A stretch of 64,000 bases of DNA from Erysipelotrichaceae bacterium (GTDB lineage Bacteria > Bacillota_I > Bacilli_A > RFN20 > CAG-449). The stretch spans positions 1-64,000 of the forward strand of contig SVBD01000001.1 of assembly GCA_015059045.1 (NCBI GenBank). Reading direction: 5' to 3'. The notes below the pieces were generated by a model. That model did no database searches. It was not told the DNA's origin and saw only the letters and a list, made by a program, of their open reading frames with translations. Made by a program: the position numbers and the translations under genes. Numbering within the stretch: position 1 is the first letter of the stretch; the number at the start of each line of letters is the position of its first letter. Positions 1 through 64,000 of the stretch are shown piece after piece.

Positions 1-50
1 CTAAAAAAGCACATCAGATTACATGATCTAATGTGCTATCTTTTTATTTT
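1..50 (-). terminator. Terminator of the DtxR-family gene, probably bidirectional
   Basis: Arms AGCACAT (8-14) and ATGTGCT (31-37) pair, extended inward by AGAT/ATCT after one mismatch. Read leftward the hairpin is followed by a T run (complement of the A run at 3-8). Read rightward it is followed by T-rich 41-50, so it could also end a gene lying left of the window. Confidence 0.75.
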
Positions 51-92
51 GTGTCCGTTTTAATCAAACAGGTTCAATAAAACTGATGTGTT

Positions 93-455
93 TTATTTAT
101 TAAAATATCTTTTTAAAGCTTGGAATGATTCTTCGCTTAGATCGTGTTCCAATTTACATGCATCTTCTTTAGCTACATCTTCATTAACTCCTAGTGCAAT
201 TAAAGCTTTAGTGAGAATTTGATGTCTTTCATATACATTACTAGCAATCTTTAATCCTTCTTCAGTAAGAGTAATGTGTCCATTATTATTAACATTAATA
301 TATCCATTTTCTCTTAATTTTTTCATAGCGATAGAAACACTAGGCTTAGAAAAATTCATATTTTCAACTATATCTATAGCCCTAATGTATTGCTTATCTT
401 TTGATAAAATTAAAATCGTTTCTAAATAGTCTTCAGAAGATTTATAAATGTTCAT
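93..455 (-). CDS. DtxR/MntR-family metal-dependent repressor
   Basis: A 120-residue protein with an N-terminal winged helix (about residues 5-65, SKPSVSIAMKKLRENGYI is the recognition region) followed by the start of the metal-binding dimerisation domain (HQILTKAL and a CKLEHDLSEE segment, which supplies the Cys/Glu/His ligands of this family). It lacks the C-terminal SH3-like domain, as MntR-type members do. It is transcribed away from feoAB, and the shared intergenic region carries two matching inverted repeats, so it most likely represses ferrous iron uptake when the metal is plentiful. Fe2+ rather than Mn2+ as effector is inferred from the feo neighbours only. Confidence 0.88.
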   Translation of the reverse strand: MNIYKSSEDYLETILILSKDKQYIRAIDIVENMNFSKPSVSIAMKKLRENGYINVNNNGHITLTEEGLKIASNVYERHQILTKALIALGVNEDVAKEDACKLEHDLSEESFQALKRYFNK

Positions 456-536
456 AATTTCAACCTCTTTTTATTATTTTATCACGCTTTATGATAATAA
501 ATCAAATATCTTTATTATATATAATAAAAAGAAGGA

Positions 537-552
537 GTTAGTCAAAACTAAC
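537..552. promoter_or_regulatory. Inverted repeat, putative DtxR-family operator 1
   Basis: Perfect arms GTTAGT and ACTAAC separated by four bases. The same arms with the same spacing recur at 607-622, exactly 70 bp away, on the other side of the feoA promoter. The repeat is followed by eight T on the + strand, so it also looks like a terminator hairpin, but no rightward gene precedes it. Confidence 0.6.
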
Positions 553-569
553 TTTTTTTTAAGAATTTA

Positions 570-598
570 TTGACATTAAAAAAATATAATAGTATTAT
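570..598 (+). promoter_or_regulatory. feoA promoter
   Basis: TTGACA at 570-575 and TATTAT at 593-598 with a 17 bp spacer, followed by the second inverted repeat near the expected start site. A second TATAAT at 596-601 gives a 20 bp spacer and is the poorer choice. Confidence 0.6.
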
Positions 599-606
599 AA
601 TACACG

Positions 607-622
607 GTTAGTTTCGACTAAC
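607..622. promoter_or_regulatory. Inverted repeat, putative DtxR-family operator 2
   Basis: GTTAGT-N4-ACTAAC, identical in its arms to the copy at 537-552. It sits just downstream of the -10 element, where a bound repressor would block feoA-feoB transcription. Assignment to the adjacent DtxR-family protein is inferred from position and symmetry. Confidence 0.65.
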
Positions 623-652
623 TATTAAAAGGAATAGAGGAGGAACAATTTT

Positions 653-892
653 ATGCAAAAGAAACTTAGCGAATTTAAAATTGGTGAATCTGGAACAATT
701 ATTAAAGTTGATGGCGAAGGCCGTTTGAGAAGAAGATTATTTGATATGGGAGTTACTCATGGGGCAAAAGTAATTTTAAAAAAGAAAGCCCCACTTGGTG
801 ATCCTCTTGAAATTACCATAAGAGGTTATGAACTTACATTGAGAAAAAGTGAAGCAGAATTAGTTACTCTTGATATGAAAGGAGATAAATAA
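653..892 (+). CDS. feoA: FeoA family ferrous iron transport protein
   Basis: A 79-residue SH3-like protein of the size and pattern of FeoA (LRRRLFDMGVTHGAKV, then DPLEITIRGYELTLRKSEA). FeoA is a small cytoplasmic partner of the FeoB transporter. A strong GAGGAGG site precedes the ATG. The stop codon overlaps the FeoB start by one base (TAATG), so the two are translationally coupled. Confidence 0.93.
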   Translation: MQKKLSEFKIGESGTIIKVDGEGRLRRRLFDMGVTHGAKVILKKKAPLGDPLEITIRGYELTLRKSEAELVTLDMKGDK

Positions 893-3204
893 TGTTACGT
901 TTTGCATTAATAGGAAATCCTAATTCAGGAAAGACAACTTTATTTAACTCTTTGACTGGTTCGACTGCTCACGTTGGAAACTGGCCAGGGGTTACGGTAG
1001 ATAAAAAAGAAGGTATATATAAAAAAGGTAGTGAAGAAGTTTCTCTTATTGACTTACCTGGTATTTATTCTTTATCTCCTTATTCTCCAGAAGAAGTTAT
1101 TTCTAGAAACTATATTTTGGATGAAAAACCAGAATGTATCATCAATATTGTTGATGCAACAAACTTAGAAAGAAATTTATATTTAACTACTCAATTGATG
1201 GAAATTGATATTCCTATTGTTGTGGCATTAAATATGATGGATGAAGTTAGAAAGAATGGCGACAATATCAATCCTGAAGAATTAGGAAAATTATTTGGTC
1301 TACCTGTAGTTGAAATCTCTGCTTTAAAAGAACAAAATATCGATAAATTAATGGAAGTAGCTATAGATGCTTCTAAAAAGGTAAGAAAAGCTAAAACCAT
1401 TATTAGCGATAAACAATTATCTCATTTGATTAGCGATGTTAATATCGCATTAAAAGGATATAAAGTAGAAAATCCTTTATTTCACGCGATTAAGTTAGTT
1501 GAATTAGACGAACTAGAAGCTAAAGCTCATGAGGATGTTGTACCAATGGTTCAAGAGTTTAAACAAACTTACAATAATGAATTATTTGGTAATGATTTTG
1601 AAGCGATTGTAGCGGATAGTAGATATAAATTTATCACAGATAATTTGCATAAATTTTGCATTAAGAAAAGAAAAGATAGTGAAATCACATCTTCAGATAA
1701 AATTGATAAAGTATTAACACATAAATGGTTTGGAATACCAATATTCTTAGGAATATTGTTTGTATTATTCCACTTTACATTCTCTGAAAACTTATTCTTC
1801 CTTGGATCAATCTTTTCTTTTGAAGGTGTTGAATCATTCTCTAATAGTGAATTCTTTGCTGGTTCAATTTTCCATGAAGGTGGAATTAATTCTCCAGGGG
1901 TAATTCTTCAAAGCTTAATGATAGGAACTACAGATTGGATAAGTTCTATTGTTGCTTCATTACTTGAATCTTCACCTGCTTGGGTGAGTGGATTAATTGT
2001 TGATGGAGTTTTGGGTGGAGTATTTGCAGTTTTATCATTTGTTCCTCAAATTCTATTGTTATTCTTATTCTTCTCGATTTTAGAAGATACAGGATATATG
2101 GCTCGTGCAGCATTTATTCTAGATCGTATCTTTAGAAAATTCGGATTATCCGGAAGATCATTCTTACCGATGATTATGGGATTTGGCTGTAGTATTCCTG
2201 CGATGGTTAATACAAGAACATTAGCTGATGAAAATGAAAAAGTCACTACAATTAGAGTAATACCTTTCTTTAGTTGTGGGGCTAAATTACCAATATTAAC
2301 CGCGATAGCGGGGGCTATGGTTTCAGTATTTAACTTTCCAAATCAAGATATTATTGTCTATTCGATGTATGTAATTGGAATGGCTGTTGCAATTACTACA
2401 ATAATTATTATGAGAAAAACGACAATGAAGGGTGAAGTTCCTCCATTTATTATGGAATTACCTACTTATCATTTACCTCAATTTAAATCATTAATGATTC
2501 ACTTATGGGATAAATTAAAACATTTTATTGAAAAAGCATTCACCATTATCTTAGCTTCTACAATTATCATTTGGGTATTAAGCAACTTCTCATGGAGTTG
2601 GTCATTTGTTGGAGAAGAAGGAATGGATTCTTCAATTCTTGCTTCGATTGGTAAATTAATTCAACCGATATTCACTCCATTAGGATTTGGTTCACAATTA
2701 AGAGTATTTGGATGGGTATTTGCTGTTGCAGCAGTTACTGGATTAATCGCAAAAGAAAATGTCATTGCAACATTTTTCACACTAGCTTGTTGTATCATTA
2801 GTGCCGCTAATAGTGGAGTAATTGATCCTTCTATTGCAGATTTATTATTACAATCTGGCGAAGCAAGCGAAGATGGTATATTTGAAGCAATTGCGATGAT
2901 TCAAGCAACTGGTATTACTTGGCCTGCATTAATATCATTTATCATATTTAATATGACTACAATTCCTTGTTTTGCAGCAGTTGGTACTGCAAAAGCTGAA
3001 TTAACTAAAAAACAATTTAGAGGCACATTAGTATTCTGGCTTGCTACTTCATACATAGTTTCAATGCTTATTTACTTAGCATTATTACCATTTGCTCAAG
3101 GATCAAGTTTATGGTGGACTTACCTAATTGTATTATCAGTAATTGCTCTTATCGTTTTATCTGTATTTTTATACAATAAAATATCAAGAAAGAGAAGTAA
3201 TTAA
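892..3204 (+). CDS. feoB: Ferrous iron transporter FeoB
   Basis: A 770-residue polytopic protein that imports Fe2+. The N-terminal G domain shows G1 GNPNSGKT (residues 8-15), G3 DLPG (54-57), G4 NMMD (114-117) and a G5-like SALKE, followed by a helical spacer to about 270. The membrane part carries two FeoB gate regions, the first with the conserved GFGCSIPA motif near residue 425. Full family length. It is followed after two bases by a small Cys-rich membrane protein, the usual third gene of Bacillota feo operons. Transcription is expected from the 570 promoter under DtxR-type control. Confidence 0.97.
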   Translation: MLRFALIGNPNSGKTTLFNSLTGSTAHVGNWPGVTVDKKEGIYKKGSEEVSLIDLPGIYSLSPYSPEEVISRNYILDEKPECIINIVDATNLERNLYLTTQLMEIDIPIVVALNMMDEVRKNGDNINPEELGKLFGLPVVEISALKEQNIDKLMEVAIDASKKVRKAKTIISDKQLSHLISDVNIALKGYKVENPLFHAIKLVELDELEAKAHEDVVPMVQEFKQTYNNELFGNDFEAIVADSRYKFITDNLHKFCIKKRKDSEITSSDKIDKVLTHKWFGIPIFLGILFVLFHFTFSENLFFLGSIFSFEGVESFSNSEFFAGSIFHEGGINSPGVILQSLMIGTTDWISSIVASLLESSPAWVSGLIVDGVLGGVFAVLSFVPQILLLFLFFSILEDTGYMARAAFILDRIFRKFGLSGRSFLPMIMGFGCSIPAMVNTRTLADENEKVTTIRVIPFFSCGAKLPILTAIAGAMVSVFNFPNQDIIVYSMYVIGMAVAITTIIIMRKTTMKGEVPPFIMELPTYHLPQFKSLMIHLWDKLKHFIEKAFTIILASTIIIWVLSNFSWSWSFVGEEGMDSSILASIGKLIQPIFTPLGFGSQLRVFGWVFAVAAVTGLIAKENVIATFFTLACCIISAANSGVIDPSIADLLLQSGEASEDGIFEAIAMIQATGITWPALISFIIFNMTTIPCFAAVGTAKAELTKKQFRGTLVFWLATSYIVSMLIYLALLPFAQGSSLWWTYLIVLSVIALIVLSVFLYNKISRKRSN

Positions 3205-3206
3205 TT

Positions 3207-3398
3207 ATGGAATTAATTGAAATTATCGTTATTATTGCATGCGTATTAATCGTTGGAGGAGTAATTGGTAGATATATCTACCGTAGAATTAATAAATTAC
3301 CTACAGGTGATTGCGCTTGTTGCAGTAATACAAAAAAAGGTAGCAAATTAGTAAAAGCTTATCGTAAAAAATATAAAAAATGTCCTAATTGTAAATAA
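3207..3398 (+). CDS. FeoB-associated Cys-rich membrane protein
   Basis: A 63-residue protein with one N-terminal membrane helix (about 5-22), a basic linker and five cysteines (C36, C38, C39, C59, C62) in a cytosolic-type tail. This is the typical small companion encoded after feoB in Bacillota. Its exact role is unknown; metal handling or stabilising FeoB is a guess from context. It ends the feo operon, immediately before a terminator. Confidence 0.85.
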   Translation: MELIEIIVIIACVLIVGGVIGRYIYRRINKLPTGDCACCSNTKKGSKLVKAYRKKYKKCPNCK

Positions 3399-3400
3399 TT

Positions 3401-3432
3401 AAGTCCTCGTTGATTAACGAGGATTTATTTTT
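3401..3432 (+). terminator. feo operon terminator
   Basis: TCCTCGTT (3404-3411) pairs with AACGAGGA (3416-3423), extended by three outer pairs, followed by a T-rich stretch. Confidence 0.8.
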
Positions 3433-3472
3433 TAAATTAATTAGTATAAAATAATAAAAAAGAGGTGATTAA

Positions 3473-4249
3473 ATGGAAATTGCATTAATTATATTAATTC
3501 CATTTCTTGGAACCATTATTGGTAGTGCATTTGTTTACTTGTTAAAGGATAAAATAAATGAAAAAGTTCAAAAAATTCTAATCGGATTTGCATCAGGTGT
3601 TATGCTTGCCGCTTCTATTTGGTCTTTATTAATTCCATCTATTGAATCTTCTTCAAGTATGGGAAATTTATCTTTTATTCCTGAAGTAGTAGGATTTCTT
3701 CTTGGGATAGGATTCTTGTTATTACTTGATACTTTAGTTCCTCATATGCATATTGATAGCGAAGAACCAGAAGGGTTAAAATCAAACGCGAAGAAACAAA
3801 ATATGTTTCTATTTGCAATTACGCTTCACAATATTCCAGAAGGTATGGCTGTTGGTGTTGTTCTTGCTAGTGCAATAAATGGAAGTACACCTATTACTAT
3901 GATGGCAGCTTTATCTCTTTCTATAGGTATTGCATTACAAAATATTCCAGAAGGAGCAATTGTTTCAACTCCATTAAGAAAAGAAGGTTTATCAAAAAAT
4001 AAATCATTTATTTATGGAATTCTTTCCGGTATTGTTGAACCAATTGCAATTTGTGTAACAATTATTTTTAGTTCGATTATTACTCCAATCCTTCCATATG
4101 TTCTATCATTTGCTGCAGGAGCGATGCTTTATGTAATCGTAGAAGAATTAATTCCTGAAACACAAAGTGGTAAACATACAAATATTGGAACGATCTCCTT
4201 TGCAATCGGATTTGTGTTAATGATGATTCTAGATGTTGCTTTAGGTTAA
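3473..4249 (+). CDS. ZIP family metal transporter
   Basis: A 258-residue protein with about eight hydrophobic helices. It has the two ZIP signature motifs in the metal-site helices: HNIPEGMAVGV (119-129) and QNIPEGAIVSTPLRKEG (156-172). A His-containing loop (PHMHIDSEEPEG, near 90-101) may bind metal. The sequence is of the ZupT/GufA branch, which imports Zn2+ and sometimes Fe2+ or Mn2+; the substrate cannot be told from sequence. It has its own GAGGTGATT ribosome site and lies after the feo terminator, so it is a separate transcript next to other metal genes. Confidence 0.92.
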   Translation: MEIALIILIPFLGTIIGSAFVYLLKDKINEKVQKILIGFASGVMLAASIWSLLIPSIESSSSMGNLSFIPEVVGFLLGIGFLLLLDTLVPHMHIDSEEPEGLKSNAKKQNMFLFAITLHNIPEGMAVGVVLASAINGSTPITMMAALSLSIGIALQNIPEGAIVSTPLRKEGLSKNKSFIYGILSGIVEPIAICVTIIFSSIITPILPYVLSFAAGAMLYVIVEELIPETQSGKHTNIGTISFAIGFVLMMILDVALG

Positions 4250-4251
4250 AA

Positions 4252-4282
4252 AAAACATCACTTCCTATGAGTGATGTTTTTA
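4252..4282. terminator. Bidirectional terminator between convergent genes
   Basis: AAAACATCACT (4252-4262) pairs with AGTGATGTTTT (4270-4280). T runs flank it on both strands, serving the ZIP gene rightward and the membrane protein at 4285 leftward. Confidence 0.85.
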
Positions 4283-4284
4283 AT

Positions 4285-4926
4285 TTATTCGTAATCTTCT
4301 GCTTCAATTAGAGGAGGTAAAACTTCTTTTTCTTCTTTAATAGTAAATTTTAAGAAAATAGAAGAGAAAATTATTGAAATGATAAATATGATTAATGCGC
4401 CTCCAACATAATATAAAATGCCTAATACGATTAGAAGGACAAATAATAGTAAATTTACTCCTATATAGACAACACTTGGAATAAATGCCATATGTCTAAT
4501 TTCTTCGTTGTTTCTTTCTTTAGCGTTGAATAAGAATGGATTATAATTAATGCCACCTAATGTAGCTAAATAGCCAAATATATTAATAAATAAATTATAG
4601 ATGAAGAAGAAACAAGAAATGATAGAAAGAATTACATTTGCAAAAAAGATAAATGGGAAACCGATAAAATAAATGATAAATTGAGTTGCGTGTTTTACTT
4701 CTTTTCCTTCATTTCTAATTAGATTTTGTAAATGATCTATTGGAGATTTGATGCAGTAGTAGACCACTAAAGTTAAGTAGTATAAGCCAATGTAGATTAT
4801 AGTTACTAAAATAAAAGGTAATAAAGCGATAATTGATAATATCTTAAGTGGTAAATTTAATTTCTTATAATTGATAAATGCAAATAATTGAGCATTTAAT
4901 TTTTTTAAGCTCTCATAGTAATTCAT
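4285..4926 (-). CDS. Hypothetical polytopic membrane protein
   Basis: A 213-residue protein with about five hydrophobic segments (near 29-55, 82-118, 150-175 and 176-200) and a soluble stretch between. The C-terminus is acidic (EEKEVLPPLIEAEDYE). No family is recognised. It is transcribed alone, with an AAGGAGAA ribosome site before the ATG and a shared terminator after the stop. Confidence 0.75.
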   Translation of the reverse strand: MNYYESLKKLNAQLFAFINYKKLNLPLKILSIIALLPFILVTIIYIGLYYLTLVVYYCIKSPIDHLQNLIRNEGKEVKHATQFIIYFIGFPFIFFANVILSIISCFFFIYNLFINIFGYLATLGGINYNPFLFNAKERNNEEIRHMAFIPSVVYIGVNLLLFVLLIVLGILYYVGGALIIFIISIIFSSIFLKFTIKEEKEVLPPLIEAEDYE

Positions 4927-5026
4927 ATAAATTCTCCTTAATAACTAATAAAATTATAAAATAGTAATTATATAAATGCAAATAATTTATTTTTAAGCTT
5001 TTATATGTTATTTTGATAAAGGTGAA

Positions 5027-5272
5027 ATGATGAAAAATAAAAGTATTTTATTAAAACTATTCTTGTGGATCACAACTCTTCTTTTTCTTGCTATCGAACT
5101 TTATTTATTTATCGCTCCTTACGTTTGGGGGAAGAATTGTTCATTGGAAGAAGGTTGTATGAATGAATCTGGAATGCTAATTATTTTAGGTATTTTATTC
5201 TTGCCATTATTTTTGATATTCCTGGTCATCTCAATTATTTCCATATTCAAATTGATAAAAAGAAAGAAATAA
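5027..5272 (+). CDS. Small two-helix membrane protein
   Basis: An 81-residue protein with a hydrophobic helix at about 8-30, a short loop with two Cys (WGKNCSLEEGCMNESG) and a second helix at about 48-72, ending in a basic tail. An AAAGGTGAA site precedes the start. Function unknown. The two loop cysteines on the predicted outer face could form a disulfide. Confidence 0.6.
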   Translation: MMKNKSILLKLFLWITTLLFLAIELYLFIAPYVWGKNCSLEEGCMNESGMLIILGILFLPLFLIFLVISIISIFKLIKRKK

Positions 5273-5382
5273 TATTTACTAATTTTAATAAATGTCGATT
5301 TAAAAATTGACATCTAAAATTAAGATATTTAAAATTATTAATTAGTATAAATATTTTAAATATTTATTTGTGAGGTAATATT

Positions 5383-5808
5383 TTGGAATACGAAGGAAAA
5401 GAAGTATCTCCTTATAAAGGAGTTATTGGATCTTGTATATTATTAATTGTATTTCCGTTAGTAATTTATGGAATTTTTTATGCTACTATTTCTAATCTTC
5501 AAAATTTAGGTCCCGTACAAACAAATAATGCTGCTTTAGGACTTGGATTTGGAGTTGGTTTCTTATTTCATATTTCTTGTATTATCGCAGGACTTTTCAA
5601 AGGAACATTTAAGGTAGTAATCAATCGTGTTCGTACTTTCTTTGAAAATTTGTCGTTATCAAAAAAACTAGCCTTTAGATGCTATTGGGATGATATCAAA
5701 AGCGAAGGTGTTGTCTTCTGGATATATTTTATAATTATCGTAGCTAATTTGATGGTTTCGATATATGGATTGTATTCATTCTTCACAATTTATTTTGCAA
5801 ATTTATAA
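5383..5808 (+). CDS. Hypothetical membrane protein with TTG start
   Basis: A 141-residue protein with three or four hydrophobic segments (about 15-37, 50-75 and 112-137). The start is TTG, preceded by GAGGT six bases upstream; no better start exists in frame. Similar in style to the small membrane protein just before it, and perhaps functionally linked, but no family is recognised. Confidence 0.6.
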   Translation: MEYEGKEVSPYKGVIGSCILLIVFPLVIYGIFYATISNLQNLGPVQTNNAALGLGFGVGFLFHISCIIAGLFKGTFKVVINRVRTFFENLSLSKKLAFRCYWDDIKSEGVVFWIYFIIIVANLMVSIYGLYSFFTIYFANL

Positions 5809-5839
5809 GCGACTAGTTAGTAATAATTAGTTGCTTTTT
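5808..5839. terminator. Bidirectional terminator
   Basis: A 12-pair hairpin with GU pairs from AGCGACTA (5808) to TAGTTGCT (5828-5835), then T residues. It separates the rightward membrane gene from the leftward PTS-like permease, whose stop lies inside it. Confidence 0.75.
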
Positions 5840-6893
5840 AATTTAATTTTAGATCTTCGTTTGAATATAAATGAAGTTTATCTTTAAATATATAATCCAA
5901 AATAATAGTAAGTATAATAGTCCCTATTACTTGAATACCAATAATTGATACCCATGTTAATGGATTAGTAGCGCCCATTGTTTCTATTACTGACATTTGT
6001 CCTACTAATCCACAGCTACCCATTCCAGCTCCAGCTGAAGTAGATGTGGTATTTAATAGACATACTCCAATTGGCCCTAAAATGATACTCGTAATTATAG
6101 TAGGTAACCATATTGAAGGCTTTTTGATTATATTAGGCCAATATAACATTGAAGTGCCAATACCAACACTAATAGTTTTTCCTAATGGGTTTTTTGCTCT
6201 AAATGATTGAGTTGCAAATCCTATCATTTGTACACTACAACCAATTACTGCTGCACCTGCTGCTAAAGGAACATTTCCAATTGAAATAGCGACGCATACA
6301 GCTACTGAAGATATAGGCATTGTCAAAATCATTCCCATAATTACTGAAATAATTATAGACATGATAAATGGAATTAGAGGCATTGATGTTTCAATAAATA
6401 ATTGAATTACATAGATTAGATAATATGATGGGTAAATTAAAATAAATCCGATAACTGATCCAACAAATATATATATTAATGGAATTAACAATATATCAAT
6501 TGGAGTTTTTTTGATTAATAATTTCTTAACTAATAAAATAGTAAAGATAATTACTAGGTAAATATGTAATGGATTTTTACTACCACCATTAATAGTGAAA
6601 GTTGGAATAGGTCTATTAGGAGCTTCTAAATTAATTGAAGAAGAAACACCACCTAAAACACATAATGAAATTAGCTCTAATGGTTGCATATTTTTATCAA
6701 TAGATAAACTTACTCCTAAAGCAATACCTAACCCCATTAAATTCATTAAAGTTGTAGCGATATCAATTCCGATTTGAAATCCGTTTCCAATACTAAATAA
6801 TTGTTTCAAAATTGTTCCAACAATTAATGTTGCAAATAGTCCTAGTGCCATACCACTAGATGTTTTTGCGATAAAGTCTAATAATTTTTTCAT
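5838..6893 (-). CDS. PTS EIIC-like membrane permease
   Basis: A 351-residue polytopic protein with about ten hydrophobic segments. The glycine-rich pattern (GLFATLIVGTILKQL near the start, NPLTWVSIIGIQVIGT near the end, and the AGAGMGSCGLVGQM segment) is that of the PTS_EIIC_2 family of sugar-specific IIC-like permeases. No EIIA, EIIB or metabolic gene is adjacent, so the substrate is unknown, and transport without a dedicated phosphotransfer partner is possible. Monocistronic. Confidence 0.78.
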   Translation of the reverse strand: MKKLLDFIAKTSSGMALGLFATLIVGTILKQLFSIGNGFQIGIDIATTLMNLMGLGIALGVSLSIDKNMQPLELISLCVLGGVSSSINLEAPNRPIPTFTINGGSKNPLHIYLVIIFTILLVKKLLIKKTPIDILLIPLIYIFVGSVIGFILIYPSYYLIYVIQLFIETSMPLIPFIMSIIISVIMGMILTMPISSVAVCVAISIGNVPLAAGAAVIGCSVQMIGFATQSFRAKNPLGKTISVGIGTSMLYWPNIIKKPSIWLPTIITSIILGPIGVCLLNTTSTSAGAGMGSCGLVGQMSVIETMGATNPLTWVSIIGIQVIGTIILTIILDYIFKDKLHLYSNEDLKLN

Positions 6894-6982
6894 ATTACTT
6901 CACTTCCTATTATTAAAAAAATTATAAATCAATTATAAATTAAAAATAAATACAAAATTATTATTTTAATAATTGCATATAA

Positions 6983-7287
6983 TTTAATGTTGATGTTGGT
7001 GTGGCTGAATATAATTTTAAAGATGAGTTTGGAAAAAGCAAAAGAATTTAATATGAAATTGATTTTGTTGCCAACTCTGGTTCTAGAAGAGTGTATATTC
7101 AGTCCGCACAAAATATATCTTCAACTGAAAAAGAGAACAGGAAAGTAAATCATTAAATAAAGTAGATGATTTTTTAAAAAAAATTATTGTTATAAAAGAT
7201 GATATAATTCCTTGGTACGATGAAAAAGGAATATTATATGTATGAATTAAACAATTTTTATTGGACGAAACTATAATTGGATCTTAA
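6983..7287 (+). pseudogene. Remnant of a DUF4143-type ATP-binding protein (C-terminus)
   Basis: Three consecutive segments in different frames still read as the C-terminal end of an AAA/DUF4143 ATPase: FNVDVGVAEY, then EIDFVANSGSRRVYIQSAQN, then SLNKVDDFLKKIIVIKDDI and DEKGILYV. Frameshifts and an in-frame TGA (7244-7246) break it, and the P-loop half of the gene is absent. These ATPases are common mobile or accessory genes in gut Bacillota. No function can remain. Confidence 0.8.
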
Positions 7288-7292
7288 TTAAG

Positions 7293-7325
7293 AAACTTAG
7301 TAGTTAATTCTATTAAGTTTTTTTT
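7293..7325 (+). terminator. Terminator after the DUF4143 remnant
   Basis: AAACTTAGTAG (7293-7303) pairs over 11 positions with CTATTAAGTTT (7310-7320), then a T run. It probably belonged to the decayed gene and now insulates the clpB promoter. Confidence 0.75.
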
Positions 7326-7340
7326 AAATAAGAAAAAGAA

Positions 7341-7367
7341 TTAGCACTATTTTGTTGACAGTGCTAA
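7341..7367. promoter_or_regulatory. CIRCE operator 1 (HrcA site)
   Basis: TTAGCACT and AGTGCTAA arms with an 11 bp spacer, matching the CIRCE consensus TTAGCACTC-N9-GAGTGCTAA except at the innermost pair. It overlaps the -35 box of clpB. Confidence 0.88.
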
Positions 7368-7382
7368 AAAATGGTGTATACT
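7355..7382 (+). promoter_or_regulatory. clpB promoter
   Basis: TTGACA at 7355-7360 and TATACT at 7377-7382, spacer 16 bp, lying between the two CIRCE elements. A TATAAT at 7382-7387 is also present but is 21 bp from the -35. Confidence 0.7.
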
Positions 7383-7386
7383 ATAA

Positions 7387-7413
7387 TTAGCAGTCTTGAA
7401 TGGAGAGTGCTAA
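7387..7413. promoter_or_regulatory. CIRCE operator 2 (HrcA site)
   Basis: TTAGCAGTC-N9-GAGTGCTAA, one mismatch to the CIRCE consensus and the canonical 9 bp spacer. It lies at the transcription start and just ahead of the AAGGAGGT ribosome site. Confidence 0.88.
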
Positions 7414-7428
7414 AAAGGAGGTATTGTT

Positions 7429-9987
7429 ATGGATTACAATAATATGACTGAAAAGGTAGTAAAAATTATTACTGCATCTCAAGAAATTGCAAAATCTTAT
7501 TATTCTAGTGAAATTGATGTTCCTCATGTAATTAAGGCGATGCTTACTGATGAAAATTCGATGCTAAAAAATGTTTTAGCAAAGATTTCTTGTTCGATTT
7601 CTTTAGTGGAACAAACAATTGATGGATTTAATGAGAAAAAGGCTAAATCATCAAATATTGATAATGTTTACGTTTCAGTGGATGTTAGTAATTTATTTAA
7701 AAATGCCGAAAAGTATAAAAAGATTTACGAAGATAAATTTATTAGCGTAGAACATTTGATTCTAGCAATCTTTGATACTAGACACACTGTCTTAAATCAA
7801 TTGTTAAAGGTACCAAACTTTGATAAAAAGAAAGTGGAGTCAGCGATCAAAGAAATTAGAGGTAACTCTAAAGTAGAAGATCAAAATCCAGAAGAAAAAT
7901 ATGAAGCATTAACTAAATATGGTAGAGATTTAACTTTAGATGTAGCAAGAGGGAAAATTGATCCAGTTATTGGAAGAGATGAAGAAATTAGAAGAGTGAT
8001 TCAAATTCTTTCTAGAAAGACAAAAAATAATCCTGTCTTAATTGGTGAACCAGGTGTGGGTAAAACTGCAATTGTAGAAGGTTTGGCATGGAGAATCTTT
8101 AAAGGAGATGTTCCTTTCTCTTTGAAAGATAAAACCATATTTGAACTTGATTTAGGGGCTTTAATTGCAGGTGCTAAATATCGTGGCGAATTTGAAGACA
8201 GATTAAAAGTAGTCTTAAAAGAAATTAGTGAATCAAATGGAAAAATCATTTTATTCATTGATGAAATTCATACATTAATTGGAGCAGGTAAAACTGAAGG
8301 TGCAATGGATGCTGCTAACTTATTAAAACCAATGTTAGCACGTGGTGAATTACATTGTATTGGTGCAACTACATTAGATGAATACCGTAAATATATTGAA
8401 AAAGATGCCGCTTTTGAAAGAAGAATGCAAAAAGTTCAAGTTGATGAACCTACATTAGAAGATACTATTTCTATTTTAAGAGGATTAAAAGAAAGATATG
8501 AATCTCATCATGGCGTCCAAATTCTTGACTCTGCTTTAGTAGCAGCAGCAACTCTATCGGCTCGTTATATTTCAGATCGATTCCTTCCAGATAAGGCATT
8601 AGACTTAGTCGATGAAGCTTGTTCTGCAGTAAGAATGCAAATTGACTCTTTACCAATTGAATTAGATGAAATTAATCGAAAGATAATGCTATTAGAGATT
8701 GAAAGAGTTTCTTTATCTAAAGAAGAAAGCGAAGTATCTAAAGAAAGATTGGAAAAAATGGATAAAGAAATCGCGGATTTACGAGAAAAACAAGCTCAAT
8801 TTACTTCAAAATGGCAACTTGAAAAGAAAGAGTTGAATGAGTCTAAAAACGCTAAAAAAGAGCTTGAAAAAGCTAAATTAGAGTTAGATAAAGCAATGCA
8901 AAATGCTAACTATCAAGAAGCAAGTAGATTGCAATATTCTGTTATTCCTGAACTTGAAAAGAAAATTAAATTTTACCAAGAAAAGGATAAAGAAAATAAT
9001 ATGCTTGATGAGGTAGTTGAAGAAGAAAATATTGCCTCTGTTGTATCTAAATGGACTGGTATTCCAGTTTCAAAATTAAAGCAAAGTGAATCAAATAAAA
9101 TTCTTCAATTAGCTGATTCACTTTCAAAAAGAGTTATTGGTCAAGATGAAGCAATCGATAAAGTAACTAGTGCAATTTTACGTTCTAGAGCAGGTATTAA
9201 TGATGAAAATAAACCAATTGGTTCTTTCCTTTTCCTAGGTCCAACTGGTGTAGGTAAAACTGAAATTGCAAAATCTCTAGCAGCAAATCTATTTGATTCT
9301 GAATCTCAAATTGTTAGAATCGATATGTCTGAATATATGGAGAAATTCTCAGTCTCCAGACTTGTAGGAGCACCTCCAGGATATGTTGGATATGATGAAG
9401 GTGGACAATTAACTGAAGCTGTTAGAAGAAAACCTTATTCAATTGTTTTATTAGATGAAATTGAAAAAGCTCATCCAGATGTGTTTAATATATTACTTCA
9501 AGTGTTAGACGATGGTAGACTTACTGATTCTCATGGTAGAGTTGTTGATTTTAAAAATACAATTCTAATTATGACTTCTAATATTGGTAGTGAGTATTTA
9601 TTAGATGGAAACACAAAACAAAATCAAAAGAAAGTAGAAAATGAACTTAAGAATCATTTTAAACCAGAATTTATTAATCGTGTAGATGACATTATTTATT
9701 TCAATTCTTTGGGTGAAGAAGTAATTAAGAAAATTGTTAATAAATTTATTAAAGAACTAGAAGAAAGATTATCTAAACTACAAATTAGTATTAATATTTC
9801 TGATAGAGCATTAACTGAAATTGTTAATGAAGGATTTGATAAAATTTATGGTGCTAGACCATTAAAGAGATTTATTCAAAAAGAAATTGAAACTCCTCTT
9901 GCAAGAGAAATTATAAAGGGAACAATAAAAGAAAAATCTTTAGTCCAAATAGATTTTATTAAAGATGAATTCGTATTTAACAACTAA
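7429..9987 (+). CDS. clpB: ATP-dependent disaggregase ClpB
   Basis: An 852-residue Hsp100 chaperone that rescues aggregated proteins with DnaK. It shows the N-domain (1-145), first AAA module with Walker A GEPGVGKT (206-213) and Walker B LFIDEIH, the long coiled-coil middle domain (about 400-525) that defines ClpB against ClpC/ClpA, and the second AAA module with GPTGVGKT (604-611) and [11 protein letters not shown]. Full family length. Two CIRCE elements flank its promoter, so control is by HrcA rather than by CtsR, the usual regulator of clp genes in Bacillus. Monocistronic with its own terminator. Confidence 0.97.
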
Positions 9988-9991
9988 AAAT

Positions 9992-10035
9992 GGGGATGTT
10001 TAAAAACCTAAAGTAGGTTTACATCCTCTTTTTTT
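9992..10035 (+). terminator. clpB terminator
   Basis: GGATGT (9994-9999) pairs with ACATCC (10021-10026), with an inner AAACCTA/TAGGTTT stem, followed by a T run. Confidence 0.8.
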
Positions 10036-10036
10036 A

Positions 10037-10236
10037 TACAAACAAATAAAAAAAGAACTTAATATTGATTTCGATGATGAGTACATAGATGGAACTAAAT
10101 TCGAGGCTAACGCTAATAAATATAAGTTTGTAGGGAAACCTATTACTTTTCATAAGAAAAATACTATATTTATTCATGTTCCTGAATTAAAAAATATTAA
10201 AGATTTAGATAAATTAATAAACTTAATTTTAAATAT
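10037..10236 (+). pseudogene. IS1182-type transposase remnant
   Basis: An open frame without a start reads KKELNIDFDDEYIDGTKFEA, then NANKYKFVGK. This matches the conserved 'YIDGTK.EANANKY.FVW' block of IS1182-family (DUF772/DDE) transposases. The N-terminal DUF772 part and the DDE catalytic part are gone, and the tail is a short unrelated-looking helix-rich stretch. No terminal repeats were found. A dead transposon fragment. Confidence 0.7.
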
Positions 10237-10240
10237 TAAA

Positions 10241-10276
10241 ATCACCACTTGCATATATTTTAGTGGTGATTTTTTA
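10241..10276 (+). promoter_or_regulatory. Hairpin covering the ribosome site of the murC-like gene
   Basis: ATCACCACT (10241-10249) pairs perfectly with AGTGGTGAT (10262-10270), followed by six T that run into the ATG at 10276. It has the form of an intrinsic terminator, and its right arm contains the only Shine-Dalgarno-like bases (GGTGAT) for the next gene. It may end upstream transcription, hide the ribosome site, or both. Confidence 0.6.
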
Positions 10277-11553
10277 TGAAATTTTATTTAATAGGTATAA
10301 AAGGCTCAGGAATGGCTTCCCTTGCTCATATTTTACTTGATGAAGGATATGAAGTACGAGGTTCTGATACTATAAAATATATCAATGCCCAAAAGGCATT
10401 ATTAGAAAGAAAGGTAATAATTGACTCGTTATCAAGCGAAGAATATTTGAATGCTGACATAATCATTATTGGTCATTTTTTCTTTAATAAAGAGTTAATT
10501 AATAAGTTAGATAAATATTCCAAAATATATTTTGAATATCATGATTTTTTATCAAATTATTTAGACCAATCTAAACTGATTTCAATATGTGGAAGTCATT
10601 CTAAAACAACATTAGTTAAACTTTTTTCTATATCAAATGAATATAATTCGTTCCTTATTGGAGAAGGTGTTGGAAAGAAAAGAGAAGAGGATCTTTTCTT
10701 CTTCTTAGAATCGTGTGAATATCAAAATCACTTTTTAAAATATAAGCCTAGGGAAGTAATAATAACTAATATTGATTACGATCATGTAGATTATTTTAAA
10801 AATGAAAATGAATATATTAAAGCCTTTCAAAATTTTATCGAAAATAGTGAGAAAGTGTATTGCTTATTTGATGATGCAAAGAAATTGAAACATAAAAATA
10901 TGGTTACATATGGATTAAATAAAAATGCTAATTATCATATTGAGATAAAAGAAGAATTAGAGGATGAATACTTATTATCTTTTTATAAAGAAACTAAAGA
11001 ATTAGTGACATTTAATTATGCTAGAAAACCAAATCACTTTTTAGAATTAATCGCTTCTGTTCTTTCTTTCTATAATGAGCATAATTACGATTTAAACATC
11101 ATATTAAAAAATATTTCTAATTTCACTTTACCAAGTCAAAGATTTAATGTTGAAGAGTATAGAGGCAATATAATTATCAATGATTATTGCCATCATCCTT
11201 CACAAATAAAATATAATCTGGAACAAATAGATTTTTTTTATAAAAGCATTAAAAAAATCGCGATTTTTAAACCGGATAGAACCTCGAGATTAGTCTATTT
11301 TAAAGATAGATTTATCAAGGAGTTAGAAAAGTATGATCTATCTTTTGTTCTAGATTTGGCTAATACGGAAGAAATAGGGAGTCATAGTTCTATAGAACTA
11401 TGTACTAGCAAAATAAAGTATATTAAAAGTATATTTGAATTAAAGAAATATTTAGTTGAAAATGAAAAGTATGCATTCAGTTTTATGTCTAGTAAAAATT
11501 TAAACGATGAGATTAAATCAACTAAATTTATAATTGATGAAATAAAAATGTGA
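10276..11553 (+). CDS. murC: Divergent MurC-type UDP-N-acetylmuramate ligase
   Basis: A 425-residue Mur ligase. The N-terminal Rossmann motif GIKGSGM (7-13), the ESCEYQNHFLKYKP block (145-158), TNIDYDHVDYF (164-174) and a NDYCHHP motif match the Bacilli MurC layout (EACEYRRHFLSY, TNIDFDHPDYF, DDYAHHP). MurC adds L-alanine to UDP-MurNAc in the cytoplasm. Several key sites differ: the P-loop reads GSHSKTT (106-112) where GxHGKT is expected, and the C-terminal block reads KPDRTSR rather than QPHTFTR. It may be the only MurC of a fast-evolving lineage or a paralogue with altered activity. Expression may be limited by the hairpin over its start. Confidence 0.8.
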   Translation: MKFYLIGIKGSGMASLAHILLDEGYEVRGSDTIKYINAQKALLERKVIIDSLSSEEYLNADIIIIGHFFFNKELINKLDKYSKIYFEYHDFLSNYLDQSKLISICGSHSKTTLVKLFSISNEYNSFLIGEGVGKKREEDLFFFLESCEYQNHFLKYKPREVIITNIDYDHVDYFKNENEYIKAFQNFIENSEKVYCLFDDAKKLKHKNMVTYGLNKNANYHIEIKEELEDEYLLSFYKETKELVTFNYARKPNHFLELIASVLSFYNEHNYDLNIILKNISNFTLPSQRFNVEEYRGNIIINDYCHHPSQIKYNLEQIDFFYKSIKKIAIFKPDRTSRLVYFKDRFIKELEKYDLSFVLDLANTEEIGSHSSIELCTSKIKYIKSIFELKKYLVENEKYAFSFMSSKNLNDEIKSTKFIIDEIKM

Positions 11554-11558
11554 TTTAT

Positions 11559-11586
11559 TTGAATTTTTCAAATAAAAATATATAAT
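11559..11586 (+). promoter_or_regulatory. Promoter of the nicotinate phosphoribosyltransferase gene
   Basis: TTGAAT at 11559-11564 and TATAAT at 11581-11586 with a 16 bp spacer. A small inverted repeat TTTGAA-TTT-TTCAAA overlaps the -35 and could be an operator. Confidence 0.5.
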
Positions 11587-11608
11587 AAACATATACGAGG
11601 TAGTAATT

Positions 11609-13033
11609 ATGAATAAATCACTAATGACAGATTATTATGAATTAACTATGGCAAAAACATATTTTGATCAAAACGAGCAAGATAAAGTTGTTTATTTTGA
11701 TGTTTTTTACCGAACAAACCCATTTAAAGGTGGATATGCAATTATGGGAGGACTAGATAATATCATCTCATATATCCAAAACTTTAAAATTGATGAAACA
11801 GATATTGAATTTTTAAGAAAAACAGGTGATTTCAGTGAAGAATTTTTAAAGTATTTAAGTGAGTTAAAATTTACTGGAGATATTTATGCTTGTGAAGATG
11901 GAACACCTATTTTCCCTGGAGAACCAGTAATTACGGTAAAAACAAAAATTATTGAAGCTCAATTGATTGAAACTAGTTTGCTTACATACTTTAATCATGG
12001 AACTTTAGTTACTACTGCTGCAAAAAGAATTACTGATGCCGCGAAGGGAATTCCGGTTATGGAATTTGGAGCTAGAAGAGCTCGTGGTGTTGAATCTGCA
12101 GTTGATGCAAGTAAATATGCATATATTGGCGGGTGTGTTGGAACATCAAATGTTTTAGCAAGTAAACTTTATGACATCCCTTGTCTTGGAACAATGGCGC
12201 ATTCTTTAGTTTGTGATTATAACAGTGAATATGAAGCATTTTTAAACTATGCAAAAAGCAATCCAAATAACTGCGTATTTTTAGTTGACACATTTGATAC
12301 TTTAAAATCTGGTATTCCTAATGCAATTAGAGTTGCAAATGAATATTTAAGGCCAAATGGATACACATTTAAAGGAATTAGAATTGATTCTGGAGACTTG
12401 GCATATTTATCTAAAAAAGCAAGAAAAATGCTAGATGAAGCAGGTTATAAAGATGCTAAAATTTGTTTATCAAATGGACTAGATGAACAAACAATTTTAT
12501 CATTAAGAAGTCAAGGTGCATGTATTGATTCTATTGGATGCGGCGATAATATTGCAGCATCTTTAGAAAGAGTTGGAGGAGTTTATAAATTAGTCGCGGT
12601 TGAAGAAAATGGAGTAATAATTCCTAAGATTAAAGTAAGTAACGATTATAAGAAAACAATTACTCCAGCATTTAAAAAATTGTATCGTTTCTACGATAAA
12701 GACACAAATTATGCATTAGGAGACCTAATTAGTTTACATGATGAAGTAATTCCAGAAGATGAATATGTTTTGATTTCTCCAATTGAAGAATGGAAAAAAT
12801 CAACGATTACAAATTATATTTGTAAAGATATTAGAAAAGAAATCTTTATTAATGGAAAATTAGTTTATTCTTTACCTTCTGTTCATGACAGAAAGAAATA
12901 TTGTGAAGAGCAATTTAAGACAATATATGAGGAAGTAAAAAGAAATACATTCCCTCATCAATACTATGTTGACTTAAGTAAAGATTTACTAGAATTAAAG
13001 AAAAATATGATTAAAAAATATCGTGGGGAATAA
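11609..13033 (+). CDS. pncB: Nicotinate phosphoribosyltransferase
   Basis: A 474-residue enzyme that makes nicotinate mononucleotide from nicotinate and PRPP, the salvage entry to NAD. Diagnostic blocks are the N-terminal LMTDYYELTMAKTYF, the phosphate-binding EFGARRARG, LGTMAHSLV with the catalytic His, RIDSGDLAYLS and the C-terminal NAPRTase region. Its length is that of the Bacillota-type enzyme. A GAGGTAG site precedes the start. It is followed three bases later by a glycosidase gene, an unusual partner. Confidence 0.95.
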   Translation: MNKSLMTDYYELTMAKTYFDQNEQDKVVYFDVFYRTNPFKGGYAIMGGLDNIISYIQNFKIDETDIEFLRKTGDFSEEFLKYLSELKFTGDIYACEDGTPIFPGEPVITVKTKIIEAQLIETSLLTYFNHGTLVTTAAKRITDAAKGIPVMEFGARRARGVESAVDASKYAYIGGCVGTSNVLASKLYDIPCLGTMAHSLVCDYNSEYEAFLNYAKSNPNNCVFLVDTFDTLKSGIPNAIRVANEYLRPNGYTFKGIRIDSGDLAYLSKKARKMLDEAGYKDAKICLSNGLDEQTILSLRSQGACIDSIGCGDNIAASLERVGGVYKLVAVEENGVIIPKIKVSNDYKKTITPAFKKLYRFYDKDTNYALGDLISLHDEVIPEDEYVLISPIEEWKKSTITNYICKDIRKEIFINGKLVYSLPSVHDRKKYCEEQFKTIYEEVKRNTFPHQYYVDLSKDLLELKKNMIKKYRGE

Positions 13034-13036
13034 AAT

Positions 13037-14395
13037 ATGAAAACTAGAAATAAAATCATCATTATTGTAGGAAGTGTTACTTTATTATTAGGTGGTGTCT
13101 CCGGCGGTCACTATTTATATAGTGAAAACTATAAAATTAATGTTCCTGATAAAATAACATTAGATAAACCTACTAAAACATTAACTACTAAAGGTAGAGG
13201 TATTTATGATACTGATGGTAATAAAGTTGTTTTAAATGGTATTAACTATGGTAACTGGTTAATTCAAGAAGAATGGATGAGCGTTAATTCTATTGGTCCA
13301 ACTAGAGACGAACAAGGTAATTTGTCTATTAAAGATGGAGTTGTAAATTCTTATTTAGAAATGACTCAAGAAGATTTGGATTTAGCATTTGAAAATAATC
13401 CAAATCTAACTAAAGATCAAGTTAAAGAATTACAAGAGTTATATTTAGATTCGTATTGTACTGAAGAAGATTTTAAAAACATTAAAGATGTTGGATTTAA
13501 TATGATTCGCTTACCATTTTATTATAGAAATCTTCTTGAAGGAGATAATGATAATCTAACAATGAAAGAAGATGCGTTTAAATATTTAGATTTTTTCTTA
13601 GAAAATTGTAAAAAATATGATTTATTCTGCATTTTAGATTTACATGGAGTACCAGGCGGTCAAAATGGATTAGAACACTCTGGCACATTTGATTGCGAAT
13701 TTTTTACAAATGATAAATACATTGATGTAGTATGTAATTTATGGAAAGATATCGCTTTACATTATATTAATGATAGACCTGATTTAAGTTATACCATTGC
13801 AGCATTTGATATATTAAATGAACCAACGGGAAGTAATCATAGAACTGGTAAAGAAGAATGGGTTGTTTTTGATAAAATTTATGATGCAATTAGAAGTGTA
13901 GATCAAGATCATATTATATCTATTGAATCATGCTGGTCTTACTATGGATTTGCTAATCCAAAGAAAATGGGTTGGGAAAATGTTTTATATCAACTACATT
14001 TATATAATTGGGATGATCCAAAAGTTAGTTATAATGCATTCTTCTATTATAAAAATGCATCCAGATATTTTAGTGATTATAATGTTCCATTATATATTGG
14101 TGAATTTACTTTCTTTAATACAGAAAAAGCATGGGAAAAATATCTTAATTATTGGACTGATAATAGTATTTCTTGGTCAGTATGGTCTTATAAAGTCTGC
14201 ACAAATGGCTGGTGGGATTCTACTTGGGGATTATATGTAAGAAGATTGCATTTATATGATGGTAATTATAAGTTAGATTGTTCTAGTGCAACATACGAAG
14301 ATATTAAATGGAATTATGAAAATGAAGTCACAAGTAAAACTTATGAAACAGGTGACTTATATAAGTATATGACAAACTATTTTAACAATCGATAG
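13037..14395 (+). CDS. Membrane-anchored GH5-type glycosidase (glucanase-like)
   Basis: A 452-residue protein with an N-terminal membrane segment (about 7-28) and no lipobox, so it is probably anchored with the catalytic domain outside. The domain begins GRGIYDTDGNKVVLNGINYGNW (from about 54), as in GH5 exo-glucanases and cellulases, and has IRLPFYY, the acid/base Glu in DILNEPTG (E262) and the nucleophile Glu in IGEFTF (E356). The substrate is likely a beta-glucan but is not fixed by sequence. It sits three bases after pncB in one transcript, without other carbohydrate genes in that operon. Confidence 0.88.
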   Translation: MKTRNKIIIIVGSVTLLLGGVSGGHYLYSENYKINVPDKITLDKPTKTLTTKGRGIYDTDGNKVVLNGINYGNWLIQEEWMSVNSIGPTRDEQGNLSIKDGVVNSYLEMTQEDLDLAFENNPNLTKDQVKELQELYLDSYCTEEDFKNIKDVGFNMIRLPFYYRNLLEGDNDNLTMKEDAFKYLDFFLENCKKYDLFCILDLHGVPGGQNGLEHSGTFDCEFFTNDKYIDVVCNLWKDIALHYINDRPDLSYTIAAFDILNEPTGSNHRTGKEEWVVFDKIYDAIRSVDQDHIISIESCWSYYGFANPKKMGWENVLYQLHLYNWDDPKVSYNAFFYYKNASRYFSDYNVPLYIGEFTFFNTEKAWEKYLNYWTDNSISWSVWSYKVCTNGWWDSTWGLYVRRLHLYDGNYKLDCSSATYEDIKWNYENEVTSKTYETGDLYKYMTNYFNNR

Positions 14396-14400
14396 ACATG

Positions 14401-14435
14401 AAAAAAGCTTTCCAGATGGAAAGCTCTTTTTATTT
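14401..14435. terminator. Bidirectional terminator between the GH5 gene and ackA
   Basis: AGCTTTCC (14406-14413) pairs with GGAAAGCT (14418-14425), with T-rich tails on both strands. Confidence 0.88.
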
Positions 14436-14440
14436 TATTT

Positions 14441-15637
14441 TTAGATTTTTAGAATTGAAGCTACGTCTCTAGCAATCATAACTTCTTCGTCAGTTGGGAT
14501 TACAACAACTTTAATTTTACTATTTGAAGTTGAGATAATTCCTTCTTTACCATGAACTATTTCATCGTTTAATTTAGCACTAATTTCTAAGCCTAATGCT
14601 TCTTTACATTGTTCAAGGATTTCCCATCTGAAGTATTCTGAGTTTTCTCCAATACCAGCAGAGAATACGATTAAGTCACAACCACCTAGTCTTACAAAGT
14701 ATTGACCGATGTAATCTGCAACTCTACGAGCAAACATCTTAACTGCAAGAATACATCTTTCGTTTCCTTCTTTAGCAGCTTTTTCTACGTCTCTTGTATC
14801 ATTACTTACACCTGAGATTGCTAATAATCCAGATTTTTTGTTAAATTCTTGATAAATTTCTTCAGCTGATTTTCCTGTTTGTTTTACTAAGTAAGGCATA
14901 ACTGAACCATCGATATCACCAGTTCTTGTTCCCATCATAACACCTGCTAAAGGAGTTAATCCCATTGATGTAGCTACACATTTTCCATCTTTAATAGCAC
15001 ATAGTGAACTACCCGAACCAATGTGACATGTAATGATTTTGTTTTGACCTTCTTTTAAGTAGACTTGAGCTTCTTTTGATAAATATAAGTGAGATGTACC
15101 ATGAGCGCCATAACGTCTTACTTTGTGATCTGTGTAGTATTCATATGGACAAGCATACATATAGTCTTCAGGTTCCATTGTTTGATGGAATGCTGTATCA
15201 AATACTGCAACGTGTCTTACACCTGGAAGAACTTTTTTGAATGCTCTAAATCCGATTAAGTGAGCGCCATTATGAAGTGGAGCAAGTGGAATTAAACTTT
15301 CAATTTTATTTTCTACATCTTTTGTTAATTCTTCTGAATGTGAGAAGTAAGCACCACCTTGAACGATACGGTGACCAACACCTTTGATTTCATCAAGTGT
15401 TGCAACGATTCCTTCGTCGACTAATGCTTCTAATAACATCTCAACTGCTACTGAATGATCTGGAATATTACAAATTGTTTCTACCTTTTCTTTTCCAGCA
15501 GGTTTAATTTGGAAGATAGCATCTTCGTGACCGATTCTATCGGCAATTCCTGAACAGATTACTTTTTCTTCAGGCATTTCGTAAAGTTTGAACTTCAAAG
15601 ATGAAGAACCAGCGTTAACTGCAATAATTTTTGACAT
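14441..15637 (-). CDS. ackA: Acetate kinase
   Basis: A 398-residue enzyme that interconverts acetyl phosphate + ADP and acetate + ATP, the energy-yielding last step of acetate fermentation. Family blocks: MSKIIAVNAGSSSLKFKLY at the start, HRIVQGG, PLAPLHN, FDTAFHQTM, RRYGAHGTSH, and GTRTGDIDGSV. The start is placed at the ATG at 15637, which has an AGGAGGAC ribosome site and begins the conserved region; a longer frame upstream lacks support. No phosphotransacetylase gene is adjacent. Confidence 0.97.
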   Translation of the reverse strand: MSKIIAVNAGSSSLKFKLYEMPEEKVICSGIADRIGHEDAIFQIKPAGKEKVETICNIPDHSVAVEMLLEALVDEGIVATLDEIKGVGHRIVQGGAYFSHSEELTKDVENKIESLIPLAPLHNGAHLIGFRAFKKVLPGVRHVAVFDTAFHQTMEPEDYMYACPYEYYTDHKVRRYGAHGTSHLYLSKEAQVYLKEGQNKIITCHIGSGSSLCAIKDGKCVATSMGLTPLAGVMMGTRTGDIDGSVMPYLVKQTGKSAEEIYQEFNKKSGLLAISGVSNDTRDVEKAAKEGNERCILAVKMFARRVADYIGQYFVRLGGCDLIVFSAGIGENSEYFRWEILEQCKEALGLEISAKLNDEIVHGKEGIISTSNSKIKVVVIPTDEEVMIARDVASILKI

Positions 15638-15662
15638 AATATATGTCCTCCTAAACGAATTA

Positions 15663-15691
15663 ATCATACTTGAAATAAATGTTATTATCAA
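15663..15691 (-). promoter_or_regulatory. ackA promoter
   Basis: On the minus strand TTGATA (15686-15691) and TATGAT (15663-15668) with a 17 bp spacer, about 25 bp ahead of the start codon. Confidence 0.65.
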
Positions 15692-15835
15692 GTTTATTTA
15701 AAAATTAAGTGGTTATTCTTCTTTTTTCAAGACTGTTTATTATAAATAATAAAATAAAATCATAAAAGTTATTTTAATTGTTTGCTTCTCATTTTTTATT
15801 TGTTATTATAATAATGTTGCAAAGGAGGGTAATTT

Positions 15836-17731
15836 ATGGCTTATGGATTACTTTATGACTTTTTATTTGGTCAATCAATAGAAGCACACAATTATTTTGG
15901 AGCTCATTTTACTAAAATAAATGGCAAAGAAGGCGTTATCTTTAGAGTATATGCACCACTTGCAAAACAAGTATCTGTAATTGGTGAATTTAACTCATGG
16001 GATCCAAGAGTTCACGTAATGAGTAAAATTGAAGACAGTGGAGTATTTGAAGTATTTGTTCCAGGTGTTGTTCAATATCAATCATATAAATATCATATCT
16101 TAGGCGCAAATGATGTCTACTTTGATAAAGCAGACCCATTTGCATTCTATTCTGAATTCAAACCAGGCAGTTGTTCAAGAACATATAATCTTGATGGATT
16201 TATTTGGCATGATGAAGAATTTATCAAAAATCGTTCTAGAAACTTTGATAAACCAGTTTCAATTTATGAAATGCATTTGGGTTCTTGGCTTGGAATGGTT
16301 GATGGAAGATATCTTTCATATGAAGAAGTGGCTGATCACTTAATTAAATATGTTAAAGAAAATGGATTTACTCATGTAGAAATTATGCCTATTACTCAAT
16401 ATCCATTTGATGGATCTTGGGGATACCAAGCAACTGGTTTCTTCAGTGTTGATTCAAGATACGGAAATCCATTCCAACTTATGTCATTTGTAGATAGATT
16501 ACACCAAGCTGGTATTGGAGTAATTTTAGATTTCGTTTTAGTTCACTTTGCAACTGACGAATTTGGTTTATGCAAATTTGATGGTTCAAATTTATTTGAA
16601 GGCCAAGGTGAAAATGAAAAGTCACAATGGGGATCATATTTATTTGATCTAGGAAAAGATCCAGTTAGATCATTCTTAATGTCATCAGTTAACTTCTTTA
16701 TTTCATATTTCCACTTTGATGGTATTAGATTTGATGCGATTAGTAATGTAATTTATTATCATGGAGATACTAGTAAAGGGGAAAATGCTGGGGCAATCGA
16801 ATTTGTAAAAAGATTAACTGGTAAGATGCACTTATTCCATCCAAATGTAATGTTAATTGCTGAAGACTCTTCTGCTTATGCTGGAGTAACTAAACCTCTA
16901 GAATATGGCGGGTTAGGCTTTGACTACAAATGGGATTTAGGATGGATGAATGATACTTTAAAATATTATGGTAAAGATCCAATTTATCGTAAATATCATC
17001 ACCACCAATTAACTTTCTCAATGGCTTACTTCTATGCAGATAACTTTATGTTACCTTTATCACATGATGAGGTAGTCCATGGAAAGGGAACTATCATTAA
17101 TAAGATGTGGGGAAACTATGAACAAAAATTTGCTCAAATTAGAAACCTATATACTTATCAATGGTCTCACCCAGGTAAGAAATTAAATTTTATGGGTAAC
17201 GAACTTGCTTCATTTGATGAATGGAATGAAACTAAATCTCTACCATGGAATTTAAAGACATTTCCAGCACATGATTCAATTTCTAGATTAATTAGAGATT
17301 TGAACTTAATTTATCAAAACGAAAAAGCTATGCATTTTGAAGAACATAACCCAGTTCGTTTCAAATGGCTTATGGCGGATAATACTGAACAATCAATCTA
17401 TGCATTTGAAAGAAGTGTAGGAGATGAAAAATTAGTATTTGTATTTAATATGACACCACATTACTATGAAAACTATGATGTTGGAGTAGATAATTTAGGT
17501 GAATATGAAGAAATCTTTAACTCAGATAAAGATGTATATGGAGGCTATAATCAATATAATGGTTTACCTTTAAAAGCTTATGAAGGATTATGCTTCAATC
17601 ATCCATATAAGATTACAATTAAACTTGCATCATTTGGTGCGATGATCTTTAAATGGAGAAAAGAACAACCAAAAGTTGAACAAAAAGAAACACAAACAAC
17701 AAAGCAAACTAACAAAAAAGAAAGTAAGTAA
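15836..17731 (+). CDS. glgB: 1,4-alpha-glucan branching enzyme
   Basis: A 631-residue GH13 enzyme that makes the alpha-1,6 branches of glycogen. It has an N-terminal CBM48-like domain (FRVYAPLAKQVSVIGEFNSWD, about 35-60), the barrel motif WGYQATGFFSVDSRYG, the nucleophile Asp in GIRFDAISN (D300), the acid Glu in LIAEDSS (E343) and LPLSHDEVVHGKG. The last 25 or so residues form a Lys/Glu/Thr/Gln-rich tail not typical of the family. A GGAGGG site precedes the ATG. It is the first gene of a two-gene glycogen operon. Confidence 0.96.
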   Translation: MAYGLLYDFLFGQSIEAHNYFGAHFTKINGKEGVIFRVYAPLAKQVSVIGEFNSWDPRVHVMSKIEDSGVFEVFVPGVVQYQSYKYHILGANDVYFDKADPFAFYSEFKPGSCSRTYNLDGFIWHDEEFIKNRSRNFDKPVSIYEMHLGSWLGMVDGRYLSYEEVADHLIKYVKENGFTHVEIMPITQYPFDGSWGYQATGFFSVDSRYGNPFQLMSFVDRLHQAGIGVILDFVLVHFATDEFGLCKFDGSNLFEGQGENEKSQWGSYLFDLGKDPVRSFLMSSVNFFISYFHFDGIRFDAISNVIYYHGDTSKGENAGAIEFVKRLTGKMHLFHPNVMLIAEDSSAYAGVTKPLEYGGLGFDYKWDLGWMNDTLKYYGKDPIYRKYHHHQLTFSMAYFYADNFMLPLSHDEVVHGKGTIINKMWGNYEQKFAQIRNLYTYQWSHPGKKLNFMGNELASFDEWNETKSLPWNLKTFPAHDSISRLIRDLNLIYQNEKAMHFEEHNPVRFKWLMADNTEQSIYAFERSVGDEKLVFVFNMTPHYYENYDVGVDNLGEYEEIFNSDKDVYGGYNQYNGLPLKAYEGLCFNHPYKITIKLASFGAMIFKWRKEQPKVEQKETQTTKQTNKKESK

Positions 17732-17742
17732 GGAGAATTACA

Positions 17743-20145
17743 ATGTTTACAAACAAAGCTGAATTTAAAAAAGAATTTAAGAAAAGATGCGTAACAAAAT
17801 ATGGTGTAGATATGTCTAGATGTCATATCACAGAGCTATATGAAGTTCTTGGTACAATGGTTAGAGACTATTGCGCTGAAGATTGGAAAACATCAAAAGA
17901 TTTTGTTGCAAACAATCACGAAAAACAATTAGTTTACTTCTCAATGGAATTCTTAATTGGTCGTTTATTGGTCAACAATATGCAAAACTTAGGAATCTAC
18001 CAAATTGCTAAAGAAGGATTAAATGATTTAGGAATTGATATTCACGAATTAGAAGAACAAGAATCAGATGCAGGTTTAGGAAATGGTGGTTTAGGCCGCC
18101 TTGCTGCTTGTTTCCTAGATTCAATTGCTTCTCTTGGTTATCCAGGACATGGAAACTGTATTCGTTATGAATATGGATTCTTCAAACAAAAAATTATTAA
18201 TGGTAGACAAGTAGAAGTACCAGATCAATGGTTACAAAATACAAACGTTTGGGAAATTAAAAAACCAAAACACGCAGTAGAAGTCAAATTCTATGGACGT
18301 GCTGAAACATATCAAGATGTTGATGGTTGCATTAGAAGTAGAACAGTTGATGCGATGACAGTAAAAGCTGTTCCATATGATGTTCCAGTTATCGGATACA
18401 AAAATAAAGTAGTTAATACTTTAAGATTATGGTCTGCTGAACCTAGTGCTGAAAATTTACCTTCAAATCAATCATTTGAACAATATTTACAAGCATTAAA
18501 AGAATTATGTCATGGTTTATATCCAGATGATTCAACTGAACATGGAAGAATTTTAAGATTAAGACAACAATATTTCTTAGTTTCTGCTGGTTTACAATCG
18601 ATGGTTCGTGGACACAAGAGAAGAGAAGGAAGACTTGATAACATTTGCGAAAAATTCGTCTTCCAATTAAACGATACTCACCCAATTTTAGCAATCCCTG
18701 AAATTATGAGAATTTTAATGGACGAAAACGGATTTGGTTGGGATGAAGCTTGGTATCAAGTTACTCATATGATGGCTTACACAAACCATACAATTATGGC
18801 TGAAGCTTTAGAAAAATGGCCAGTAAGTTACGTTTCTAACTTATTACCACGTGTTTATATGATTATTGAAGAAATCAACCGTAGAACAATCTTAGAATTA
18901 AGAGCAAAAGGTTATGATGAAAACTTCATTAATTCAGTTAAAATTATTAAAGATGGTATGATTCATATGACTAACTTAGGAATTCATGCTTGTTTCTCAG
19001 TAAATGGTGTTGCTAAATTACATACTCAAATTTGTTGTGAATCTACATTCAAAGATTTCTACAGATTATATCCAGAAAAATTCAATAACAAGACAAATGG
19101 TATTACACATAGAAGATGGTTTGTATGTGCAAACCCTGAATACGCTAAACTTGTTACAAGTTTAATATCTGATAAATGGATTACAAATCCAGATAATTTA
19201 GAAGAATTATTAAAACATGTTGATAATAAAGAAGTTCAAGATAAATTCTTATCAATCAAACATGATAACAAAATTAGACTTGCTGATTATGTTTTAAAAC
19301 ATAACAACATTGAAATTGATCCTAATTCAATCTTTGATGTTCAAATTAAAAGACTTCATGCATATAAACGTCAATTAATGAACATCTTTAGAATTATGTA
19401 TTTCTACAAGAAGATGAAAGCTGATTCAAACTTTAGAATTGCTCCTCATACATATGTCTTTGGCGCTAAAGCAGCTCCAAGTTACTACTTAGCTAAGAAA
19501 ATCATTGAATTAATCAATGCAGTTGCTAACGTTGTAAATAATGATCCAGAAATCTCAAAATATATGAAAGTAGTTTTCATTGAAAACTATGGTGTATCTT
19601 CAGCGGAAGTAATCATTCCAGCTGCTGATGTCAGTGAGCAAATCTCTACAGCAGGTAAAGAAGCTTCTGGTACTTCAAATATGAAATTTATGATTAATGG
19701 TGCTTTAACATTAGGTACACTTGATGGCGCTAACGTTGAAATTGATCAATTAGTTGGTAGCGATAATGATGTTATCTTTGGTATGAAGACAGAAGAATTA
19801 GACCAAATTAGAAGAGAAGGTTCTTATTCTCCATGGGATATTTATCACCATGACTATTGGATTAAAACAGTTGTTGATTCTTTAGTTGATGGTTCTTGGA
19901 GTCCAAATAGAGATGACTTCAAAGTTATCTTTGATGAAGTTATGTATCGTAACGATGAATATTTCATCTTAAAAGATTTCAATATGTACATTGAAGCATC
20001 ATTAAAAATGGATGAAAAATACCAAGATAGAAATTCTTGGGCAAGATCATGCTTAATCAATACTGCTAAAGCTGGTTACTTCTCAAGTGATAGAACAATT
20101 GAACAATACGTTGAAGATATCTGGCACTTAAAGAAAATTGCTTAA
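17743..20145 (+). CDS. glgP: Glycogen/starch alpha-glucan phosphorylase
   Basis: An 800-residue GT35 enzyme that releases glucose 1-phosphate from alpha-glucans with pyridoxal phosphate. Conserved blocks include LGNGGLGRLAACFLDS, VRPFQ-equivalent QLNDTHPILAIPE, NGITHRRW and the cofactor site EASGTSNMKF with the PLP lysine at K648, followed by GTLDGANVEI. Full family length. It starts 11 bases after glgB with its own AGGAG site. The glgC, glgD and glgA biosynthesis genes are not in the window, so the operon pairs branching with degradation. Confidence 0.97.
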   Translation: MFTNKAEFKKEFKKRCVTKYGVDMSRCHITELYEVLGTMVRDYCAEDWKTSKDFVANNHEKQLVYFSMEFLIGRLLVNNMQNLGIYQIAKEGLNDLGIDIHELEEQESDAGLGNGGLGRLAACFLDSIASLGYPGHGNCIRYEYGFFKQKIINGRQVEVPDQWLQNTNVWEIKKPKHAVEVKFYGRAETYQDVDGCIRSRTVDAMTVKAVPYDVPVIGYKNKVVNTLRLWSAEPSAENLPSNQSFEQYLQALKELCHGLYPDDSTEHGRILRLRQQYFLVSAGLQSMVRGHKRREGRLDNICEKFVFQLNDTHPILAIPEIMRILMDENGFGWDEAWYQVTHMMAYTNHTIMAEALEKWPVSYVSNLLPRVYMIIEEINRRTILELRAKGYDENFINSVKIIKDGMIHMTNLGIHACFSVNGVAKLHTQICCESTFKDFYRLYPEKFNNKTNGITHRRWFVCANPEYAKLVTSLISDKWITNPDNLEELLKHVDNKEVQDKFLSIKHDNKIRLADYVLKHNNIEIDPNSIFDVQIKRLHAYKRQLMNIFRIMYFYKKMKADSNFRIAPHTYVFGAKAAPSYYLAKKIIELINAVANVVNNDPEISKYMKVVFIENYGVSSAEVIIPAADVSEQISTAGKEASGTSNMKFMINGALTLGTLDGANVEIDQLVGSDNDVIFGMKTEELDQIRREGSYSPWDIYHHDYWIKTVVDSLVDGSWSPNRDDFKVIFDEVMYRNDEYFILKDFNMYIEASLKMDEKYQDRNSWARSCLINTAKAGYFSSDRTIEQYVEDIWHLKKIA

Positions 20146-20180
20146 TTAAATCAATCAAACAATTTTTGCTAATTAATTAT

Positions 20181-20206
20181 CCCTTCTTAAAAGAAGGGAT
20201 TTTTTT
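20181..20206 (+). terminator. glgBP terminator
   Basis: CCCTTCTT (20181-20188) pairs with AAGAAGGG (20191-20198), followed by seven T. Confidence 0.9.
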
Positions 20207-20262
20207 ATTGTTTAAAAAAAATAAAACTTTTTAAGATAAATTTTCCAAAAAAACCCTAACTA

Positions 20263-20467
20263 ATCAATATTGTATTAAATGAAAATATTAATGAAAATGA
20301 TGTTTCTATTACTTCAAGTGAATTACTTGGTGAATCTATTGAAATTAAATCTTCTTTCTTTGATGCAAGAATAAAAGTGGCTAATGAATATGAAAAAAGA
20401 TCGTATGTCTATAGATATCATTTCTAAGTATACTGGATTGAGTTTAGAAGAAATTAATAAGTTATAA
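20263..20467 (+). pseudogene. Remnant of an Rpn/PD-(D/E)XK-type transposase-nuclease
   Basis: Two overlapping frames remain. The first, 20263-20427, reads INIVLNENINENDVSITSSE, then GESIEIKSSFFDARIKVANE. The second, 20390-20467, reads KKDRMSIDIISKYTGLSL, then EEINKL, which is the typical C-terminal tail of Rpn-family (PD-(D/E)XK nuclease family transposase) proteins. The middle of the gene is missing, so this is an internally deleted, dead copy. The C-terminal match is good; the N-terminal part is only suggestive. Confidence 0.6.
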
Positions 20468-20503
20468 CAAACATGGCTAGAGGTGTAATACTCCTATTTT
20501 TTT

Positions 20504-20531
20504 AAAAAAAGTAATGGATTAGCCATTACTT
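20504..20531 (-). terminator. Terminator overlapping the DUF523 stop codon
   Basis: AAGTAATGG (20509-20517) pairs with CCATTACTT (20523-20531). Read leftward it is followed by a run of T. The stop codon of the gene lies in the loop and arm. Confidence 0.8.
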
Positions 20532-20971
20532 CTTACTTTTAATATTAATTCTTGAATTTCTTCGTCAGAATAAACTTTAATTCCATTTTGTTCTAATAAT
20601 TCAGTGGTAAATCCCTTTCCTGAAACTACATTTCTTGAGAAGGTTCCATCATAAATTTGATGAACGCCACATGAAGGAGATCGTTCTTTAAAAATTGCAT
20701 AACTTACATTATTTCTTTTAGCAATTTCTAATACTTTTAAAGCTCCATCCATATAGTTTTTAGTTACATCTAAATCGATTTCAGACATTACCTTATCTCC
20801 AACTCTTTCAGAAGGAATTCTAGGCGTAGGTAGACCACCAAATACTTCTGCACACACTGGAATATACTCAACTTTATCTTGTATTGATATTAATAAGTCT
20901 CTTGCGTTATTTCTACCATTCCATTTGCAATTTTCACCTAATAGGCAGTGACTAATAAGAATTTTTATCAT
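20519..20971 (-). CDS. DUF523 family protein
   Basis: A 150-residue cytoplasmic protein of the DUF523 (YbbK-like) family, recognisable from SHCLLGENCKWNG at the N-terminus, PVCAEVFGGLPTPR near residue 40 and KERSPSCG near 97. The conserved cysteines suggest metal or Fe-S binding, but the biochemical role of the family is not established. Single gene with its own terminator. Confidence 0.88.
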   Translation of the reverse strand: MIKILISHCLLGENCKWNGRNNARDLLISIQDKVEYIPVCAEVFGGLPTPRIPSERVGDKVMSEIDLDVTKNYMDGALKVLEIAKRNNVSYAIFKERSPSCGVHQIYDGTFSRNVVSGKGFTTELLEQNGIKVYSDEEIQELILKVRSNG

Positions 20972-21036
20972 AATTTTACTTCAACCTTTAATTTTTACTT
21001 CATTTAATATATTATATTAAACGCTAGGTGTTTTAA

Positions 21037-21684
21037 ATGGAAAAGTTAGAAATTATTAATCTTTATGATAAAGATGTCGTATTAAATATTAATTTGGCTA
21101 GTAAAGATTCACGTACTATTGGTCTTGTTGGTGGTCATTTATATTTAACATTAAAACCTAGTTATAATCTTCATTTGCTAAAAGTAAGATTAGAAAAAGT
21201 CTTTGATAGAAAGAAAATACATGAATTAAATTCTTCTTTCTATATCACTCCTTATTATGTCGATGTCTTAGGTGAAAGAAAAAGACTAGTAGACTTAAGT
21301 AAAGGGCAAAAACGAATTTCTAAAGAGGATTTCGTTGTTGAAAATGAAAAAGATTTACAAAAGAAAATTAAAACTTTAGCGAAAGATATTATTACTTCAA
21401 GAGTAATAAAATATCAAAAGATCATGAGCATACCAGTCAACTATCAAGTAAAGATCACTAATATGAGGTCTAGTATTGGTAAAAATTACTATCAAAAGAA
21501 ATTATTAACTTTTGATCATAATTTAATTCATTATTCTTTAGAAATCATAGATTCGGTAGTAATTCACGAATTAGCGCATTATTTTATCCAAAATCACTCA
21601 CCTGAATTTTATAAAATAGTGCTAAATTATATGCCAAATTATCGAAAAATAAGAAAAAAACTAATTATAGGAGAACGTCAATGA
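21037..21684 (+). CDS. YgjP-like (DUF45) zinc metallopeptidase
   Basis: A 215-residue protein with the zinc motif HELAH (H177, E178, H181) and the downstream NHSPEFYKIV segment that supplies the third ligand in YgjP/SprT-type gluzincins. The segment from about 110 (KDIITSRVIKYQKIMSI) fits the DUF45 fold. The N-terminal half is beta-rich and divergent. No signal peptide, so cytoplasmic. Its stop overlaps the next start by four bases (ATGA), making an operon with the RNA methyltransferase and hydrolase. Confidence 0.82.
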   Translation: MEKLEIINLYDKDVVLNINLASKDSRTIGLVGGHLYLTLKPSYNLHLLKVRLEKVFDRKKIHELNSSFYITPYYVDVLGERKRLVDLSKGQKRISKEDFVVENEKDLQKKIKTLAKDIITSRVIKYQKIMSIPVNYQVKITNMRSSIGKNYYQKKLLTFDHNLIHYSLEIIDSVVIHELAHYFIQNHSPEFYKIVLNYMPNYRKIRKKLIIGERQ

Positions 21685-22403
21685 TTAAAGTAATTACATC
21701 AGTAAAAAATCAATTAATTAAAGATTTAGTTAGTTTAAAATCTTCTTCAATTAAAAAGAAGGAGAATCGTTTTCTTATTGAAGGAGACGATTTAGTTTCA
21801 CTTGCTTATGAAAATAATCAATTAGATATGATTTTAACATTAGAGGAGAACTTATCTTATCCTGATATAGAGCAAATTATCACTTCAGAACAAATATTTG
21901 AAAAATTATCAAATAATAAATCACCTTCTAAAATTATTGGAGTTGCTCATTTTTCAAATAAAGAGATAAAAGGAGATAGAATCATCTTTTTGGATAATGT
22001 TCAAGACCCAGGAAATGTTGGAACAATTATTAGAACTGCATTAAGCTTTTCTTATTCTGGAGTAGTTTTAGGTAACAATTCCGCATCGATGTATAATGAT
22101 AAAGTCATTCAATCAACAAAAGGTGCTATATTTAAAATTCCAGTAATAGAAAATATTTCTTTATCTTTATTAAAAGATAAAGGATATCAAATTATTTCTA
22201 CTTCATTACAAAATGCTTGTAACTATAAAGAATTTAATCCAAATGGTAAATTTGTTTTAGTCTTTGGAAATGAAGGACAAGGAATAAGTGAAGAAACATT
22301 GAAATTATCGGATGTATTAATTAAAATTAATATGGATCATATCGATTCATTAAATGTAGCCATTGCTGCAGGAATTCTTATGAACCATTATCGAGGAGAA
22401 TAA
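21681..22403 (+). CDS. TrmH/SpoU-family RNA 2'-O-methyltransferase
   Basis: A 240-residue SPOUT enzyme. An N-terminal substrate-binding region (KNQLIKDLVSLKSSSIKKKENRFLIEGDDLV) is followed by the three SpoU motifs: LDNVQDPGNVGTIIRTA (about 106-122), LVFGNEGQGIS (about 195-205) and SLNVAIAAGILM near the C-terminus, which form the knotted SAM site. The target (rRNA or tRNA) cannot be assigned. Translationally coupled to the genes on both sides. Confidence 0.92.
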   Translation: MIKVITSVKNQLIKDLVSLKSSSIKKKENRFLIEGDDLVSLAYENNQLDMILTLEENLSYPDIEQIITSEQIFEKLSNNKSPSKIIGVAHFSNKEIKGDRIIFLDNVQDPGNVGTIIRTALSFSYSGVVLGNNSASMYNDKVIQSTKGAIFKIPVIENISLSLLKDKGYQIISTSLQNACNYKEFNPNGKFVLVFGNEGQGISEETLKLSDVLIKINMDHIDSLNVAIAAGILMNHYRGE

Positions 22404-23102
22404 ATGAAAAGAGTAGTCATTTGTCTACATGGCTTGATTAAAGATGCCCCTCATGATTTTGTTCCATTTAAGAAATATGTTGAAGAACTAAATTTAGATT
22501 TCGAAGTGGACTTACTCATGTTGTATGATATTAGTAACAAGAAAACTTTTAAATTTAAAAACAAAGTTAAGTTACTACATAAAGTCATAGCCGATTACGA
22601 AGAAAAAGGATATGAAATTATCCTTGTCGGTTATTCTTTTTCATGTGGATTATGCGCGAAAATGGCTAAAAAACATAAAATTTCTAAAATTATTCTTGTC
22701 TCTCCAGTATTTAAAATTTTAACTAGAAAAGGTATTAAATATTACTTTGGTTTATTTTTCAAATCATTTAAATTAAGAGCTAAAGCGACTGTTAACAAAA
22801 AGAAGAGAAATCGTTTAAAGAAAATGAATTCTTTATATTTATTTGATTTATTAGCGTCTTGTTTCTATTCATTATCTAGAACTAATAAACTTTATAAAAG
22901 AATTAAATGTCCATTATTTATTATGTTTGGAGAATTTGATGATATTTCCGAACCAACATTAATTGGTAAAATAAGAAAACAAGTTCATCATAGTGTTAAT
23001 GTTAATATTAAATTCTATAAAGGAGCAAATCACGTATTTATCATGTCTAATAAGGTTGATAAAATTCCTTATTATAATGATATGATTAATTTTATTAATT
23101 AA
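22404..23102 (+). CDS. Alpha/beta hydrolase family protein
   Basis: A 232-residue cytoplasmic protein of the alpha/beta hydrolase fold. The HG motif (CLHGLIKDAPHDF) lies near the start, the nucleophile elbow is GYSFS (76-80, Ser78), the acid is likely in FGEFDDISEP, and the base is His in GANHVF. It starts directly after the methyltransferase stop. The substrate is unknown; esterase or thioesterase activity is possible. Confidence 0.78.
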   Translation: MKRVVICLHGLIKDAPHDFVPFKKYVEELNLDFEVDLLMLYDISNKKTFKFKNKVKLLHKVIADYEEKGYEIILVGYSFSCGLCAKMAKKHKISKIILVSPVFKILTRKGIKYYFGLFFKSFKLRAKATVNKKKRNRLKKMNSLYLFDLLASCFYSLSRTNKLYKRIKCPLFIMFGEFDDISEPTLIGKIRKQVHHSVNVNIKFYKGANHVFIMSNKVDKIPYYNDMINFIN

Positions 23103-23123
23103 CTTATATAAATATTTTGAATC

Positions 23124-23162
23124 AGCCAACTGCACTAGCAAATAGAAAGGTTGGCTTTTTTA
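23124..23162 (+). terminator. Terminator of the 21037-23102 operon
   Basis: AGCCAAC (23124-23130) pairs with GTTGGCT (23150-23156) and is followed by six T. The T run merges into the -35 box of the next promoter. Confidence 0.8.
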
Positions 23163-23193
23163 TTGACAAAAATATGCGGGGGGGGGGTATAAT
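23163..23193 (+). promoter_or_regulatory. Poly-G promoter, putative phase-variable promoter 1
   Basis: TTGACA (23163-23168) and TATAAT (23188-23193) are perfect consensus boxes. The 19 bp spacer contains ten consecutive G (23178-23187) directly against the -10. Slippage in the G run would change the spacer length and thus promoter strength; 17 bp would need eight G. A near-identical promoter lies at 30245-30276. Confidence 0.82.
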
Positions 23194-23234
23194 TTTTATG
23201 AATATATAATTAATTATATAAATGGAGGTTCCAT

Positions 23235-25496
23235 ATGAATAATAAGAATAGAAAATCGTTTCGTTTTACATTATCTTTCCTTTTAGCGGCTTTTTTAGGT
23301 TTTGGAATGGTTTCTTGTGGAGAAAATAATAATCCTATAAGTAATCAATCATCTCAAGAATCTATTAGCGAAAATGTTAGTTCTAACGAAGATAGTTCAT
23401 TTGTATCATCTGAATCAAGTGAAGAATCTTCTAATGAAGAAACATCAGAAGAAGAAAGTAGTGAATTACCACCATCTTCAGAAGTAACAAGTGAGGATGC
23501 AACATCAGAAGAAATAAGTTCAAATGTAACAAGTGAAGAATCTTCTAATGAAGAAACATCAGAAGAAGAAAGTAGTGAATTACCACCATCTTCAGAAGTA
23601 ACAAGTGAAGATGCAACATCAGAAGAAATAAGTTCAGAAGTAACAAGTGAAGAATCTTCAAGTGAAGAAACATCAGAAGAAGAAAGTAGTGAATTACCAC
23701 CATCTTCAGAAGTAACAAGTGAAGATGCAACATCAGAAGAAATAAGTTCAGAAGTAACAAGTGAAGAATCTTCAAGCGAAGAAACATCAGAGGAAGAAAG
23801 TATCGAACATACTCATGTTTACGAAGAAGAAATATTAGTAGAACCAACATGTGAAAAAAAAGGTTATACAAAATATACATGTCATTGTGGTGATATTTAT
23901 GTGGAAACTATTCCTGAATTAGGACACGATTTAACTTATCATCCAGCTATTGCTCCATCATGTACAACTCCAGGATGTAATGATTATGAATCATGTAATA
24001 GATGTGATTATACAACTTTAGAAACTATACCAGCATTAGGTCATAATGAAGCAACAACCCCACAAATTGATCCTACATGTACTAGTGTAGGATATACAGA
24101 AGTAATATATTGCTCAGTATGTGATGAAATTTTTGTGGAGAAAGAAGAAATTCCAGCATTGGGACATTCATATGAAGAAGAAATATCAGTAGAACCAACA
24201 TGTACAGAAGAAGGTTATACAAAATATACATGTCATTGTGGTGATATTTATGTGGAAACTATTCCTGAATTAGGACACGATTTAACTTATCATTCAGCTA
24301 TTGCTCCATCATGTACAATACCTGGATGTAATGATTATGAATATTGTAATAGATGTGATTATACAACTTTAGAAGAAATACCAGCATTAGGTCATAATGA
24401 AGTAACAATCCCACAAATTGATCCAACATGTGAAGGAGTAGGATATACAGAAGTAATATATTGCTCAGTATGTGAAGAAATTTTAGTGGATAAAGAAGAA
24501 ATTCCTGCAGTAGGACATACATATGAAGAAGATGTGATAGCTCCAACATGTACAGAAGAAGGTTATACAAAATATACATGTCATTGTGGCGATACATATA
24601 ATGATAATTATGTAGATGTCTTAGGACATACATATGAAGAAGAAGTTGTAGAACCAACATGTACAGAAGAAGGTTATACAAAATATACATGTCATTGTGG
24701 CGGTATATATAAAAATAATTATGTAGATGCTTTAAATCATAATTTTGTTGATGGATTATGTGAAAATTGTGGATGTGAATATTATTATAGTCAAGACTTA
24801 TTATATGATTTAGTTGAAAACAATGGTGAATATTATTATCGTGTTGAAGGTAATGGAAATAATAAAAATAGTGAAATTGTAATTCCTTCAATGCATAATG
24901 GATATCCAGTTAAAGAAATTGGATATGGAGCATTTAAAGGAGTCGGAATAACAAGTCTCATATTCTTAAAAAATTCAAATGTTGAATTAATAGAAGCTAG
25001 TGCATTTGAAAATTGCCAATATTTAAATAAAATAATTTGGCCTGATAGTTTAAAGAAAATAGAACAAAATGCTTTTTTTGGTTGTGTTAAACTTATTAGA
25101 ATTAAATTTCCTGAATCTTTAGAAGAAATTGAACCTGGAATATTCCAAAATTGTGAATCGTTAATTAGTGTTGAATTTCCAAGTAAAATTACTAAATTAA
25201 ATGGTTATTTATTTGGTAATTGTTCTTCATTACAAAAAGTAGTGACCAAAGGTGAAATTGAAACTATTGGCGATAGTTTATTTGCATATTGTAATAAATT
25301 GGAGTACTTTATAATTCCTTGGACTGTAGAAAACATGGGTGGAAAAGTATTTGAAGGCTGTGACAATGTTGTCATTTATTGTGAATTTGAAGAAGAGCAA
25401 TTTGGTTGGTCGGTATTATGGAATCAAGGTAATAGACCTGTTTATTGGAAAGGCCAATGGGAATATGTAGACGGAATTCCTACTCCAATTGAATAA
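23235..25496 (+). CDS. Repeat-rich surface lipoprotein with BspA-type LRR domain
   Basis: A 753-residue exported lipoprotein: signal peptide with lipobox MVSC and lipid Cys at residue 28. Domains in order: a Ser/Glu-rich stalk with three 38-residue tandem repeats plus a partial fourth (62-189); a region of Cys-containing modules (about 192-510) built on 'PTCTEEGYTKYTCHCGD...LGH'; and a C-terminal block (about 530-735) of BspA/LRR_5 repeats (PSMHNGYPVKEIGYGAFKG, FENCQYLNKIIWPDSLKKI). BspA-like proteins mediate binding to host or microbial surfaces. GGAGG precedes the ATG. It is driven by the poly-G promoter, so surface display is probably phase-variable, and its repeats could vary in number. 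Confidence 0.88.
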   Translation: MNNKNRKSFRFTLSFLLAAFLGFGMVSCGENNNPISNQSSQESISENVSSNEDSSFVSSESSEESSNEETSEEESSELPPSSEVTSEDATSEEISSNVTSEESSNEETSEEESSELPPSSEVTSEDATSEEISSEVTSEESSSEETSEEESSELPPSSEVTSEDATSEEISSEVTSEESSSEETSEEESIEHTHVYEEEILVEPTCEKKGYTKYTCHCGDIYVETIPELGHDLTYHPAIAPSCTTPGCNDYESCNRCDYTTLETIPALGHNEATTPQIDPTCTSVGYTEVIYCSVCDEIFVEKEEIPALGHSYEEEISVEPTCTEEGYTKYTCHCGDIYVETIPELGHDLTYHSAIAPSCTIPGCNDYEYCNRCDYTTLEEIPALGHNEVTIPQIDPTCEGVGYTEVIYCSVCEEILVDKEEIPAVGHTYEEDVIAPTCTEEGYTKYTCHCGDTYNDNYVDVLGHTYEEEVVEPTCTEEGYTKYTCHCGGIYKNNYVDALNHNFVDGLCENCGCEYYYSQDLLYDLVENNGEYYYRVEGNGNNKNSEIVIPSMHNGYPVKEIGYGAFKGVGITSLIFLKNSNVELIEASAFENCQYLNKIIWPDSLKKIEQNAFFGCVKLIRIKFPESLEEIEPGIFQNCESLISVEFPSKITKLNGYLFGNCSSLQKVVTKGEIETIGDSLFAYCNKLEYFIIPWTVENMGGKVFEGCDNVVIYCEFEEEQFGWSVLWNQGNRPVYWKGQWEYVDGIPTPIE
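23418..23801 (+). repeat. 114 bp tandem repeats in the Ser/Glu stalk
   Basis: Three units of 114 bp (38 residues each, residues 62-99, 100-137 and 138-175) and a partial fourth, almost identical at the DNA level. They differ mainly by AAT/AGT and a few synonymous changes. The frame is kept, so unit gain or loss would only change stalk length. Confidence 0.9.
23802..24750 (+). repeat. Imperfect Cys-module repeats
   Basis: A large unit of three modules ('PTC..GYTKYTCHCGD', 'PSCT.PGCNDYE.CNRCDY', 'PTC..VGYTEVIYCSVC.E', each closing with LGH or VGH) occurs twice, from about 23810 and again from about 24160. Two further single GYTKYTCHCGD modules follow. DNA identity between copies is high over long stretches, so recombination among them is possible. 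Confidence 0.85.
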
Positions 25497-25513
25497 TAAT
25501 CGATCAATTTTGA

Positions 25514-25536
25514 AGGTCACATTTGTGGCCTTTTAA
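25514..25536 (+). terminator. Terminator of the surface lipoprotein gene
   Basis: AAGGTCAC (25514-25521) pairs with GTGGCCTT (25525-25532) through a small loop, followed by T residues. Confidence 0.75.
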
Positions 25537-25624
25537 TTGTTGTTTCATTTTTTATGAATATAATTTGATTCTAAAATTCGATATTTATAGAATTGATATA
25601 ATTTTAAAAATAAACATAATCTAT

Positions 25625-25652
25625 TTGCATTTTATAAATTTATATTTATAAT
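25625..25652 (+). promoter_or_regulatory. Promoter of the T-box-ileS operon
   Basis: TTGCAT (25625-25630) and TATAAT (25647-25652), spacer 16 bp, immediately before the T-box leader. Confidence 0.65.
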
Positions 25653-25658
25653 ATTAAA

Positions 25659-25890
25659 AGAAGCGTAAGAAGACAAAAGCCAATTAATAGGTAAAAGAGA
25701 GTTTCTCATATGGTGAAAGAGAAATAACTGAAAAGATTGAAACTTATCACTTCCTAGCTATGTTTCTGAACTAATAGTAAGTTACATCGGTTGTGCGTTA
25801 TAGCTAAATGAAGGTGTCTAGAGAATATTATTCTAGAAACTAAGGTGGTACCGCGTATTTCAACGTCCTTAGAAATAGGGACGTTTTTAT
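25659..25890 (+). promoter_or_regulatory. T-box riboswitch (isoleucine)
   Basis: The conserved T-box sequence AAGGTGGTACCGCG is present at 25842-25855, just before a terminator hairpin (AACGTCC/GGGACGTT at about 25862-25885 with a T tail). The upstream 180 bases form the stem I region, with a possible Ile specifier ATC at 25746-25748. Uncharged tRNA-Ile would stabilise the antiterminator and allow ileS expression. The specifier choice is inferred from the downstream gene. Confidence 0.92.
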
Positions 25891-25909
25891 ATTTTAAGGA
25901 GGAAAATTC

Positions 25910-28654
25910 ATGGAATTAAAAGACACATTATTGATGGGTAAAACTAATTTTGAAATGAGAGGTAACCTATCTAATAAAGAACCATTAATGTTAAAGAAAT
26001 GGGAAGAAGATAATCTTTATAAGAAGGAACAAGAAAAGAATAAAGGCAATAGACAATATGTACTACATGATGGTCCACCATACGCTAATGGGGATATGCA
26101 CTGTGGACATATGTTAAATCGTATCTTAAAAGATATTATTTTACGTTATAAATCAATGTCTGGTTTTGATACACCTTTCTATCCTGGTTGGGATACTCAT
26201 GGTTTACCAATTGAAAATGCAGTAACTAAATCAGGAGTAAATAGAAAAACTACTCCTCCAGCAGAATTTAGAAAAAAATGTGAAGAATATGCTTATAAGC
26301 AAGTTGATCGTCAAATGGCTCAAATCAAGCGTTTAGGAATTGGAGCTGATTTTGATGATAAATATATCACATTACAAAAAACATTTGAAAAAGATCAAAT
26401 TAGAGTATTTAAAGAAATGGCTCTAAAAGATTTCATTTATAAAGGGTTAAAACCTGTTTATTGGTCTCCATCAAGTGAATCTGCTCTTGCAGAAGCTGAA
26501 ATTGAATACTTTGATGTTGAAGCTAAAACTATCTTTGTTCGTTTCAAAGTAGTAGATGGAAAAGGTGTTTTAAATCCTGAAACAGATTACTTTGTAATCT
26601 GGACTACAACTCCTTGGACAATTCCTGCTAACTTAGCTATCTGTGTTAATGAATTACTAGAATATGGTTTATTTAAAACAGAAAAAGGTAATTTAGTTTT
26701 CTTAACATGCTTACAAGATGATTTAAAAGCTAAATTAGGTTTAGAAACTTGTGAATTAGTTAAAACATTTAAAGGTAAAGAATTTGAAGGAATTACTACT
26801 AAACATCCTTTATACGATAGAGAATCAATTTTAATTTTAGGTAATCACGTAACTGCTGATGCAGGTACAGGATGTGTACATACTGCTCCAGGTCATGGTG
26901 CTGATGACTTTAATGTCGGCGCTAAATATCATTTACCACCATACTGTCCAGTTGATGAACATGGTATGATGGATGAAACTTGTGGAGAAAGATTACAAGG
27001 ATTATTCTATGAAAAAGCAAATGAAGAAGTTCTAGTAATGTTACAAGAAGTTGATGCTTTATTACATATGGAAAGTATTACTCACTCATATCCACATGAC
27101 TGGAGAACTAAAAAACCTGTTATCTTTAGAGCGACTCCTCAATGGTTCTGTTCTATTGATAAAATTAGAAGTGAATTATTAGAACAAATTGATAAAGTTA
27201 ATTGGACTCCATCTTGGGGTAAATTAAGAATGCACAATATGATTAAAGATAGAGGAGATTGGTGTATTTCTCGTCAAAGATTATGGGGTGTACCAATTCC
27301 AATTATCTATAATGAAGATGGAACTCCAATTATGGAAAAAGAAGTCTTTGATCATATTGAAGAATTAGTTGGTCAATTTGGATCAAATGTTTGGTTTGAA
27401 AGAGAAGCAAAAGATTTATTACCAGATGGATACACAAATCCAGCTTCACCAAATGGAAACTTCAGAAAAGAAACAGACATCATGGATGTATGGTTTGATT
27501 CAGGCTCATCATTCTTTACAGAAATAAGAAGAGGATATAACTTCCCAGTTGATTTATACTTAGAAGGTAGTGACCAATATCGTGGTTGGTTTAACTCTTC
27601 ATTAATTATCTCAGTTGCAACTAAAGGTGTTGCTCCATATAAAAATGTTTTATCACATGGATTTATTCTTGATGGTAAAGGACAAAAAATGTCTAAATCA
27701 TTAGGTAATGGTATTGATCCTAATAAGATTATCAATGTCTATGGGGCTGATATCTTAAGATTATGGTGTGCAACAGTAGATTATCAAAGTGATGTTAGAA
27801 TTTCTGAAGATTTAATTAAGAAAGTATCAGATACATATCGTAAGATTAGAAACACATTTAAATTCATGTTAGCAAACCTTAACGATACAGAAACTGAATC
27901 ATTTAATTATGAATTAAATCATGTTGAAACATTTACTAAATTAGGTCAATATGTTCTAGCAAGTTTAGAAGATACAAAGAATAAAGTAATTGCTTATTAC
28001 GATAACTATGATTTCTCAAATGCAATGTCAGCTTTATTAAACTTCTTAACTGGAGATTGTTCAGCTCTTTACTTCTCAATTGCAAAAGATCCTTTATATT
28101 GTAATAGTAAAGATGATTCTTTAAGAAGAGAAATTCAAACAGTTATCTATCATGTAGTTCATACAATGAGTAGATTATTTGCGCCTGTATTATGTTTTAC
28201 AATGGATGAAGTATATCAAAATATTCCTCATAAAGATAAAGAACATATTTCATTAGAGGATATGCCTCAAGTTACTCATGAATATGATGCTTCATTATTA
28301 GAAGAATTTAATTTATTTAAAGAAGTTAGAGATCAAGTAATGAAAGCTTTAGAAGAAGCAAGAGCAAATCAAGTAATTCGTTCATCTCAAGAAGCTAAAG
28401 TAACTTTAAATATTAAAGACAGTAAAGCTAAAGCATTATTTGAATCATTTACTAAAGAAGAATTAAGATTATTCTTTATTGTAAGTGAAGTAGAATTATC
28501 TAGTGAAGTTCAACCTACAGACTTTGAATTAGTAAGTGTCAATGTTATTCACCACGAAGGACAAAAGTGTGAAAGATGTTGGAATTACTTTGATGAATTA
28601 GTAAAACATGAAGAAAATTGCATTTGTGCAAGATGTAAAAAGGTAATTGAATAA
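25910..28654 (+). CDS. ileS: Isoleucyl-tRNA synthetase
   Basis: A 914-residue class I synthetase that charges tRNA-Ile. The HIGH-type motif is HCGH (64-67), the KMSKS motif lies at 593-597, the editing domain lies between them (TTPWTIPANLA), and a C-terminal zinc finger shows CERCW and CARC. Full length for the bacterial type. An AAGGAGG site precedes the ATG. It is the first gene of an operon with lspA and rluD, under T-box control. Confidence 0.98.
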   Translation: MELKDTLLMGKTNFEMRGNLSNKEPLMLKKWEEDNLYKKEQEKNKGNRQYVLHDGPPYANGDMHCGHMLNRILKDIILRYKSMSGFDTPFYPGWDTHGLPIENAVTKSGVNRKTTPPAEFRKKCEEYAYKQVDRQMAQIKRLGIGADFDDKYITLQKTFEKDQIRVFKEMALKDFIYKGLKPVYWSPSSESALAEAEIEYFDVEAKTIFVRFKVVDGKGVLNPETDYFVIWTTTPWTIPANLAICVNELLEYGLFKTEKGNLVFLTCLQDDLKAKLGLETCELVKTFKGKEFEGITTKHPLYDRESILILGNHVTADAGTGCVHTAPGHGADDFNVGAKYHLPPYCPVDEHGMMDETCGERLQGLFYEKANEEVLVMLQEVDALLHMESITHSYPHDWRTKKPVIFRATPQWFCSIDKIRSELLEQIDKVNWTPSWGKLRMHNMIKDRGDWCISRQRLWGVPIPIIYNEDGTPIMEKEVFDHIEELVGQFGSNVWFEREAKDLLPDGYTNPASPNGNFRKETDIMDVWFDSGSSFFTEIRRGYNFPVDLYLEGSDQYRGWFNSSLIISVATKGVAPYKNVLSHGFILDGKGQKMSKSLGNGIDPNKIINVYGADILRLWCATVDYQSDVRISEDLIKKVSDTYRKIRNTFKFMLANLNDTETESFNYELNHVETFTKLGQYVLASLEDTKNKVIAYYDNYDFSNAMSALLNFLTGDCSALYFSIAKDPLYCNSKDDSLRREIQTVIYHVVHTMSRLFAPVLCFTMDEVYQNIPHKDKEHISLEDMPQVTHEYDASLLEEFNLFKEVRDQVMKALEEARANQVIRSSQEAKVTLNIKDSKAKALFESFTKEELRLFFIVSEVELSSEVQPTDFELVSVNVIHHEGQKCERCWNYFDELVKHEENCICARCKKVIE

Positions 28655-29262
28655 TGAAAGAAAAGTTAGTTAATTTACATGAATTATGTAAAAAATACCA
28701 TATATACTTCTATTTGATTATGGTAGGATTAATCGCTCTTGATTTAACTACTAAATATGTGATGGAAGCAATTTTACTTGATGCACCAAATCATAGGATA
28801 GAAGTAATTGATGGCTTCTTTACCTTGAGTTTAGTTTACAATCCAGGAGCATTCTCTGGAATGCTAGGTGATAGTATTTTTGGAAGAATTATTTTAATGT
28901 TATTGTCTCTTATATGTGGAGTAGTAATGTTATGGTATTTCATTAAATCATTTTCTAAAATGGGTAAATTAGAGTTGTTTGGTATTACTTTAGCAATTCC
29001 AGGTACCTTAGGAAACTTATGGGATCGTACTTTACAAGTCTTTGGTCTACAAGAAGGAGTAATCGACTTCTTGGAATTTGATTTGGGCTTTATGGTATGG
29101 AATACATTTAATATCGCTGATTCATTACTTGTAATTGGTATTATTGCTTTTGCAGTTGGATATCTAATTAGAGACAGTAAAGAAGAGAAGAAAAAAGAAC
29201 AAGAACGTTTGAAATTCTATGAAGAAAAGAAAAACGAGGAAGAAGAGTTAAAAGATGAATAA
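28654..29262 (+). CDS. lspA: Lipoprotein signal peptidase (signal peptidase II)
   Basis: A 202-residue membrane aspartyl protease that cuts lipoprotein signal peptides. Four membrane helices are visible, with VYNPGAFSGM, the catalytic Asp in GVIDFLEF and the second in FNIADSLLVIG. It is about 35 residues longer than usual because of a charged Lys/Glu C-terminal tail. One-base overlap (TAATG) with ileS. Its likely substrates in this window include the lipoproteins at 23235, 38921, 40002, 42088 and 58166. Confidence 0.92.
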   Translation: MKEKLVNLHELCKKYHIYFYLIMVGLIALDLTTKYVMEAILLDAPNHRIEVIDGFFTLSLVYNPGAFSGMLGDSIFGRIILMLLSLICGVVMLWYFIKSFSKMGKLELFGITLAIPGTLGNLWDRTLQVFGLQEGVIDFLEFDLGFMVWNTFNIADSLLVIGIIAFAVGYLIRDSKEEKKKEQERLKFYEEKKNEEEELKDE

Positions 29263-30169
29263 AGTAGTAGTCACAAATGAATTTGAACAAACTCGTTTAG
29301 ATGCATTTTTAGTAACTCTTTTAGATGGTAAATCAAGAAGTTACGCTCAAAAGGTAATTGAAGAAGGTAAATGTCTAGTCAATGGTAAAACAAGCAAACA
29401 CTCTTATAAAATAAGAGTGAATGATGTAATTGAATATGATTTATTAGAAGAAAAACAATTAAACTTAGAAAAGAAAGACATCTCTTTAGATATTATTTAT
29501 CAAGATGAAGATATCGTTGTGATTAATAAACCTAGAGGAATGGTGGTTCACCCTTCTAATGGTCATTATGATGGAGATACATTAGTTAATGCATTATTAT
29601 ATTCAATCAAAGATTTATCAAGCATTAATGGGGTAGTGCGCCCAGGTATTGTTCATCGTATTGATAAAAATACTTCTGGCTTACTTGTAGTCGCTAAAAA
29701 TGATACCGCTCATATTTTCCTTCAAGAACAATTAAAGGATCATTCAATGCATAGAGAATACTATGCTTTAGTGGAAGGAGTAATTCCTCATACTGATATT
29801 AAAATTGATGCGCCAATTGGAAAAGATCCTAAAGATAGATTAAAAAGAGCAATTGATATCTATGAAGGAAAAGACGCAGTAACTCATGTTCACGTTGAAG
29901 AAAGATTTAAAGAACATACACTTGTTTCTTGTAGACTTGAAACTGGTAGAACTCATCAAATTAGAGTTCATTTAAGATATATTAATCACCCAATTGTTGG
30001 TGATCCAGAATATGGTAAAAGACATCAAAAATTCTCTTGTTCAGGACAAATGTTACATGCGTATAAATTAACTTTTATTCATCCAACAACAAAGAAAGAG
30101 ATGACATTTACTTGTCCTAGAGATAGTGAATTTGAATGTGTATTAGAACAAGCAAGAAATTTAAAATAA
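29255..30169 (+). CDS. RluA/RluD-family 23S rRNA pseudouridine synthase
   Basis: A 304-residue enzyme with an N-terminal S4 RNA-binding domain (RLDAFLVTLLDGKSRSYAQKVIEEGKCLVNG is the pattern) and the catalytic core with HRIDKNTSGLLVVAKN, where D137 is the catalytic Asp, and RTHQIRVHL near the end. Size and domain order fit RluD. It overlaps the end of lspA by eight bases. Last gene of the operon. Confidence 0.93.
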   Translation: MNKVVVTNEFEQTRLDAFLVTLLDGKSRSYAQKVIEEGKCLVNGKTSKHSYKIRVNDVIEYDLLEEKQLNLEKKDISLDIIYQDEDIVVINKPRGMVVHPSNGHYDGDTLVNALLYSIKDLSSINGVVRPGIVHRIDKNTSGLLVVAKNDTAHIFLQEQLKDHSMHREYYALVEGVIPHTDIKIDAPIGKDPKDRLKRAIDIYEGKDAVTHVHVEERFKEHTLVSCRLETGRTHQIRVHLRYINHPIVGDPEYGKRHQKFSCSGQMLHAYKLTFIHPTTKKEMTFTCPRDSEFECVLEQARNLK

Positions 30170-30170
30170 A

Positions 30171-30198
30171 AAAAGTATCCGCTCGGATACTTTTTTTT
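30171..30198 (+). terminator. ileS-lspA-rluD operon terminator
   Basis: AAAAGTATCC pairs with GGATACTTTT around a short GC-containing loop, followed by eight T. Confidence 0.9.
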
Positions 30199-30244
30199 GT
30201 TGATGAATTAACTAAGAAAGTTATAATCTGTGCACATAATAACA

Positions 30245-30276
30245 TTGACAAAAATATGCGGGGGGGGGGGTATAAT
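30245..30276 (+). promoter_or_regulatory. Poly-G promoter, putative phase-variable promoter 2
   Basis: TTGACA (30245-30250) and TATAAT (30271-30276) with a 20 bp spacer that holds eleven consecutive G (30260-30270). The stretch ATTGACAAAAATATGC before the G run is identical to promoter 1 at 23163. At this tract length the spacer is 3 bp longer than optimal, so the promoter may be weak or off in the sequenced cells. Confidence 0.82.
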
Positions 30277-30304
30277 AATTATAAATTAAATTAGGGGATA
30301 AAAT

Positions 30305-31465
30305 ATGGGACAATTAGATAATTATAACCAAATGATTAATGAACTTGAAATTTTTAAAAATTTAAAAATTTCTTCGATGGTTTTAGAAAAAGAAAGTATA
30401 ACGTTAAAAAATAATATTAATGAACAAATGTTAGCAAATATTTTTGATAATTCATATGATCCAAATATAAAACAATATGTTAAAGAATTTTTAAAACAAC
30501 GGGATGATAATAATTTCATTGATAAATTAATTTGTAAAGCAAAACAATCATTAAAAAATAAAATTTATGAAAGCGAATATAAAATGCGTAAATTAAATTG
30601 TAAAAAAATCATCATTAATTTTCTTTTCTCAATATTAATTCTTTGCCTTTTATCTACTGGGATATTTTTATTTATAAAAGAAGGATATTCAAACAATGCA
30701 ACAAGTCTTACTTTAGGGATAATTCCAACTTTTATAACTATTGGTGCTTATTATTTATGGAAATCTGGAAACAATACAAAGTCAATAGGACTTATAATGT
30801 TAGAAATTGGATATTTTATTATTTCTTTGCTCATAATGTATGCCGGTGGTAATGCAACTCATAAAGGTTCTTTACCTTTTTATATTTTTCATTATTTGTT
30901 ATTAGTGGCAATATTTACACTTATTATTAATTGGATACACATATTAAAAAATATAAGGTCAAAAAAAGAGAATTTACATGCAATAGTTCTAAATTGTAAA
31001 AATTACGATTTCAATATGTTTGAATATTATTTTAATAAATTAAATTATTTAGAAAATCAATTAAGTGAATTGAAAAAAAATATAAATAAAACAAATGAAT
31101 TAATTACAGTTGCTAAAAGAAAAGCTAAAATTTTACCTCAAAAATATATTGATTACATTAGTCCGTTTGATAATGTTCCTGCCGTGTTTGATATTTTTAA
31201 TATTGCAAAAGATAAAAGAGCATTTACAATCAATGAAGTTATTAATGTCTATATTGAAGATGAATTTAAAAAGGAGCAAAGACTACATATGAATACTATG
31301 GAAGAATTAAATAAAAAAAGAAATAATTTTTATAATAATGTCATAAATCAAAATAATCAATTGCTAAATGATATTAAAAAACAAGGCAAATATTTGTCGG
31401 AAATTGAAAATAAAATTAAAAACATAGAAATACCTTCTACAATTGATGTAAGAATTATAGATTAA
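30305..31465 (+). CDS. Unknown membrane protein under a poly-G promoter
   Basis: A 386-residue protein. Residues 1-95 are helical and soluble; four membrane helices follow at about 101-125, 130-150, 158-180 and 188-212. A long C-terminal helical region of coiled-coil character (about 215-380) includes FDIFNIAKDKRAFTINEVIN. No signal peptide. No family is recognised with confidence. Lys- and Asn-rich composition sets it apart from neighbouring housekeeping genes, suggesting an accessory gene. AGGGGATA precedes the ATG. Its promoter is a near copy of that of the surface lipoprotein, so the two are probably members of one phase-variable set. Confidence 0.7.
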   Translation: MGQLDNYNQMINELEIFKNLKISSMVLEKESITLKNNINEQMLANIFDNSYDPNIKQYVKEFLKQRDDNNFIDKLICKAKQSLKNKIYESEYKMRKLNCKKIIINFLFSILILCLLSTGIFLFIKEGYSNNATSLTLGIIPTFITIGAYYLWKSGNNTKSIGLIMLEIGYFIISLLIMYAGGNATHKGSLPFYIFHYLLLVAIFTLIINWIHILKNIRSKKENLHAIVLNCKNYDFNMFEYYFNKLNYLENQLSELKKNINKTNELITVAKRKAKILPQKYIDYISPFDNVPAVFDIFNIAKDKRAFTINEVINVYIEDEFKKEQRLHMNTMEELNKKRNNFYNNVINQNNQLLNDIKKQGKYLSEIENKIKNIEIPSTIDVRIID

Positions 31466-31522
31466 ATTATGATATAAAAATGTAATTATTATTAATATGT
31501 AGCAATAAGGAGGAAAGGATAA

Positions 31523-32428
31523 TTAGACAGTTTTCTTATAATTAACGAAGTTAATTTTACAAATGTGAGATAATTCTTCTTTTCCGAATTTATTAATAAA
31601 TTCTTGAGTGAATTCGTCTACTTTTGTAGATGCACCTTTTGGAATATCCATTTGATATTTTTCATTTAATACTTTCATTTCTTTTAAGAAACAGTATCTA
31701 GCAATCATTGAACTTACTGCAATTGAAGGATACCAAGATTCACCTTTAGTTTTAAATGTAATATTTTTAGTTACAACTTTTTCTTCATATTGAAGATATT
31801 CATAATACTTATCTACCTCACAGAATTGATCAATAAAGCAAGGAGTATCATTTTCTTTTATTTTTTCTTTGACATTTAGTAAAGCTTTATTATGTAATAG
31901 GGCTTTAATTTTATTCATAGAATAACCATTATTTACTAACTCATTATATTTATCGTTCGTGCATGTTAATTTAGAAAATACGACTTTATCTAAAAGAGAA
32001 GGAACAATTTCTAAAATCTTTTCATCAGTTAATTTTTTTGAATCATTAACTTTTAATTCCTTTAATAAGTCGATATCACTTTCTTTAATATAAGAAGCAA
32101 CAACGATTACTGGACCAAAGAAATCACCAGTTCCTACTTCATCAGAACCAATTTGATTATTAACATTTAACCAATAATAATCAATCTTTTCCTTTTTAGG
32201 ATTAATAGTTGCAGTTACATCCCAAATTAACGCTTCATTTAATGCATTTGCTCCAGAAAAAACAGCTTTTAATCCTTTTTTAGAAGAGTAAATGGTAATA
32301 ACAACATCATCAATGGTTTTAGTTTTCCATAAGATATATTCACCCACATCAAAAACTAGATCTTCCTTATAGAAGATTTCCATCTTTTCTAATGTTTCTT
32401 GAGTAATCTTTAAAGTTACGTAGTCCAT
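31523..32428 (-). CDS. rnhC: Ribonuclease HIII
   Basis: A 301-residue nuclease that removes RNA from RNA-DNA hybrids. The N-terminal substrate-binding TBP-like domain (1-85) is followed by the catalytic domain beginning IGSDEVGTGDFFGPVIVVAS; the DEVG motif with the second Asp of the active site is diagnostic of RNase HII/HIII, and the N-terminal extension marks HIII. It diverges from mutS2, with which rnhC is often linked in Bacillota. Confidence 0.95.
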   Translation of the reverse strand: MDYVTLKITQETLEKMEIFYKEDLVFDVGEYILWKTKTIDDVVITIYSSKKGLKAVFSGANALNEALIWDVTATINPKKEKIDYYWLNVNNQIGSDEVGTGDFFGPVIVVASYIKESDIDLLKELKVNDSKKLTDEKILEIVPSLLDKVVFSKLTCTNDKYNELVNNGYSMNKIKALLHNKALLNVKEKIKENDTPCFIDQFCEVDKYYEYLQYEEKVVTKNITFKTKGESWYPSIAVSSMIARYCFLKEMKVLNEKYQMDIPKGASTKVDEFTQEFINKFGKEELSHICKINFVNYKKTV

Positions 32429-32553
32429 TTTTTCACCTGTTTCTATTGTATCACTTTTATTCTCACTACTAAAAGATAATTTAAATTATTAGAACATTTA
32501 TTAAATCTATTAATTTAATTAATGTTTTTTGGTATAAATATAATTAGGTGATT

Positions 32554-34860
32554 ATGGTGAAAGATATTTATAAAGCCTTTGAATTTGATATTATCAAAGA
32601 AAATTTAGAAAAATATGTTAAAGGTGAAGTTGCCTTAAGACAAATTAGAGAACTAGAAATGTTTACTTCTTCAGAAGAACTTAAGAAAGAATTAAGTTAT
32701 TTAGAAGAAATGATTTCATATACTTTAAAATATCGTTCACTTGTTATTAATCCTCATAATGATATAGTCTATCAATTAATTTCACTTACTAAAGATGGAG
32801 TAGGATCAATTGAGTTCTTTTATCAAATATCATCCCTTTTAGAAAACGTTGATATTTTAAAAGAAGAATCATCTAAAGATGATAAATATCCTTTAATCAT
32901 GGAAATGCTATCAAATTTAATTTCTATTCCTTCATTAAAGAATCAAATTGATCACATTATTACTAGAGATTTACAAATCTCTGATAATGCTTCAAGTGAA
33001 TTAAGAAGTATTAGACGTAATTTAAGAAATGAAGAACAAGGACAAAGTAAATTAATTAATTCTCTTGTTTTAAGATATAAAGATATTTTAAATAGTGAAA
33101 AATATACAATGAGAAATTCTTCTTATGTATTACCAGTTAAATCCAGTTATAAAAATTCTGTAAGTGGAATTGTTGTAGATGAATCAGATAGTAAATTAAC
33201 GGTTTTTATTGAACCAACTGAAATCTTAGAATCAAATAATAAAATCGCCAGATTAAAAGAAAAAGAGTATGAAGAAATTAAAAGAATTCTTAAAGAGCTC
33301 TCTATTTATACTTTAAAATATATTGAACCATTAAGATCTAACATTGATATTGTTAATAGATTAGATTTCCTTTTAGCGAAGGCTAATTATGCTTTAGATA
33401 TTAAAGCGGAAGTAGCAAATATTACTAATGAAAGAGTGATATATTTAAAAAATGCTCGCCATCCTTTAATTGATAAAGATAAAGTAGTCAGTAATTCATT
33501 CTTTTTAGATAAACAAAAGATTATGGTCATTTCTGGCCCTAATGCTGGTGGTAAAACAGTTTGTTTAAAAGTTATTGGCTTACTTGTTATTATGAATCAA
33601 TGTGGACTTGCTTTGCCAACAAGTGAAAAGGCTAATTTATGTTTCTTTGATAAGATTTTTGTTGATATGGGTGATAATCAATCATTAATGGATAATTTAT
33701 CTACTTTCTCAGGTCATATTAAAAATTTAAAAGAAATTTTAGATGAAGTTACTAAAGACTCTTTAGTAATTTTAGATGAACTTGGAACAGGAACTTCACC
33801 TTTAGAAGGAGAAGCTTTAGGTGTAGGTGTTATTACTCATCTTAACAATTTAGGTTGTTTTGGTATTTTTACAAGCCATTATGAAGGATTAAAATCTTTT
33901 GCTTTAGAAAATGAATATATATTAAATGCTTCAATGGCATTTGATGAAGAGAATATTGTTCCTACTTACCATCTTCGTTTGGGAGTTGCAGGTAAATCAT
34001 ATGGAATTGAATTAAGTCAAAGAATGGGTGTAGAAGAAAATGTTATTTCTTTATCTAAAGAATATTTAGAAAATAAAGTAAAATCTGATAAAGAAGTCAC
34101 TCTTGCACTTTTAAACCAAAGACTTGAAGAAAACGAATTTATTAAAATGGAACTTCTTAGAAAAGAAGAAGAACTAGATAAAAGAAATATCGAATTAGAA
34201 AGAGAAATCGAAAAATATAAGCGTTTAGAGAATAAAATCTTCTTGGAAAGTGAAAAGGAAAAAGAAAAACTTATTCAAAAAGCTAAAGAAGAAATTGAAG
34301 AAATTATGGATGAATTTAAAAAGTCATCTTCTTATAAAATGCACGAAGTAATTGCTTCCAAAAAGAAACTTGATGATCTTTCTTCTATAGAAGAAGAGGA
34401 AGAATCAATTAGCAAAGTGATCAATGTAAATGATTACGTAAGAATTATCGATTCTGATATTACAGGAAAAGTAATTAGAATCAAAGGGGATAAGATTTCT
34501 TTAATTAGTGAACAAGGAATGAATTTAAATGTTAAATTGTCACAAGTAGAAAGATACTTCCCTAAAAAGAAAGTAAAAAAAGTTCAAACTACTTCACTTT
34601 TTAAAACTACAAAAATTGTTAAATTAGAATGCAATTTAATCGGTTTAAGAGTTGAAGAAGCTCTTTTGGAACTTGATAAATATATTGATGATGCCATTGT
34701 GGCAAGATATAAAGAAGTAAGAATTGTTCATGGATCAGGAACTGGAGCGTTAAGAGAAGCAGTTCATAATTATTTAAATCGAAGAAAAGAAATAAAGTCA
34801 TATCGTCTTGGTGGCCTTGGAGAAGGTGGCGTTGGCGCAACGGTGGTATATTTTAAATGA
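32554..34860 (+). CDS. mutS2: Endonuclease MutS2
   Basis: A 768-residue MutS-family ATPase without the mismatch-recognition domain. It has the lever/clamp coiled-coil region, Walker A GPNAGGKT (328-335), LVILDELGTGTSP, a second coiled coil at about 515-595 and a C-terminal Smr nuclease domain (about 690-768) with GLRVEEALLELDKYID and RIVHGSGTGALR. MutS2 acts in recombination control or ribosome rescue depending on species. The ATG at 32554 is chosen because a GTG at 32548 lies inside the AGGTGATT ribosome site; GTG 32557 is also possible. It overlaps uvrC by four bases. Confidence 0.94.
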   Translation: MVKDIYKAFEFDIIKENLEKYVKGEVALRQIRELEMFTSSEELKKELSYLEEMISYTLKYRSLVINPHNDIVYQLISLTKDGVGSIEFFYQISSLLENVDILKEESSKDDKYPLIMEMLSNLISIPSLKNQIDHIITRDLQISDNASSELRSIRRNLRNEEQGQSKLINSLVLRYKDILNSEKYTMRNSSYVLPVKSSYKNSVSGIVVDESDSKLTVFIEPTEILESNNKIARLKEKEYEEIKRILKELSIYTLKYIEPLRSNIDIVNRLDFLLAKANYALDIKAEVANITNERVIYLKNARHPLIDKDKVVSNSFFLDKQKIMVISGPNAGGKTVCLKVIGLLVIMNQCGLALPTSEKANLCFFDKIFVDMGDNQSLMDNLSTFSGHIKNLKEILDEVTKDSLVILDELGTGTSPLEGEALGVGVITHLNNLGCFGIFTSHYEGLKSFALENEYILNASMAFDEENIVPTYHLRLGVAGKSYGIELSQRMGVEENVISLSKEYLENKVKSDKEVTLALLNQRLEENEFIKMELLRKEEELDKRNIELEREIEKYKRLENKIFLESEKEKEKLIQKAKEEIEEIMDEFKKSSSYKMHEVIASKKKLDDLSSIEEEEESISKVINVNDYVRIIDSDITGKVIRIKGDKISLISEQGMNLNVKLSQVERYFPKKKVKKVQTTSLFKTTKIVKLECNLIGLRVEEALLELDKYIDDAIVARYKEVRIVHGSGTGALREAVHNYLNRRKEIKSYRLGGLGEGGVGATVVYFK

Positions 34861-36608
34861 ATGAATTAATTAAAGCTAAAATTGATTTACTTACCTCTAA
34901 ACCTGGCGTATATCTAATGAAAGATATCAAAGGTACAATTATTTATGTGGGTAAAGCAAAATCATTAATCAATCGAGTTAAACAATACTTTCTAAGACCT
35001 CAAGAAGGTAAAGTTTTTCGTATGGTTAGAGAAATTAATGATTTTGATACAATTGAAACTTTAAGTGAAAAAGAAGCATTATTATTAGAAATAAATTTAA
35101 TTAGAAAATATTATCCAAAATACAATGTGTTATTAAAAGATGGTAAATCTTATCCTTATATTGCTTTAAAAAAGAAAAATGATCCATTTTTAAAAATTGC
35201 ATATAAGGATAATGATAAGAATTTTAAATACTTTGGTCCATATCCAAATTCAAAAGCAGTATACTCCACTATTGACTTATTAAATAAGCTTTTCCCATTA
35301 AGAAAATGTCAAACATTGAGAAAGGAACCTTGTTTATATTATCATTTAGGCAATTGTCTAGGTCCTTGTATTAACAAAATAAATCAAGATGAATATTTAG
35401 AACTTACTGATAAAATTACTAAATTCTTAAATGGGGATACTAGCAAAGTTAAAAGTGAAGTTTTGAAGAAGATGAATCTTTACAGCCAAAATTTAGAATT
35501 TGAAAAAGCTTTAGAAATGAAAAATATTCTTGATGCGATTGAAGAAATAAATAAGAAGCAAGCGATAATGATGCAAGATCACATTGATCGAGATATTATC
35601 GCAAGTAGTTCTAGAGAAGGTTATTTTTCTTTATGCATTATGACTTATCGAAAAGGAATTTTACTTGGAAAGAATTTATTTGTTCAAGAAATATTCGATC
35701 AAGAAAAAGAAGAAATCATTTCTAGTGTTTTCCAATATTATATTAATCATGAAATGCCTAAAGAAATAATTATTGCAGATAAGGAACTTGCTAAGGATCT
35801 TTCATATTTACTTGAGAGCAAGGTAATTTCACCTTCTCGAGGAAGTAAAAGGGATATGTTATTAATCGCTCTAGAAAACGCGAAAAAGGGGCTAGATGAA
35901 CATTTCTTAACAGCAAGACTTGAAGATGATTCTCTTTCATTATTAGAAGAACTTGGAAATTTATTAAATATTAAGATTCCTCTACATATTGAATTATTTG
36001 ATAATTCACATTTACAAGGAAGTTATCCAGTTGGAGCCATGGTTGTTTTTAAAAATGGAAATAAAGCACCTTCTTTATATCGAAAATACAATATTAAAGA
36101 ATCTGAAGGAAAAGATGATTTAAAATCAATGGAAGAAGTACTAACTAGAAGATATTCTAGATTAATTTTAGAGAATAAAGATATGCCTGATTTAATTATT
36201 GTTGATGGAGGTCAAAATCAAATTAATGTCGCTTTAGAGGTTATTGATAATTTAGGATTAGATATTCCTGTAGCGGGTCTTTATAAAAATGATAAGCATC
36301 ATACATCGGGATTAATTTATCAAGGTGAGATGTATAATATTGAACCTAAGTCACGTCTTTTCTTAATGCTAGTTAGAATGCAAGATGAAGTTCATCGCTA
36401 TGCAATTAGTACTCATCGAAATAAGAGAAGTAAAGGAATTACTTCTTCATTCCTAGATGAAATTAAAGGACTTGGTAAAAAACGTTTAGAAAGTTTGTTA
36501 AAAGCATATCCTACTAAGGAAGATTTAAATAAAGCAAGTGTAGAAGAACTTCAAACTATTGTACCTTTAAATATCGCTCTTGAAATTAAGAATAAATTAA
36601 ATAAATAA
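34857..36608 (+). CDS. uvrC: UvrABC system protein C
   Basis: A 583-residue nucleotide excision repair nuclease that cuts on both sides of a lesion. GIY-YIG domain at the N-terminus (PGVYLMKDIKGTIIYVGKAKSL), Cys-rich region near 155-180 (CLYYHLGNCLGPC), a UVR-type UvrB-binding segment near 200-235, the RNase H-like C-terminal nuclease domain (ELFDNSHLQGSYPVGAMVVF and IIVDGGQNQI) and helix-hairpin-helix at the end. Coupled to mutS2 by an ATGA overlap. Confidence 0.97.
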   Translation: MNELIKAKIDLLTSKPGVYLMKDIKGTIIYVGKAKSLINRVKQYFLRPQEGKVFRMVREINDFDTIETLSEKEALLLEINLIRKYYPKYNVLLKDGKSYPYIALKKKNDPFLKIAYKDNDKNFKYFGPYPNSKAVYSTIDLLNKLFPLRKCQTLRKEPCLYYHLGNCLGPCINKINQDEYLELTDKITKFLNGDTSKVKSEVLKKMNLYSQNLEFEKALEMKNILDAIEEINKKQAIMMQDHIDRDIIASSSREGYFSLCIMTYRKGILLGKNLFVQEIFDQEKEEIISSVFQYYINHEMPKEIIIADKELAKDLSYLLESKVISPSRGSKRDMLLIALENAKKGLDEHFLTARLEDDSLSLLEELGNLLNIKIPLHIELFDNSHLQGSYPVGAMVVFKNGNKAPSLYRKYNIKESEGKDDLKSMEEVLTRRYSRLILENKDMPDLIIVDGGQNQINVALEVIDNLGLDIPVAGLYKNDKHHTSGLIYQGEMYNIEPKSRLFLMLVRMQDEVHRYAISTHRNKRSKGITSSFLDEIKGLGKKRLESLLKAYPTKEDLNKASVEELQTIVPLNIALEIKNKLNK

Positions 36609-36654
36609 CCTAAATTTATTTCTCGCATATTCTATATTGTAATAGGATAAATTT

Positions 36655-36858
36655 ATGTCATCAATTTTAACTAAAAGAGAAAAAGAAATATTTGAGTTGT
36701 TAATTCAAAATAAATCTACAAGCGAAATCGCTAATATACTTTATGTATCTGAAAAAACAATTCGTAATCATATATCTAATGTAATGGGTAAATTATCAGT
36801 CAAAGGTAGAGCCCAAGCAGTTTGTGAATTATTACGAATGAATGAATTAACTCTTTAA
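36655..36858 (+). CDS. Stand-alone LuxR/GerE-type HTH protein
   Basis: A 67-residue protein consisting of a single LuxR C-terminal HTH domain (LTKREKEIFELLIQNKSTSE, then IANILYVSEKTIRNHISNVMGKL). This is the size and form of GerE, the late sporulation regulator of Bacillus, but stand-alone LuxR HTH proteins also occur in non-sporulating Bacillota. AGGAT precedes the ATG. The targets are unknown; no obvious partner is adjacent. Confidence 0.85.
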   Translation: MSSILTKREKEIFELLIQNKSTSEIANILYVSEKTIRNHISNVMGKLSVKGRAQAVCELLRMNELTL

Positions 36859-36859
36859 G

Positions 36860-36890
36860 ACAACCAAAAATTTGGTTGTTTTATTTTATT
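36860..36890 (+). terminator. Terminator of the HTH gene
   Basis: ACAACCAAA (36860-36868) pairs with TTTGGTTGT (36871-36879), followed by T-rich sequence. Confidence 0.85.
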
Positions 36891-36908
36891 TCACCATATA
36901 TTTATAAT

Positions 36909-37535
36909 ATGAAAATATGTCTATATGATTCAGGTATTGGAGTAATTCCATTTTTAAAAGTAATATTAAGAAAGAAAATCTACAATGATTATTATTTATA
37001 TATTGATGATAATAACTTTCCTTATGGCGATAAATGTGATGAAGAATTACTAAAAATACTAAAAAAAGTAATAAAATACGTAGAAAATAATGATTTCGAT
37101 TACTTATTTATATGTTGTAATACAATTTCTAGAATATTTTTAAAAAATCAAATAGAATCAAAAGTAAAGGTAAAAACAATTTTAGAAGAAAATATTAAAG
37201 ATAAAAAGGAATTTAAATTACTATGTACCCCTAGTTTATCAAATAATATTGATAATTCTATAAATGGAAATAATCTTGCTAAATATATTACAGATAATAA
37301 TTTATATAAAATAATTGAATTTATTAATTTCATTAAAAACGAAAAAATAATTTTAGGATGCACTCATTACCATTTGATAAAAGATTTATTAGAAATTTTT
37401 AAAGTTAATTATATTTCTAACGAAGAACAAATATTTAATGGTATCGAATCATCTAAAGAATTAAATATTTATGTTAAAGAGAAAGATTATTTAGAAATAA
37501 AAAAATATATAAAAGTAGGAATTAAAATTTATTAA
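36909..37535 (+). CDS. Divergent glutamate racemase-like protein
   Basis: A 208-residue Asp/Glu racemase family protein. The YDSGIGV segment, NNFPYGDK and the two catalytic cysteines (FICCNT near residue 75 and LGCTHY near 151) match MurI, which makes D-glutamate for peptidoglycan. It is about 55 residues shorter than usual and weakly conserved between the motifs. The start is set at ATG 36909; an upstream TTG lies inside the preceding terminator. No Shine-Dalgarno is visible, and TATAAT sits directly before the ATG. Confidence 0.75.
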   Translation: MKICLYDSGIGVIPFLKVILRKKIYNDYYLYIDDNNFPYGDKCDEELLKILKKVIKYVENNDFDYLFICCNTISRIFLKNQIESKVKVKTILEENIKDKKEFKLLCTPSLSNNIDNSINGNNLAKYITDNNLYKIIEFINFIKNEKIILGCTHYHLIKDLLEIFKVNYISNEEQIFNGIESSKELNIYVKEKDYLEIKKYIKVGIKIY

Positions 37536-37563
37536 CTCATATATACTTAACTGAGGTAAATAT

Positions 37564-38640
37564 ATGAGAAAATTTTTTAAAAAACTAAAAAGTAAGTTTT
37601 CAGTTTATTTTATTACTGGTTCAAAAAAAGAAAGAAAACAAAAAAGATCTTTATCTAAAAAAGAAAGAATTATAAAGTACACGACAATTATTTTATTTCC
37701 AGTTTTAGCAATTACTTCTGGAGTAATTTTAGGTTTTAGAGATTATAATAACAAAAATCATAAAGTGGAAGATGTTCTTGTAGTTACTACAAGTGGAGTA
37801 AAAAGAAAAATCTTCTTAGTTTCTTCTGATAATTATACAATCCCTCTTACAGTAACGATGGAACAAAGAACAACTTTACAACAAGAAATTGTTGATGTAT
37901 TTGATATGTTAAAAACAACATCTAAAGCAAATTCCACTTATGTATCAGGTTTTATTAATGAAAATACAAAACTAAAAAGTTTTAATTTAGAAAATAAAGT
38001 TTTAGAACTTAATATGAGTGAAGAATTTTTCCAAACTGAATTTAATAATGTTAACGTTATTGAAGCATTGACATTAACATTTTTACAATTTGAAGAAATT
38101 GAAGAAATTAAATTATTTGTAGAAGGACAAGAAGTAAATTATTATAATCAAATACCAATACCAAGTTCATTAGATTATTCCTTTGGAATAAATAATGAAA
38201 TCGCTAGTATTAAAGATATGAGAAACAAAGAAAAAGTTGTTGTCTTTGGTAAAAGACAATACGATAAAGAAACTAGTTATTTAGTCCCAGTTACTTTATA
38301 TTGCGATAAAGGTGAAAGTGATAATATCACTTTTGTAAATGGGATAAAAAGAAAATTTAGATCTGATTCGTTATTAAGGCAAGTTTCTTTATATCAAGGA
38401 ATTGAAAATATGCAAGAAGCAAATGAAGATTTTATTTTAAAAGTAAATTCTACTTCTCTTACAGATGAAAATTACGTCAGTAAAGATTTGTTTGATTTAG
38501 TTAATATGTCTTTAGAATTAATGGGCAAAGATCAATTAGTATCATTTAACCTAGAAGGGGAAAGCGTTCAAGTAGATGGGGTATATGAATTAGAAGATTA
38601 TTCTGTATCTTCTACCGTGATTAATGAAGTAAAACTATAA
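37564..38640 (+). CDS. GerMN-domain membrane protein
   Basis: A 358-residue protein with a basic N-terminal tail, one membrane helix (about 38-60) and an external part. Residues about 85-200 fit the GerMN (GerM) fold: TTLQQEIVDVFDMLK, then SFNLENKVLELNMSEEF, then IEALTLTFLQFEEIEEIKLF and VEGQEV. A second, weaker copy follows (VNMSLELMGKDQLVSFNLEG, near 320-345). GerM proteins serve in sporulation or, elsewhere, in cell-wall processes. Here it lies after a MurI-like gene, which suggests a cell-envelope role. Confidence 0.78.
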   Translation: MRKFFKKLKSKFSVYFITGSKKERKQKRSLSKKERIIKYTTIILFPVLAITSGVILGFRDYNNKNHKVEDVLVVTTSGVKRKIFLVSSDNYTIPLTVTMEQRTTLQQEIVDVFDMLKTTSKANSTYVSGFINENTKLKSFNLENKVLELNMSEEFFQTEFNNVNVIEALTLTFLQFEEIEEIKLFVEGQEVNYYNQIPIPSSLDYSFGINNEIASIKDMRNKEKVVVFGKRQYDKETSYLVPVTLYCDKGESDNITFVNGIKRKFRSDSLLRQVSLYQGIENMQEANEDFILKVNSTSLTDENYVSKDLFDLVNMSLELMGKDQLVSFNLEGESVQVDGVYELEDYSVSSTVINEVKL

Positions 38641-38647
38641 TAATTTT

Positions 38648-38688
38648 AGCCGGATTATTGATTATAATATATCTGGCTTTTTTATTTT
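38648..38688 (+). terminator. Terminator of the GerMN gene
   Basis: AGCCGGAT (38648-38655) pairs with ATCTGGCT (38671-38678) using one GU pair, followed by a T run. Confidence 0.8.
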
Positions 38689-38708
38689 AAAAAATTATTA
38701 AAAAATGT

Positions 38709-38736
38709 TTGCATTTTAATATCGTTGTGATACAAT
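38709..38736 (+). promoter_or_regulatory. tRNA-Arg promoter
   Basis: TTGCAT (38709-38714) and TACAAT (38731-38736), spacer 16 bp, with a TG one base before the -10 (extended -10). It starts about 10 bp ahead of the tRNA. Confidence 0.7.
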
Positions 38737-38745
38737 AAACACGCT

Positions 38746-38822
38746 GGCCTTGTAGCTCAGCTGGATAGAGCAACGGCCTTCTAAGCCGTAGGTCGCCGGT
38801 TCGAATCCGTCCAAGGTCGCCA
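38746..38822 (+). tRNA. tRNA-Arg (anticodon TCT)
   Basis: A complete cloverleaf. Acceptor arm GGCCTTG (38746) pairs with CAAGGTC (38812-38818). The D arm is TAGCTCAGCTGGATAGAGCA. The anticodon stem ACGGC/GCCGT has loop CTTCTAA, giving anticodon TCT, which reads AGA, the main Arg codon in this AT-rich genome. The T arm contains GGTTCGAATCC. CCA is encoded (38820-38822). Confidence 0.97.
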
Positions 38823-38834
38823 TTATTAGAAGTT

Positions 38835-38862
38835 AAGACAATCGAAATGATTGTCTTTTTTC
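38835..38862 (+). terminator. tRNA-Arg terminator
   Basis: AAGACAATC (38835-38843) pairs with GATTGTCTT (38849-38857) around a five-base loop, followed by a T run. Confidence 0.9.
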
Positions 38863-38920
38863 TTATCAATAGTTGATAAATGGATTTTGGTTTGAGAAAA
38901 TAAATACATGAGGTTGTATT

Positions 38921-39877
38921 ATGAATAAAATATTAAAATGTTTATTATTTACATCTATTGTTTCTACTCCAATAGTGACTACTTCTTGTGGCATCGCTGA
39001 AAAGTATACTTTTGCTTTGGGATATAAAACTACTTATGCTTCACAAAATGATTTTACAAGCAATTTCATTCAAGTTGATGCAGTATCAATGATTTTAGAT
39101 TCTAGAGGAATAGTTAAAGATATTATGTTTGATAGCGTTAAATTTACTTTAGGTGTAAATGTAAAAACTGATTATACATTTATTTATAAACCAATTGGTA
39201 ATACGGTTATTGATGGTGAAGTTAAATCATATATTGAACTAGGAGAACTTGGTGTTAATAATCCTCTTACAAAAGAAAGCTTTGACAAAGACATAGAGAA
39301 ATACGCTAGTTTTTGTAAAAGAAAAACAATTGATGAAATCTTTATGTTTAAGCATCAACTTCCAACTCTCGCGGATATTAATATTGATGTAACAAATTAT
39401 AATGATGCAATTAATAATGCTTTAAGTAAAGAATCAAATCAATTTAAATTAAAAGAAAGCGCTAAAGTTGGGTTGGCATTCTCATCTACATTTGGAAAAA
39501 ACTCTGAAGGCGTAAGTGCAAGTATAATATTTCAAGGTATTGTAGAAGATGATAATAAAATAGCTAAATCATTTACTGATGAGATTGTTTATGAGGTAAA
39601 TGAAGCTCAAATTGTTAATTCTAAAATTGTATTTACTCCTAAAGATAATCAATTATCTATTCAAGATAATGTGCTATATAGTAGGTTTGATTTGGTAAAT
39701 AATATTTCATTAAAAGATCAAAGTCTAGTTTCTCATTTAGATGAATTAAATCGTTATGATGAATTTATTATAAATAAGAATGATGAATCGATTTTAGATG
39801 AGAATATAATATTAGATCATTATGATTTAGAAAGATTAAATAATTTAACTATTAAGACATTTTCTAGTGCAAAATAA
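38921..39877 (+). CDS. Lipoprotein with FMN-binding-like repeats (PplA-like paralogue 1)
   Basis: A 318-residue lipoprotein (lipobox TTSC, lipid Cys23). It is a paralogue of the next gene: both open with a 'GY...VDAVSMILDSRGIVKDIMFD' strand pattern, repeat it in the second half (KVGLAFSSTFGK...SASIIFQGIVEDDNKIAKSF), and have a 'NIDVTNYNDAINNAL' segment where FMN_bind proteins carry the flavin-accepting Thr (candidate T158). The second copy lacks such a Thr motif. By position beside an ApbE gene and Rnf, it may be a cell-surface flavoprotein like Listeria PplA; this is inference. Confidence 0.68.
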   Translation: MNKILKCLLFTSIVSTPIVTTSCGIAEKYTFALGYKTTYASQNDFTSNFIQVDAVSMILDSRGIVKDIMFDSVKFTLGVNVKTDYTFIYKPIGNTVIDGEVKSYIELGELGVNNPLTKESFDKDIEKYASFCKRKTIDEIFMFKHQLPTLADINIDVTNYNDAINNALSKESNQFKLKESAKVGLAFSSTFGKNSEGVSASIIFQGIVEDDNKIAKSFTDEIVYEVNEAQIVNSKIVFTPKDNQLSIQDNVLYSRFDLVNNISLKDQSLVSHLDELNRYDEFIINKNDESILDENIILDHYDLERLNNLTIKTFSSAK

Positions 39878-39937
39878 ATTACAAATAATAAGTTTTGTAG
39901 TAAATTTAATATTTTATATTATTTTGTAAAAAACATA

Positions 39938-39966
39938 TTGATAAAAAAATATTTATTTGCTATTAT
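39938..39966 (+). promoter_or_regulatory. Promoter of the second PplA-like lipoprotein
   Basis: TTGATA (39938-39943) and TATTAT (39961-39966) with a 17 bp spacer, followed by AGGAGGT and the start at 40002. Confidence 0.6.
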
Positions 39967-40001
39967 TACTATGGTCTAAATTAAATAGGAGGTAGACTTA
40001 A

Positions 40002-41015
40002 ATGAAAAAAAGTAAATTATTATTAGCTGCTGCATTATTAGTTTCAGGTTCGTTGGTATCTTGTGGCAATAAAGAAGCAGCAAAAATGACAGTTGGTGTT
40101 GGTTATAATGGTGCTTTCTCAGTTAAAACTGCTGGTGCACAATTAGATTTAACTGCAGCATTCGCTTCATTCGACAAAGATGGAAAAATTATTGATGCTC
40201 GTTTAGACGTAGTTCAATTAAAATTCACATCTAATGAAGAAAAAACAGGTTTAGCTTTAACAAACACAAACGTTGATTCTTCTTACAGCGTTACATCTAA
40301 ATTAGAATTAGGTGATGCTTATGCTATGAAAGGTTCTTCAGGAATTGGTAAAGAAGTTGACGAACAAATCGAAGCATTTGCTGATTGGACAGTAGGAAAA
40401 ACTGTTGCAGAAGTAAGAGCTGCAATCCCAGAAGGTGCTGGACATGGTACAGCTGTTCACGCTGACTTAACAACATCTGTTACAATTACAGTTGATGCAT
40501 TCATCGATGCATTACAATGTGCTTATGACAACAGAACAACTACAACATATGATGTAGTTGAAGGCGCTAAAGCTGGTATCGCTTTACAATCAGGTTTAGC
40601 TTATAACTATGGTAACCCAACAAAAGAATTAGACGTAGTTGTTGCTGGTGCTATGGTTAAAGATGGCAAAGTTGTTGCTGGTACATTCGACCAAGTTGTT
40701 TACCCAGTTGCAATCGCTGAAGATGGTGCTTTAAGTGGAGATACATCTTCTAAATACTTAACAAACGGTGTATTAAAATCTAAGAAAGTATTAAAAGATG
40801 CTTATGCAATGCAAGTTGCTTCACCATTAGAAAAAGGTGAATGGTACCAACAAGCTGAAGTATTAGATGCTGCAGTTGTAGGTTTAGGACAAGCTGAAAT
40901 TACAGCATTAGTTAAAGGCGAAGGTGCTTTAGCTGGTTGTACAATGACAGCTTCTTCATACTTAGCTGCTTATGCAAAAGCTGTTAAATATGCTCCATTA
41001 GCAGACGTTGCTTAA
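40002..41015 (+). CDS. Abundant-looking lipoprotein with two FMN-binding-like domains (PplA-like paralogue 2)
   Basis: A 337-residue lipoprotein (lipobox LVSC, lipid Cys21) made of two homologous halves: residues 28-180 (VGVGYNGAFSVKTAGAQLDL, then FASFDKDGKIIDARLD) and 190-330 (AGIALQSGLAYNYG, then VVVAGAMVKDGKVVAGTFDQ). Each half ends with a Thr-containing segment like the FMN attachment site of RnfG: TTSVTITVDAFIDAL (T161) and AGCTMTASSYLAAYAKAV (T314). The Ala/Gly/Val-rich, GCT/GTT/TTA codon use and strong AGGAGGT site suggest high expression. A role as an extracellular flavin electron carrier is inferred from the neighbouring ApbE and Rnf genes. Confidence 0.72.
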   Translation: MKKSKLLLAAALLVSGSLVSCGNKEAAKMTVGVGYNGAFSVKTAGAQLDLTAAFASFDKDGKIIDARLDVVQLKFTSNEEKTGLALTNTNVDSSYSVTSKLELGDAYAMKGSSGIGKEVDEQIEAFADWTVGKTVAEVRAAIPEGAGHGTAVHADLTTSVTITVDAFIDALQCAYDNRTTTTYDVVEGAKAGIALQSGLAYNYGNPTKELDVVVAGAMVKDGKVVAGTFDQVVYPVAIAEDGALSGDTSSKYLTNGVLKSKKVLKDAYAMQVASPLEKGEWYQQAEVLDAAVVGLGQAEITALVKGEGALAGCTMTASSYLAAYAKAVKYAPLADVA

Positions 41016-41039
41016 TTAGTATATTAATAACTAAAATTT

Positions 41040-41067
41040 AAGACGAAGTTAATCTTCGTCTTTTTTT
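41040..41067 (+). terminator. Terminator of the second PplA-like lipoprotein
   Basis: AGACGAAG (41041-41048) pairs with CTTCGTCT (41054-41061), then a run of T. Confidence 0.9.
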
Positions 41068-41076
41068 ATACATAAT

Positions 41077-41103
41077 AAAAACGCTTCAATTAAGAAGCGT
41101 TTT
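41077..41103 (-). terminator. Terminator of the leftward rnf-apbE-eet operon
   Basis: AAAACGCTTC pairs with GAAGCGTTTT (41094-41103). Read leftward it ends in a T run. It overlaps the stop codon of the last gene. Confidence 0.85.
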
Positions 41104-41650
41104 AGTTTTTAACAGGAGCGACAAATTTAATATGTTTATCTAATTTAGATAAAACTAGTGAAGAGGCAAATGAAGTTAACATTCCAGTTACGACTCCAGT
41201 AATCATTAATACCGGTAGATACATAATTAAGCCATAGGAGTTATAAATTATCATTACGACTATCATTTGGCCAACACCATGGAATACTGCGCTAGAACAA
41301 GATAATCCATAGATTGAGAATAATTTAGTTTTATATAGAATTAATGCTATTAGACTTGATACTAGCCATCCTGAGAATGATAAGAAGAAACTTATTGAGA
41401 ATATACCACTTCGTAGTAAACCAACTAGTAGAACTCTTAAAAAGCCAATGGATAAATATTCTTTAGGAGAGTAATAATATAAAACTATTAGTCCTATCGT
41501 ATTGGCTAAACCTAGTTTTACCCCGGGTATTGCAATTGGTAGAGGAATCATAGATTCAACTATATTTAAAATAATTCCAATTGCTAAAAATAAACTAAGT
41601 TGAGTCATCTTTCTTATTGTCGAGGCGTTATTAGTATGAGTTTTCTTCAT
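41102..41650 (-). CDS. Gx transporter family membrane protein (EetB-like)
   Basis: A 182-residue polytopic protein with five or six helices. The motif MIPLPIAIPGVKLGLANTIGL (about 36-56) is the hallmark of the Gx transporter family, also annotated as heptaprenyl diphosphate synthase component I and related to ECF-type membrane subunits. In Listeria the same family (EetB) is encoded beside the NusG-II protein EetA and the FMN transferase in the electron-export locus. Start set at ATG 41650, which has GGAGGTAG upstream. It overlaps the preceding gene by 20 bases. Confidence 0.85.
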   Translation of the reverse strand: MKKTHTNNASTIRKMTQLSLFLAIGIILNIVESMIPLPIAIPGVKLGLANTIGLIVLYYYSPKEYLSIGFLRVLLVGLLRSGIFSISFFLSFSGWLVSSLIALILYKTKLFSIYGLSCSSAVFHGVGQMIVVMIIYNSYGLIMYLPVLMITGVVTGMLTSFASSLVLSKLDKHIKFVAPVKN

Positions 41651-42095
41651 ATTTACTACCTCCATATACAATAATGTCACCAGAATTTTGTAAAGAAGCG
41701 CTAATTACAATTCTTACATCGTTAGGAATACAAACAATTGGGAGATTAACCATATTAACCCATCCTTGTTTGAAACAAGTATTATCATAACATTCTACTT
41801 CTTTAACTCTAACTCCTTTTTCTTTATCAAGTTCAATGACAAAGTCATTGATTAATCTAGGATAGTCTTCTTTTTTTAAAGTGATAATTTGAGTTTCTTC
41901 AAGAGTATTTAAATCAATAGTATATTTATCTAATCTTTGATTTTGATGATAGATATTAACATAGCGATGATCTTTAGAGTTAAATGATTGATTATATAAT
42001 AAAATTCCCACAAGAAAACCAATTGCTAGTAGTAAACTAATAGCAATGACAAAAATATCATGAATTTTAAATTTTAATGTGAAATTTTTATTCAT
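41631..42095 (-). CDS. NusG domain II-containing protein (EetA-like)
   Basis: A 154-residue protein with one N-terminal membrane helix (about 12-33) and an external NusG-II domain (KGVRVKEVECYDNTCFKQGW, then VNMVNLPIVCIPNDVRIVIS). The paired cysteines C120/C125 and C139 follow the family pattern. Such proteins occur beside ApbE and Gx proteins in Rnf and extracellular electron transfer loci; EetA in Listeria belongs here. It overlaps apbE by eight bases, so it is translationally coupled. Confidence 0.85.
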   Translation of the reverse strand: MNKNFTLKFKIHDIFVIAISLLLAIGFLVGILLYNQSFNSKDHRYVNIYHQNQRLDKYTIDLNTLEETQIITLKKEDYPRLINDFVIELDKEKGVRVKEVECYDNTCFKQGWVNMVNLPIVCIPNDVRIVISASLQNSGDIIVYGGSKYEENSY

Positions 42096-43392
42096 AGGTA
42101 ATTGTTATTTTTTCTCCTTTAACTTCAGTATTTTCTTTTAAACTATTTGAAATATAGATATGCATATTATCATTATTATCAACATCCATAATTACATAAC
42201 TTAAGTCATGATTTGGATAAAGTGATAGTAATGTTTCTCTTAAAGTTCTACTTTCTTCAATACTAGCGTTTACAAAGGCAGTAGAGAAAGCATCTAATTC
42301 ACCATTAGTGAATGTATTTGATATTAATGTAACACTTGCATGATGTAAAGAAGATTCTCCAGTATAAGGATTAATAATATGATGACGATAAATACGCTTA
42401 TTATCTTCAGTAGTGAAGTAATATGATTTATCAGAAGTATAATTAGCGGATGTAGATAAAGAGTAATCTTCATATAGTTTAATAGTAACTGCGACTTCTC
42501 TTAAGAATCCATTCGCGGTTCTAGGATCTGTAATACTCATATTTTGATAATATGGTTCTACATAATCAAATTTAGAAAGGGAAGTAATTGAACTAGAGCC
42601 TGAATTGATAAATCCTTTAGTATATCCATTACTTACTAAAATGTCTTTAATAATATCGGTAGCATAACCTTTAGCAATACCTCCAGAAGTAATAATAGGG
42701 CGGAATTGTGAATTATTTTGACTTCTTTCATATCCATCTAAATCTTCAATGGCATTAAATATAACACTTTTATTTTCATCATTAAAAGTCATAATGTTTT
42801 CAATATCTTTTAATGTTGGAGAGCTAAGTTTTAAATCATTTACAATTCCTTGACTTGAAGAAGAGAAATAAGGATCTAATTCATATAACATATTTGAATC
42901 ATAACTTACTTCTTCTAAAACATAATCCCAATAAGAAGTTAGTTGACCCATATAGAAATTAAATAATCCATTTGTTTCTAAAGTTAATTTGTGTCCTAAT
43001 TTTAGTAAGTTATAAAGTTCTTCAGAACAGAATATTTCTTCTCCTGTTGCATAAGAATCATTTACAGTTTTAATATTAGTTACAATAGTAGATTCATCTT
43101 TATCATAGTAATAATGGTGGCGATCCACTTTCTTATGTAAATCAACAACATTATCTAAAAATAATGTTTCTAGATTTGTATAAAAATCTTCACTTATTTC
43201 TTTATTATTAAATTCTTTATAATAAAGGACGCTCATGACGGTATTAAAAGGGAAGACTACAGTATTTTTAGTAGTGGTAATAAAAGTTGTGGATGATGAA
43301 AAAGTAATCCATTCACCAGTAGGTGAAGAATTATTGCAAGAAACTAATAGCGATGTCATTAACAATAATGATAGTTTACTTATTTTTTTCAT
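42088..43392 (-). CDS. apbE: FAD:protein FMN transferase (ApbE) lipoprotein
   Basis: A 434-residue exported lipoprotein (MKKISKLSLLLMTSLLVSC, lipid Cys19) that attaches FMN from FAD to Thr residues of partner proteins. Family blocks: NTVMSVLYYKEF near the start, TSGGIAKGYATDII, FINSGSSSI, HHIINPYTGESS and GELDAFSTAF with the metal-binding Asp. Start set at ATG 43392, where GGAGAG precedes; upstream frame extension has no ribosome site. Its substrates are expected to be RnfD, RnfG and the two lipoproteins at 38921 and 40002. A hairpin separates it from rnfB and it may have its own -10 (TATAAT, minus strand near 43430). Confidence 0.93.
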   Translation of the reverse strand: MKKISKLSLLLMTSLLVSCNNSSPTGEWITFSSSTTFITTTKNTVVFPFNTVMSVLYYKEFNNKEISEDFYTNLETLFLDNVVDLHKKVDRHHYYYDKDESTIVTNIKTVNDSYATGEEIFCSEELYNLLKLGHKLTLETNGLFNFYMGQLTSYWDYVLEEVSYDSNMLYELDPYFSSSSQGIVNDLKLSSPTLKDIENIMTFNDENKSVIFNAIEDLDGYERSQNNSQFRPIITSGGIAKGYATDIIKDILVSNGYTKGFINSGSSSITSLSKFDYVEPYYQNMSITDPRTANGFLREVAVTIKLYEDYSLSTSANYTSDKSYYFTTEDNKRIYRHHIINPYTGESSLHHASVTLISNTFTNGELDAFSTAFVNASIEESRTLRETLLSLYPNHDLSYVIMDVDNNDNMHIYISNSLKENTEVKGEKITITYE

Positions 43393-43454
43393 AATCTCTC
43401 CTTTAATAATTCCATACAAAATACAAACAAAATTATATTCTTTATATTTTATAT

Positions 43455-43484
43455 GAAAAGGTGACATATACATATATGCCACCT
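43455..43484 (-). terminator. Hairpin between rnfB and apbE
   Basis: Read leftward, AGGTGGCATATA pairs with TATATGTCACCT and is followed by four T. It is a plausible partial terminator that would lower apbE expression relative to rnf. Confidence 0.65.
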
Positions 43485-43492
43485 GTAAAATT

Positions 43493-43807
43493 TTATTTTA
43501 CTTCAACAGTAGTTCCATCAGGACCAGGTGTTTCATGTAAATATGTTTTAATAGCTTCTTTAGCTTCTGCTTTTGCAACTCTACATGGAGCAAGAGTAGC
43601 AACTTGTTTTGTAACTAAAGCGTTAGCAAATCCTGAACATCCAGGATAGCCACAGCCACCACAGTTAGCGCCTGGTAACATATTTGTTACTGCTTCTAAT
43701 CTTGGATCTTCTTCAACTCTTAAGAATTTATCTGCAAGAGCAAGAACTAGTCCTAAAACGCCTGAGATACCTAAAGTAACAGCCATTGCGATTAAAATCT
43801 CAATCAT
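43493..43807 (-). CDS. rnfB: Short RnfB (membrane anchor and one Fe-S motif only)
   Basis: A 104-residue protein. Residues 1-27 form the membrane anchor of RnfB, and 40-80 hold the RnfB 4Fe-4S motif with four cysteines (C49, C52, C57, C75; GANCGGCGYPGCSGFANAL). Normal RnfB is about twice as long or more and continues with a ferredoxin domain carrying two further [4Fe-4S] sites; here the gene stops after an acidic tail. The next bases hold a terminator and no ferredoxin frame, so this is not a simple frameshift. RnfB is the electron entry point from ferredoxin in Rnf, so entry must differ here. Confidence 0.9.
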   Translation of the reverse strand: MIEILIAMAVTLGISGVLGLVLALADKFLRVEEDPRLEAVTNMLPGANCGGCGYPGCSGFANALVTKQVATLAPCRVAKAEAKEAIKTYLHETPGPDGTTVEVK

Positions 43808-44027
43808 TTTCCTTTTCTCCTTCTTTTTCTTCGTTTGGTTGATTACTTGGATGATGTGAACATGAGGTTAGTGAACAACCTTCACAATATTCTGATGGGT
43901 CGATACATCCTTCTGGTTTCTTGGTTTTCTTATTTAATAGATAAGTACCAACAAATAGAAAGACGCATACGACAACTACACCAATCGAACCAAGTAATTT
44001 ACCTGTTTCACTAATTAATAAATACAT
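43800..44027 (-). CDS. Small Cys-rich membrane protein inside the rnf operon
   Basis: A 75-residue protein with one membrane helix (about 10-31) followed by a basic segment, four closely spaced Cys (EGCIDPSEYCEGCSLTSCSHH) with two His, and a charged Glu/Lys tail. It overlaps rnfA by one base (TAATG) and rnfB by eight, so it is made together with them. It is not one of the six canonical Rnf subunits. A metal or Fe-S site is likely from the Cys pattern. Role unknown. Confidence 0.78.
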   Translation of the reverse strand: MYLLISETGKLLGSIGVVVVCVFLFVGTYLLNKKTKKPEGCIDPSEYCEGCSLTSCSHHPSNQPNEEKEGEKEND

Positions 44028-44602
44028 TAGAATGAAAATCCGCTGAAAGCGTAGAATGCCATAGCCATTAATCCAGCAGTGATTAATGCAATAGCGCTAC
44101 CTTTAAATGCTTTTGGCATTTCTTGATTATCTAATCTAGTTCTGATATGAGAGAAGATAACAATGATTAACATATAACCAACAGCAATTGATGCAGAATA
44201 AACTATTGTTTGTAATAAGTTATATTCATTTGAAACTAAGTCTAAACAAACTTGTAATACAACACAGTTTGTTGTAATTAATGGAAGATATACACCAAGA
44301 GCTTTATAAAGACTTGGAACATATTTCTTTAAGAAGAATTCTAATAATTGAACAAATGAAGCAATTACTAAAATAAATACGATTAATTCTAGATAACTAG
44401 CTAATCCTAAAGCGACTAATAATTTGTCTAAGAAGAAACAAATGATTGCGGATAATACGACTACGCAAGTTAATGCAAGTCCCATACCTACTGCGCTTGA
44501 TGTTTTTTTACTAACCCCTAAGAAAGGACAAATACCTAAGAATCTAGAGAGGATAATATTACTACCTAATAAAGCAGTGAAAGCAATACCGAATAATTCC
44601 AT
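44027..44602 (-). CDS. rnfA: Rnf complex subunit RnfA
   Basis: A 191-residue integral membrane protein with six helices. The start FGIAFTALLGSNIILSRFLGICPFLG matches RnfA/NqrE, including the Cys that helps to hold an Fe-S cluster between RnfA and RnfE in the membrane. Rnf couples ferredoxin oxidation and NAD+ reduction to Na+ or H+ export. It is encoded directly after rnfE, as usual. Confidence 0.95.
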   Translation of the reverse strand: MELFGIAFTALLGSNIILSRFLGICPFLGVSKKTSSAVGMGLALTCVVVLSAIICFFLDKLLVALGLASYLELIVFILVIASFVQLLEFFLKKYVPSLYKALGVYLPLITTNCVVLQVCLDLVSNEYNLLQTIVYSASIAVGYMLIIVIFSHIRTRLDNQEMPKAFKGSAIALITAGLMAMAFYAFSGFSF

Positions 44603-44616
44603 TGTTCTATCCCTCC

Positions 44617-45243
44617 TTATTTACTAGCCTTTTTTTGTTTAACAGCATTCATAATAACTGTGTATGCTGCAACAACAAGACCTAATGTGATAAATGCACC
44701 TGTGTTCTTTGCAAATTCTTTGATTGCATAGTCTGCAGGAATAATTTGTACTGAATTACCAGCCCAAGATAAAGCACCTGTTCCTAATAATTCTCTGAAG
44801 AATGCAACAATGATAATTGCCATAGCAAAACCTGCTGCATAACCAACTGCGTCAACGATAGAATCAGTTACATTGTTTTTAGAAGCAAATGATTCAGCTC
44901 TACCAAGAATGATACAGTTAACAACGATTAATGAAATGAATGAACCAAGTGATTGATATACATCATATGGTAAGAAAGCATGGAATAACATATCAACGAT
45001 TGAAACTAAAGTAGCAATGATGATGATGTAAACTGGAATTCTAACTTCGTTTGGAACAATCTTTCTAATTGCTGAAATAATAATGTTAGAGAATAATAAT
45101 ACGCCAAATACACATAAAGACATGTAAACAGCGTTTTCAACTGTGTTAGTTGTACCTAAAGCAGGACACATACCTAAGAAAATTACAAGAATTGGATTTT
45201 CGTAGATAAGGCCATTTAAGAATATTTTTAATTTGTTTTTCAT
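44617..45243 (-). CDS. rnfE: Rnf complex subunit RnfE
   Basis: A 208-residue membrane protein with six helices, related to RnfA but inverted in topology. The segment NPILVIFLGMCPALGTTNTVENAV is the RnfE/NqrD signature with the cluster-binding Cys. Start set at ATG 45243, eight bases after AGGAGG; a GTG two codons upstream lies too close to the ribosome site. Confidence 0.95.
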   Translation of the reverse strand: MKNKLKIFLNGLIYENPILVIFLGMCPALGTTNTVENAVYMSLCVFGVLLFSNIIISAIRKIVPNEVRIPVYIIIIATLVSIVDMLFHAFLPYDVYQSLGSFISLIVVNCIILGRAESFASKNNVTDSIVDAVGYAAGFAMAIIIVAFFRELLGTGALSWAGNSVQIIPADYAIKEFAKNTGAFITLGLVVAAYTVIMNAVKQKKASK

Positions 45244-45255
45244 CTTCACGGCCTC

Positions 45256-45792
45256 CTATTTGTTATATGCTGCTAAATAATCTGTAGTACAAGCAGTTAC
45301 AGCGTTACTAATTGCTTGGTAAGTTACAGATGAACCAGTTTGAGCTTTACCAGCTTCTAAGTTGTTAATGTTATTTTTGTCGGCACTTAACCAATCCATA
45401 AATTTAGCACCTTGAGCTGATTCACCATGACTTAATGGAACATAGTTATTAATCTTACCTTCAGCGTATGAAATTGTGAATTTAATAGGTGTTGACTTAC
45501 CAGCAAAACCTACTACTGAACATGTATAAACATAACCGATTGAAGTTGTTTTATCAGCATCAGAGAAGATTTCTTCTTTTAATGTAACACCAATTTTTGC
45601 TAAAGCTTCAGGAATTGCTAATTCTGAACGAGCTGCATAGTTTTCAAAGTGTGTAAAGTAAGCAGCATTAGCTCTATCGAATTCACCTTTAGCAATAGCA
45701 TCTTTTGTGAAATAATTTGTAACAGCAAGAACGCCACCACATAAGCATCCAACTGTTCCTAAGAAAATAGGAAGTTTAATCATTTTATTCAT
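45256..45792 (-). CDS. rnfG: Rnf complex subunit RnfG (FMN-binding)
   Basis: A 178-residue protein with an N-terminal membrane helix (about 7-25) and an external FMN_bind domain. The flavin-attachment region reads AQTGSSVTYQAISNAV, with T157 at the position of the accepting Thr; the usual SGAT core is changed to SSVT. RnfG is covalently flavinylated by ApbE in known Rnf complexes. A second G-like domain is fused to RnfD next to it. Confidence 0.9.
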   Translation of the reverse strand: MNKMIKLPIFLGTVGCLCGGVLAVTNYFTKDAIAKGEFDRANAAYFTHFENYAARSELAIPEALAKIGVTLKEEIFSDADKTTSIGYVYTCSVVGFAGKSTPIKFTISYAEGKINNYVPLSHGESAQGAKFMDWLSADKNNINNLEAGKAQTGSSVTYQAISNAVTACTTDYLAAYNK

Positions 45793-45808
45793 ATTTCATA
45801 TCCTCCTA

Positions 45809-47416
45809 TTAATTTCCTAAGCTTACGTGTAATTCGCAAGCTGATTTAACGATTTCTTGAATACCGTTCATAGAATATGTTACACCAGTATTTCCTGCAG
45901 CAGTAATAGTTGTATCTGTAGTGAAATCACTATTAGCGTAATCGTATCCTGATAATTGTTCGTTTACTTTAGAACCATAAGCAGCACCAGCAAATCCACC
46001 TTTACCGATAGAGATACCTAATACTTTATCTGATTCAGTTGAAATAGCAACAAGTAATGTTGTTTTGCTGTGAGATGAGTGACCAGCCATATCAATTGAG
46101 AATTCGCCTGCAACACTATAGACAACAGCAACTTGGTTTCCGTTTTCATCTACAATTGAGTAGATTGATTGTAAATTACCAACTGTTGGTAATGCAGTTG
46201 AAGGAGTATTTCCTTCATATAATGCGAATTCATAGTTATTTTCTTCCATGAATCCATAATTTGTTGTTGCAACTAATTCATCATATTCTTGTCTACCAAT
46301 ACCATTAATTGTATTGACTTCTTTACCACCGTTTGTGAACCAAGCAGCACATACTACAGCAGCGATTGTAGCAGCTGATGTACCAAATGTAACTAATGAT
46401 TTTCTTAATTGTTTATCTCCAGTCTTACCTGTGATTAATGAATCAAGTGATGGAGAAATCATATTAACGATTGCGATTGAGTAAACAACACCTTCAGCAC
46501 CATTTGTACAAATTCTTATTAACATAGTTAATAAAGCAGCAATTGTACCGACTAAACAGTTTCCAAATGGAGAAGTTGGAGTTGTAACTGGATCAGTTAA
46601 CATGAAGACAGCACCGAATGCAGCGCCACCTAAACCAACGTGGAATACAACATATAATAATGGGTTTTCAAATCCTAAGATTAAACCAATTAATAATGAA
46701 GTAACAGCGATTGTTCCTAAATAGAAAGCAGGAGCTCTCCAGTTAATAACACCTCTGATTGATAGTACAACACCTAATATAATAATAAGGATAGTGAATG
46801 TTTCACCCATTGTACCAAAATAGTTACCTAATAAGATATCCATCATTGAATATCCTTCAAGTGCGAAGCTACCTAACCATTGTTGTGAAGAATTTACAAC
46901 ACCAGTTAATGTTGCACCAGTTGTTGCATCTAAACCTGCAGTTACATCTTTAGGAGCAGACATATCGAAGCATAATTGAACTAAGATTCTACCCATTGCA
47001 GCAGGGTTGAAGATGTTTTTGCCGAAACCACCAAATACCAATTTAGCGATAACAGTTGAGAAGATTGAACCAACAACAATTACATAGTAGCTTGTCCAAA
47101 CTGGGCAACATAATGTGAAGATAATTGCTGTAATCCATGAATAGTTATGAATGACATCATAACCAATTTTCTTTAATAATGTTTTATCTTTCTTATTTGT
47201 TAATACAGTATTGATTGCATCGCAACCTGCTGTAACAGCAAGAGCAACAACCATTAATAAGATTGATTTTAAACCATAACCAGCACCTAATTTAATAAAT
47301 GAAGTAACTACTGCTGCTAACCATACGATTGCAAGAGCAATACCAAGTTCGATCATGATTTGTAATGTTGATTTTTTAGTCCTTAAATAAGGAGCTGAAT
47401 TTGTTTTATATGCCAT
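45809..47416 (-). CDS. rnfD: RnfD fused to a second RnfG-like FMN-binding domain
   Basis: A 535-residue protein, far longer than the usual 300-350 of RnfD. Residues 1-345 are RnfD: NPAAMGRILVQ, the covalent flavin motif DATTGATLT with T169 as the accepting residue, GGAAFGAVFMLTDPVTTPTSP and about nine helices. Residues about 365-535 are an external FMN_bind domain (VYSVAGEF, then GISIGKGGFAGAAYG) ending in GNTGVTYSMNGIQEIV, with T513 at the flavin position. The complex thus has two G-type domains and up to three covalent FMN. In operon between rnfC and rnfG. Confidence 0.93.
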   Translation of the reverse strand: MAYKTNSAPYLRTKKSTLQIMIELGIALAIVWLAAVVTSFIKLGAGYGLKSILLMVVALAVTAGCDAINTVLTNKKDKTLLKKIGYDVIHNYSWITAIIFTLCCPVWTSYYVIVVGSIFSTVIAKLVFGGFGKNIFNPAAMGRILVQLCFDMSAPKDVTAGLDATTGATLTGVVNSSQQWLGSFALEGYSMMDILLGNYFGTMGETFTILIIILGVVLSIRGVINWRAPAFYLGTIAVTSLLIGLILGFENPLLYVVFHVGLGGAAFGAVFMLTDPVTTPTSPFGNCLVGTIAALLTMLIRICTNGAEGVVYSIAIVNMISPSLDSLITGKTGDKQLRKSLVTFGTSAATIAAVVCAAWFTNGGKEVNTINGIGRQEYDELVATTNYGFMEENNYEFALYEGNTPSTALPTVGNLQSIYSIVDENGNQVAVVYSVAGEFSIDMAGHSSHSKTTLLVAISTESDKVLGISIGKGGFAGAAYGSKVNEQLSGYDYANSDFTTDTTITAAGNTGVTYSMNGIQEIVKSACELHVSLGN

Positions 47417-47430
47417 TTTGTTCTTCCTCC

Positions 47431-48735
47431 TTATTTCTTTTGTGATAATTTAAATCTTGTTACTGTTTTAGCGTTCTTCATTGCATCTGTTAATTCGATT
47501 CTTGAAGGACATGAATATGAACACATACCACATTCAACACAAGACATAACATTTAATTTAATCATTCTGTCATAATCTTTTGCTTTTAAAGCGCGTCTAA
47601 TTTCAACTGGTTGTAATCCAGCAGGGCAGTGATGTGTACAACTTCCACATCTTAAACATGGTTCTTCCTTATATGTTTTTGCTTTAAGGATTGTTAATGC
47701 ACCCATTTGCATATACATAGGGAATAAATCAGTGTTTACTGCTTTACTACACATTGGTCCACCTGGAATTAAGTTGATATCTAATTCGTGGTTAACACCG
47801 ACTGCATCGATTAATTCTTTTGCTAATGTACCAATTTTACAAACTACGTTAGTAGGATTTAAGACTGCGTCACCAGAAACTGTAATTGTTCTTTCTGAAA
47901 TTGGATGACCTTTTAAAAGTACGCTACCAATTGAAATAACTGTTTGACCATTACTGATTACAACACCAATTTCACCTGGTAAACGATCGTATTCTTTATG
48001 GAATACTTCTTTAATTAATGTTCTTTCCCATCCCATTGGATAAACATCTGGGACTTCTTGAACAACAACGTTTGGATGTGAATCTAGTTGAGCACGAATT
48101 GCATCTCTAACTTCTTCTTTGTGAACTTTGATAGCGATAATTGCTTTTTCTGCACCACTAGCTTTCATTAATAATTCACAACCATTTAATAAGTCTTCTA
48201 CATTATCCTTCATTGTTACGAAGTCTGTAGTAAGGAATGGTTCACATTCAACACCATTAACTAATAATGTGTGAATACCTTTTGGGTTATTGTATTTTAC
48301 ATAAGTAGGGAACCCAGCACCACCTAAACCAACTAATCCAGCTTCTTTAATAGCTTCGAAGATTTCTTCTTTTGTGCTATCAAGAGTAACAGTTTTTAAT
48401 GGATCACTTGGAGTGTTTAGACCATCGCTTTCAATAACGATGTGTTTGGTTGGTCTATTAGCACTTGTACTGAATACATTTTCAAATTCTAATACTGTTC
48501 CTGAGACTGATGAGTAAATAGGAACATAGAAGTCAGTTCTTTCAGCAATTCTTTGTCCAACCTTAACTTTGTCTCCAGGAGCAACTAAAACTTTGATTGC
48601 TGTGTTATTTGGAGCCATAGTAGGAAAATAGACTTTAGAACCCTTCTTAGAATCTAAGTGAATGATTTCAGAATGCTTTGATAGTTCTTTATGACCATCT
48701 AAGTGTCTACGACCGACAGATCTAAATAAAATCAT
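47431..48735 (-). CDS. rnfC: Rnf complex subunit RnfC
   Basis: A 434-residue peripheral subunit that exchanges electrons with NADH. It has the N-terminal barrel-sandwich (HLDGHKELSKHSEI), the NADH/FMN-binding Rossmann region (GLVGLGGAGFPTYVKY and VNGVECEPFLTTD) and two [4Fe-4S] motifs at the C-terminus: CLRCGSCTHHCP and CVECGMCSYSCP. Standard RnfC length. First gene of the leftward rnf operon; GAGAGGAAG precedes the ATG. Confidence 0.97.
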   Translation of the reverse strand: MILFRSVGRRHLDGHKELSKHSEIIHLDSKKGSKVYFPTMAPNNTAIKVLVAPGDKVKVGQRIAERTDFYVPIYSSVSGTVLEFENVFSTSANRPTKHIVIESDGLNTPSDPLKTVTLDSTKEEIFEAIKEAGLVGLGGAGFPTYVKYNNPKGIHTLLVNGVECEPFLTTDFVTMKDNVEDLLNGCELLMKASGAEKAIIAIKVHKEEVRDAIRAQLDSHPNVVVQEVPDVYPMGWERTLIKEVFHKEYDRLPGEIGVVISNGQTVISIGSVLLKGHPISERTITVSGDAVLNPTNVVCKIGTLAKELIDAVGVNHELDINLIPGGPMCSKAVNTDLFPMYMQMGALTILKAKTYKEEPCLRCGSCTHHCPAGLQPVEIRRALKAKDYDRMIKLNVMSCVECGMCSYSCPSRIELTDAMKNAKTVTRFKLSQKK

Positions 48736-48764
48736 TTTTCTCTTCCTCTCTTCTTAACGGAACA

Positions 48765-48770
48765 ATTATA
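48765..48770 (-). promoter_or_regulatory. -10 element of the rnf operon promoter
   Basis: On the minus strand, TGTTATAAT forms an extended -10 (TG one base before TATAAT), about 30 bp ahead of rnfC. No good -35 is visible. The same 165 bp intergenic region must hold the promoter of the rightward antiporter operon. Confidence 0.55.
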
Positions 48771-48901
48771 ACACTATTATTTACTAAATACATTAAAAAT
48801 TTATTTTTAAAACAAAGTTTTTTTAAAAATATTCTGTTATTTTATTTTTGATAAAAAAATATCAATTAAAATTTTTAATTAGGTTGAAATATATATAAAT
48901 A

Positions 48902-49420
48902 GTGTTAAAATTAGTTAATTGGAAAGAAGGGATTGTAGTGTTTATTTTATTATTTTTAATATGGTTGCTATTTAATAACTACTACGCTTGGGATATTTAT
49001 TTCTTAGAAATTGTCTTATTTGGATTATTTGTTTGTTCCTTAGTTTATTTATTTGTTATTAAATTTACACCAATCACATTTAAAAGAGATTTAAGAATTT
49101 CTATGAATGTATTATGGATACTTTTATATTTCCTAGTGCTAATTAAAGAAGTAATTATCGCTAATATAAAAGTTTTAAAAATAATTTTAAGTAGAAAAGA
49201 TAAACCTGAACCTGAAATTGTTACCTTTAACCTACCAGTTAAATCGAAGTTACTTAGAGTAATGCTTGCTAATGCAATTACATTAACTCCTGGTACTATC
49301 ACAATTTCATTACAAGATGATAAGTATATCGTTCACTGCTTAAAAAGAGAGTTTATCGAAGGCTTTGAAGATTCACAATTAGTTAGAATCATCAAACGAA
49401 TTGAAGGAGGTAAAAAATAA
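48902..49420 (+). CDS. mrpE: Na+/H+ antiporter subunit MrpE
   Basis: A 172-residue protein with N-terminal membrane helices (to about 85) and a C-terminal cytoplasmic part with LLRVMLANAITLTPGTITISLQDDKYIVHCL, the MrpE/MnhE signature. The GTG at 48902 has a poor ribosome site; a GTG at 48938 after AGAAGGGATT is an alternative giving 160 residues, closer to the family. First gene of the antiporter operon, diverging from rnfC. Confidence 0.92.
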   Translation: MLKLVNWKEGIVVFILLFLIWLLFNNYYAWDIYFLEIVLFGLFVCSLVYLFVIKFTPITFKRDLRISMNVLWILLYFLVLIKEVIIANIKVLKIILSRKDKPEPEIVTFNLPVKSKLLRVMLANAITLTPGTITISLQDDKYIVHCLKREFIEGFEDSQLVRIIKRIEGGKK

Positions 49421-49421
49421 T

Positions 49422-49727
49422 ATGACTATAGAATTAGCTTATGAAATTTTAATTACCTCAGCTCTAATTATTTTAGCGCTAAGCATTATGACCGCAATTA
49501 TTAAATCGATAATTGGACCTAGATTAACAGATAGAATTGTATCTGTAAATATGGTTGGTACATGTGTAGTTTCATGTATTGTATTATTAACTATTTATTT
49601 AAAAGAGAGTTTTCTTTTAGATATGAGTTTAATTTATGTTATTATTTCATTTATTGCCGTTGTAGTTTTGACAAACGTATTTGTTAACAAATACGAAGAA
49701 AACAAAGAAAAGGATGGTGATGAGTAA
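49422..49727 (+). CDS. mrpF: Na+/H+ antiporter subunit MrpF
   Basis: A 101-residue protein with three helices, in the MrpF/MnhF family (IIGPRLTDRIVSVNMVG is the conserved block after the first helix). Start placed at ATG 49422 behind GGAGG; the TTG further up lies in the ribosome site itself. The stop overlaps the mrpG start (TAATG). Confidence 0.92.
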   Translation: MTIELAYEILITSALIILALSIMTAIIKSIIGPRLTDRIVSVNMVGTCVVSCIVLLTIYLKESFLLDMSLIYVIISFIAVVVLTNVFVNKYEENKEKDGDE

Positions 49728-50080
49728 TGGAATGGGTACAATTTGCCTTTGCAGCATTATTTATTTTAATTGGTGCAATTGTAATTGCTATTGGTGTTGT
49801 TGGATCACTTAAATACAAATATGTATTAAACCGTATGCATTCTGCTGCATTACTTGATTCACTAGGAATCTTTATGATTTGTTTGGGTTCAGCTATTGCA
49901 AATGGCTTTGATTCTACTTCAATTAAAATTCTTTTCATTGCATTTGTATTATGGGTCACAAGTCCGATTTGTTCACACTTAATTGCAAAATTAGAATTTA
50001 TTACTGATAAGAATTTGAAAGATGAAATTCTTAATGATTTAGAAGGAATAAAGGAGGATAATGACGATGATCGTATTTAA
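49727..50080 (+). CDS. mrpG: Na+/H+ antiporter subunit MrpG
   Basis: A 117-residue protein with three helices. GVVGSLKYKYVLNRMHSAALLDSLG matches the MrpG/MnhG/PhaG block (G..RFPD.Y.R.HA.T...TLG) in a modified form. Coupled to mrpF by a one-base overlap and overlapping the next gene by about 14 bases. Confidence 0.9.
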   Translation: MEWVQFAFAALFILIGAIVIAIGVVGSLKYKYVLNRMHSAALLDSLGIFMICLGSAIANGFDSTSIKILFIAFVLWVTSPICSHLIAKLEFITDKNLKDEILNDLEGIKEDNDDDRI

Positions 50081-50357
50081 AATTTTATTGTTAGTTATCC
50101 TTGTAATTTGTGCAATTTCTGTTGCTTTTGTTAAGAACAATTTAGCGGCAGTAGTTGTATACATGTCAAGTTCTTGTGTTATGACATTAGTGTGGATTTT
50201 ATTAGAATCCCCAGACTTAGCTATTACAGAAGCTGCAGTAGGAGCTGGTATTACTAGTGTTCTGTTCTTTATTACTTTAAAGAAATTGCAGCTTATCGAC
50301 ACTACTTTAAACTCTATTAATTCTAAAAAGGAAGAGGGTGAATCAGATGAAAAATAA
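50067..50357 (+). CDS. MbhD-type (DUF4040) antiporter subunit
   Basis: A 96-residue protein with three helices. SPDLAITEAAVGAGITSVLFF is the signature of the DUF4040/MbhD domain, which forms the C-terminal end of MrpA in classical Mrp systems but is a separate subunit in Mbh/Mbx and related complexes. The ATG at 50067 is nine bases after AAGGAGG; one at 50061 is three bases away and less likely. The C-terminus is charged. Confidence 0.88.
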   Translation: MIVFKILLLVILVICAISVAFVKNNLAAVVVYMSSSCVMTLVWILLESPDLAITEAAVGAGITSVLFFITLKKLQLIDTTLNSINSKKEEGESDEK

Positions 50358-51225
50358 ATTGTTTGATGAAAACTTAGACCTTCTTGAAAAAGTTAGTGAT
50401 GATGTTGAAATCGTTGAAGATAAAGTTGATGAAGATATTGTCATTATTCCTACAAAAACACGTAAAAAAGTAGAAAAAGGCGAAGAAAAAATCATGTATG
50501 GTTTATTCGCTGGATTAGCATTTTTATGCTTCTTAATGCTAATTGTTGTACTATTAGTTAGTGTAACTTATTTACCAATATTTGGTTCAAATGCTGATAA
50601 CTTAACATTAAATGAAATTGTTAAAGAATATATCGAAAATGGTATTGAACAAACTGGTGCGACAAACTTTGTAACAGGTATGATTTTAGATTATCGTGCT
50701 TTTGATACATTAGGTGAATCGTTCGTATTATTCTCATCTGTAACTTGCGTTATGATTCTTTTAGAAAAATTCCAAGATCCAGATGAACCTAAGATTGAAA
50801 AAATCAAATTATTCCATGATCCAATTTTACGTTATGGAGCAAGTATTATGGTTCCAATCATTTTTGTATTTGGTGGATATGTAATTCTTAATGGATCTAT
50901 TTCTCCAGGTGGAGGATTCTCTGGTGGGGCTATTATGGGTGCAGGGTTGATCTTATACTCATTAGCATTTAGAGAAGAAAAAATTAAAAAATTATTTAAT
51001 ATTAAAACATTTAAAACAATTACATCTGTTTCATTATTAACTTATTGTGGTTGTAAAGCAGTTTCCTTCTATACATCTGTAAATGGACCAGTTATCCATA
51101 CATTTGGTATTCCTGGTGCTATTTTCTCAGGCGGATTTATCTTTATTTTAAACTGCTGTGTAGGATTAGTTGTCGCATGTACAATGTTTGGCTTCTATCT
51201 ATTATTTAAGAGAGGAGAAATTTAA
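50347..51225 (+). CDS. mrpB: MbhE-MrpB fused antiporter subunit
   Basis: A 292-residue protein. After an acidic N-terminal stretch there is an MbhE/MrpA-tail segment (one helix, then EQTGATNFVTGMILDYRAFDTLGE), followed by the MnhB domain with YVILNGSISPGGGFSGGAIMGAG, the MrpB signature. So the MrpA tail that was split off as MbhD/MbhE is here joined to MrpB. Start set at ATG 50347 after GAGGG; the in-frame GTG at 50338 falls within the ribosome site. Confidence 0.88.
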   Translation: MKNKLFDENLDLLEKVSDDVEIVEDKVDEDIVIIPTKTRKKVEKGEEKIMYGLFAGLAFLCFLMLIVVLLVSVTYLPIFGSNADNLTLNEIVKEYIENGIEQTGATNFVTGMILDYRAFDTLGESFVLFSSVTCVMILLEKFQDPDEPKIEKIKLFHDPILRYGASIMVPIIFVFGGYVILNGSISPGGGFSGGAIMGAGLILYSLAFREEKIKKLFNIKTFKTITSVSLLTYCGCKAVSFYTSVNGPVIHTFGIPGAIFSGGFIFILNCCVGLVVACTMFGFYLLFKRGEI

Positions 51226-51227
51226 TT

Positions 51228-51611
51228 ATGGATTTACTTCTTTCACGTTATTTAGAAGCTGTTGCAATTATATTATTTGCTATTGGCTTCTCAATCCTAT
51301 TATTTAATAGAAACTTAATGAAGAAAATCATGGGTCTTAACATCATGGATACAGGTATGTATTTGCTTCTTGCTTCAATTGGTTATATTGAAGGATTAGA
51401 CGCTCCAGTTGGTGGACCTAATGCAGAACATATTTATACAGATTTTATTAACCCAATTCCAGCTGGTTTAGTATTAACTGGTATTGTTGTTTCTGTATCA
51501 GTTACTGCAATTATGTTAAGTTTAACTATTAGACTTTATTCACGTTATCATACATTAAATCTTGATGAAATCTTTAGAAAGATTCAAAAAGATGAAGAAG
51601 AGGGGGAATAG
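51228..51611 (+). CDS. mrpC: Antiporter subunit MrpC (NuoK-like)
   Basis: A 127-residue protein with three helices, NuoK/MrpC family: RNLMKKIMGLNIMDTGMYLLL and NPIPAGLVLTGIVVSVSVTAIMLSL. It lies two bases after mrpB and four before the first large subunit. Confidence 0.93.
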   Translation: MDLLLSRYLEAVAIILFAIGFSILLFNRNLMKKIMGLNIMDTGMYLLLASIGYIEGLDAPVGGPNAEHIYTDFINPIPAGLVLTGIVVSVSVTAIMLSLTIRLYSRYHTLNLDEIFRKIQKDEEEGE

Positions 51612-51614
51612 AAT

Positions 51615-53120
51615 ATGGATTTTATTATTAATTTACCTCTCATTACTATCATTTTAGGATTTGTATTAGCAGTACTTACATCTTTCCTAAATGAAAAAAT
51701 CTCTAGAATTTTAACCTTATGCTATGAAGTTATTGCAACTGCATTTGGAATCATTTTGACAATTTATACAATGGATAAAGGTTATATTGAATACCAATTA
51801 GGTCACTTAACCGCACCATTCTGTAACCAAATTAGATTTGGTCCATATGAAAGCTTATTAGCAACTCTAGTTCCTACAGTTATGTTCTTAGCAATTATTG
51901 CTGGAAAACTTCATACTAAAAGAGATATTGTTCAACAAAAAGAACATTCGTTCTATACTTTATTAAATTTAATTTTATTAGCGATTCTTTCTATCATTTA
52001 TACAGATGATATCTTTACAGGATTCGTATTCTTAGAAATCTTAACTTTAGGAAGTATTGGAATTACCATGATTAAAAATCATGGTCGTCAAATCGCTGCA
52101 GCTTTAAGATATATGATCTTTAACTTATTAGGTTCAGGATTATTCTTACTTGGTTGTATTTTCCTTTATGGTGAAACTGGCTATTTATCAATGTCTTATA
52201 TTCAAGATGTTGTTACTGATTTGTTTGCACAAGGAAAAGGTGATTTTGGTTTAGTTATTACATTTACTTTAATTGTCACTGGTTTAGGTATTAAATCAGG
52301 ATTATTCCCATTCTATTTCTGGATGGGTGATACATATGGAGGAAATACCACAACTGCAAGTAGTGTTCTTTCAGGCTTAATTTCAAAAGGATATATTATT
52401 TTAGCTATTAAAATGATTTATCGTGCATTTGGAATTGACAATGTTATGCAAACTGAACTTCTAAATGTATTATTTGTTTTAGGTGCTTGTGGTATGATCT
52501 TTGGATCTGTTACTGCAATTAAACAAAAAGTATTAAATAAGATGGTTTCTTATTCTTCGGCTGCTCAAATTGGATATATCTATTTAGGAATTGGTTTAGG
52601 TCCAGCTGGTTTAATTGCTGCAACATTCCACATTATGACTCACTCAATTTGTAAGTCCTTGTTATTTAGCTGTTCAAATAGATTAATTGATTGTTCTGGA
52701 AAGAAACGTAAGTTTGAAAACTTAAGAGGAGCAGGTCTTGTCGATAAAGTAGCAGGTGTTGGCTTTACAGTTGGTGCTTTATCAATGGTAGGATGTCCTT
52801 TCTTAGCAGGATTTGTCTCTAAATATTTATTTATTACTAATTCGATGGTAGATATTTCAACTCCATGGTTATTAATTAGAGCAATAATTACAGTAATTGC
52901 ATTATTAGGTTCAACTCTATTAAATACAATTTATTATTTAAGAACTGTAATTACAATTTACTCACCAGTTAAGAAAAATGAAGTTGAATTAGTTAGAAAT
53001 AAATATGATGTAGGATTTGTTGTTTCTACATGCTTATTTATCGCTTTAATTTTTGCATTAGGCTTATTCCCTTCAACAATAATTGAAATTATTGGTCAAG
53101 GAATAGGGCTATTAGGATAG
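51615..53120 (+). CDS. NuoL/M/N-like proton-conducting subunit 1
   Basis: A 501-residue protein with about 14 helices (Proton_antipo_M family). Key marks are FLEILTLGSIGITMIK with the TM5 Glu, then GLGIKSGLFPFYFWMGDTYGGNTTTAS, where the first Lys of the ion path is kept but the usual 'WLPxAHPxAPS' is changed to 'WMGDTYGGNTTTAS'. This is the most altered of the four large subunits. Fits MrpD/MbhH-type position after MrpC. Confidence 0.9.
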   Translation: MDFIINLPLITIILGFVLAVLTSFLNEKISRILTLCYEVIATAFGIILTIYTMDKGYIEYQLGHLTAPFCNQIRFGPYESLLATLVPTVMFLAIIAGKLHTKRDIVQQKEHSFYTLLNLILLAILSIIYTDDIFTGFVFLEILTLGSIGITMIKNHGRQIAAALRYMIFNLLGSGLFLLGCIFLYGETGYLSMSYIQDVVTDLFAQGKGDFGLVITFTLIVTGLGIKSGLFPFYFWMGDTYGGNTTTASSVLSGLISKGYIILAIKMIYRAFGIDNVMQTELLNVLFVLGACGMIFGSVTAIKQKVLNKMVSYSSAAQIGYIYLGIGLGPAGLIAATFHIMTHSICKSLLFSCSNRLIDCSGKKRKFENLRGAGLVDKVAGVGFTVGALSMVGCPFLAGFVSKYLFITNSMVDISTPWLLIRAIITVIALLGSTLLNTIYYLRTVITIYSPVKKNEVELVRNKYDVGFVVSTCLFIALIFALGLFPSTIIEIIGQGIGLLG

Positions 53121-53129
53121 GAGATAATT

Positions 53130-54590
53130 ATGGAAGTATTAATTTTAATCCCACTTATCCTTTGTATTGTTATGGGAATTTCTTTATATTTTGTTAAGTC
53201 AAATAAAAAGGTTTTAGATATTATGTTATTATCTACAACCGCTGTAACATTTATTTTGGCGTTTGTCTTATTATTCGTTAATCAACCTTTAAGACTTGGA
53301 TTATTCTCAATTACTAATGATCTAACAATTTTATTCAAAATTGATGAAATTGGTAAAATCTTTGGTGCTTTATTTGCATTTATTTGGTTTGTAGTTTCAA
53401 TTTTCTCAATTAAATATATGGATCATGAAGAAAATGTAAATAAATTCTATGCATACACAGTATTAACTCTTTCATTTATGATTGGTTTAGCTTATGCAGG
53501 AAATTTATTAACTATGTATTTAGTATTTGAATTAGTTACATTATCTTCAATGCCACTTGTTATGCATTCAAAAACAAAAGAATCAAAGAGTGCTGCATTA
53601 AAATATTTATTCTACTCATTAGGTGGTGGATTCTTAGGTTTAATTGCAGTAGTTGCAGGAATTCATTTTTCTAGTAACTTTGGTGAATTTGTTTTTGGTG
53701 GTTCTTTAAATACAATTTCTAGTAGTGCATTACCTTTTGTTCAAATTGCATTATTATGTGGATTAATTGGGTTTGGGGCTAAAGCTGGTGTATTCCCATT
53801 ACAAGCATGGCTTCCAACTGCTCACCCAGTTGCACCAAGTCCTGCTAGTGCTCTTTTATCTGGTGTAATTACTAAAGCTGGTGTAATTGTAATTATTAGA
53901 TTAGTTCTTTATACATTTGGTTACTCATTTATGAAGGGAACATATTTACAATATGTTTGGGAAACATTATTGTTGATTACAATTTTACTTGGTTCTACTT
54001 TAGCGTTATTACAAAAAACATTCAAAAGAAGACTTGCTTATTCGTCTATTTCACAACTATCTTATGTTTTACTTGGAATTTGTTCGTTAACTGAAGTAGG
54101 ATTCTATGGCTCAATTCTTCATGTATTATCTCACGCGATGATAAAAGTTGGATTATTCCTAGTTGCAGGTTATTTAATTCATGAATTTGAAATTCATAGC
54201 GTTGATGAAATGGAAGGACTTGGTAAGAAATCACCAATTACAATGTGGTGCTATACATTATTCTCAATTGCTTTAATTGGTGTTCCTCCAACTGGAGCAT
54301 TCTTCTCTAAATGGTATTTAGCTCTTGGATCATTAGAAAGTGGATTAACTTTCTTTGATTACTTTGGAGCGGTTGTATTACTTATTTCTGCAATATTAAC
54401 AGCAGTATACTTATTATCTATAAGCATTAAAGCATTCTTCCCTAAAGAGAAGAAAGAAGTTTCAAAAGTAAAAGAACCATTGTTAATGGTTATTCCTCTA
54501 ATTATTCTTGTAGTTGGAGTATTTGTAGTTGGTATCTTCTCAACTCAAATTATTGAAATATTCATTTCAAGTGTATGGGAGGTGTTATAG
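53130..54590 (+). CDS. NuoM/MrpD-like proton-conducting subunit 2
   Basis: A 486-residue polytopic subunit with the classical motif GFGAKAGVFPLQAWLPTAHPVAPSPASALLSGVITKAG and the TM5 Glu in LVFELVTLSSMPLV. It is the most canonical MrpD/NuoM-like member of the four. The gene overlaps no neighbour, but the next ribosome site lies inside its last codons. Confidence 0.92.
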   Translation: MEVLILIPLILCIVMGISLYFVKSNKKVLDIMLLSTTAVTFILAFVLLFVNQPLRLGLFSITNDLTILFKIDEIGKIFGALFAFIWFVVSIFSIKYMDHEENVNKFYAYTVLTLSFMIGLAYAGNLLTMYLVFELVTLSSMPLVMHSKTKESKSAALKYLFYSLGGGFLGLIAVVAGIHFSSNFGEFVFGGSLNTISSSALPFVQIALLCGLIGFGAKAGVFPLQAWLPTAHPVAPSPASALLSGVITKAGVIVIIRLVLYTFGYSFMKGTYLQYVWETLLLITILLGSTLALLQKTFKRRLAYSSISQLSYVLLGICSLTEVGFYGSILHVLSHAMIKVGLFLVAGYLIHEFEIHSVDEMEGLGKKSPITMWCYTLFSIALIGVPPTGAFFSKWYLALGSLESGLTFFDYFGAVVLLISAILTAVYLLSISIKAFFPKEKKEVSKVKEPLLMVIPLIILVVGVFVVGIFSTQIIEIFISSVWEVL

Positions 54591-54591
54591 T

Positions 54592-56046
54592 ATGCCAAGT
54601 TGGATTTTATTAATTATTGCTTTCTTACCAATTGTTGGTGGAGCATTAATTGGATTAATTAAAAATAATTTTAAATTAACAAAAATATTATCTTACGTAG
54701 TTGTAATATTAACTTCAATTGCAACTTGGTTAGCAATTTTCTTAATTAAAGAAGATAAATTCTTAATTTTAGAAATTGTGAAAAATTATGAAATTTGTTT
54801 AAAATTTGATAATTTTGGTAAAGTTTTTGCGGGAATGGTTTCAATTCTTTGGCCTCTTGCTTTGATGTATTCATTTGGATATATGAAACACGATGCTAGA
54901 AAACAAACATACAATATGTTCTATGTTATGACATTTGGTGTTGTTCTTGGTTTAGCGTTCTCTGAAAACTTATTAACAATGTTCTGTTTCTATGAAATGT
55001 TGACATTTATCACATTACCATTAATTGTTCATCCTGCTACTTCAGAAGCTAGAAAAGCAGGTAGATTCTACCTTTACTTCTCATTATCTGGATCAAGTTT
55101 ATCTTTAGTAGGTATGATTCTTATTACCTCATTCTTAGGAACAAATAGTTTTGAATTAGCATTTGGATCTACTGCATCGGCAAATATGTTATTCCAAATG
55201 GGTTACTTATTATGTTTCTTCGGATTTGGTGTAAAGAGTGCAATTTTCCCACTTCATTTCTGGTTACCAATGGCGGGTGCTGCGCCAACTCCAACAACAG
55301 CGTTATTACATGCCGTTGCAGTTGTTAAAGCAGGTTTATTTGCATTATTAAGAGTTACATTCTATAATCGTGGTGCTTACTTTGTTGCGGGAACAGCAAT
55401 TCAATATGTTGTTATGATTATTGCTTGTGTGACTATTATTTATGGTTCTGCAAAAGCATTAAAAGAACAACATTTAAAACGTAGATTCGCTTATTCTACT
55501 ATTTCAAATTTATCTTATATTGTTTTAGCATTATCCTTTATGAATTATATTGGTTTAATTGCTGCATTAGTTCATCTAGTAATGCACTCTGTTACAAAGA
55601 TTTGCCTATTCTTTGTATGTGGTGAAGTTATTGAAAATTCTGAAGCTAAATATGTCTATCAATTAGATGGATTCGCTAAAAAAATGCCTTTAACATTTGT
55701 TGCTTATACTTTAGCAGCTTGTTCTATTACTGGTGTTCCTCTATTTGCAGGATTCGTTTCTAAATATTATATCATTTCTGCGGGATTAGAATTAGGTAAT
55801 GTTTTCTCATTAATTGGAGTAATCTGTTTGATTTTATCTGCAATTATGACTGCAGTTTATTCGCTACAAATTTCATTTAAAGCATTTGTAAATAAACCAA
55901 ATCAACTTGGTGAAGAAGTTTATAAGCGCGCAAATGAAAAGAGTAAAGAAATGTTAATTCCAATTTGCGTATTTGCAATAGTCTGTGTAATTCTTGGTGT
56001 TAGTTCAACATGGTTTGTTGACTTACTAATGAATCTGTTTAATTAA
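54592..56046 (+). CDS. NuoM/MrpD-like proton-conducting subunit 3
   Basis: A 484-residue subunit with the motif GVKSAIFPLHFWLPMAGAAP, then TPTTALLHAVAVVKAG, and CFYEMLTFITLPLIVH carrying the TM5 Glu. Start set at ATG 54592 after GGGAGGTG; a longer in-frame extension overlaps subunit 2 and has no support. A large cytoplasmic loop precedes the last helix. Confidence 0.92.
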   Translation: MPSWILLIIAFLPIVGGALIGLIKNNFKLTKILSYVVVILTSIATWLAIFLIKEDKFLILEIVKNYEICLKFDNFGKVFAGMVSILWPLALMYSFGYMKHDARKQTYNMFYVMTFGVVLGLAFSENLLTMFCFYEMLTFITLPLIVHPATSEARKAGRFYLYFSLSGSSLSLVGMILITSFLGTNSFELAFGSTASANMLFQMGYLLCFFGFGVKSAIFPLHFWLPMAGAAPTPTTALLHAVAVVKAGLFALLRVTFYNRGAYFVAGTAIQYVVMIIACVTIIYGSAKALKEQHLKRRFAYSTISNLSYIVLALSFMNYIGLIAALVHLVMHSVTKICLFFVCGEVIENSEAKYVYQLDGFAKKMPLTFVAYTLAACSITGVPLFAGFVSKYYIISAGLELGNVFSLIGVICLILSAIMTAVYSLQISFKAFVNKPNQLGEEVYKRANEKSKEMLIPICVFAIVCVILGVSSTWFVDLLMNLFN

Positions 56047-56059
56047 AGGGGGTAGAAAT

Positions 56060-58075
56060 ATGAATTTATTTTTAGTTTTATTCTTAGTTTTATTCCCTCT
56101 ATTAGGTGGAGTATTAGTATGGTTCTTAGGTAATAAATTACCTAAATTTAGAGAAGTCTTTGCAATAAGTGTTAATGCTTTAGAATTAATCGCAATGATT
56201 TTATTGATTGTATTTAATATAGGAAGCTCATCTTTAATCACATTAGATAAAATTTGTGGTATTGGATTAAGTTTTAAAGTTGGAACCTTTAATTTAATTT
56301 ACGGTTTCTTGTCTGTATTTCTTTGGATGGTAACAATTACTTTCTCAAAAGAATACATGCATCATTACCAAAATAAAGGAAGATATTACTTCTTCTATTT
56401 ATTAACTTTAAGTGGTGTAATGGGAGTTTTCTTATCTGGAGATTTCATGACAACATTCATCTTCTTTGAAATTATGTCATTCTGTTCTTATCCATTAATC
56501 ATTCATGATGAAAAAGAAGAAAGTAAAAAAGCTGGTTTAACATATTTATCAATTGCTGTTATTTCCGGTATGATTCTATTAATGGGCTTATTTATTTTAT
56601 ACGCTCAACTTGGAACACTTAACTTTGATTTAATTAAATCATTAACTCAAGGTCAACCACTAACTCTTCCAGTATTTGTCGGTGGCTTATTAGTATTTAT
56701 TGGATTTGGTGCAAAGGCGGGTATGTATCCACTTCATATTTGGTTACCAAAAGCTCACGCAGTTGCTCCTGCTCCTGCTAGTGCACTTTTATCAGGTATT
56801 ATGACAAAGACTGGTGTCTTTGGAATTATTGTTCTTTGTAGTAATCTATTCTTCACTAGTGAACAATTTGCAACTATTTTATTGGTTATTGCTTTAATTA
56901 CCATGGTTCTTGGAGCAGTATTAGCGTTATTTAGTGTTAACTTAAAAAGAACTCTTGCTTGTTCTTCAATGTCACAAATTGGTTTTATACTAACTGGTTT
57001 AGCATTTATGTTATTACTTGGTGAACATGGAACATTAGGTGGATTAGGTGCTTTCTTACACATGATCAACCACTCATTTATTAAGTTAGTCTTATTTATG
57101 TGTGCGGGTGTAGTTGTAATGAACTTACATGCATTAAACTTAAATGATATTCAAGGATTTGGCCGCAAGAAACCACTTCTTCTAGTATGTTTCTTAATTG
57201 GTGCTTTAGGTATTATGGGTATTCCTTTCTTTAATGGTTACGTATCTAAAACAATGATTCATGAAGCGATCGTTGAATATATTGTTCATCATCACTTAGA
57301 AGGTGGAATGCTATTCTTATTTAAATCAATTGAGTACTTATTCTTATTCTCAGGTGGATTAACAATTGCTTATATGCTTAAATTATTTGTTTGTCTATTT
57401 GTTGAAAAACATCCAACTAGACAAGAAGAATTTGATAATATGAAGAATTATTTATCTCCATTAAGTAAAGGTTTATTAATTCTTTCTTGTATTATGATTC
57501 CTGCAATTGGTATTTTACCAAATATGGTTCCACTTGCTTTAATTAATCATGCAAGCGAATTCTTTGGAGTTCATCATTTAGATCATAGTATCGCTTTCTT
57601 TAGTTGGACTAATTTAAAAGGTTCATTAATCTCTATTGCAATTGGTATTGCAGTATACTTCTTACTAGTAAGATTAGTATTTGAAAGTAAGAAACATGAG
57701 TATAAGGATTTATATCCAAGAGTATTAGATTTAGAAACTCTAGTGTATATTCCACTTCTAAAAGGTTTCTTCTATATGCTTGCTTATATTTTAAGAGTAT
57801 TAGATTTATTCTTAGATGCAGTAGTTGCATTACTTAGAAAAACTGTTCTTAAATCTCATTCATACCATTTTGAGAAACATTCTCTTGCATATAGATTTGG
57901 TAATATGATTGATAAAAAGAAAGATGATGAATCACATAAATATGCAGAAAAAGCAGATCAAATGTATAATGCAGTATTTATGGCTCAAAGAAATTTATCT
58001 AACTCATTCACATTTACTTTATCAATGTTGTGTCTAGGTATAATTATCATTATCACATTTGTATTAATTTTCTAA
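56060..58075 (+). CDS. NuoL/MrpA-like proton-conducting subunit 4
   Basis: A 671-residue subunit, the longest of the four. Core motif GFGAKAGMYPLHIWLPKAHA, then PAPASALLSGIMTKTG, with TM5 Glu in FFEIMSFCSYPLII. After the 14-helix core come extra helices and a long cytoplasmic segment (about 570-640), then a final helix, resembling the lateral-helix extension of NuoL/HyfB-type subunits. Last gene of the operon; ends in a terminator with a UUCG loop. No hydrogenase, ferredoxin or quinone-binding module is encoded here. Confidence 0.92.
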   Translation: MNLFLVLFLVLFPLLGGVLVWFLGNKLPKFREVFAISVNALELIAMILLIVFNIGSSSLITLDKICGIGLSFKVGTFNLIYGFLSVFLWMVTITFSKEYMHHYQNKGRYYFFYLLTLSGVMGVFLSGDFMTTFIFFEIMSFCSYPLIIHDEKEESKKAGLTYLSIAVISGMILLMGLFILYAQLGTLNFDLIKSLTQGQPLTLPVFVGGLLVFIGFGAKAGMYPLHIWLPKAHAVAPAPASALLSGIMTKTGVFGIIVLCSNLFFTSEQFATILLVIALITMVLGAVLALFSVNLKRTLACSSMSQIGFILTGLAFMLLLGEHGTLGGLGAFLHMINHSFIKLVLFMCAGVVVMNLHALNLNDIQGFGRKKPLLLVCFLIGALGIMGIPFFNGYVSKTMIHEAIVEYIVHHHLEGGMLFLFKSIEYLFLFSGGLTIAYMLKLFVCLFVEKHPTRQEEFDNMKNYLSPLSKGLLILSCIMIPAIGILPNMVPLALINHASEFFGVHHLDHSIAFFSWTNLKGSLISIAIGIAVYFLLVRLVFESKKHEYKDLYPRVLDLETLVYIPLLKGFFYMLAYILRVLDLFLDAVVALLRKTVLKSHSYHFEKHSLAYRFGNMIDKKKDDESHKYAEKADQMYNAVFMAQRNLSNSFTFTLSMLCLGIIIIITFVLIF

Positions 58076-58100
58076 AAAGGTGCTTCGGCATCTTTTTTTT
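58076..58100 (+). terminator. Antiporter operon terminator with UUCG tetraloop
   Basis: AGGTGC (58078-58083) and GCATCT (58088-58093) close a TTCG tetraloop, followed by eight T. Confidence 0.9.
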
Positions 58101-58165
58101 GACCTAAAAAAATAAAGTATAAATTTTATGAATTATTTGATAAGATATATAAAGAGGTGTAAAAG

Positions 58166-59734
58166 ATGAAATTATTTAAATTATTTAAAATAATTTTTAT
58201 TACTTGTATATCATTAATCCTCACTAGTTGCGGATTAATTGGTTTTGATAATTCAAGTATGGATTCGTCTTTTAATATTGAGGACTTAGGCGATTATGCG
58301 GGTCACAATATTACACTTTCAATGATTAATCAAGCTAGTGATATTAAAACTTTAGATTCTACAGGTGAACAAAACATTTTAGTTTTACCAGTTACTTTTA
58401 AAGATTATCCATTAAAATTAATGGGGTTAGAAGAAGAAATTGTTATTTCTAACATTAATAAAGCATTTTTTGGAGAAACAAATCAAACTGGATTTGAATC
58501 AGTTAGATCATATTATAAAAAATCAAGTTATGATAAATTAATTTTAAATGGAGAAGTCGCTCCACTTTTTACATTAGATTTAACATTAAAAGAAGTTGTA
58601 AAATATAAATCAAATTCTGATTATTTTGATCCTTCTTATGTTGTTTTAGAAAAAGCTTGTGAAAATTTTAAAGCTAATTATAAAGGTGATATTAGTAAAT
58701 TTGATTTGGATAAAGATGGATATTTTGATGCTGTATGGGTAATGTATATTAACCCATATGTTGATGATGACACAACTAGTTGGTATAAACTTTATGATAA
58801 GAATTTTTATAATTCAAGTTATTATAATGAGGTACAAGAATTACTTTGGGCATATACATATTGGGACTTTACTACAAAAGCAAATGTAAACTCTCTTCAA
58901 CCTTTTGCTTATTGTTTTGCTTCGTATAGTTTTTTATGGGATAAAGCATATTATGATGCAGATGGTAATAAATTAGTTGATTCCCATACAATTATTCATG
59001 AAACAGGCCATTTATTAGGTTTAGATGATTATTATAACTATGATTATGAACAAAATATAACCGCGCCAATTGGAGCAATTGATATGATGGATAATAATGT
59101 TGGCGATCACAATTCATATTCTAAATATCTATTAGAATGGCTAGAACCACAAATTGTTAAAAACGAAGGAACATATCATTTAGAACCACTTGGAAAAAGT
59201 CCAATGTGCTTATTAATTCCTGCGAGAATTGAAGAATTTAGTAATTCACCTTTTAATGAATATTTATTAATAGAATATTACACACCAGATTATTTAAATA
59301 AAAATGATTCATTAGATAAATATGATAATGGCATTATAATGCCAAATGAAAATGGAGTAAGAGTATATCATATAGATTCTCGTTTAGGACTTTTTGAATG
59401 GTCATTACTTAGAAATGAATTTGTTTATAAAGGATTTACAAATCAATATGTTAATACTGAAAATAAATATGTAAGTATTGCAACAAGTAATACTCCTTCA
59501 TATTCTGCTTCTGGTTATAGATTAATTACTTTATTATCATCATTTAAAAATACAAATAAAGCATATTATTATCAAGATCGAGTCAATAATATGGCGGACT
59601 CTCGTGATTTATATAAAGAAGGCGACACGATTAGTAAATATACTTTTAACTCAAATAATTCATTGAATTATAGTATAACTTTTACAAATATGAATAACGA
59701 AGGAGTAGATGTAGTTATTACATCTAATAATTAA
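58166..59734 (+). CDS. M6-like zinc metalloprotease lipoprotein
   Basis: A 522-residue exported lipoprotein (lipobox LTSC, lipid Cys22). The region from about 70 (NILVLPVTFKDYP) to 300 fits M6-type (immune inhibitor A-like) proteases, with the zinc motif HETGHLLGLDDYY (H278, E279, H282, then Asp) and an acidic DLDKDGYFDAVW segment likely to bind Ca2+. The C-terminal third is beta-rich. Likely degrades extracellular proteins. An AAAGAGGTG site precedes the ATG; two bases after its stop begins a LytTR regulator. Confidence 0.88.
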   Translation: MKLFKLFKIIFITCISLILTSCGLIGFDNSSMDSSFNIEDLGDYAGHNITLSMINQASDIKTLDSTGEQNILVLPVTFKDYPLKLMGLEEEIVISNINKAFFGETNQTGFESVRSYYKKSSYDKLILNGEVAPLFTLDLTLKEVVKYKSNSDYFDPSYVVLEKACENFKANYKGDISKFDLDKDGYFDAVWVMYINPYVDDDTTSWYKLYDKNFYNSSYYNEVQELLWAYTYWDFTTKANVNSLQPFAYCFASYSFLWDKAYYDADGNKLVDSHTIIHETGHLLGLDDYYNYDYEQNITAPIGAIDMMDNNVGDHNSYSKYLLEWLEPQIVKNEGTYHLEPLGKSPMCLLIPARIEEFSNSPFNEYLLIEYYTPDYLNKNDSLDKYDNGIIMPNENGVRVYHIDSRLGLFEWSLLRNEFVYKGFTNQYVNTENKYVSIATSNTPSYSASGYRLITLLSSFKNTNKAYYYQDRVNNMADSRDLYKEGDTISKYTFNSNNSLNYSITFTNMNNEGVDVVITSNN

Positions 59735-59736
59735 AT

Positions 59737-60456
59737 ATGATTACAGTAGGTATATTTGGAATTAATGATGATCAAAATAAGATTGTCTCTAGAATGATTA
59801 AAAAATATTTTAAAGATAAAGAAACTTTAAAAATAGACTTTTCAAGTGATTCAAATAAGTTTTTAGACACGATTGAAAAAAATGGTGCTTTTGATATTGT
59901 AGTTATTGATTTAGATTATTCTAGAATAAATGGATTAAATATTGCTTCAGAAGTTTCTAAACGAAATGAAAATTCTTATATCATCCTTTTATCAAAAAGT
60001 AAACAAGATGCTTATGAAGGTATTAAAATTGGTGTAATTGATTATATTTTAAAACCTATTATTGATGAAGAATTTGTCACTTCAATAGAAAAAGCTTATA
60101 AATTAATCATTAGTGAAAATGTAAAATATTTAAAATACAAAACATCGGATGGATATAAAAGGATTAACATAAATAACATTATTTATGTTGAGGCTGAAAA
60201 ACATTATCAACATATATATCTAAAAAATAATAAGAAAGTTACAATCCGTTCGACGATTAAAAAATTGGAAGAAGAATTATCATCACTTACTAATCAATTT
60301 GTAAAAACTCATAGCTCATTTTTAGTTAATATTGATTTTATTAAAGAAATTAATAAGTATATCATTATTTTAACTAATACAAATATTGTACCAATTTCTA
60401 AAAATTTAAAGAGTGGAGTAAAAGCTAAAATTAATCAATATTATTCGAAAAATTAA
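59737..60456 (+). CDS. LytTR-family response regulator
   Basis: A 239-residue regulator. Receiver domain 1-120 with phosphoacceptor D58 (VVIDLDYSRINGL) and LKPI carrying the conserved Lys; LytTR DNA-binding domain 128-235 (INNIIYVEAEKHYQHIYLKN, then FVKTHSSFLVNIDFIKEI). No histidine kinase is encoded beside it. It follows the protease by two bases, so the protease and regulator share a transcript. A 21 bp direct repeat typical of LytTR binding sites lies just downstream. Confidence 0.9.
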   Translation: MITVGIFGINDDQNKIVSRMIKKYFKDKETLKIDFSSDSNKFLDTIEKNGAFDIVVIDLDYSRINGLNIASEVSKRNENSYIILLSKSKQDAYEGIKIGVIDYILKPIIDEEFVTSIEKAYKLIISENVKYLKYKTSDGYKRININNIIYVEAEKHYQHIYLKNNKKVTIRSTIKKLEEELSSLTNQFVKTHSSFLVNIDFIKEINKYIIILTNTNIVPISKNLKSGVKAKINQYYSKN

Positions 60457-60478
60457 ATTTAAACCGCTTACAATGACT

Positions 60479-60508
60479 ATTTGTGCCTAAAAATTACCTA
60501 ATTATGCC
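60479..60508 (+). promoter_or_regulatory. Direct repeat, putative LytTR binding site
   Basis: TTTGTGCC (60480-60487) and ATTATGCC (60501-60508) are in direct orientation 21 bp apart, two helical turns, as in LytTR-type binding sites. They lie right after the LytTR gene and upstream of -10-like boxes. Confidence 0.4.
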
Positions 60509-60723
60509 AAAGCACTTTTTAACAAATATATTTTGAATATATTTAAGTTATCAGTTGTTTCCCAATGCTTCGTAGAACAATTGATTTGCGTTTAGTATAG
60601 TTTAAAACGTAGAATTCTAATACTAAATGTATGGCTAACGTCTATAGCTTATATTTGGTAACGCGCTTTCAAATTTTAGGGTTTTATTGTTTTTGCTAAT
60701 TAGGTGCATAATTGATTCAAAAA

Positions 60724-60750
60724 ATGTCATCGTCGTGATGATATTTTTTT
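60724..60750 (+). terminator. Terminator in the 60.5 kb gap
   Basis: ATGTCATC pairs with GATGATAT across a small loop (one GU pair), followed by a long T run. It closes whatever transcript crosses the gap and insulates the HAD gene. Confidence 0.7.
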
Positions 60751-60782
60751 TATTTTTTGGTATGATAATTAAAGGTGATTAT

Positions 60783-61427
60783 ATGAAATATAAAAATATC
60801 GTTTTTGATTTTAATGGAACTATAATTAATGATGTTGATTTATGTATTAATTTACTTAATGAAATGTTAGTTATGAAAAATCATCAAGAAGTAAGAAGAG
60901 AAGATTACTTCGATATTTTTACATTTCCTATAATTGAATATTATAAAAAAGCTGGATTTGATTTTGTTGGCTATACTTTTGAAGAATTAGCTACCTATTT
61001 TATTAATAAATATCAAACGGCTAGCTATGAAGTAAATTTATATGATAATGTCATTGATTTGTTTAGACTACTAAGAAATAAAGGTATTAATTTATATATT
61101 TTAAGTGCTAGTCAAAAAGAAAATTTGATGAAACAAGTAATTCATTTTAATATTGATAAATATTTTAATGATGTTTTAGGAATTGATAATATTTATGCAA
61201 AAAGTAAATTAGACATTGCAAAAGCTTATTTTATAGAACATGATATTAATTCTAAAGATACTTTATTTATAGGTGATACATTACATGATTATGAAGTGTC
61301 TAAAGAATTAGGTTGTGATTGCATTTTAATGAGTTTAGGACATCAAAGTAAGAAGGTCCTATCAAAGTCCAATAATATGATTTTAGACTCATATAAGGAA
61401 TTAATTGATTATTTATGCTTAGATTAG
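60783..61427 (+). CDS. HAD family hydrolase with DFNGT motif
   Basis: A 214-residue HAD-IA protein. Motif I reads DFNGT (D9, N11) where phosphatases normally have DxDGT, so the acid/base Asp is replaced by Asn. Motif II LSAS, Lys near KSKLDIA, and motif IV LFIGDTLHDYE are kept. It may still be a phosphatase of altered rate or substrate. Start set at ATG 60783 after AAAGGTGATT; a long upstream extension has no ribosome site. Overlaps the next HAD gene by 13 bases. Confidence 0.85.
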   Translation: MKYKNIVFDFNGTIINDVDLCINLLNEMLVMKNHQEVRREDYFDIFTFPIIEYYKKAGFDFVGYTFEELATYFINKYQTASYEVNLYDNVIDLFRLLRNKGINLYILSASQKENLMKQVIHFNIDKYFNDVLGIDNIYAKSKLDIAKAYFIEHDINSKDTLFIGDTLHDYEVSKELGCDCILMSLGHQSKKVLSKSNNMILDSYKELIDYLCLD

Positions 61428-62071
61428 TAATTTTTGATATGGATGGAACAATCCTAGATAATGAAGAATTTACAATTTCCTCAAAAGTGATTGAAGGTAA
61501 GAAATTAGGTTATAACATAAGTGAAGATATTGCTAAAAATACTTTAGGAATGTCAACAAAGAAATCTAAAGAATATTTTGCTTCAATTTATGGAGATGAT
61601 TTCCCATATGACTATTTTAGACAAAAAAGATTTGACTATATTTTTGATGATATTAAAAAAAGTGGGATTAAATATAAAAAAGGGACTTTAGAATTATTAA
61701 ATTATCTTAAAGAAAATAATTATTTAATAGCCCTTTGTACTTCTTCAACAATAAAATATATCAATGAATATAAGAAGTATACATCAATATTTGATATGTT
61801 TGATGTAATTATTACAGGTGAACAAATTAAAAATGGTAAACCTAATCCAGAAATATTTAATAAAGCTATGGAAATATTAAATGTTAAACCTCAAGAAACA
61901 CTAGTTATTGAAGATTCTAATAATGGAATTCTAGCGGGTATAAATTCTAATAGCGATGTAATTATGATTCCTGATTTAGTAGGACCTAATGATGAAGTTA
62001 AGAAACATCAAATAAAGATTTTTAATTCTTTATTAGATGTAATAGAATATATACATAATTTAAAAAAATAG
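61415..62071 (+). CDS. HAD-IA phosphatase (beta-phosphoglucomutase-like)
   Basis: A 218-residue HAD-IA enzyme with full motif I FDMDGTILDNEEF (D7, D9), motif II CTSS, NGKPNPEIFNKA and motif IV LVIEDSNNGILAG. The cap domain lies at about 17-90. This pattern fits sugar phosphatases and beta-phosphoglucomutases; the substrate is not defined. Overlap with the preceding HAD gene suggests translational coupling. Confidence 0.9.
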   Translation: MLRLVIFDMDGTILDNEEFTISSKVIEGKKLGYNISEDIAKNTLGMSTKKSKEYFASIYGDDFPYDYFRQKRFDYIFDDIKKSGIKYKKGTLELLNYLKENNYLIALCTSSTIKYINEYKKYTSIFDMFDVIITGEQIKNGKPNPEIFNKAMEILNVKPQETLVIEDSNNGILAGINSNSDVIMIPDLVGPNDEVKKHQIKIFNSLLDVIEYIHNLKK

Positions 62072-62081
62072 GAGAATAAAT

Positions 62082-62582
62082 ATGGTAATTATTAATGTAA
62101 AAGATTTTGGTAAAATTAAAGTTGAATTAGACTATGATAATGCAAAAAATACCTGCGCTAACTTTGTTAGTTTGGCAAGAAGTGGATTCTATAATGGATT
62201 AACTTTCCATCGTATTATTCGTGGTTTTATGATTCAAGGCGGAGATCCAAAAGGTAATGGAACTGGTGGACCAGGTTATGGAATCAAAGGTGAATTCAAA
62301 ATTAATGGATATGATAATAAAATAAGTCACGAAAGAGGAGTTATATCAATGGCTAGAGCAATGCATCCTGATTCAGCGGGAAGCCAATTCTTTATCATGC
62401 ATAAAGATGGAACATACTTAGATGGTCAATATGCCGGATTTGGTAAAGTAGTTGAAGGTATTGAAGTAGTTGATCAAATTGCAAAAGTTAGAACTACTCC
62501 AAGTGATAAACCTTATGAAGCAGTAGTTATTGAATCAATTGAAGTTATTGATGAACCAGTATTAGAGGTTGAAAAAATTTAA
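62082..62582 (+). CDS. Cyclophilin-type peptidyl-prolyl isomerase
   Basis: A 166-residue cytoplasmic cyclophilin that speeds proline isomerisation. Recognised from FHRIIRGFMIQGGDPKGNGT (catalytic Arg in FHR), HERGVISMARAMHPDSAGSQ and FGKVVEGIEVVDQI. AGGAG precedes the ATG. Short C-terminal acidic tail. No signal peptide. Confidence 0.95.
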   Translation: MVIINVKDFGKIKVELDYDNAKNTCANFVSLARSGFYNGLTFHRIIRGFMIQGGDPKGNGTGGPGYGIKGEFKINGYDNKISHERGVISMARAMHPDSAGSQFFIMHKDGTYLDGQYAGFGKVVEGIEVVDQIAKVRTTPSDKPYEAVVIESIEVIDEPVLEVEKI

Positions 62583-62588
62583 TTTATT

Positions 62589-64000
62589 ATGAATAAAGAA
62601 ATTGTTTTATCTGTACATGGATTAGTTGATTTTCTTTTAAGAAGAGGCGATATTGACAATCGAATCTATAATTCTAATGCGATGAGTGAAGGCACTAGAA
62701 TTCATTTAAGATATCAACAAATTCAATCCGGAGAATATTTAAAGGAACAATATTTAGAAACTAAACTAGATATTGATGATTTTACTTTTGTCTTATCAGG
62801 TAGAGCAGATGGAATAATTGTTAATGAAGATAAAGTAATTATTGATGAAATTAAGTCAACTGTTAGTGACTTAGATAAATTCTATGAGGAACAAAAAGAA
62901 TGGCATCTAGGTCAAGCAAAAGTTTATGCCTATATGTATTTGAAGATGAATAATCTAAAGAAATGTGGTGTTAGGTTAACTTATATTTCTCAATTAGATT
63001 TTTCAGATAAATTAATTCTAAATTTCACTTATTCATTTGAAGAATTAGAAGAATTTATCGTTGATTTATGTAAAAAATACTTGGTATTTTATACTTCTCT
63101 TTATAAACATAAATTATTAAAGAAGCATACTGCAGAAGAATTGTCTTTCCCATTTGAAAATTATCGTCCAGGACAAAGAGATTTAGCTAAATATGTTTAT
63201 GGAGCTATTTTAAATAATGAATCAGTATTTATAGAAGCGCCTACAGGAATTGGTAAAACTATGTCTACTTTATTTCCTTCAGTAAAAGCTTTTTCTTCAC
63301 TTGATATCGATAAAATATTTTATCTATCTGCTAAAAATGTAGCAAAAAATGTTGCTTTTGATGCTTGCAAATTGTTAATTAAAAAAGGATTAGTAATTAG
63401 GGCTATTAAACTTTCCTCAAAAGAAAAATTATGCCGTTGTGATTCTAGAAAATGTAATCCAGATGAATGTCCTTTTACTAAAGGTTATTACGATAAATTA
63501 ATGTCTGTTATCAGTGAAACTATCAAAAAATATGATGCTATTGATGAAAATATCGTTAATCAAATTGCTGATGAACAATTAATGTGTCCTTTTGAATTAC
63601 AGTTAGATTTAAGTTTATATTGTGATGTAATTATTTGTGATTACAATTATCTATTTGATCCATTAGTATATTTAAAAAGATTTTTTGAACAAGAAATTAC
63701 ACCATATGTAGCTTTAATTGATGAAGCTCATAACCTTGTTGATCGATCTAGAGATATGTATTCGGCAACGATAGATAATAATATGTTAAAGAATCTTCGT
63801 CATGAATTTAAAAGATTTAAAGCTTTATCTTTTAAAAAGTCATTAAGAAAATTAATTAACTATATAGATGAACAAAAAGAGAATATAGATGAAGAATATA
63901 TTAGAGTTGAAGAAAATTTTGATTCAAAATTCTATTCTTTAGTAGAGAATGCATTTAAAAACTTCCAAGATATTATGAAAAACTTTCCAGAATATACAAC
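62589..64000 (+). CDS. DinG/Rad3-family helicase with N-terminal nuclease-like domain (runs off the window)
   Basis: The first 470 codons of a longer gene. Residues about 1-170 look like a PD-(D/E)XK (Cas4/RecB-like) nuclease domain: GRADGIIVNEDK, then VIIDEIKST and a later QAKVYAYMYL. Then comes an XPD/DinG helicase: RPGQRDLAKYVYGAI, Walker A EAPTGIGKTMST, an iron-sulfur cluster region with CRCDSRKCNPDECPFTKGYY and MCPFELQLDLS, CDVIICDYNYLFDP and the DEAH box. Likely a DNA repair helicase. No strong ribosome site; starts seven bases after the cyclophilin stop, so it is in the same operon. The C-terminal helicase half is outside. Confidence 0.87.
   Translation, partial: MNKEIVLSVHGLVDFLLRRGDIDNRIYNSNAMSEGTRIHLRYQQIQSGEYLKEQYLETKLDIDDFTFVLSGRADGIIVNEDKVIIDEIKSTVSDLDKFYEEQKEWHLGQAKVYAYMYLKMNNLKKCGVRLTYISQLDFSDKLILNFTYSFEELEEFIVDLCKKYLVFYTSLYKHKLLKKHTAEELSFPFENYRPGQRDLAKYVYGAILNNESVFIEAPTGIGKTMSTLFPSVKAFSSLDIDKIFYLSAKNVAKNVAFDACKLLIKKGLVIRAIKLSSKEKLCRCDSRKCNPDECPFTKGYYDKLMSVISETIKKYDAIDENIVNQIADEQLMCPFELQLDLSLYCDVIICDYNYLFDPLVYLKRFFEQEITPYVALIDEAHNLVDRSRDMYSATIDNNMLKNLRHEFKRFKALSFKKSLRKLINYIDEQKENIDEEYIRVEENFDSKFYSLVENAFKNFQDIMKNFPEYT

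Follow-up and report, generated by a model that had tools for sequence, protein, structure and literature searches.

Phase variation through slippage in promoters is best known from pathogens. In Neisseria meningitidis, a tract of 9-11 G between the -35 and -10 boxes of the surface protein gene porA sets expression by its length, the change from 11 G to 10 G and then to 9 G lowering expression 2-fold and 13-fold, respectively (PMC3639595). A poly-G tract also separates the -35 and -10 boxes of Treponema pallidum tp0126, an outer-membrane OmpW homologue of a spirochaete, and transcription is best when the spacer measures 17 nt (PMC7864442). In the gut commensal Bifidobacterium breve, the G10 and G11 tracts of the switches that govern surface structures (pili) slip readily and their pattern changes in mice, and other G-tracts in promoter spacers are mentioned by the authors (PMC9187656).

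The window analyzed here, i.e., a whole stretch of DNA of 64,000 bases with a GC content of roughly 25-33%, carries a promoter that the first-pass annotation had likened to these spacers, in particular to those of Neisseria. Unlike porA, it belongs to another phylum, combines perfect TTGACA and TATAAT boxes with a G tract that abuts the -10 box, and recurs several times per genome in front of unrelated genes, while its switching is proposed from the sequence. The gene behind it encodes a predicted lipoprotein of Gram-positive type, in contrast to the OmpW homologue of T. pallidum, and the tracts studied in B. breve lie in reading frames and not in promoters. Taking all lines of evidence together, we consider it very likely that this is a slippage-driven, phase-variable sigma-A-type promoter of the porA/tp0126 working type, presumably assembled in a weak or OFF state.

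Two poly-G promoters and the genes behind them

The first promoter, TTGACAAAAATATGCGGGGGGGGGGTATAAT, occupies positions 23163-23193 of the forward strand, which carries all features described in this section, and consists of a perfect -35 box TTGACA (23163-23168), a 9-nt stretch of spacer outside the G-run, AAAATATGC, whose last base is C (23169-23177), ten G (23178-23187), and a perfect -10 box TATAAT (23188-23193), exactly the anatomy and 19-bp spacer reported in the first-pass annotation. It is followed by a Shine-Dalgarno sequence GGAGG (23224-23228) and preceded by a hairpin with the stem AGCCAACT/GGTTGGCT and a T-run (23124-23161). Judging from RNA folding (-14.9 kcal/mol, z -2.9), this hairpin probably serves the preceding gene as an intrinsic terminator; a simple terminator scan did not pick it up, its loop being too long. 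The annotation had also judged the G-run improbable by chance, and rightly so: 27 G-runs in the window are 4 long and four are 5 long, lengths 6-9 do not occur, and a single run each of 10 and 11 follows, and dinucleotide-preserving shuffles yielded 0.07 G8 matches against the 7 overlapping ones observed.

The run of 11 belongs to a second promoter that the annotation did not include, TTGACAAAAATATGC-G11-TATAAT (30245-30276), with TTGACA at 30245-30250, the same AAAATATGC, the G11 tract at 30260-30270, TATAAT at 30271-30276, and a 20-bp spacer. Both promoters thus share a 15-nt lead, followed by 10 and 11 G, respectively. A terminator hairpin (30168-30197, fold z -5.8) separates the second promoter from the pseudouridine synthase gene that precedes it; as terminator-like hairpins are found 5' of both, each promoter probably drives its gene insulated from read-through.

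The gene driven by the first promoter (23235-25496) encodes a predicted lipoprotein of 753 aa, laid out as a Ser/Glu-rich repeat stalk, Cys-rich repeats and C-terminal BspA-type LRR_5 repeats. The earlier reading of a BspA-like product was confirmed by the match to LRR_5 (PF13306; E = 5.4e-35; 120.5 bits, cut-off 27.7). The N-terminus has a putative signal peptide that includes the lipobox-like site MVSC; by eye, SFLLAAFLGFGMVS-C would suit a lipobox, Met occupying position -3. The protein is presumably exposed on the surface. Its gene contains in-frame tandem repeats of 114 bp at 97% and 351 bp at 91% identity (window 23416-23802 and 23823-24594), through which recombination could add size variation.

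The second promoter is followed by a gene (30305-31465) for an unrelated 386-aa protein with predicted multiple TM segments and coiled coils, both judged by eye. A Pfam search of this protein gave no match, and within the genomes of the order it has no close relative, weak partial matches alone being found. Close orthologues of the lipoprotein, of the 386-aa protein and of the protein behind a third promoter on contig C15 (see below) were absent from both the genus and the family, so that these driven genes are accessory.

Recurrence and anatomy of the promoter type

The assembly (1.44 Mb in 33 contigs) holds five G-runs of at least 9, all of which end 0-1 bp before a -10-like box, so the whole-genome search that the first-pass annotation had proposed confirmed the recurrence of the promoter type. 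Besides the two in the window, these are TTGACA-TTTTCAAAC-G9-T-TATAAT at C15:39158 (19-bp spacer), TTGACA-N11-G9-TATTAT at C21:27301 (20-bp spacer), and G9-TATAAT with a poor -35 at C21:28663, which precedes a short soluble protein, i.e., a driven gene that is not of the surface type. Both G8 runs of the genome lie outside promoters. In the gene at C21:27301 (L247), the lipoprotein signal (..VSCGGDYSS) and the start codon lie one frame apart, with a T7 run between them; this gene may be frame-switched as well, or broken.

Among the listed G-runs of at least 9 in 18 genomes of the family, 20/46 are embedded in promoters (a -35 with at most one mismatch and a -10 with at most two mismatches around the run), compared with 0/46 when the strings were reversed. 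The remaining 26 lie outside promoters, and some of them, mainly in the genomes G008-G010, may be frame-shifting tracts in genes. As 13 of the 20 promoter-embedded tracts have a spacer of exactly 19 bp, variation between species is modest. The strict pattern TTGACA-N5-15-G7-TATAAT was present in 4/18 genomes of the family, 7/279 of the order and 19/395 of the class, with no match of the reversed control at any of the three levels, and its poly-C equivalent (C7 in the same pattern) was found in 0/395 class genomes. The tract on the non-template strand is therefore always G and never C (19 vs. 0 genomes, n = 395); positive GC skew accounts for part of this bias, though perhaps not for the whole.

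Across species-representative genomes, at least 119 stretches carry the pattern, mostly in gut MAGs. The matches listed come from Bacilli, Clostridia and Saccharibacteria, in some cases from spirochaetes and in a few from isolates, among them Streptobacillus notomytis, Blautia luti and Streptococcus sp. A phage origin of the promoter was rejected, since a search of 2.9 million viral contigs yielded only 2 matches. A genome of another family, G172, contains an identical TTGACAAAAATATGC-G11-TATAAT; joint transfer of promoter and gene was also rejected in this case, given that ~45-50 bp alone could be aligned and that the downstream gene is unrelated. The 15-nt lead occurs in front of two unrelated genes in the window (23163-23178 and 30245-30260) and also (L179, L217) in G172 and, followed by a GTG8 tract, in G465, which belong to two other families, without homology between the genes; its origin may be common or convergent.

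Two further loci were recorded. At L246 (G601 contig 6, 8001-27500), at least eight genes stand in tandem; seven encode secreted paralogues (MKNLKMFAI...) and have their own TTGACA-N-(A)CG8/9-TATAAT each, while the promoter tract of the eighth gene is interrupted (GAGGGGGG); the array resembles a combinatorial phase-variable gene family. At L064, in a Clostridia MAG, the gene just 3' of the poly-G tract has 84% DNA identity over 723 bp to the gene at L169, located in a genome of the window's own genus (G017), which points to recent transfer or mis-binning.

The anatomy of the promoter type was described from 162 distinct poly-G promoters, the type recurring in other Bacilli, in numerous Clostridia and in further MAGs, chiefly from the gut. 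The number of G peaks at 9 (74 promoters) and 10 (37), and the spacers measure 15 (19), 16 (20), 17 (11), 18 (40), 19 (50) or 20 bp (14), i.e., more than half of the promoters (90/162) are spaced at 18-19 bp, and 15-16 bp forms a second mode (39/162). In ordinary TTGACA/TATAAT pairs that lack a G-run on these contigs, the most frequent spacer is 17 bp (18/33), a length reached by 11/162 of the poly-G promoters (p 1e-9, related promoters not being independent). A dip at 17 bp was considered as a stronger claim, since a first sample (n = 131) had 6 promoters at this length against 18.9 expected by permutation; in an independent class/order sample (n = 45), 7 were at 17 bp and none at 16 bp. As the dip was only partly repeated, we retain the weaker statement that the mode is 18-19 bp and not the 17 bp of ordinary promoters. 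The flanks of the tract vary freely except for the terminal base, which is C in 101/162 promoters (expected fraction 0.17, p 7e-39). In this AT-rich DNA, C precedes G-runs inside and outside promoters alike, in ~62-76% of cases, the family runs of at least 9 contributing 35/46.

The first genes behind these promoters are enriched in signal-peptide/TM-like N-termini according to a crude hydrophobicity rule (82/111 vs. 91/419 other genes on the same contigs; odds ratio 10, p 4e-24). Among 115 driven genes, a set reduced by hand, the domain found most often is LRR_5 (BspA; 9), and InlB-type, Listeria-Bacteroides repeat, DUF285, Ig-like and choline-binding repeat domains were also detected. The window locus therefore shares with known spacer-length phase-variable promoters a homopolymer between the -35 and -10 boxes, a tract that far exceeds the length expected by chance and is limited to promoters, and a driven gene of the surface or variable type, as seen from the predicted LRR_5 lipoprotein and from the enrichment in the class.

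Tract length, slippage and competing explanations

Tract lengths were compared in 32 pairs of homologous promoters (66-98% identity), which represent different genes or species, with one genome per species. Fifteen pairs have the same number of G, another 15 differ by one G and the last 2 by two G, where exact counts in MAGs are uncertain by ~1 and tract conservation is over-stated because the pairs were found through both members having tracts. The number of G hence differs in 17/32 pairs, e.g., L086/L098 (86% over 937 bp, 8 vs. 9 G). Tract length is nevertheless not wildly variable, given the 19-bp spacer in 13/20 family tracts and the equal G numbers of two pairs of sister species, L223/L236 (98%) and L222/L237 (90%).

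We infer slippage in living cells, its effect on transcription, the ON length and the benefit along the following lines. Slipped-strand mispairing during replication would add or remove G, each slip shifting the distance between the -35 and -10 boxes by 1 bp, and transcription would rise as the spacer nears 17 bp (G8 in both window promoters) and fall away from it. That 17 bp would be the ON state and 19 bp a weak one is suggested by the published tp0126 and porA promoters together with the 17-bp peak of the ordinary promoters analyzed here. The promoter would thus work in a graded manner. The assembled 19- and 20-bp states are predicted to be weak or OFF, most assembled copies of the type would likewise be sub-optimal, and the loss of two G from the tract at 23178 or of three G from the tract at 30260 would restore 17 bp. 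If the five promoters of the genome switch independently, mixed populations could arise that differ in the BspA-like lipoprotein and in other, mostly membrane or surface, proteins, with a possible benefit in immune, phage or niche diversification. The earlier reading of slippage-driven spacer variation is supported, as it fits the anatomy, the recurrence, the type of gene and the changes in G number.

The sole serious rival is a structural G-tract with its own optimum, i.e., the run would be a fixed part of a weak or tuned constitutive promoter, whose stiff, A-like DNA shifts the optimum to 18-19 bp, so that the 18-19 mode is the working state and length changes are incidental. It draws on the predominance of 18-19 bp among the 162 promoters and of 19 bp in the family, on the C that caps the run in 101/162 and on the location of G on the non-template strand throughout, a strict bias that slippage alone does not predict. 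A single structural optimum agrees poorly, however, with the second mode at 15-16 bp and with the different G numbers in 17/32 homologous pairs, and the published tp0126 poly-G promoter works best at 17 (PMC7864442). Moreover, the tracts are pure homopolymers, the most slippage-prone form, and the genes behind them are such as contingency loci usually contain. We consequently regard the structural explanation as unlikely.

The other explanations appear far less probable still. G-runs that arose by chance or as a mutational by-product without any role would account for the 26/46 family runs outside promoters, but this reading is strongly disfavoured by the position statistics: 5/5 runs of the genome lie at -10 boxes, 20/46 family runs are in promoters vs. 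0 when reversed, and the reversed pattern is missing from all 395 class genomes; we give it hardly any weight. An artefact of sequencing or assembly (two-colour poly-G calls, binning) might be suspected where most sequences are MAGs with G counts uncertain by ~1, yet the runs are embedded in unique sequence and always at one exact position, and the genomes stem from many projects and include cultured isolates, making it a highly improbable source of the pattern. An operator or regulator-binding site that includes the G-run, with a protein and not slippage acting as the switch, could explain the 15-nt lead TTGACAAAAATATGC shared by the window promoters and G172; it is again very improbable, considering that, the terminal C excepted, the flanks of the 162 promoters vary freely and that no palindrome is apparent. 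Slippage-driven variation of the spacer thus remains the preferred reading.

A possible phase-variable surface repertoire in uncultured gut Bacilli and Clostridia

The mechanism proposed here is of a known kind; its wide spread among uncultured gut Bacilli and Clostridia and its uniform layout, by contrast, look new. A partial literature search found no survey or description of poly-G promoters in these lineages and, because its coverage is incomplete, lends weak support to novelty. It is conceivable, and we suggest it tentatively, that these bacteria possess a phase-variable surface repertoire that is large and so far undescribed and in which a single standard part is reused (TTGACA, 6-10 nt with C as the usual last base, G9-G10 restricted to the non-template strand, and TATAAT), rested 1-2 bp off the 17-bp optimum, so that expression would be low by default and single slips would turn genes ON. 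Promoter slippage appears here to be a recurring part of uncultured gut commensals, attached to adhesin-like, repeat-rich surface genes. Should reads show variable tract lengths, counting Gs in existing metagenomes would directly reveal which surface genes of unculturable bacteria are ON or OFF, and in vivo selection on the surface proteins of commensals would become testable without culture.

Follow-up and report, generated by a model that had tools for sequence, protein, structure and literature searches.

Poly-G tracts in the spacers of sigma-A-type promoters as candidate phase-variable switches in an Erysipelotrichaceae genome and other Bacillota

Introduction

Slippage of a homopolymer lying in the promoter spacer is the textbook mechanism of the Neisseria genes porA and fetA. 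In porA, a poly-G tract lies between the -10 and -35 hexamers (van der Ende 1995, cited in PMC5084427 and PMC5320596), the repeat having the form (T)n C (G)n T (PMC5320596, Table 1), and in fetA a poly-C tract is placed in the promoter spacer (Carson 2000, cited in PMC5320596). Only three transcriptionally phase-variable genes of the gonococcus are listed in PMC5320596, porA being one of them. In Mycoplasma hyorhinis, poly-A is present in every vlp promoter (Citti and Wise 1995, cited in PMC10502178) and homopolymer slippage operates in these promoters (PMC10502178). C-stretch promoters have also been described for fim2, fim3 and fimX of Bordetella (PMC1891110).

No paper on poly-G spacer promoters of Bacillota was found in the open-access literature searched. 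The preliminary description of the DNA analysed here had gone further, naming no described system of this kind, which was too strong a statement in view of porA, fetA and vlp.

Results

Two poly-G promoters with a common core

The window (i.e. the whole stretch of 64,000 nucleotides that was analysed) contains two putative sigma-A-type promoters, in both of which the spacer between the -35 and -10 hexamers includes a run of G, read on the non-template strand (Table 1). Re-reading of both sites (30245-30276 and 23163-23193) confirmed that the cassette reported earlier occurs exactly twice, with 11 and 10 G, respectively. The A preceding TTGACA is also identical in both copies, which extends the common lead to 16 bp; beyond this A, and 3' of TATAAT, the flanks are unrelated. 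Dinucleotide shuffles of the window gave an expectation of 0 for G runs of at least 9. Judged by these shuffles and by the counts for the source genome, its order and its family (see below), the tracts exceed chance length and are concentrated at promoters.

The identical 16-bp lead would be expected if the window copies were hops of one mobile promoter cassette without a switching role, and an identical 9-bp lead should arise by chance in only about 1 in 1000 cases per promoter (an estimate from position frequencies). However, the likeness ends exactly at the promoter core, which alone is common to both copies, and it is accompanied by neither repeats nor element ends; on these grounds a mobile element was rejected. 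Moreover, the source genome holds no third copy, and its remaining poly-G promoters have unrelated leads. We therefore consider hops of a single element very improbable.

Table 1. Positions of the poly-G promoters and associated features (window coordinates, or contig and position for the three sites elsewhere in the source genome)
Feature	Position	Strand	Description	Basis
Promoter 1, -35 hexamer	23163..23168	+	TTGACA	sequence
Promoter 1, fixed lead	23169..23177	+	AAAATATGC	sequence
Promoter 1, G10 tract	23178..23187	+	spacer 19	sequence
Promoter 1, -10 hexamer	23188..23193	+	TATAAT	sequence
Ribosome-binding-like motif	23224..23229	+	GGAGGT	sequence
Gene behind promoter 1 (P0001)	23235..25496	+	753-aa lipoprotein-like surface protein	
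Terminator-like hairpin	30168..30197	.	13-pair stem, T tail; scan reports - strand, + strand also ends in T run	
Promoter 2, -35 hexamer	30245..30250	+	TTGACA	sequence
Promoter 2, fixed lead	30251..30259	+	AAAATATGC, same as promoter 1	sequence
Promoter 2, G11 tract	30260..30270	+	proposed slippage site setting spacer length (20 bp at present)	
Promoter 2, -10 hexamer	30271..30276	+	TATAAT, abuts 3' end of tract	sequence
Ribosome-binding-like motif	30293..30298	+	AGGGGA	sequence
Gene behind promoter 2 (P0002)	30305..31465	+	386-aa membrane protein, coiled-coil-like ends	
Further poly-G promoter	C15:39158		TTGACA TTTTCAAAC G9 T TATAAT; ahead of small membrane protein	
Further poly-G promoter	C21:27301		TTGACA AAAATAGTCAA G9 TATTAT	
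Further poly-G promoter	C21, about 28657-28663		weak -35 TTGATT, G9, TATAAT; short soluble product	

As stated in the preliminary description, the two copies precede unrelated genes, both of which have a good start codon. The lipoprotein-like product contains a lipobox (VSCG), Ser/Glu-rich repeats, Cys repeats and BspA-type leucine-rich repeats (LRR_5, E 5e-35). For the membrane protein, a Pfam search gave nothing above the cut-off and no convincing homologue was present among 279 genomes of the order; four weak matches in these genomes (E ~1e-4) look compositional or coiled-coil and were rejected. Since the hairpin, located between the upstream pseudouridine synthase gene and promoter 2, parts this promoter from the preceding gene, the gene of the 386-aa protein is probably an independent transcription unit.

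A promoter-like pair (TTGATG-16-TATAAT), within chance expectation, was also observed upstream of promoter 2 (30200-30227); it could provide basal transcription of the same gene, a point against phase variation as the explanation. Further downstream (32548-34860), the window encodes a MutS2-type protein (MutS domain V plus Smr), which is not a mismatch-repair MutS. The stability of such tracts in a genome would be set by its MutS and MutL.

Poly-G promoters in the source genome

The source genome (1.44 Mb, 33 contigs, 95% complete) contains only seven G runs of at least 8, five of which are spacer tracts, flanked by a -35 and a -10 hexamer. A search of the whole source genome for the 21-mer TTGACAAAAATATGCGGGGGG that tolerated up to 3 mismatches found nothing besides the two window copies. 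The complete-genome scan proposed earlier thus yielded no third copy of the lead, yet it revealed three further poly-G promoters, all with other leads. The idea of a 16-bp cassette widespread in this genome has to be abandoned: because the lead is common to the two window copies only, the sites represent a class in which a single promoter core has been duplicated, and many copies of one core were found instead in another genome (G304, see below). What did hold is that the window promoters, with their hypermutable-type spacer tracts, are part of a genome-dispersed set that is also present in relatives.

Of the three additional sites, the one at about 28657-28663 of C21, with its weak -35 hexamer and short soluble product, counts against phase variation as the explanation. 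The gene behind the promoter near C21:27301 (locus L012, positions 1-150) seems to contain a frameshift close to a T7 run, the ATG and a lipoprotein-like TVSCGG motif being in different frames; this gene could be a pseudogene, carry a second switch or contain an error.

Distribution in relatives and beyond

The motif G8-TATWAT was detected at 39 places in 25 of the 279 genomes of the order, where the backward pattern used as a control gave 0 matches and C8-TATWAT was likewise absent. In a sample of the class, it was carried by 37 of 394 genomes. The 18 genomes of the family contain 80 distinct tracts; both a -35 and a -10 hexamer could be fitted, 14-22 bp apart, around 24 of them, compared with a mean of 0.26 for shuffled flanks. 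Of the 80 tracts, 30 are located within long open frames, suggesting the coexistence of frame-switching tracts with the promoter type. Tracts of G8-G10 inside long open frames were observed in genomes G015 and G016 (L074, L088, L231, L232, L239, L242, L243 and L244); several of them fall in Ser/Thr-rich stretches, and they are candidate frame-switching loci.

When 84,980 species genomes were searched with the pattern TTGACA N6-14 G8 TATAAT, at least 119 stretches were obtained, about 6 chance matches being expected (an estimate from base counts alone). Among the matches listed, uncultured Bacilli and Clostridia, mostly from the gut, predominate, and Saccharibacteria, Spirochaetes, Streptobacillus, Streptococcus, Gemella and others are also represented; a few GC-rich matches (e.g. 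L175, L213) may be due to chance. Carriers often have many sites: 38 in G304, 31 in G315, 20 in G286, 19 in Streptobacillus notomytis (G294), and 18, 17, 12 and 12 in others. The reversed control was 0 in the promoter-rich genomes, with the exception of one Helicobacter, and in the majority of these promoter-rich genomes the G runs of at least 8 are largely of the spacer-promoter type. Just two viral contigs with poly-G promoters were found. An exact lead, AAGTGCC, is common to three different Clostridia genomes (L102 with G9, L125 with G11, L200 with G10); the promoter core may be conserved there or may have been transferred.

Some MAGs have many of their tracts at contig ends, as would be the case if poly-G were an assembly or sequencing artefact of two-colour chemistry; in G304, 19 of the 38 are less than 100 bp from a contig end (p ~2e-23, 125 contigs assumed). 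Against such an origin, many independent assemblies, some of them of cultured strains (L121, L199, L212), have tracts that precede genes and are flanked by near-consensus hexamers; moreover, tracts are internal to long contigs, and the reversed and C controls are zero. We regard an artefact as almost out of the question. The clustering in G304 was not counted as proof of polymorphism either, because near-identical repeated cassettes and poor sequencing of poly-G also break assemblies.

Genes behind the promoters

In 138 promoters with a downstream gene, the start codon is typically located 20-60 bp past the -10 hexamer and preceded by a ribosome-binding site. According to simple hydropathy rules (not SignalP), a signal peptide or lipobox is present in 64 of 101 downstream genes versus 44 of 288 other genes of the same stretches (OR 9.6, p 4e-19), and any membrane feature in 86 of 101 versus 95 of 288 (OR 11.6, p 3e-20). 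The families include BspA-type LRR proteins, InlB-like B-repeats, Ig-like domains and YSIRK signals, as well as five ABC ATPases. The lipoprotein-like and membrane proteins of the window agree with this general enrichment in surface and envelope genes.

Variation of tract length

Several homologous promoters differ in their number of G: L056/L066, with 93% identical proteins (G10/G9), L063/L064 (G10/G9), L155/L166 (G8/G9), L102/L125 (G9/G11) and the L139 pair; the leads are conserved in some of these and diverged in others. In G304, a paralogous exported-protein family stands behind TTGACAATACCACCCT-Gn-TATTAT, and the 16 copies with an identical lead carry G9 (six), G10 (eight) or G11 (two). 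This is a true dispersed promoter cassette. The genome (Lapin-017__bin44, L323-L355) encodes about three dozen such paralogues (..SYVLAETLIDSKDVYYKDNSGLLA..NVQDAIDGTC..), each with a poly-G promoter cassette; the one tested has a domain resembling the C-terminal part of phage-baseplate Gp10 (Pfam PF21939). A tandem array in G612 (L322, C6:7600-27500) encodes seven exported proteins that are paralogues of one another; most are spaced by about 2 kb, and a separate poly-G promoter precedes each of them (G9 in six, G8 in one).

Unequal tracts were thus observed among paralogues and orthologues of other genomes, i.e. between loci rather than at one locus within a species. The difference between G10 and G11 in the window, from which variation had been deduced earlier, is real, but taken alone it does not count as evidence of switching. 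Among the viral contigs searched there were no close strains for comparison of tracts.

These data also bear on whether the tract does not switch but plays a constant structural or binding role, for instance as the site of a protein or as an A-form spacer tuning promoter strength. Its consistent polarity (the coding strand always has G, never C), the C preceding it in 102 of 148 sites and the narrow modal length (G9 in 73 of 148) would fit such a role. In contrast, homologous promoters with an identical lead differ in length, and the tracts within long open frames of the family resemble classical contingency loci. Moreover, the leads have almost no common sequence between genomes, which speaks against a fixed-sequence protein site. 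We consider a fixed element improbable, though less so than the mobile cassette.

Spacer lengths

The spacers of the 148 poly-G sites measure 14 bp (4 sites), 15 (16), 16 (19), 17 (8), 18 (39), 19 (42), 20 (15) and 21 bp (5), whereas 17 bp is the commonest spacer of non-G promoters from these stretches (14 of 35 exact-consensus pairs). The requirement for at least 8 G skews the sample to longer spacers; with G9 fixed, it cannot produce a dip at 17. When only G9 sites were counted, once per genome, spacers of 16, 17 and 18 bp were found in 15, 2 and 15 genomes, respectively (even split, p 3e-4), which means that the lead is seldom sized to give 17 at G9. There are two readings of the dip: either the assembled majorities are weak states, with the optimum one slip off, or G-tract DNA has a different twist and an optimum of 18-19, in which case the 15-16 group would be off.

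Discussion

The poly-G sites are best explained by phase variation through strand slippage that alters the spacing of sigma-A promoters, to which we assign a probability of about 0.86. Slipped-strand mispairing at replication would cause the tract to gain or lose G, and a step of one G would change the distance between the -35 and -10 hexamers by 1 bp and their rotation by about 35 degrees. The altered geometry would in turn change the binding of RNA polymerase and, by analogy with porA and fetA, individual cells would therefore switch the gene to high, low or nearly off; the resulting variants might be selected by host, phage or competitors. At least five genes of the source genome, several of them for surface or membrane proteins, would each have an independent switch, and the same architecture extends across many Bacillota, in places to whole paralogous families of exported proteins.

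A further proposal, to which we give about even odds, is that uncultured commensal Bacillota of the animal gut have large phasomes in which poly-G spacer promoters, as many as 38 in 1.4 Mb, grow in number together with exported-protein families. The fixed part of the spacer would be selected so that the common G9 is one or two steps from the 17-bp optimum, giving a weak default with the strong state one slip away.

Poly-G promoter sets in gut Bacilli bear on the question, named in PMC11868660, of whether pathogens alone show multi-locus phase variation: uncultured Bacilli without a known disease link, mostly gut-derived according to record titles, contain 12 to 38 sites per genome. If phase variation is the correct reading, surface-protein expression of such gut bacteria would be a mixture of cell types, invisible in gene catalogues.

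The window sites share every checkable feature of the porA/fetA type of homopolymer promoter-spacer loci. As in porA, a surface-protein gene has a sigma-70-type promoter with a G homopolymer, here too usually preceded by C, in its spacer; however, porA is among only three transcriptionally phase-variable genes listed for the gonococcus, compared with up to 38 candidate switch promoters per genome in Bacillota. In fetA, the tract length likewise sets the -10/-35 spacing, but the coding strand carries C, a polarity for which C8-TATWAT gave no match in the 279 genomes of the order. The vlp system resembles G304 and G612 in that each surface-protein paralogue has its own homopolymer promoter, although its tract is A, it belongs to another bacterial group, and the two window genes are not paralogues. 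In Bordetella fim, a promoter homopolymer also changes surface-gene transcription, but it spaces an activator-binding region from the -10 hexamer, whereas here the tract separates near-consensus -35 and -10 hexamers. The kind of mechanism is already known; its lineage and its scale appear to be new, and multi-locus sets in commensal Bacillota did not come up in the literature searched.
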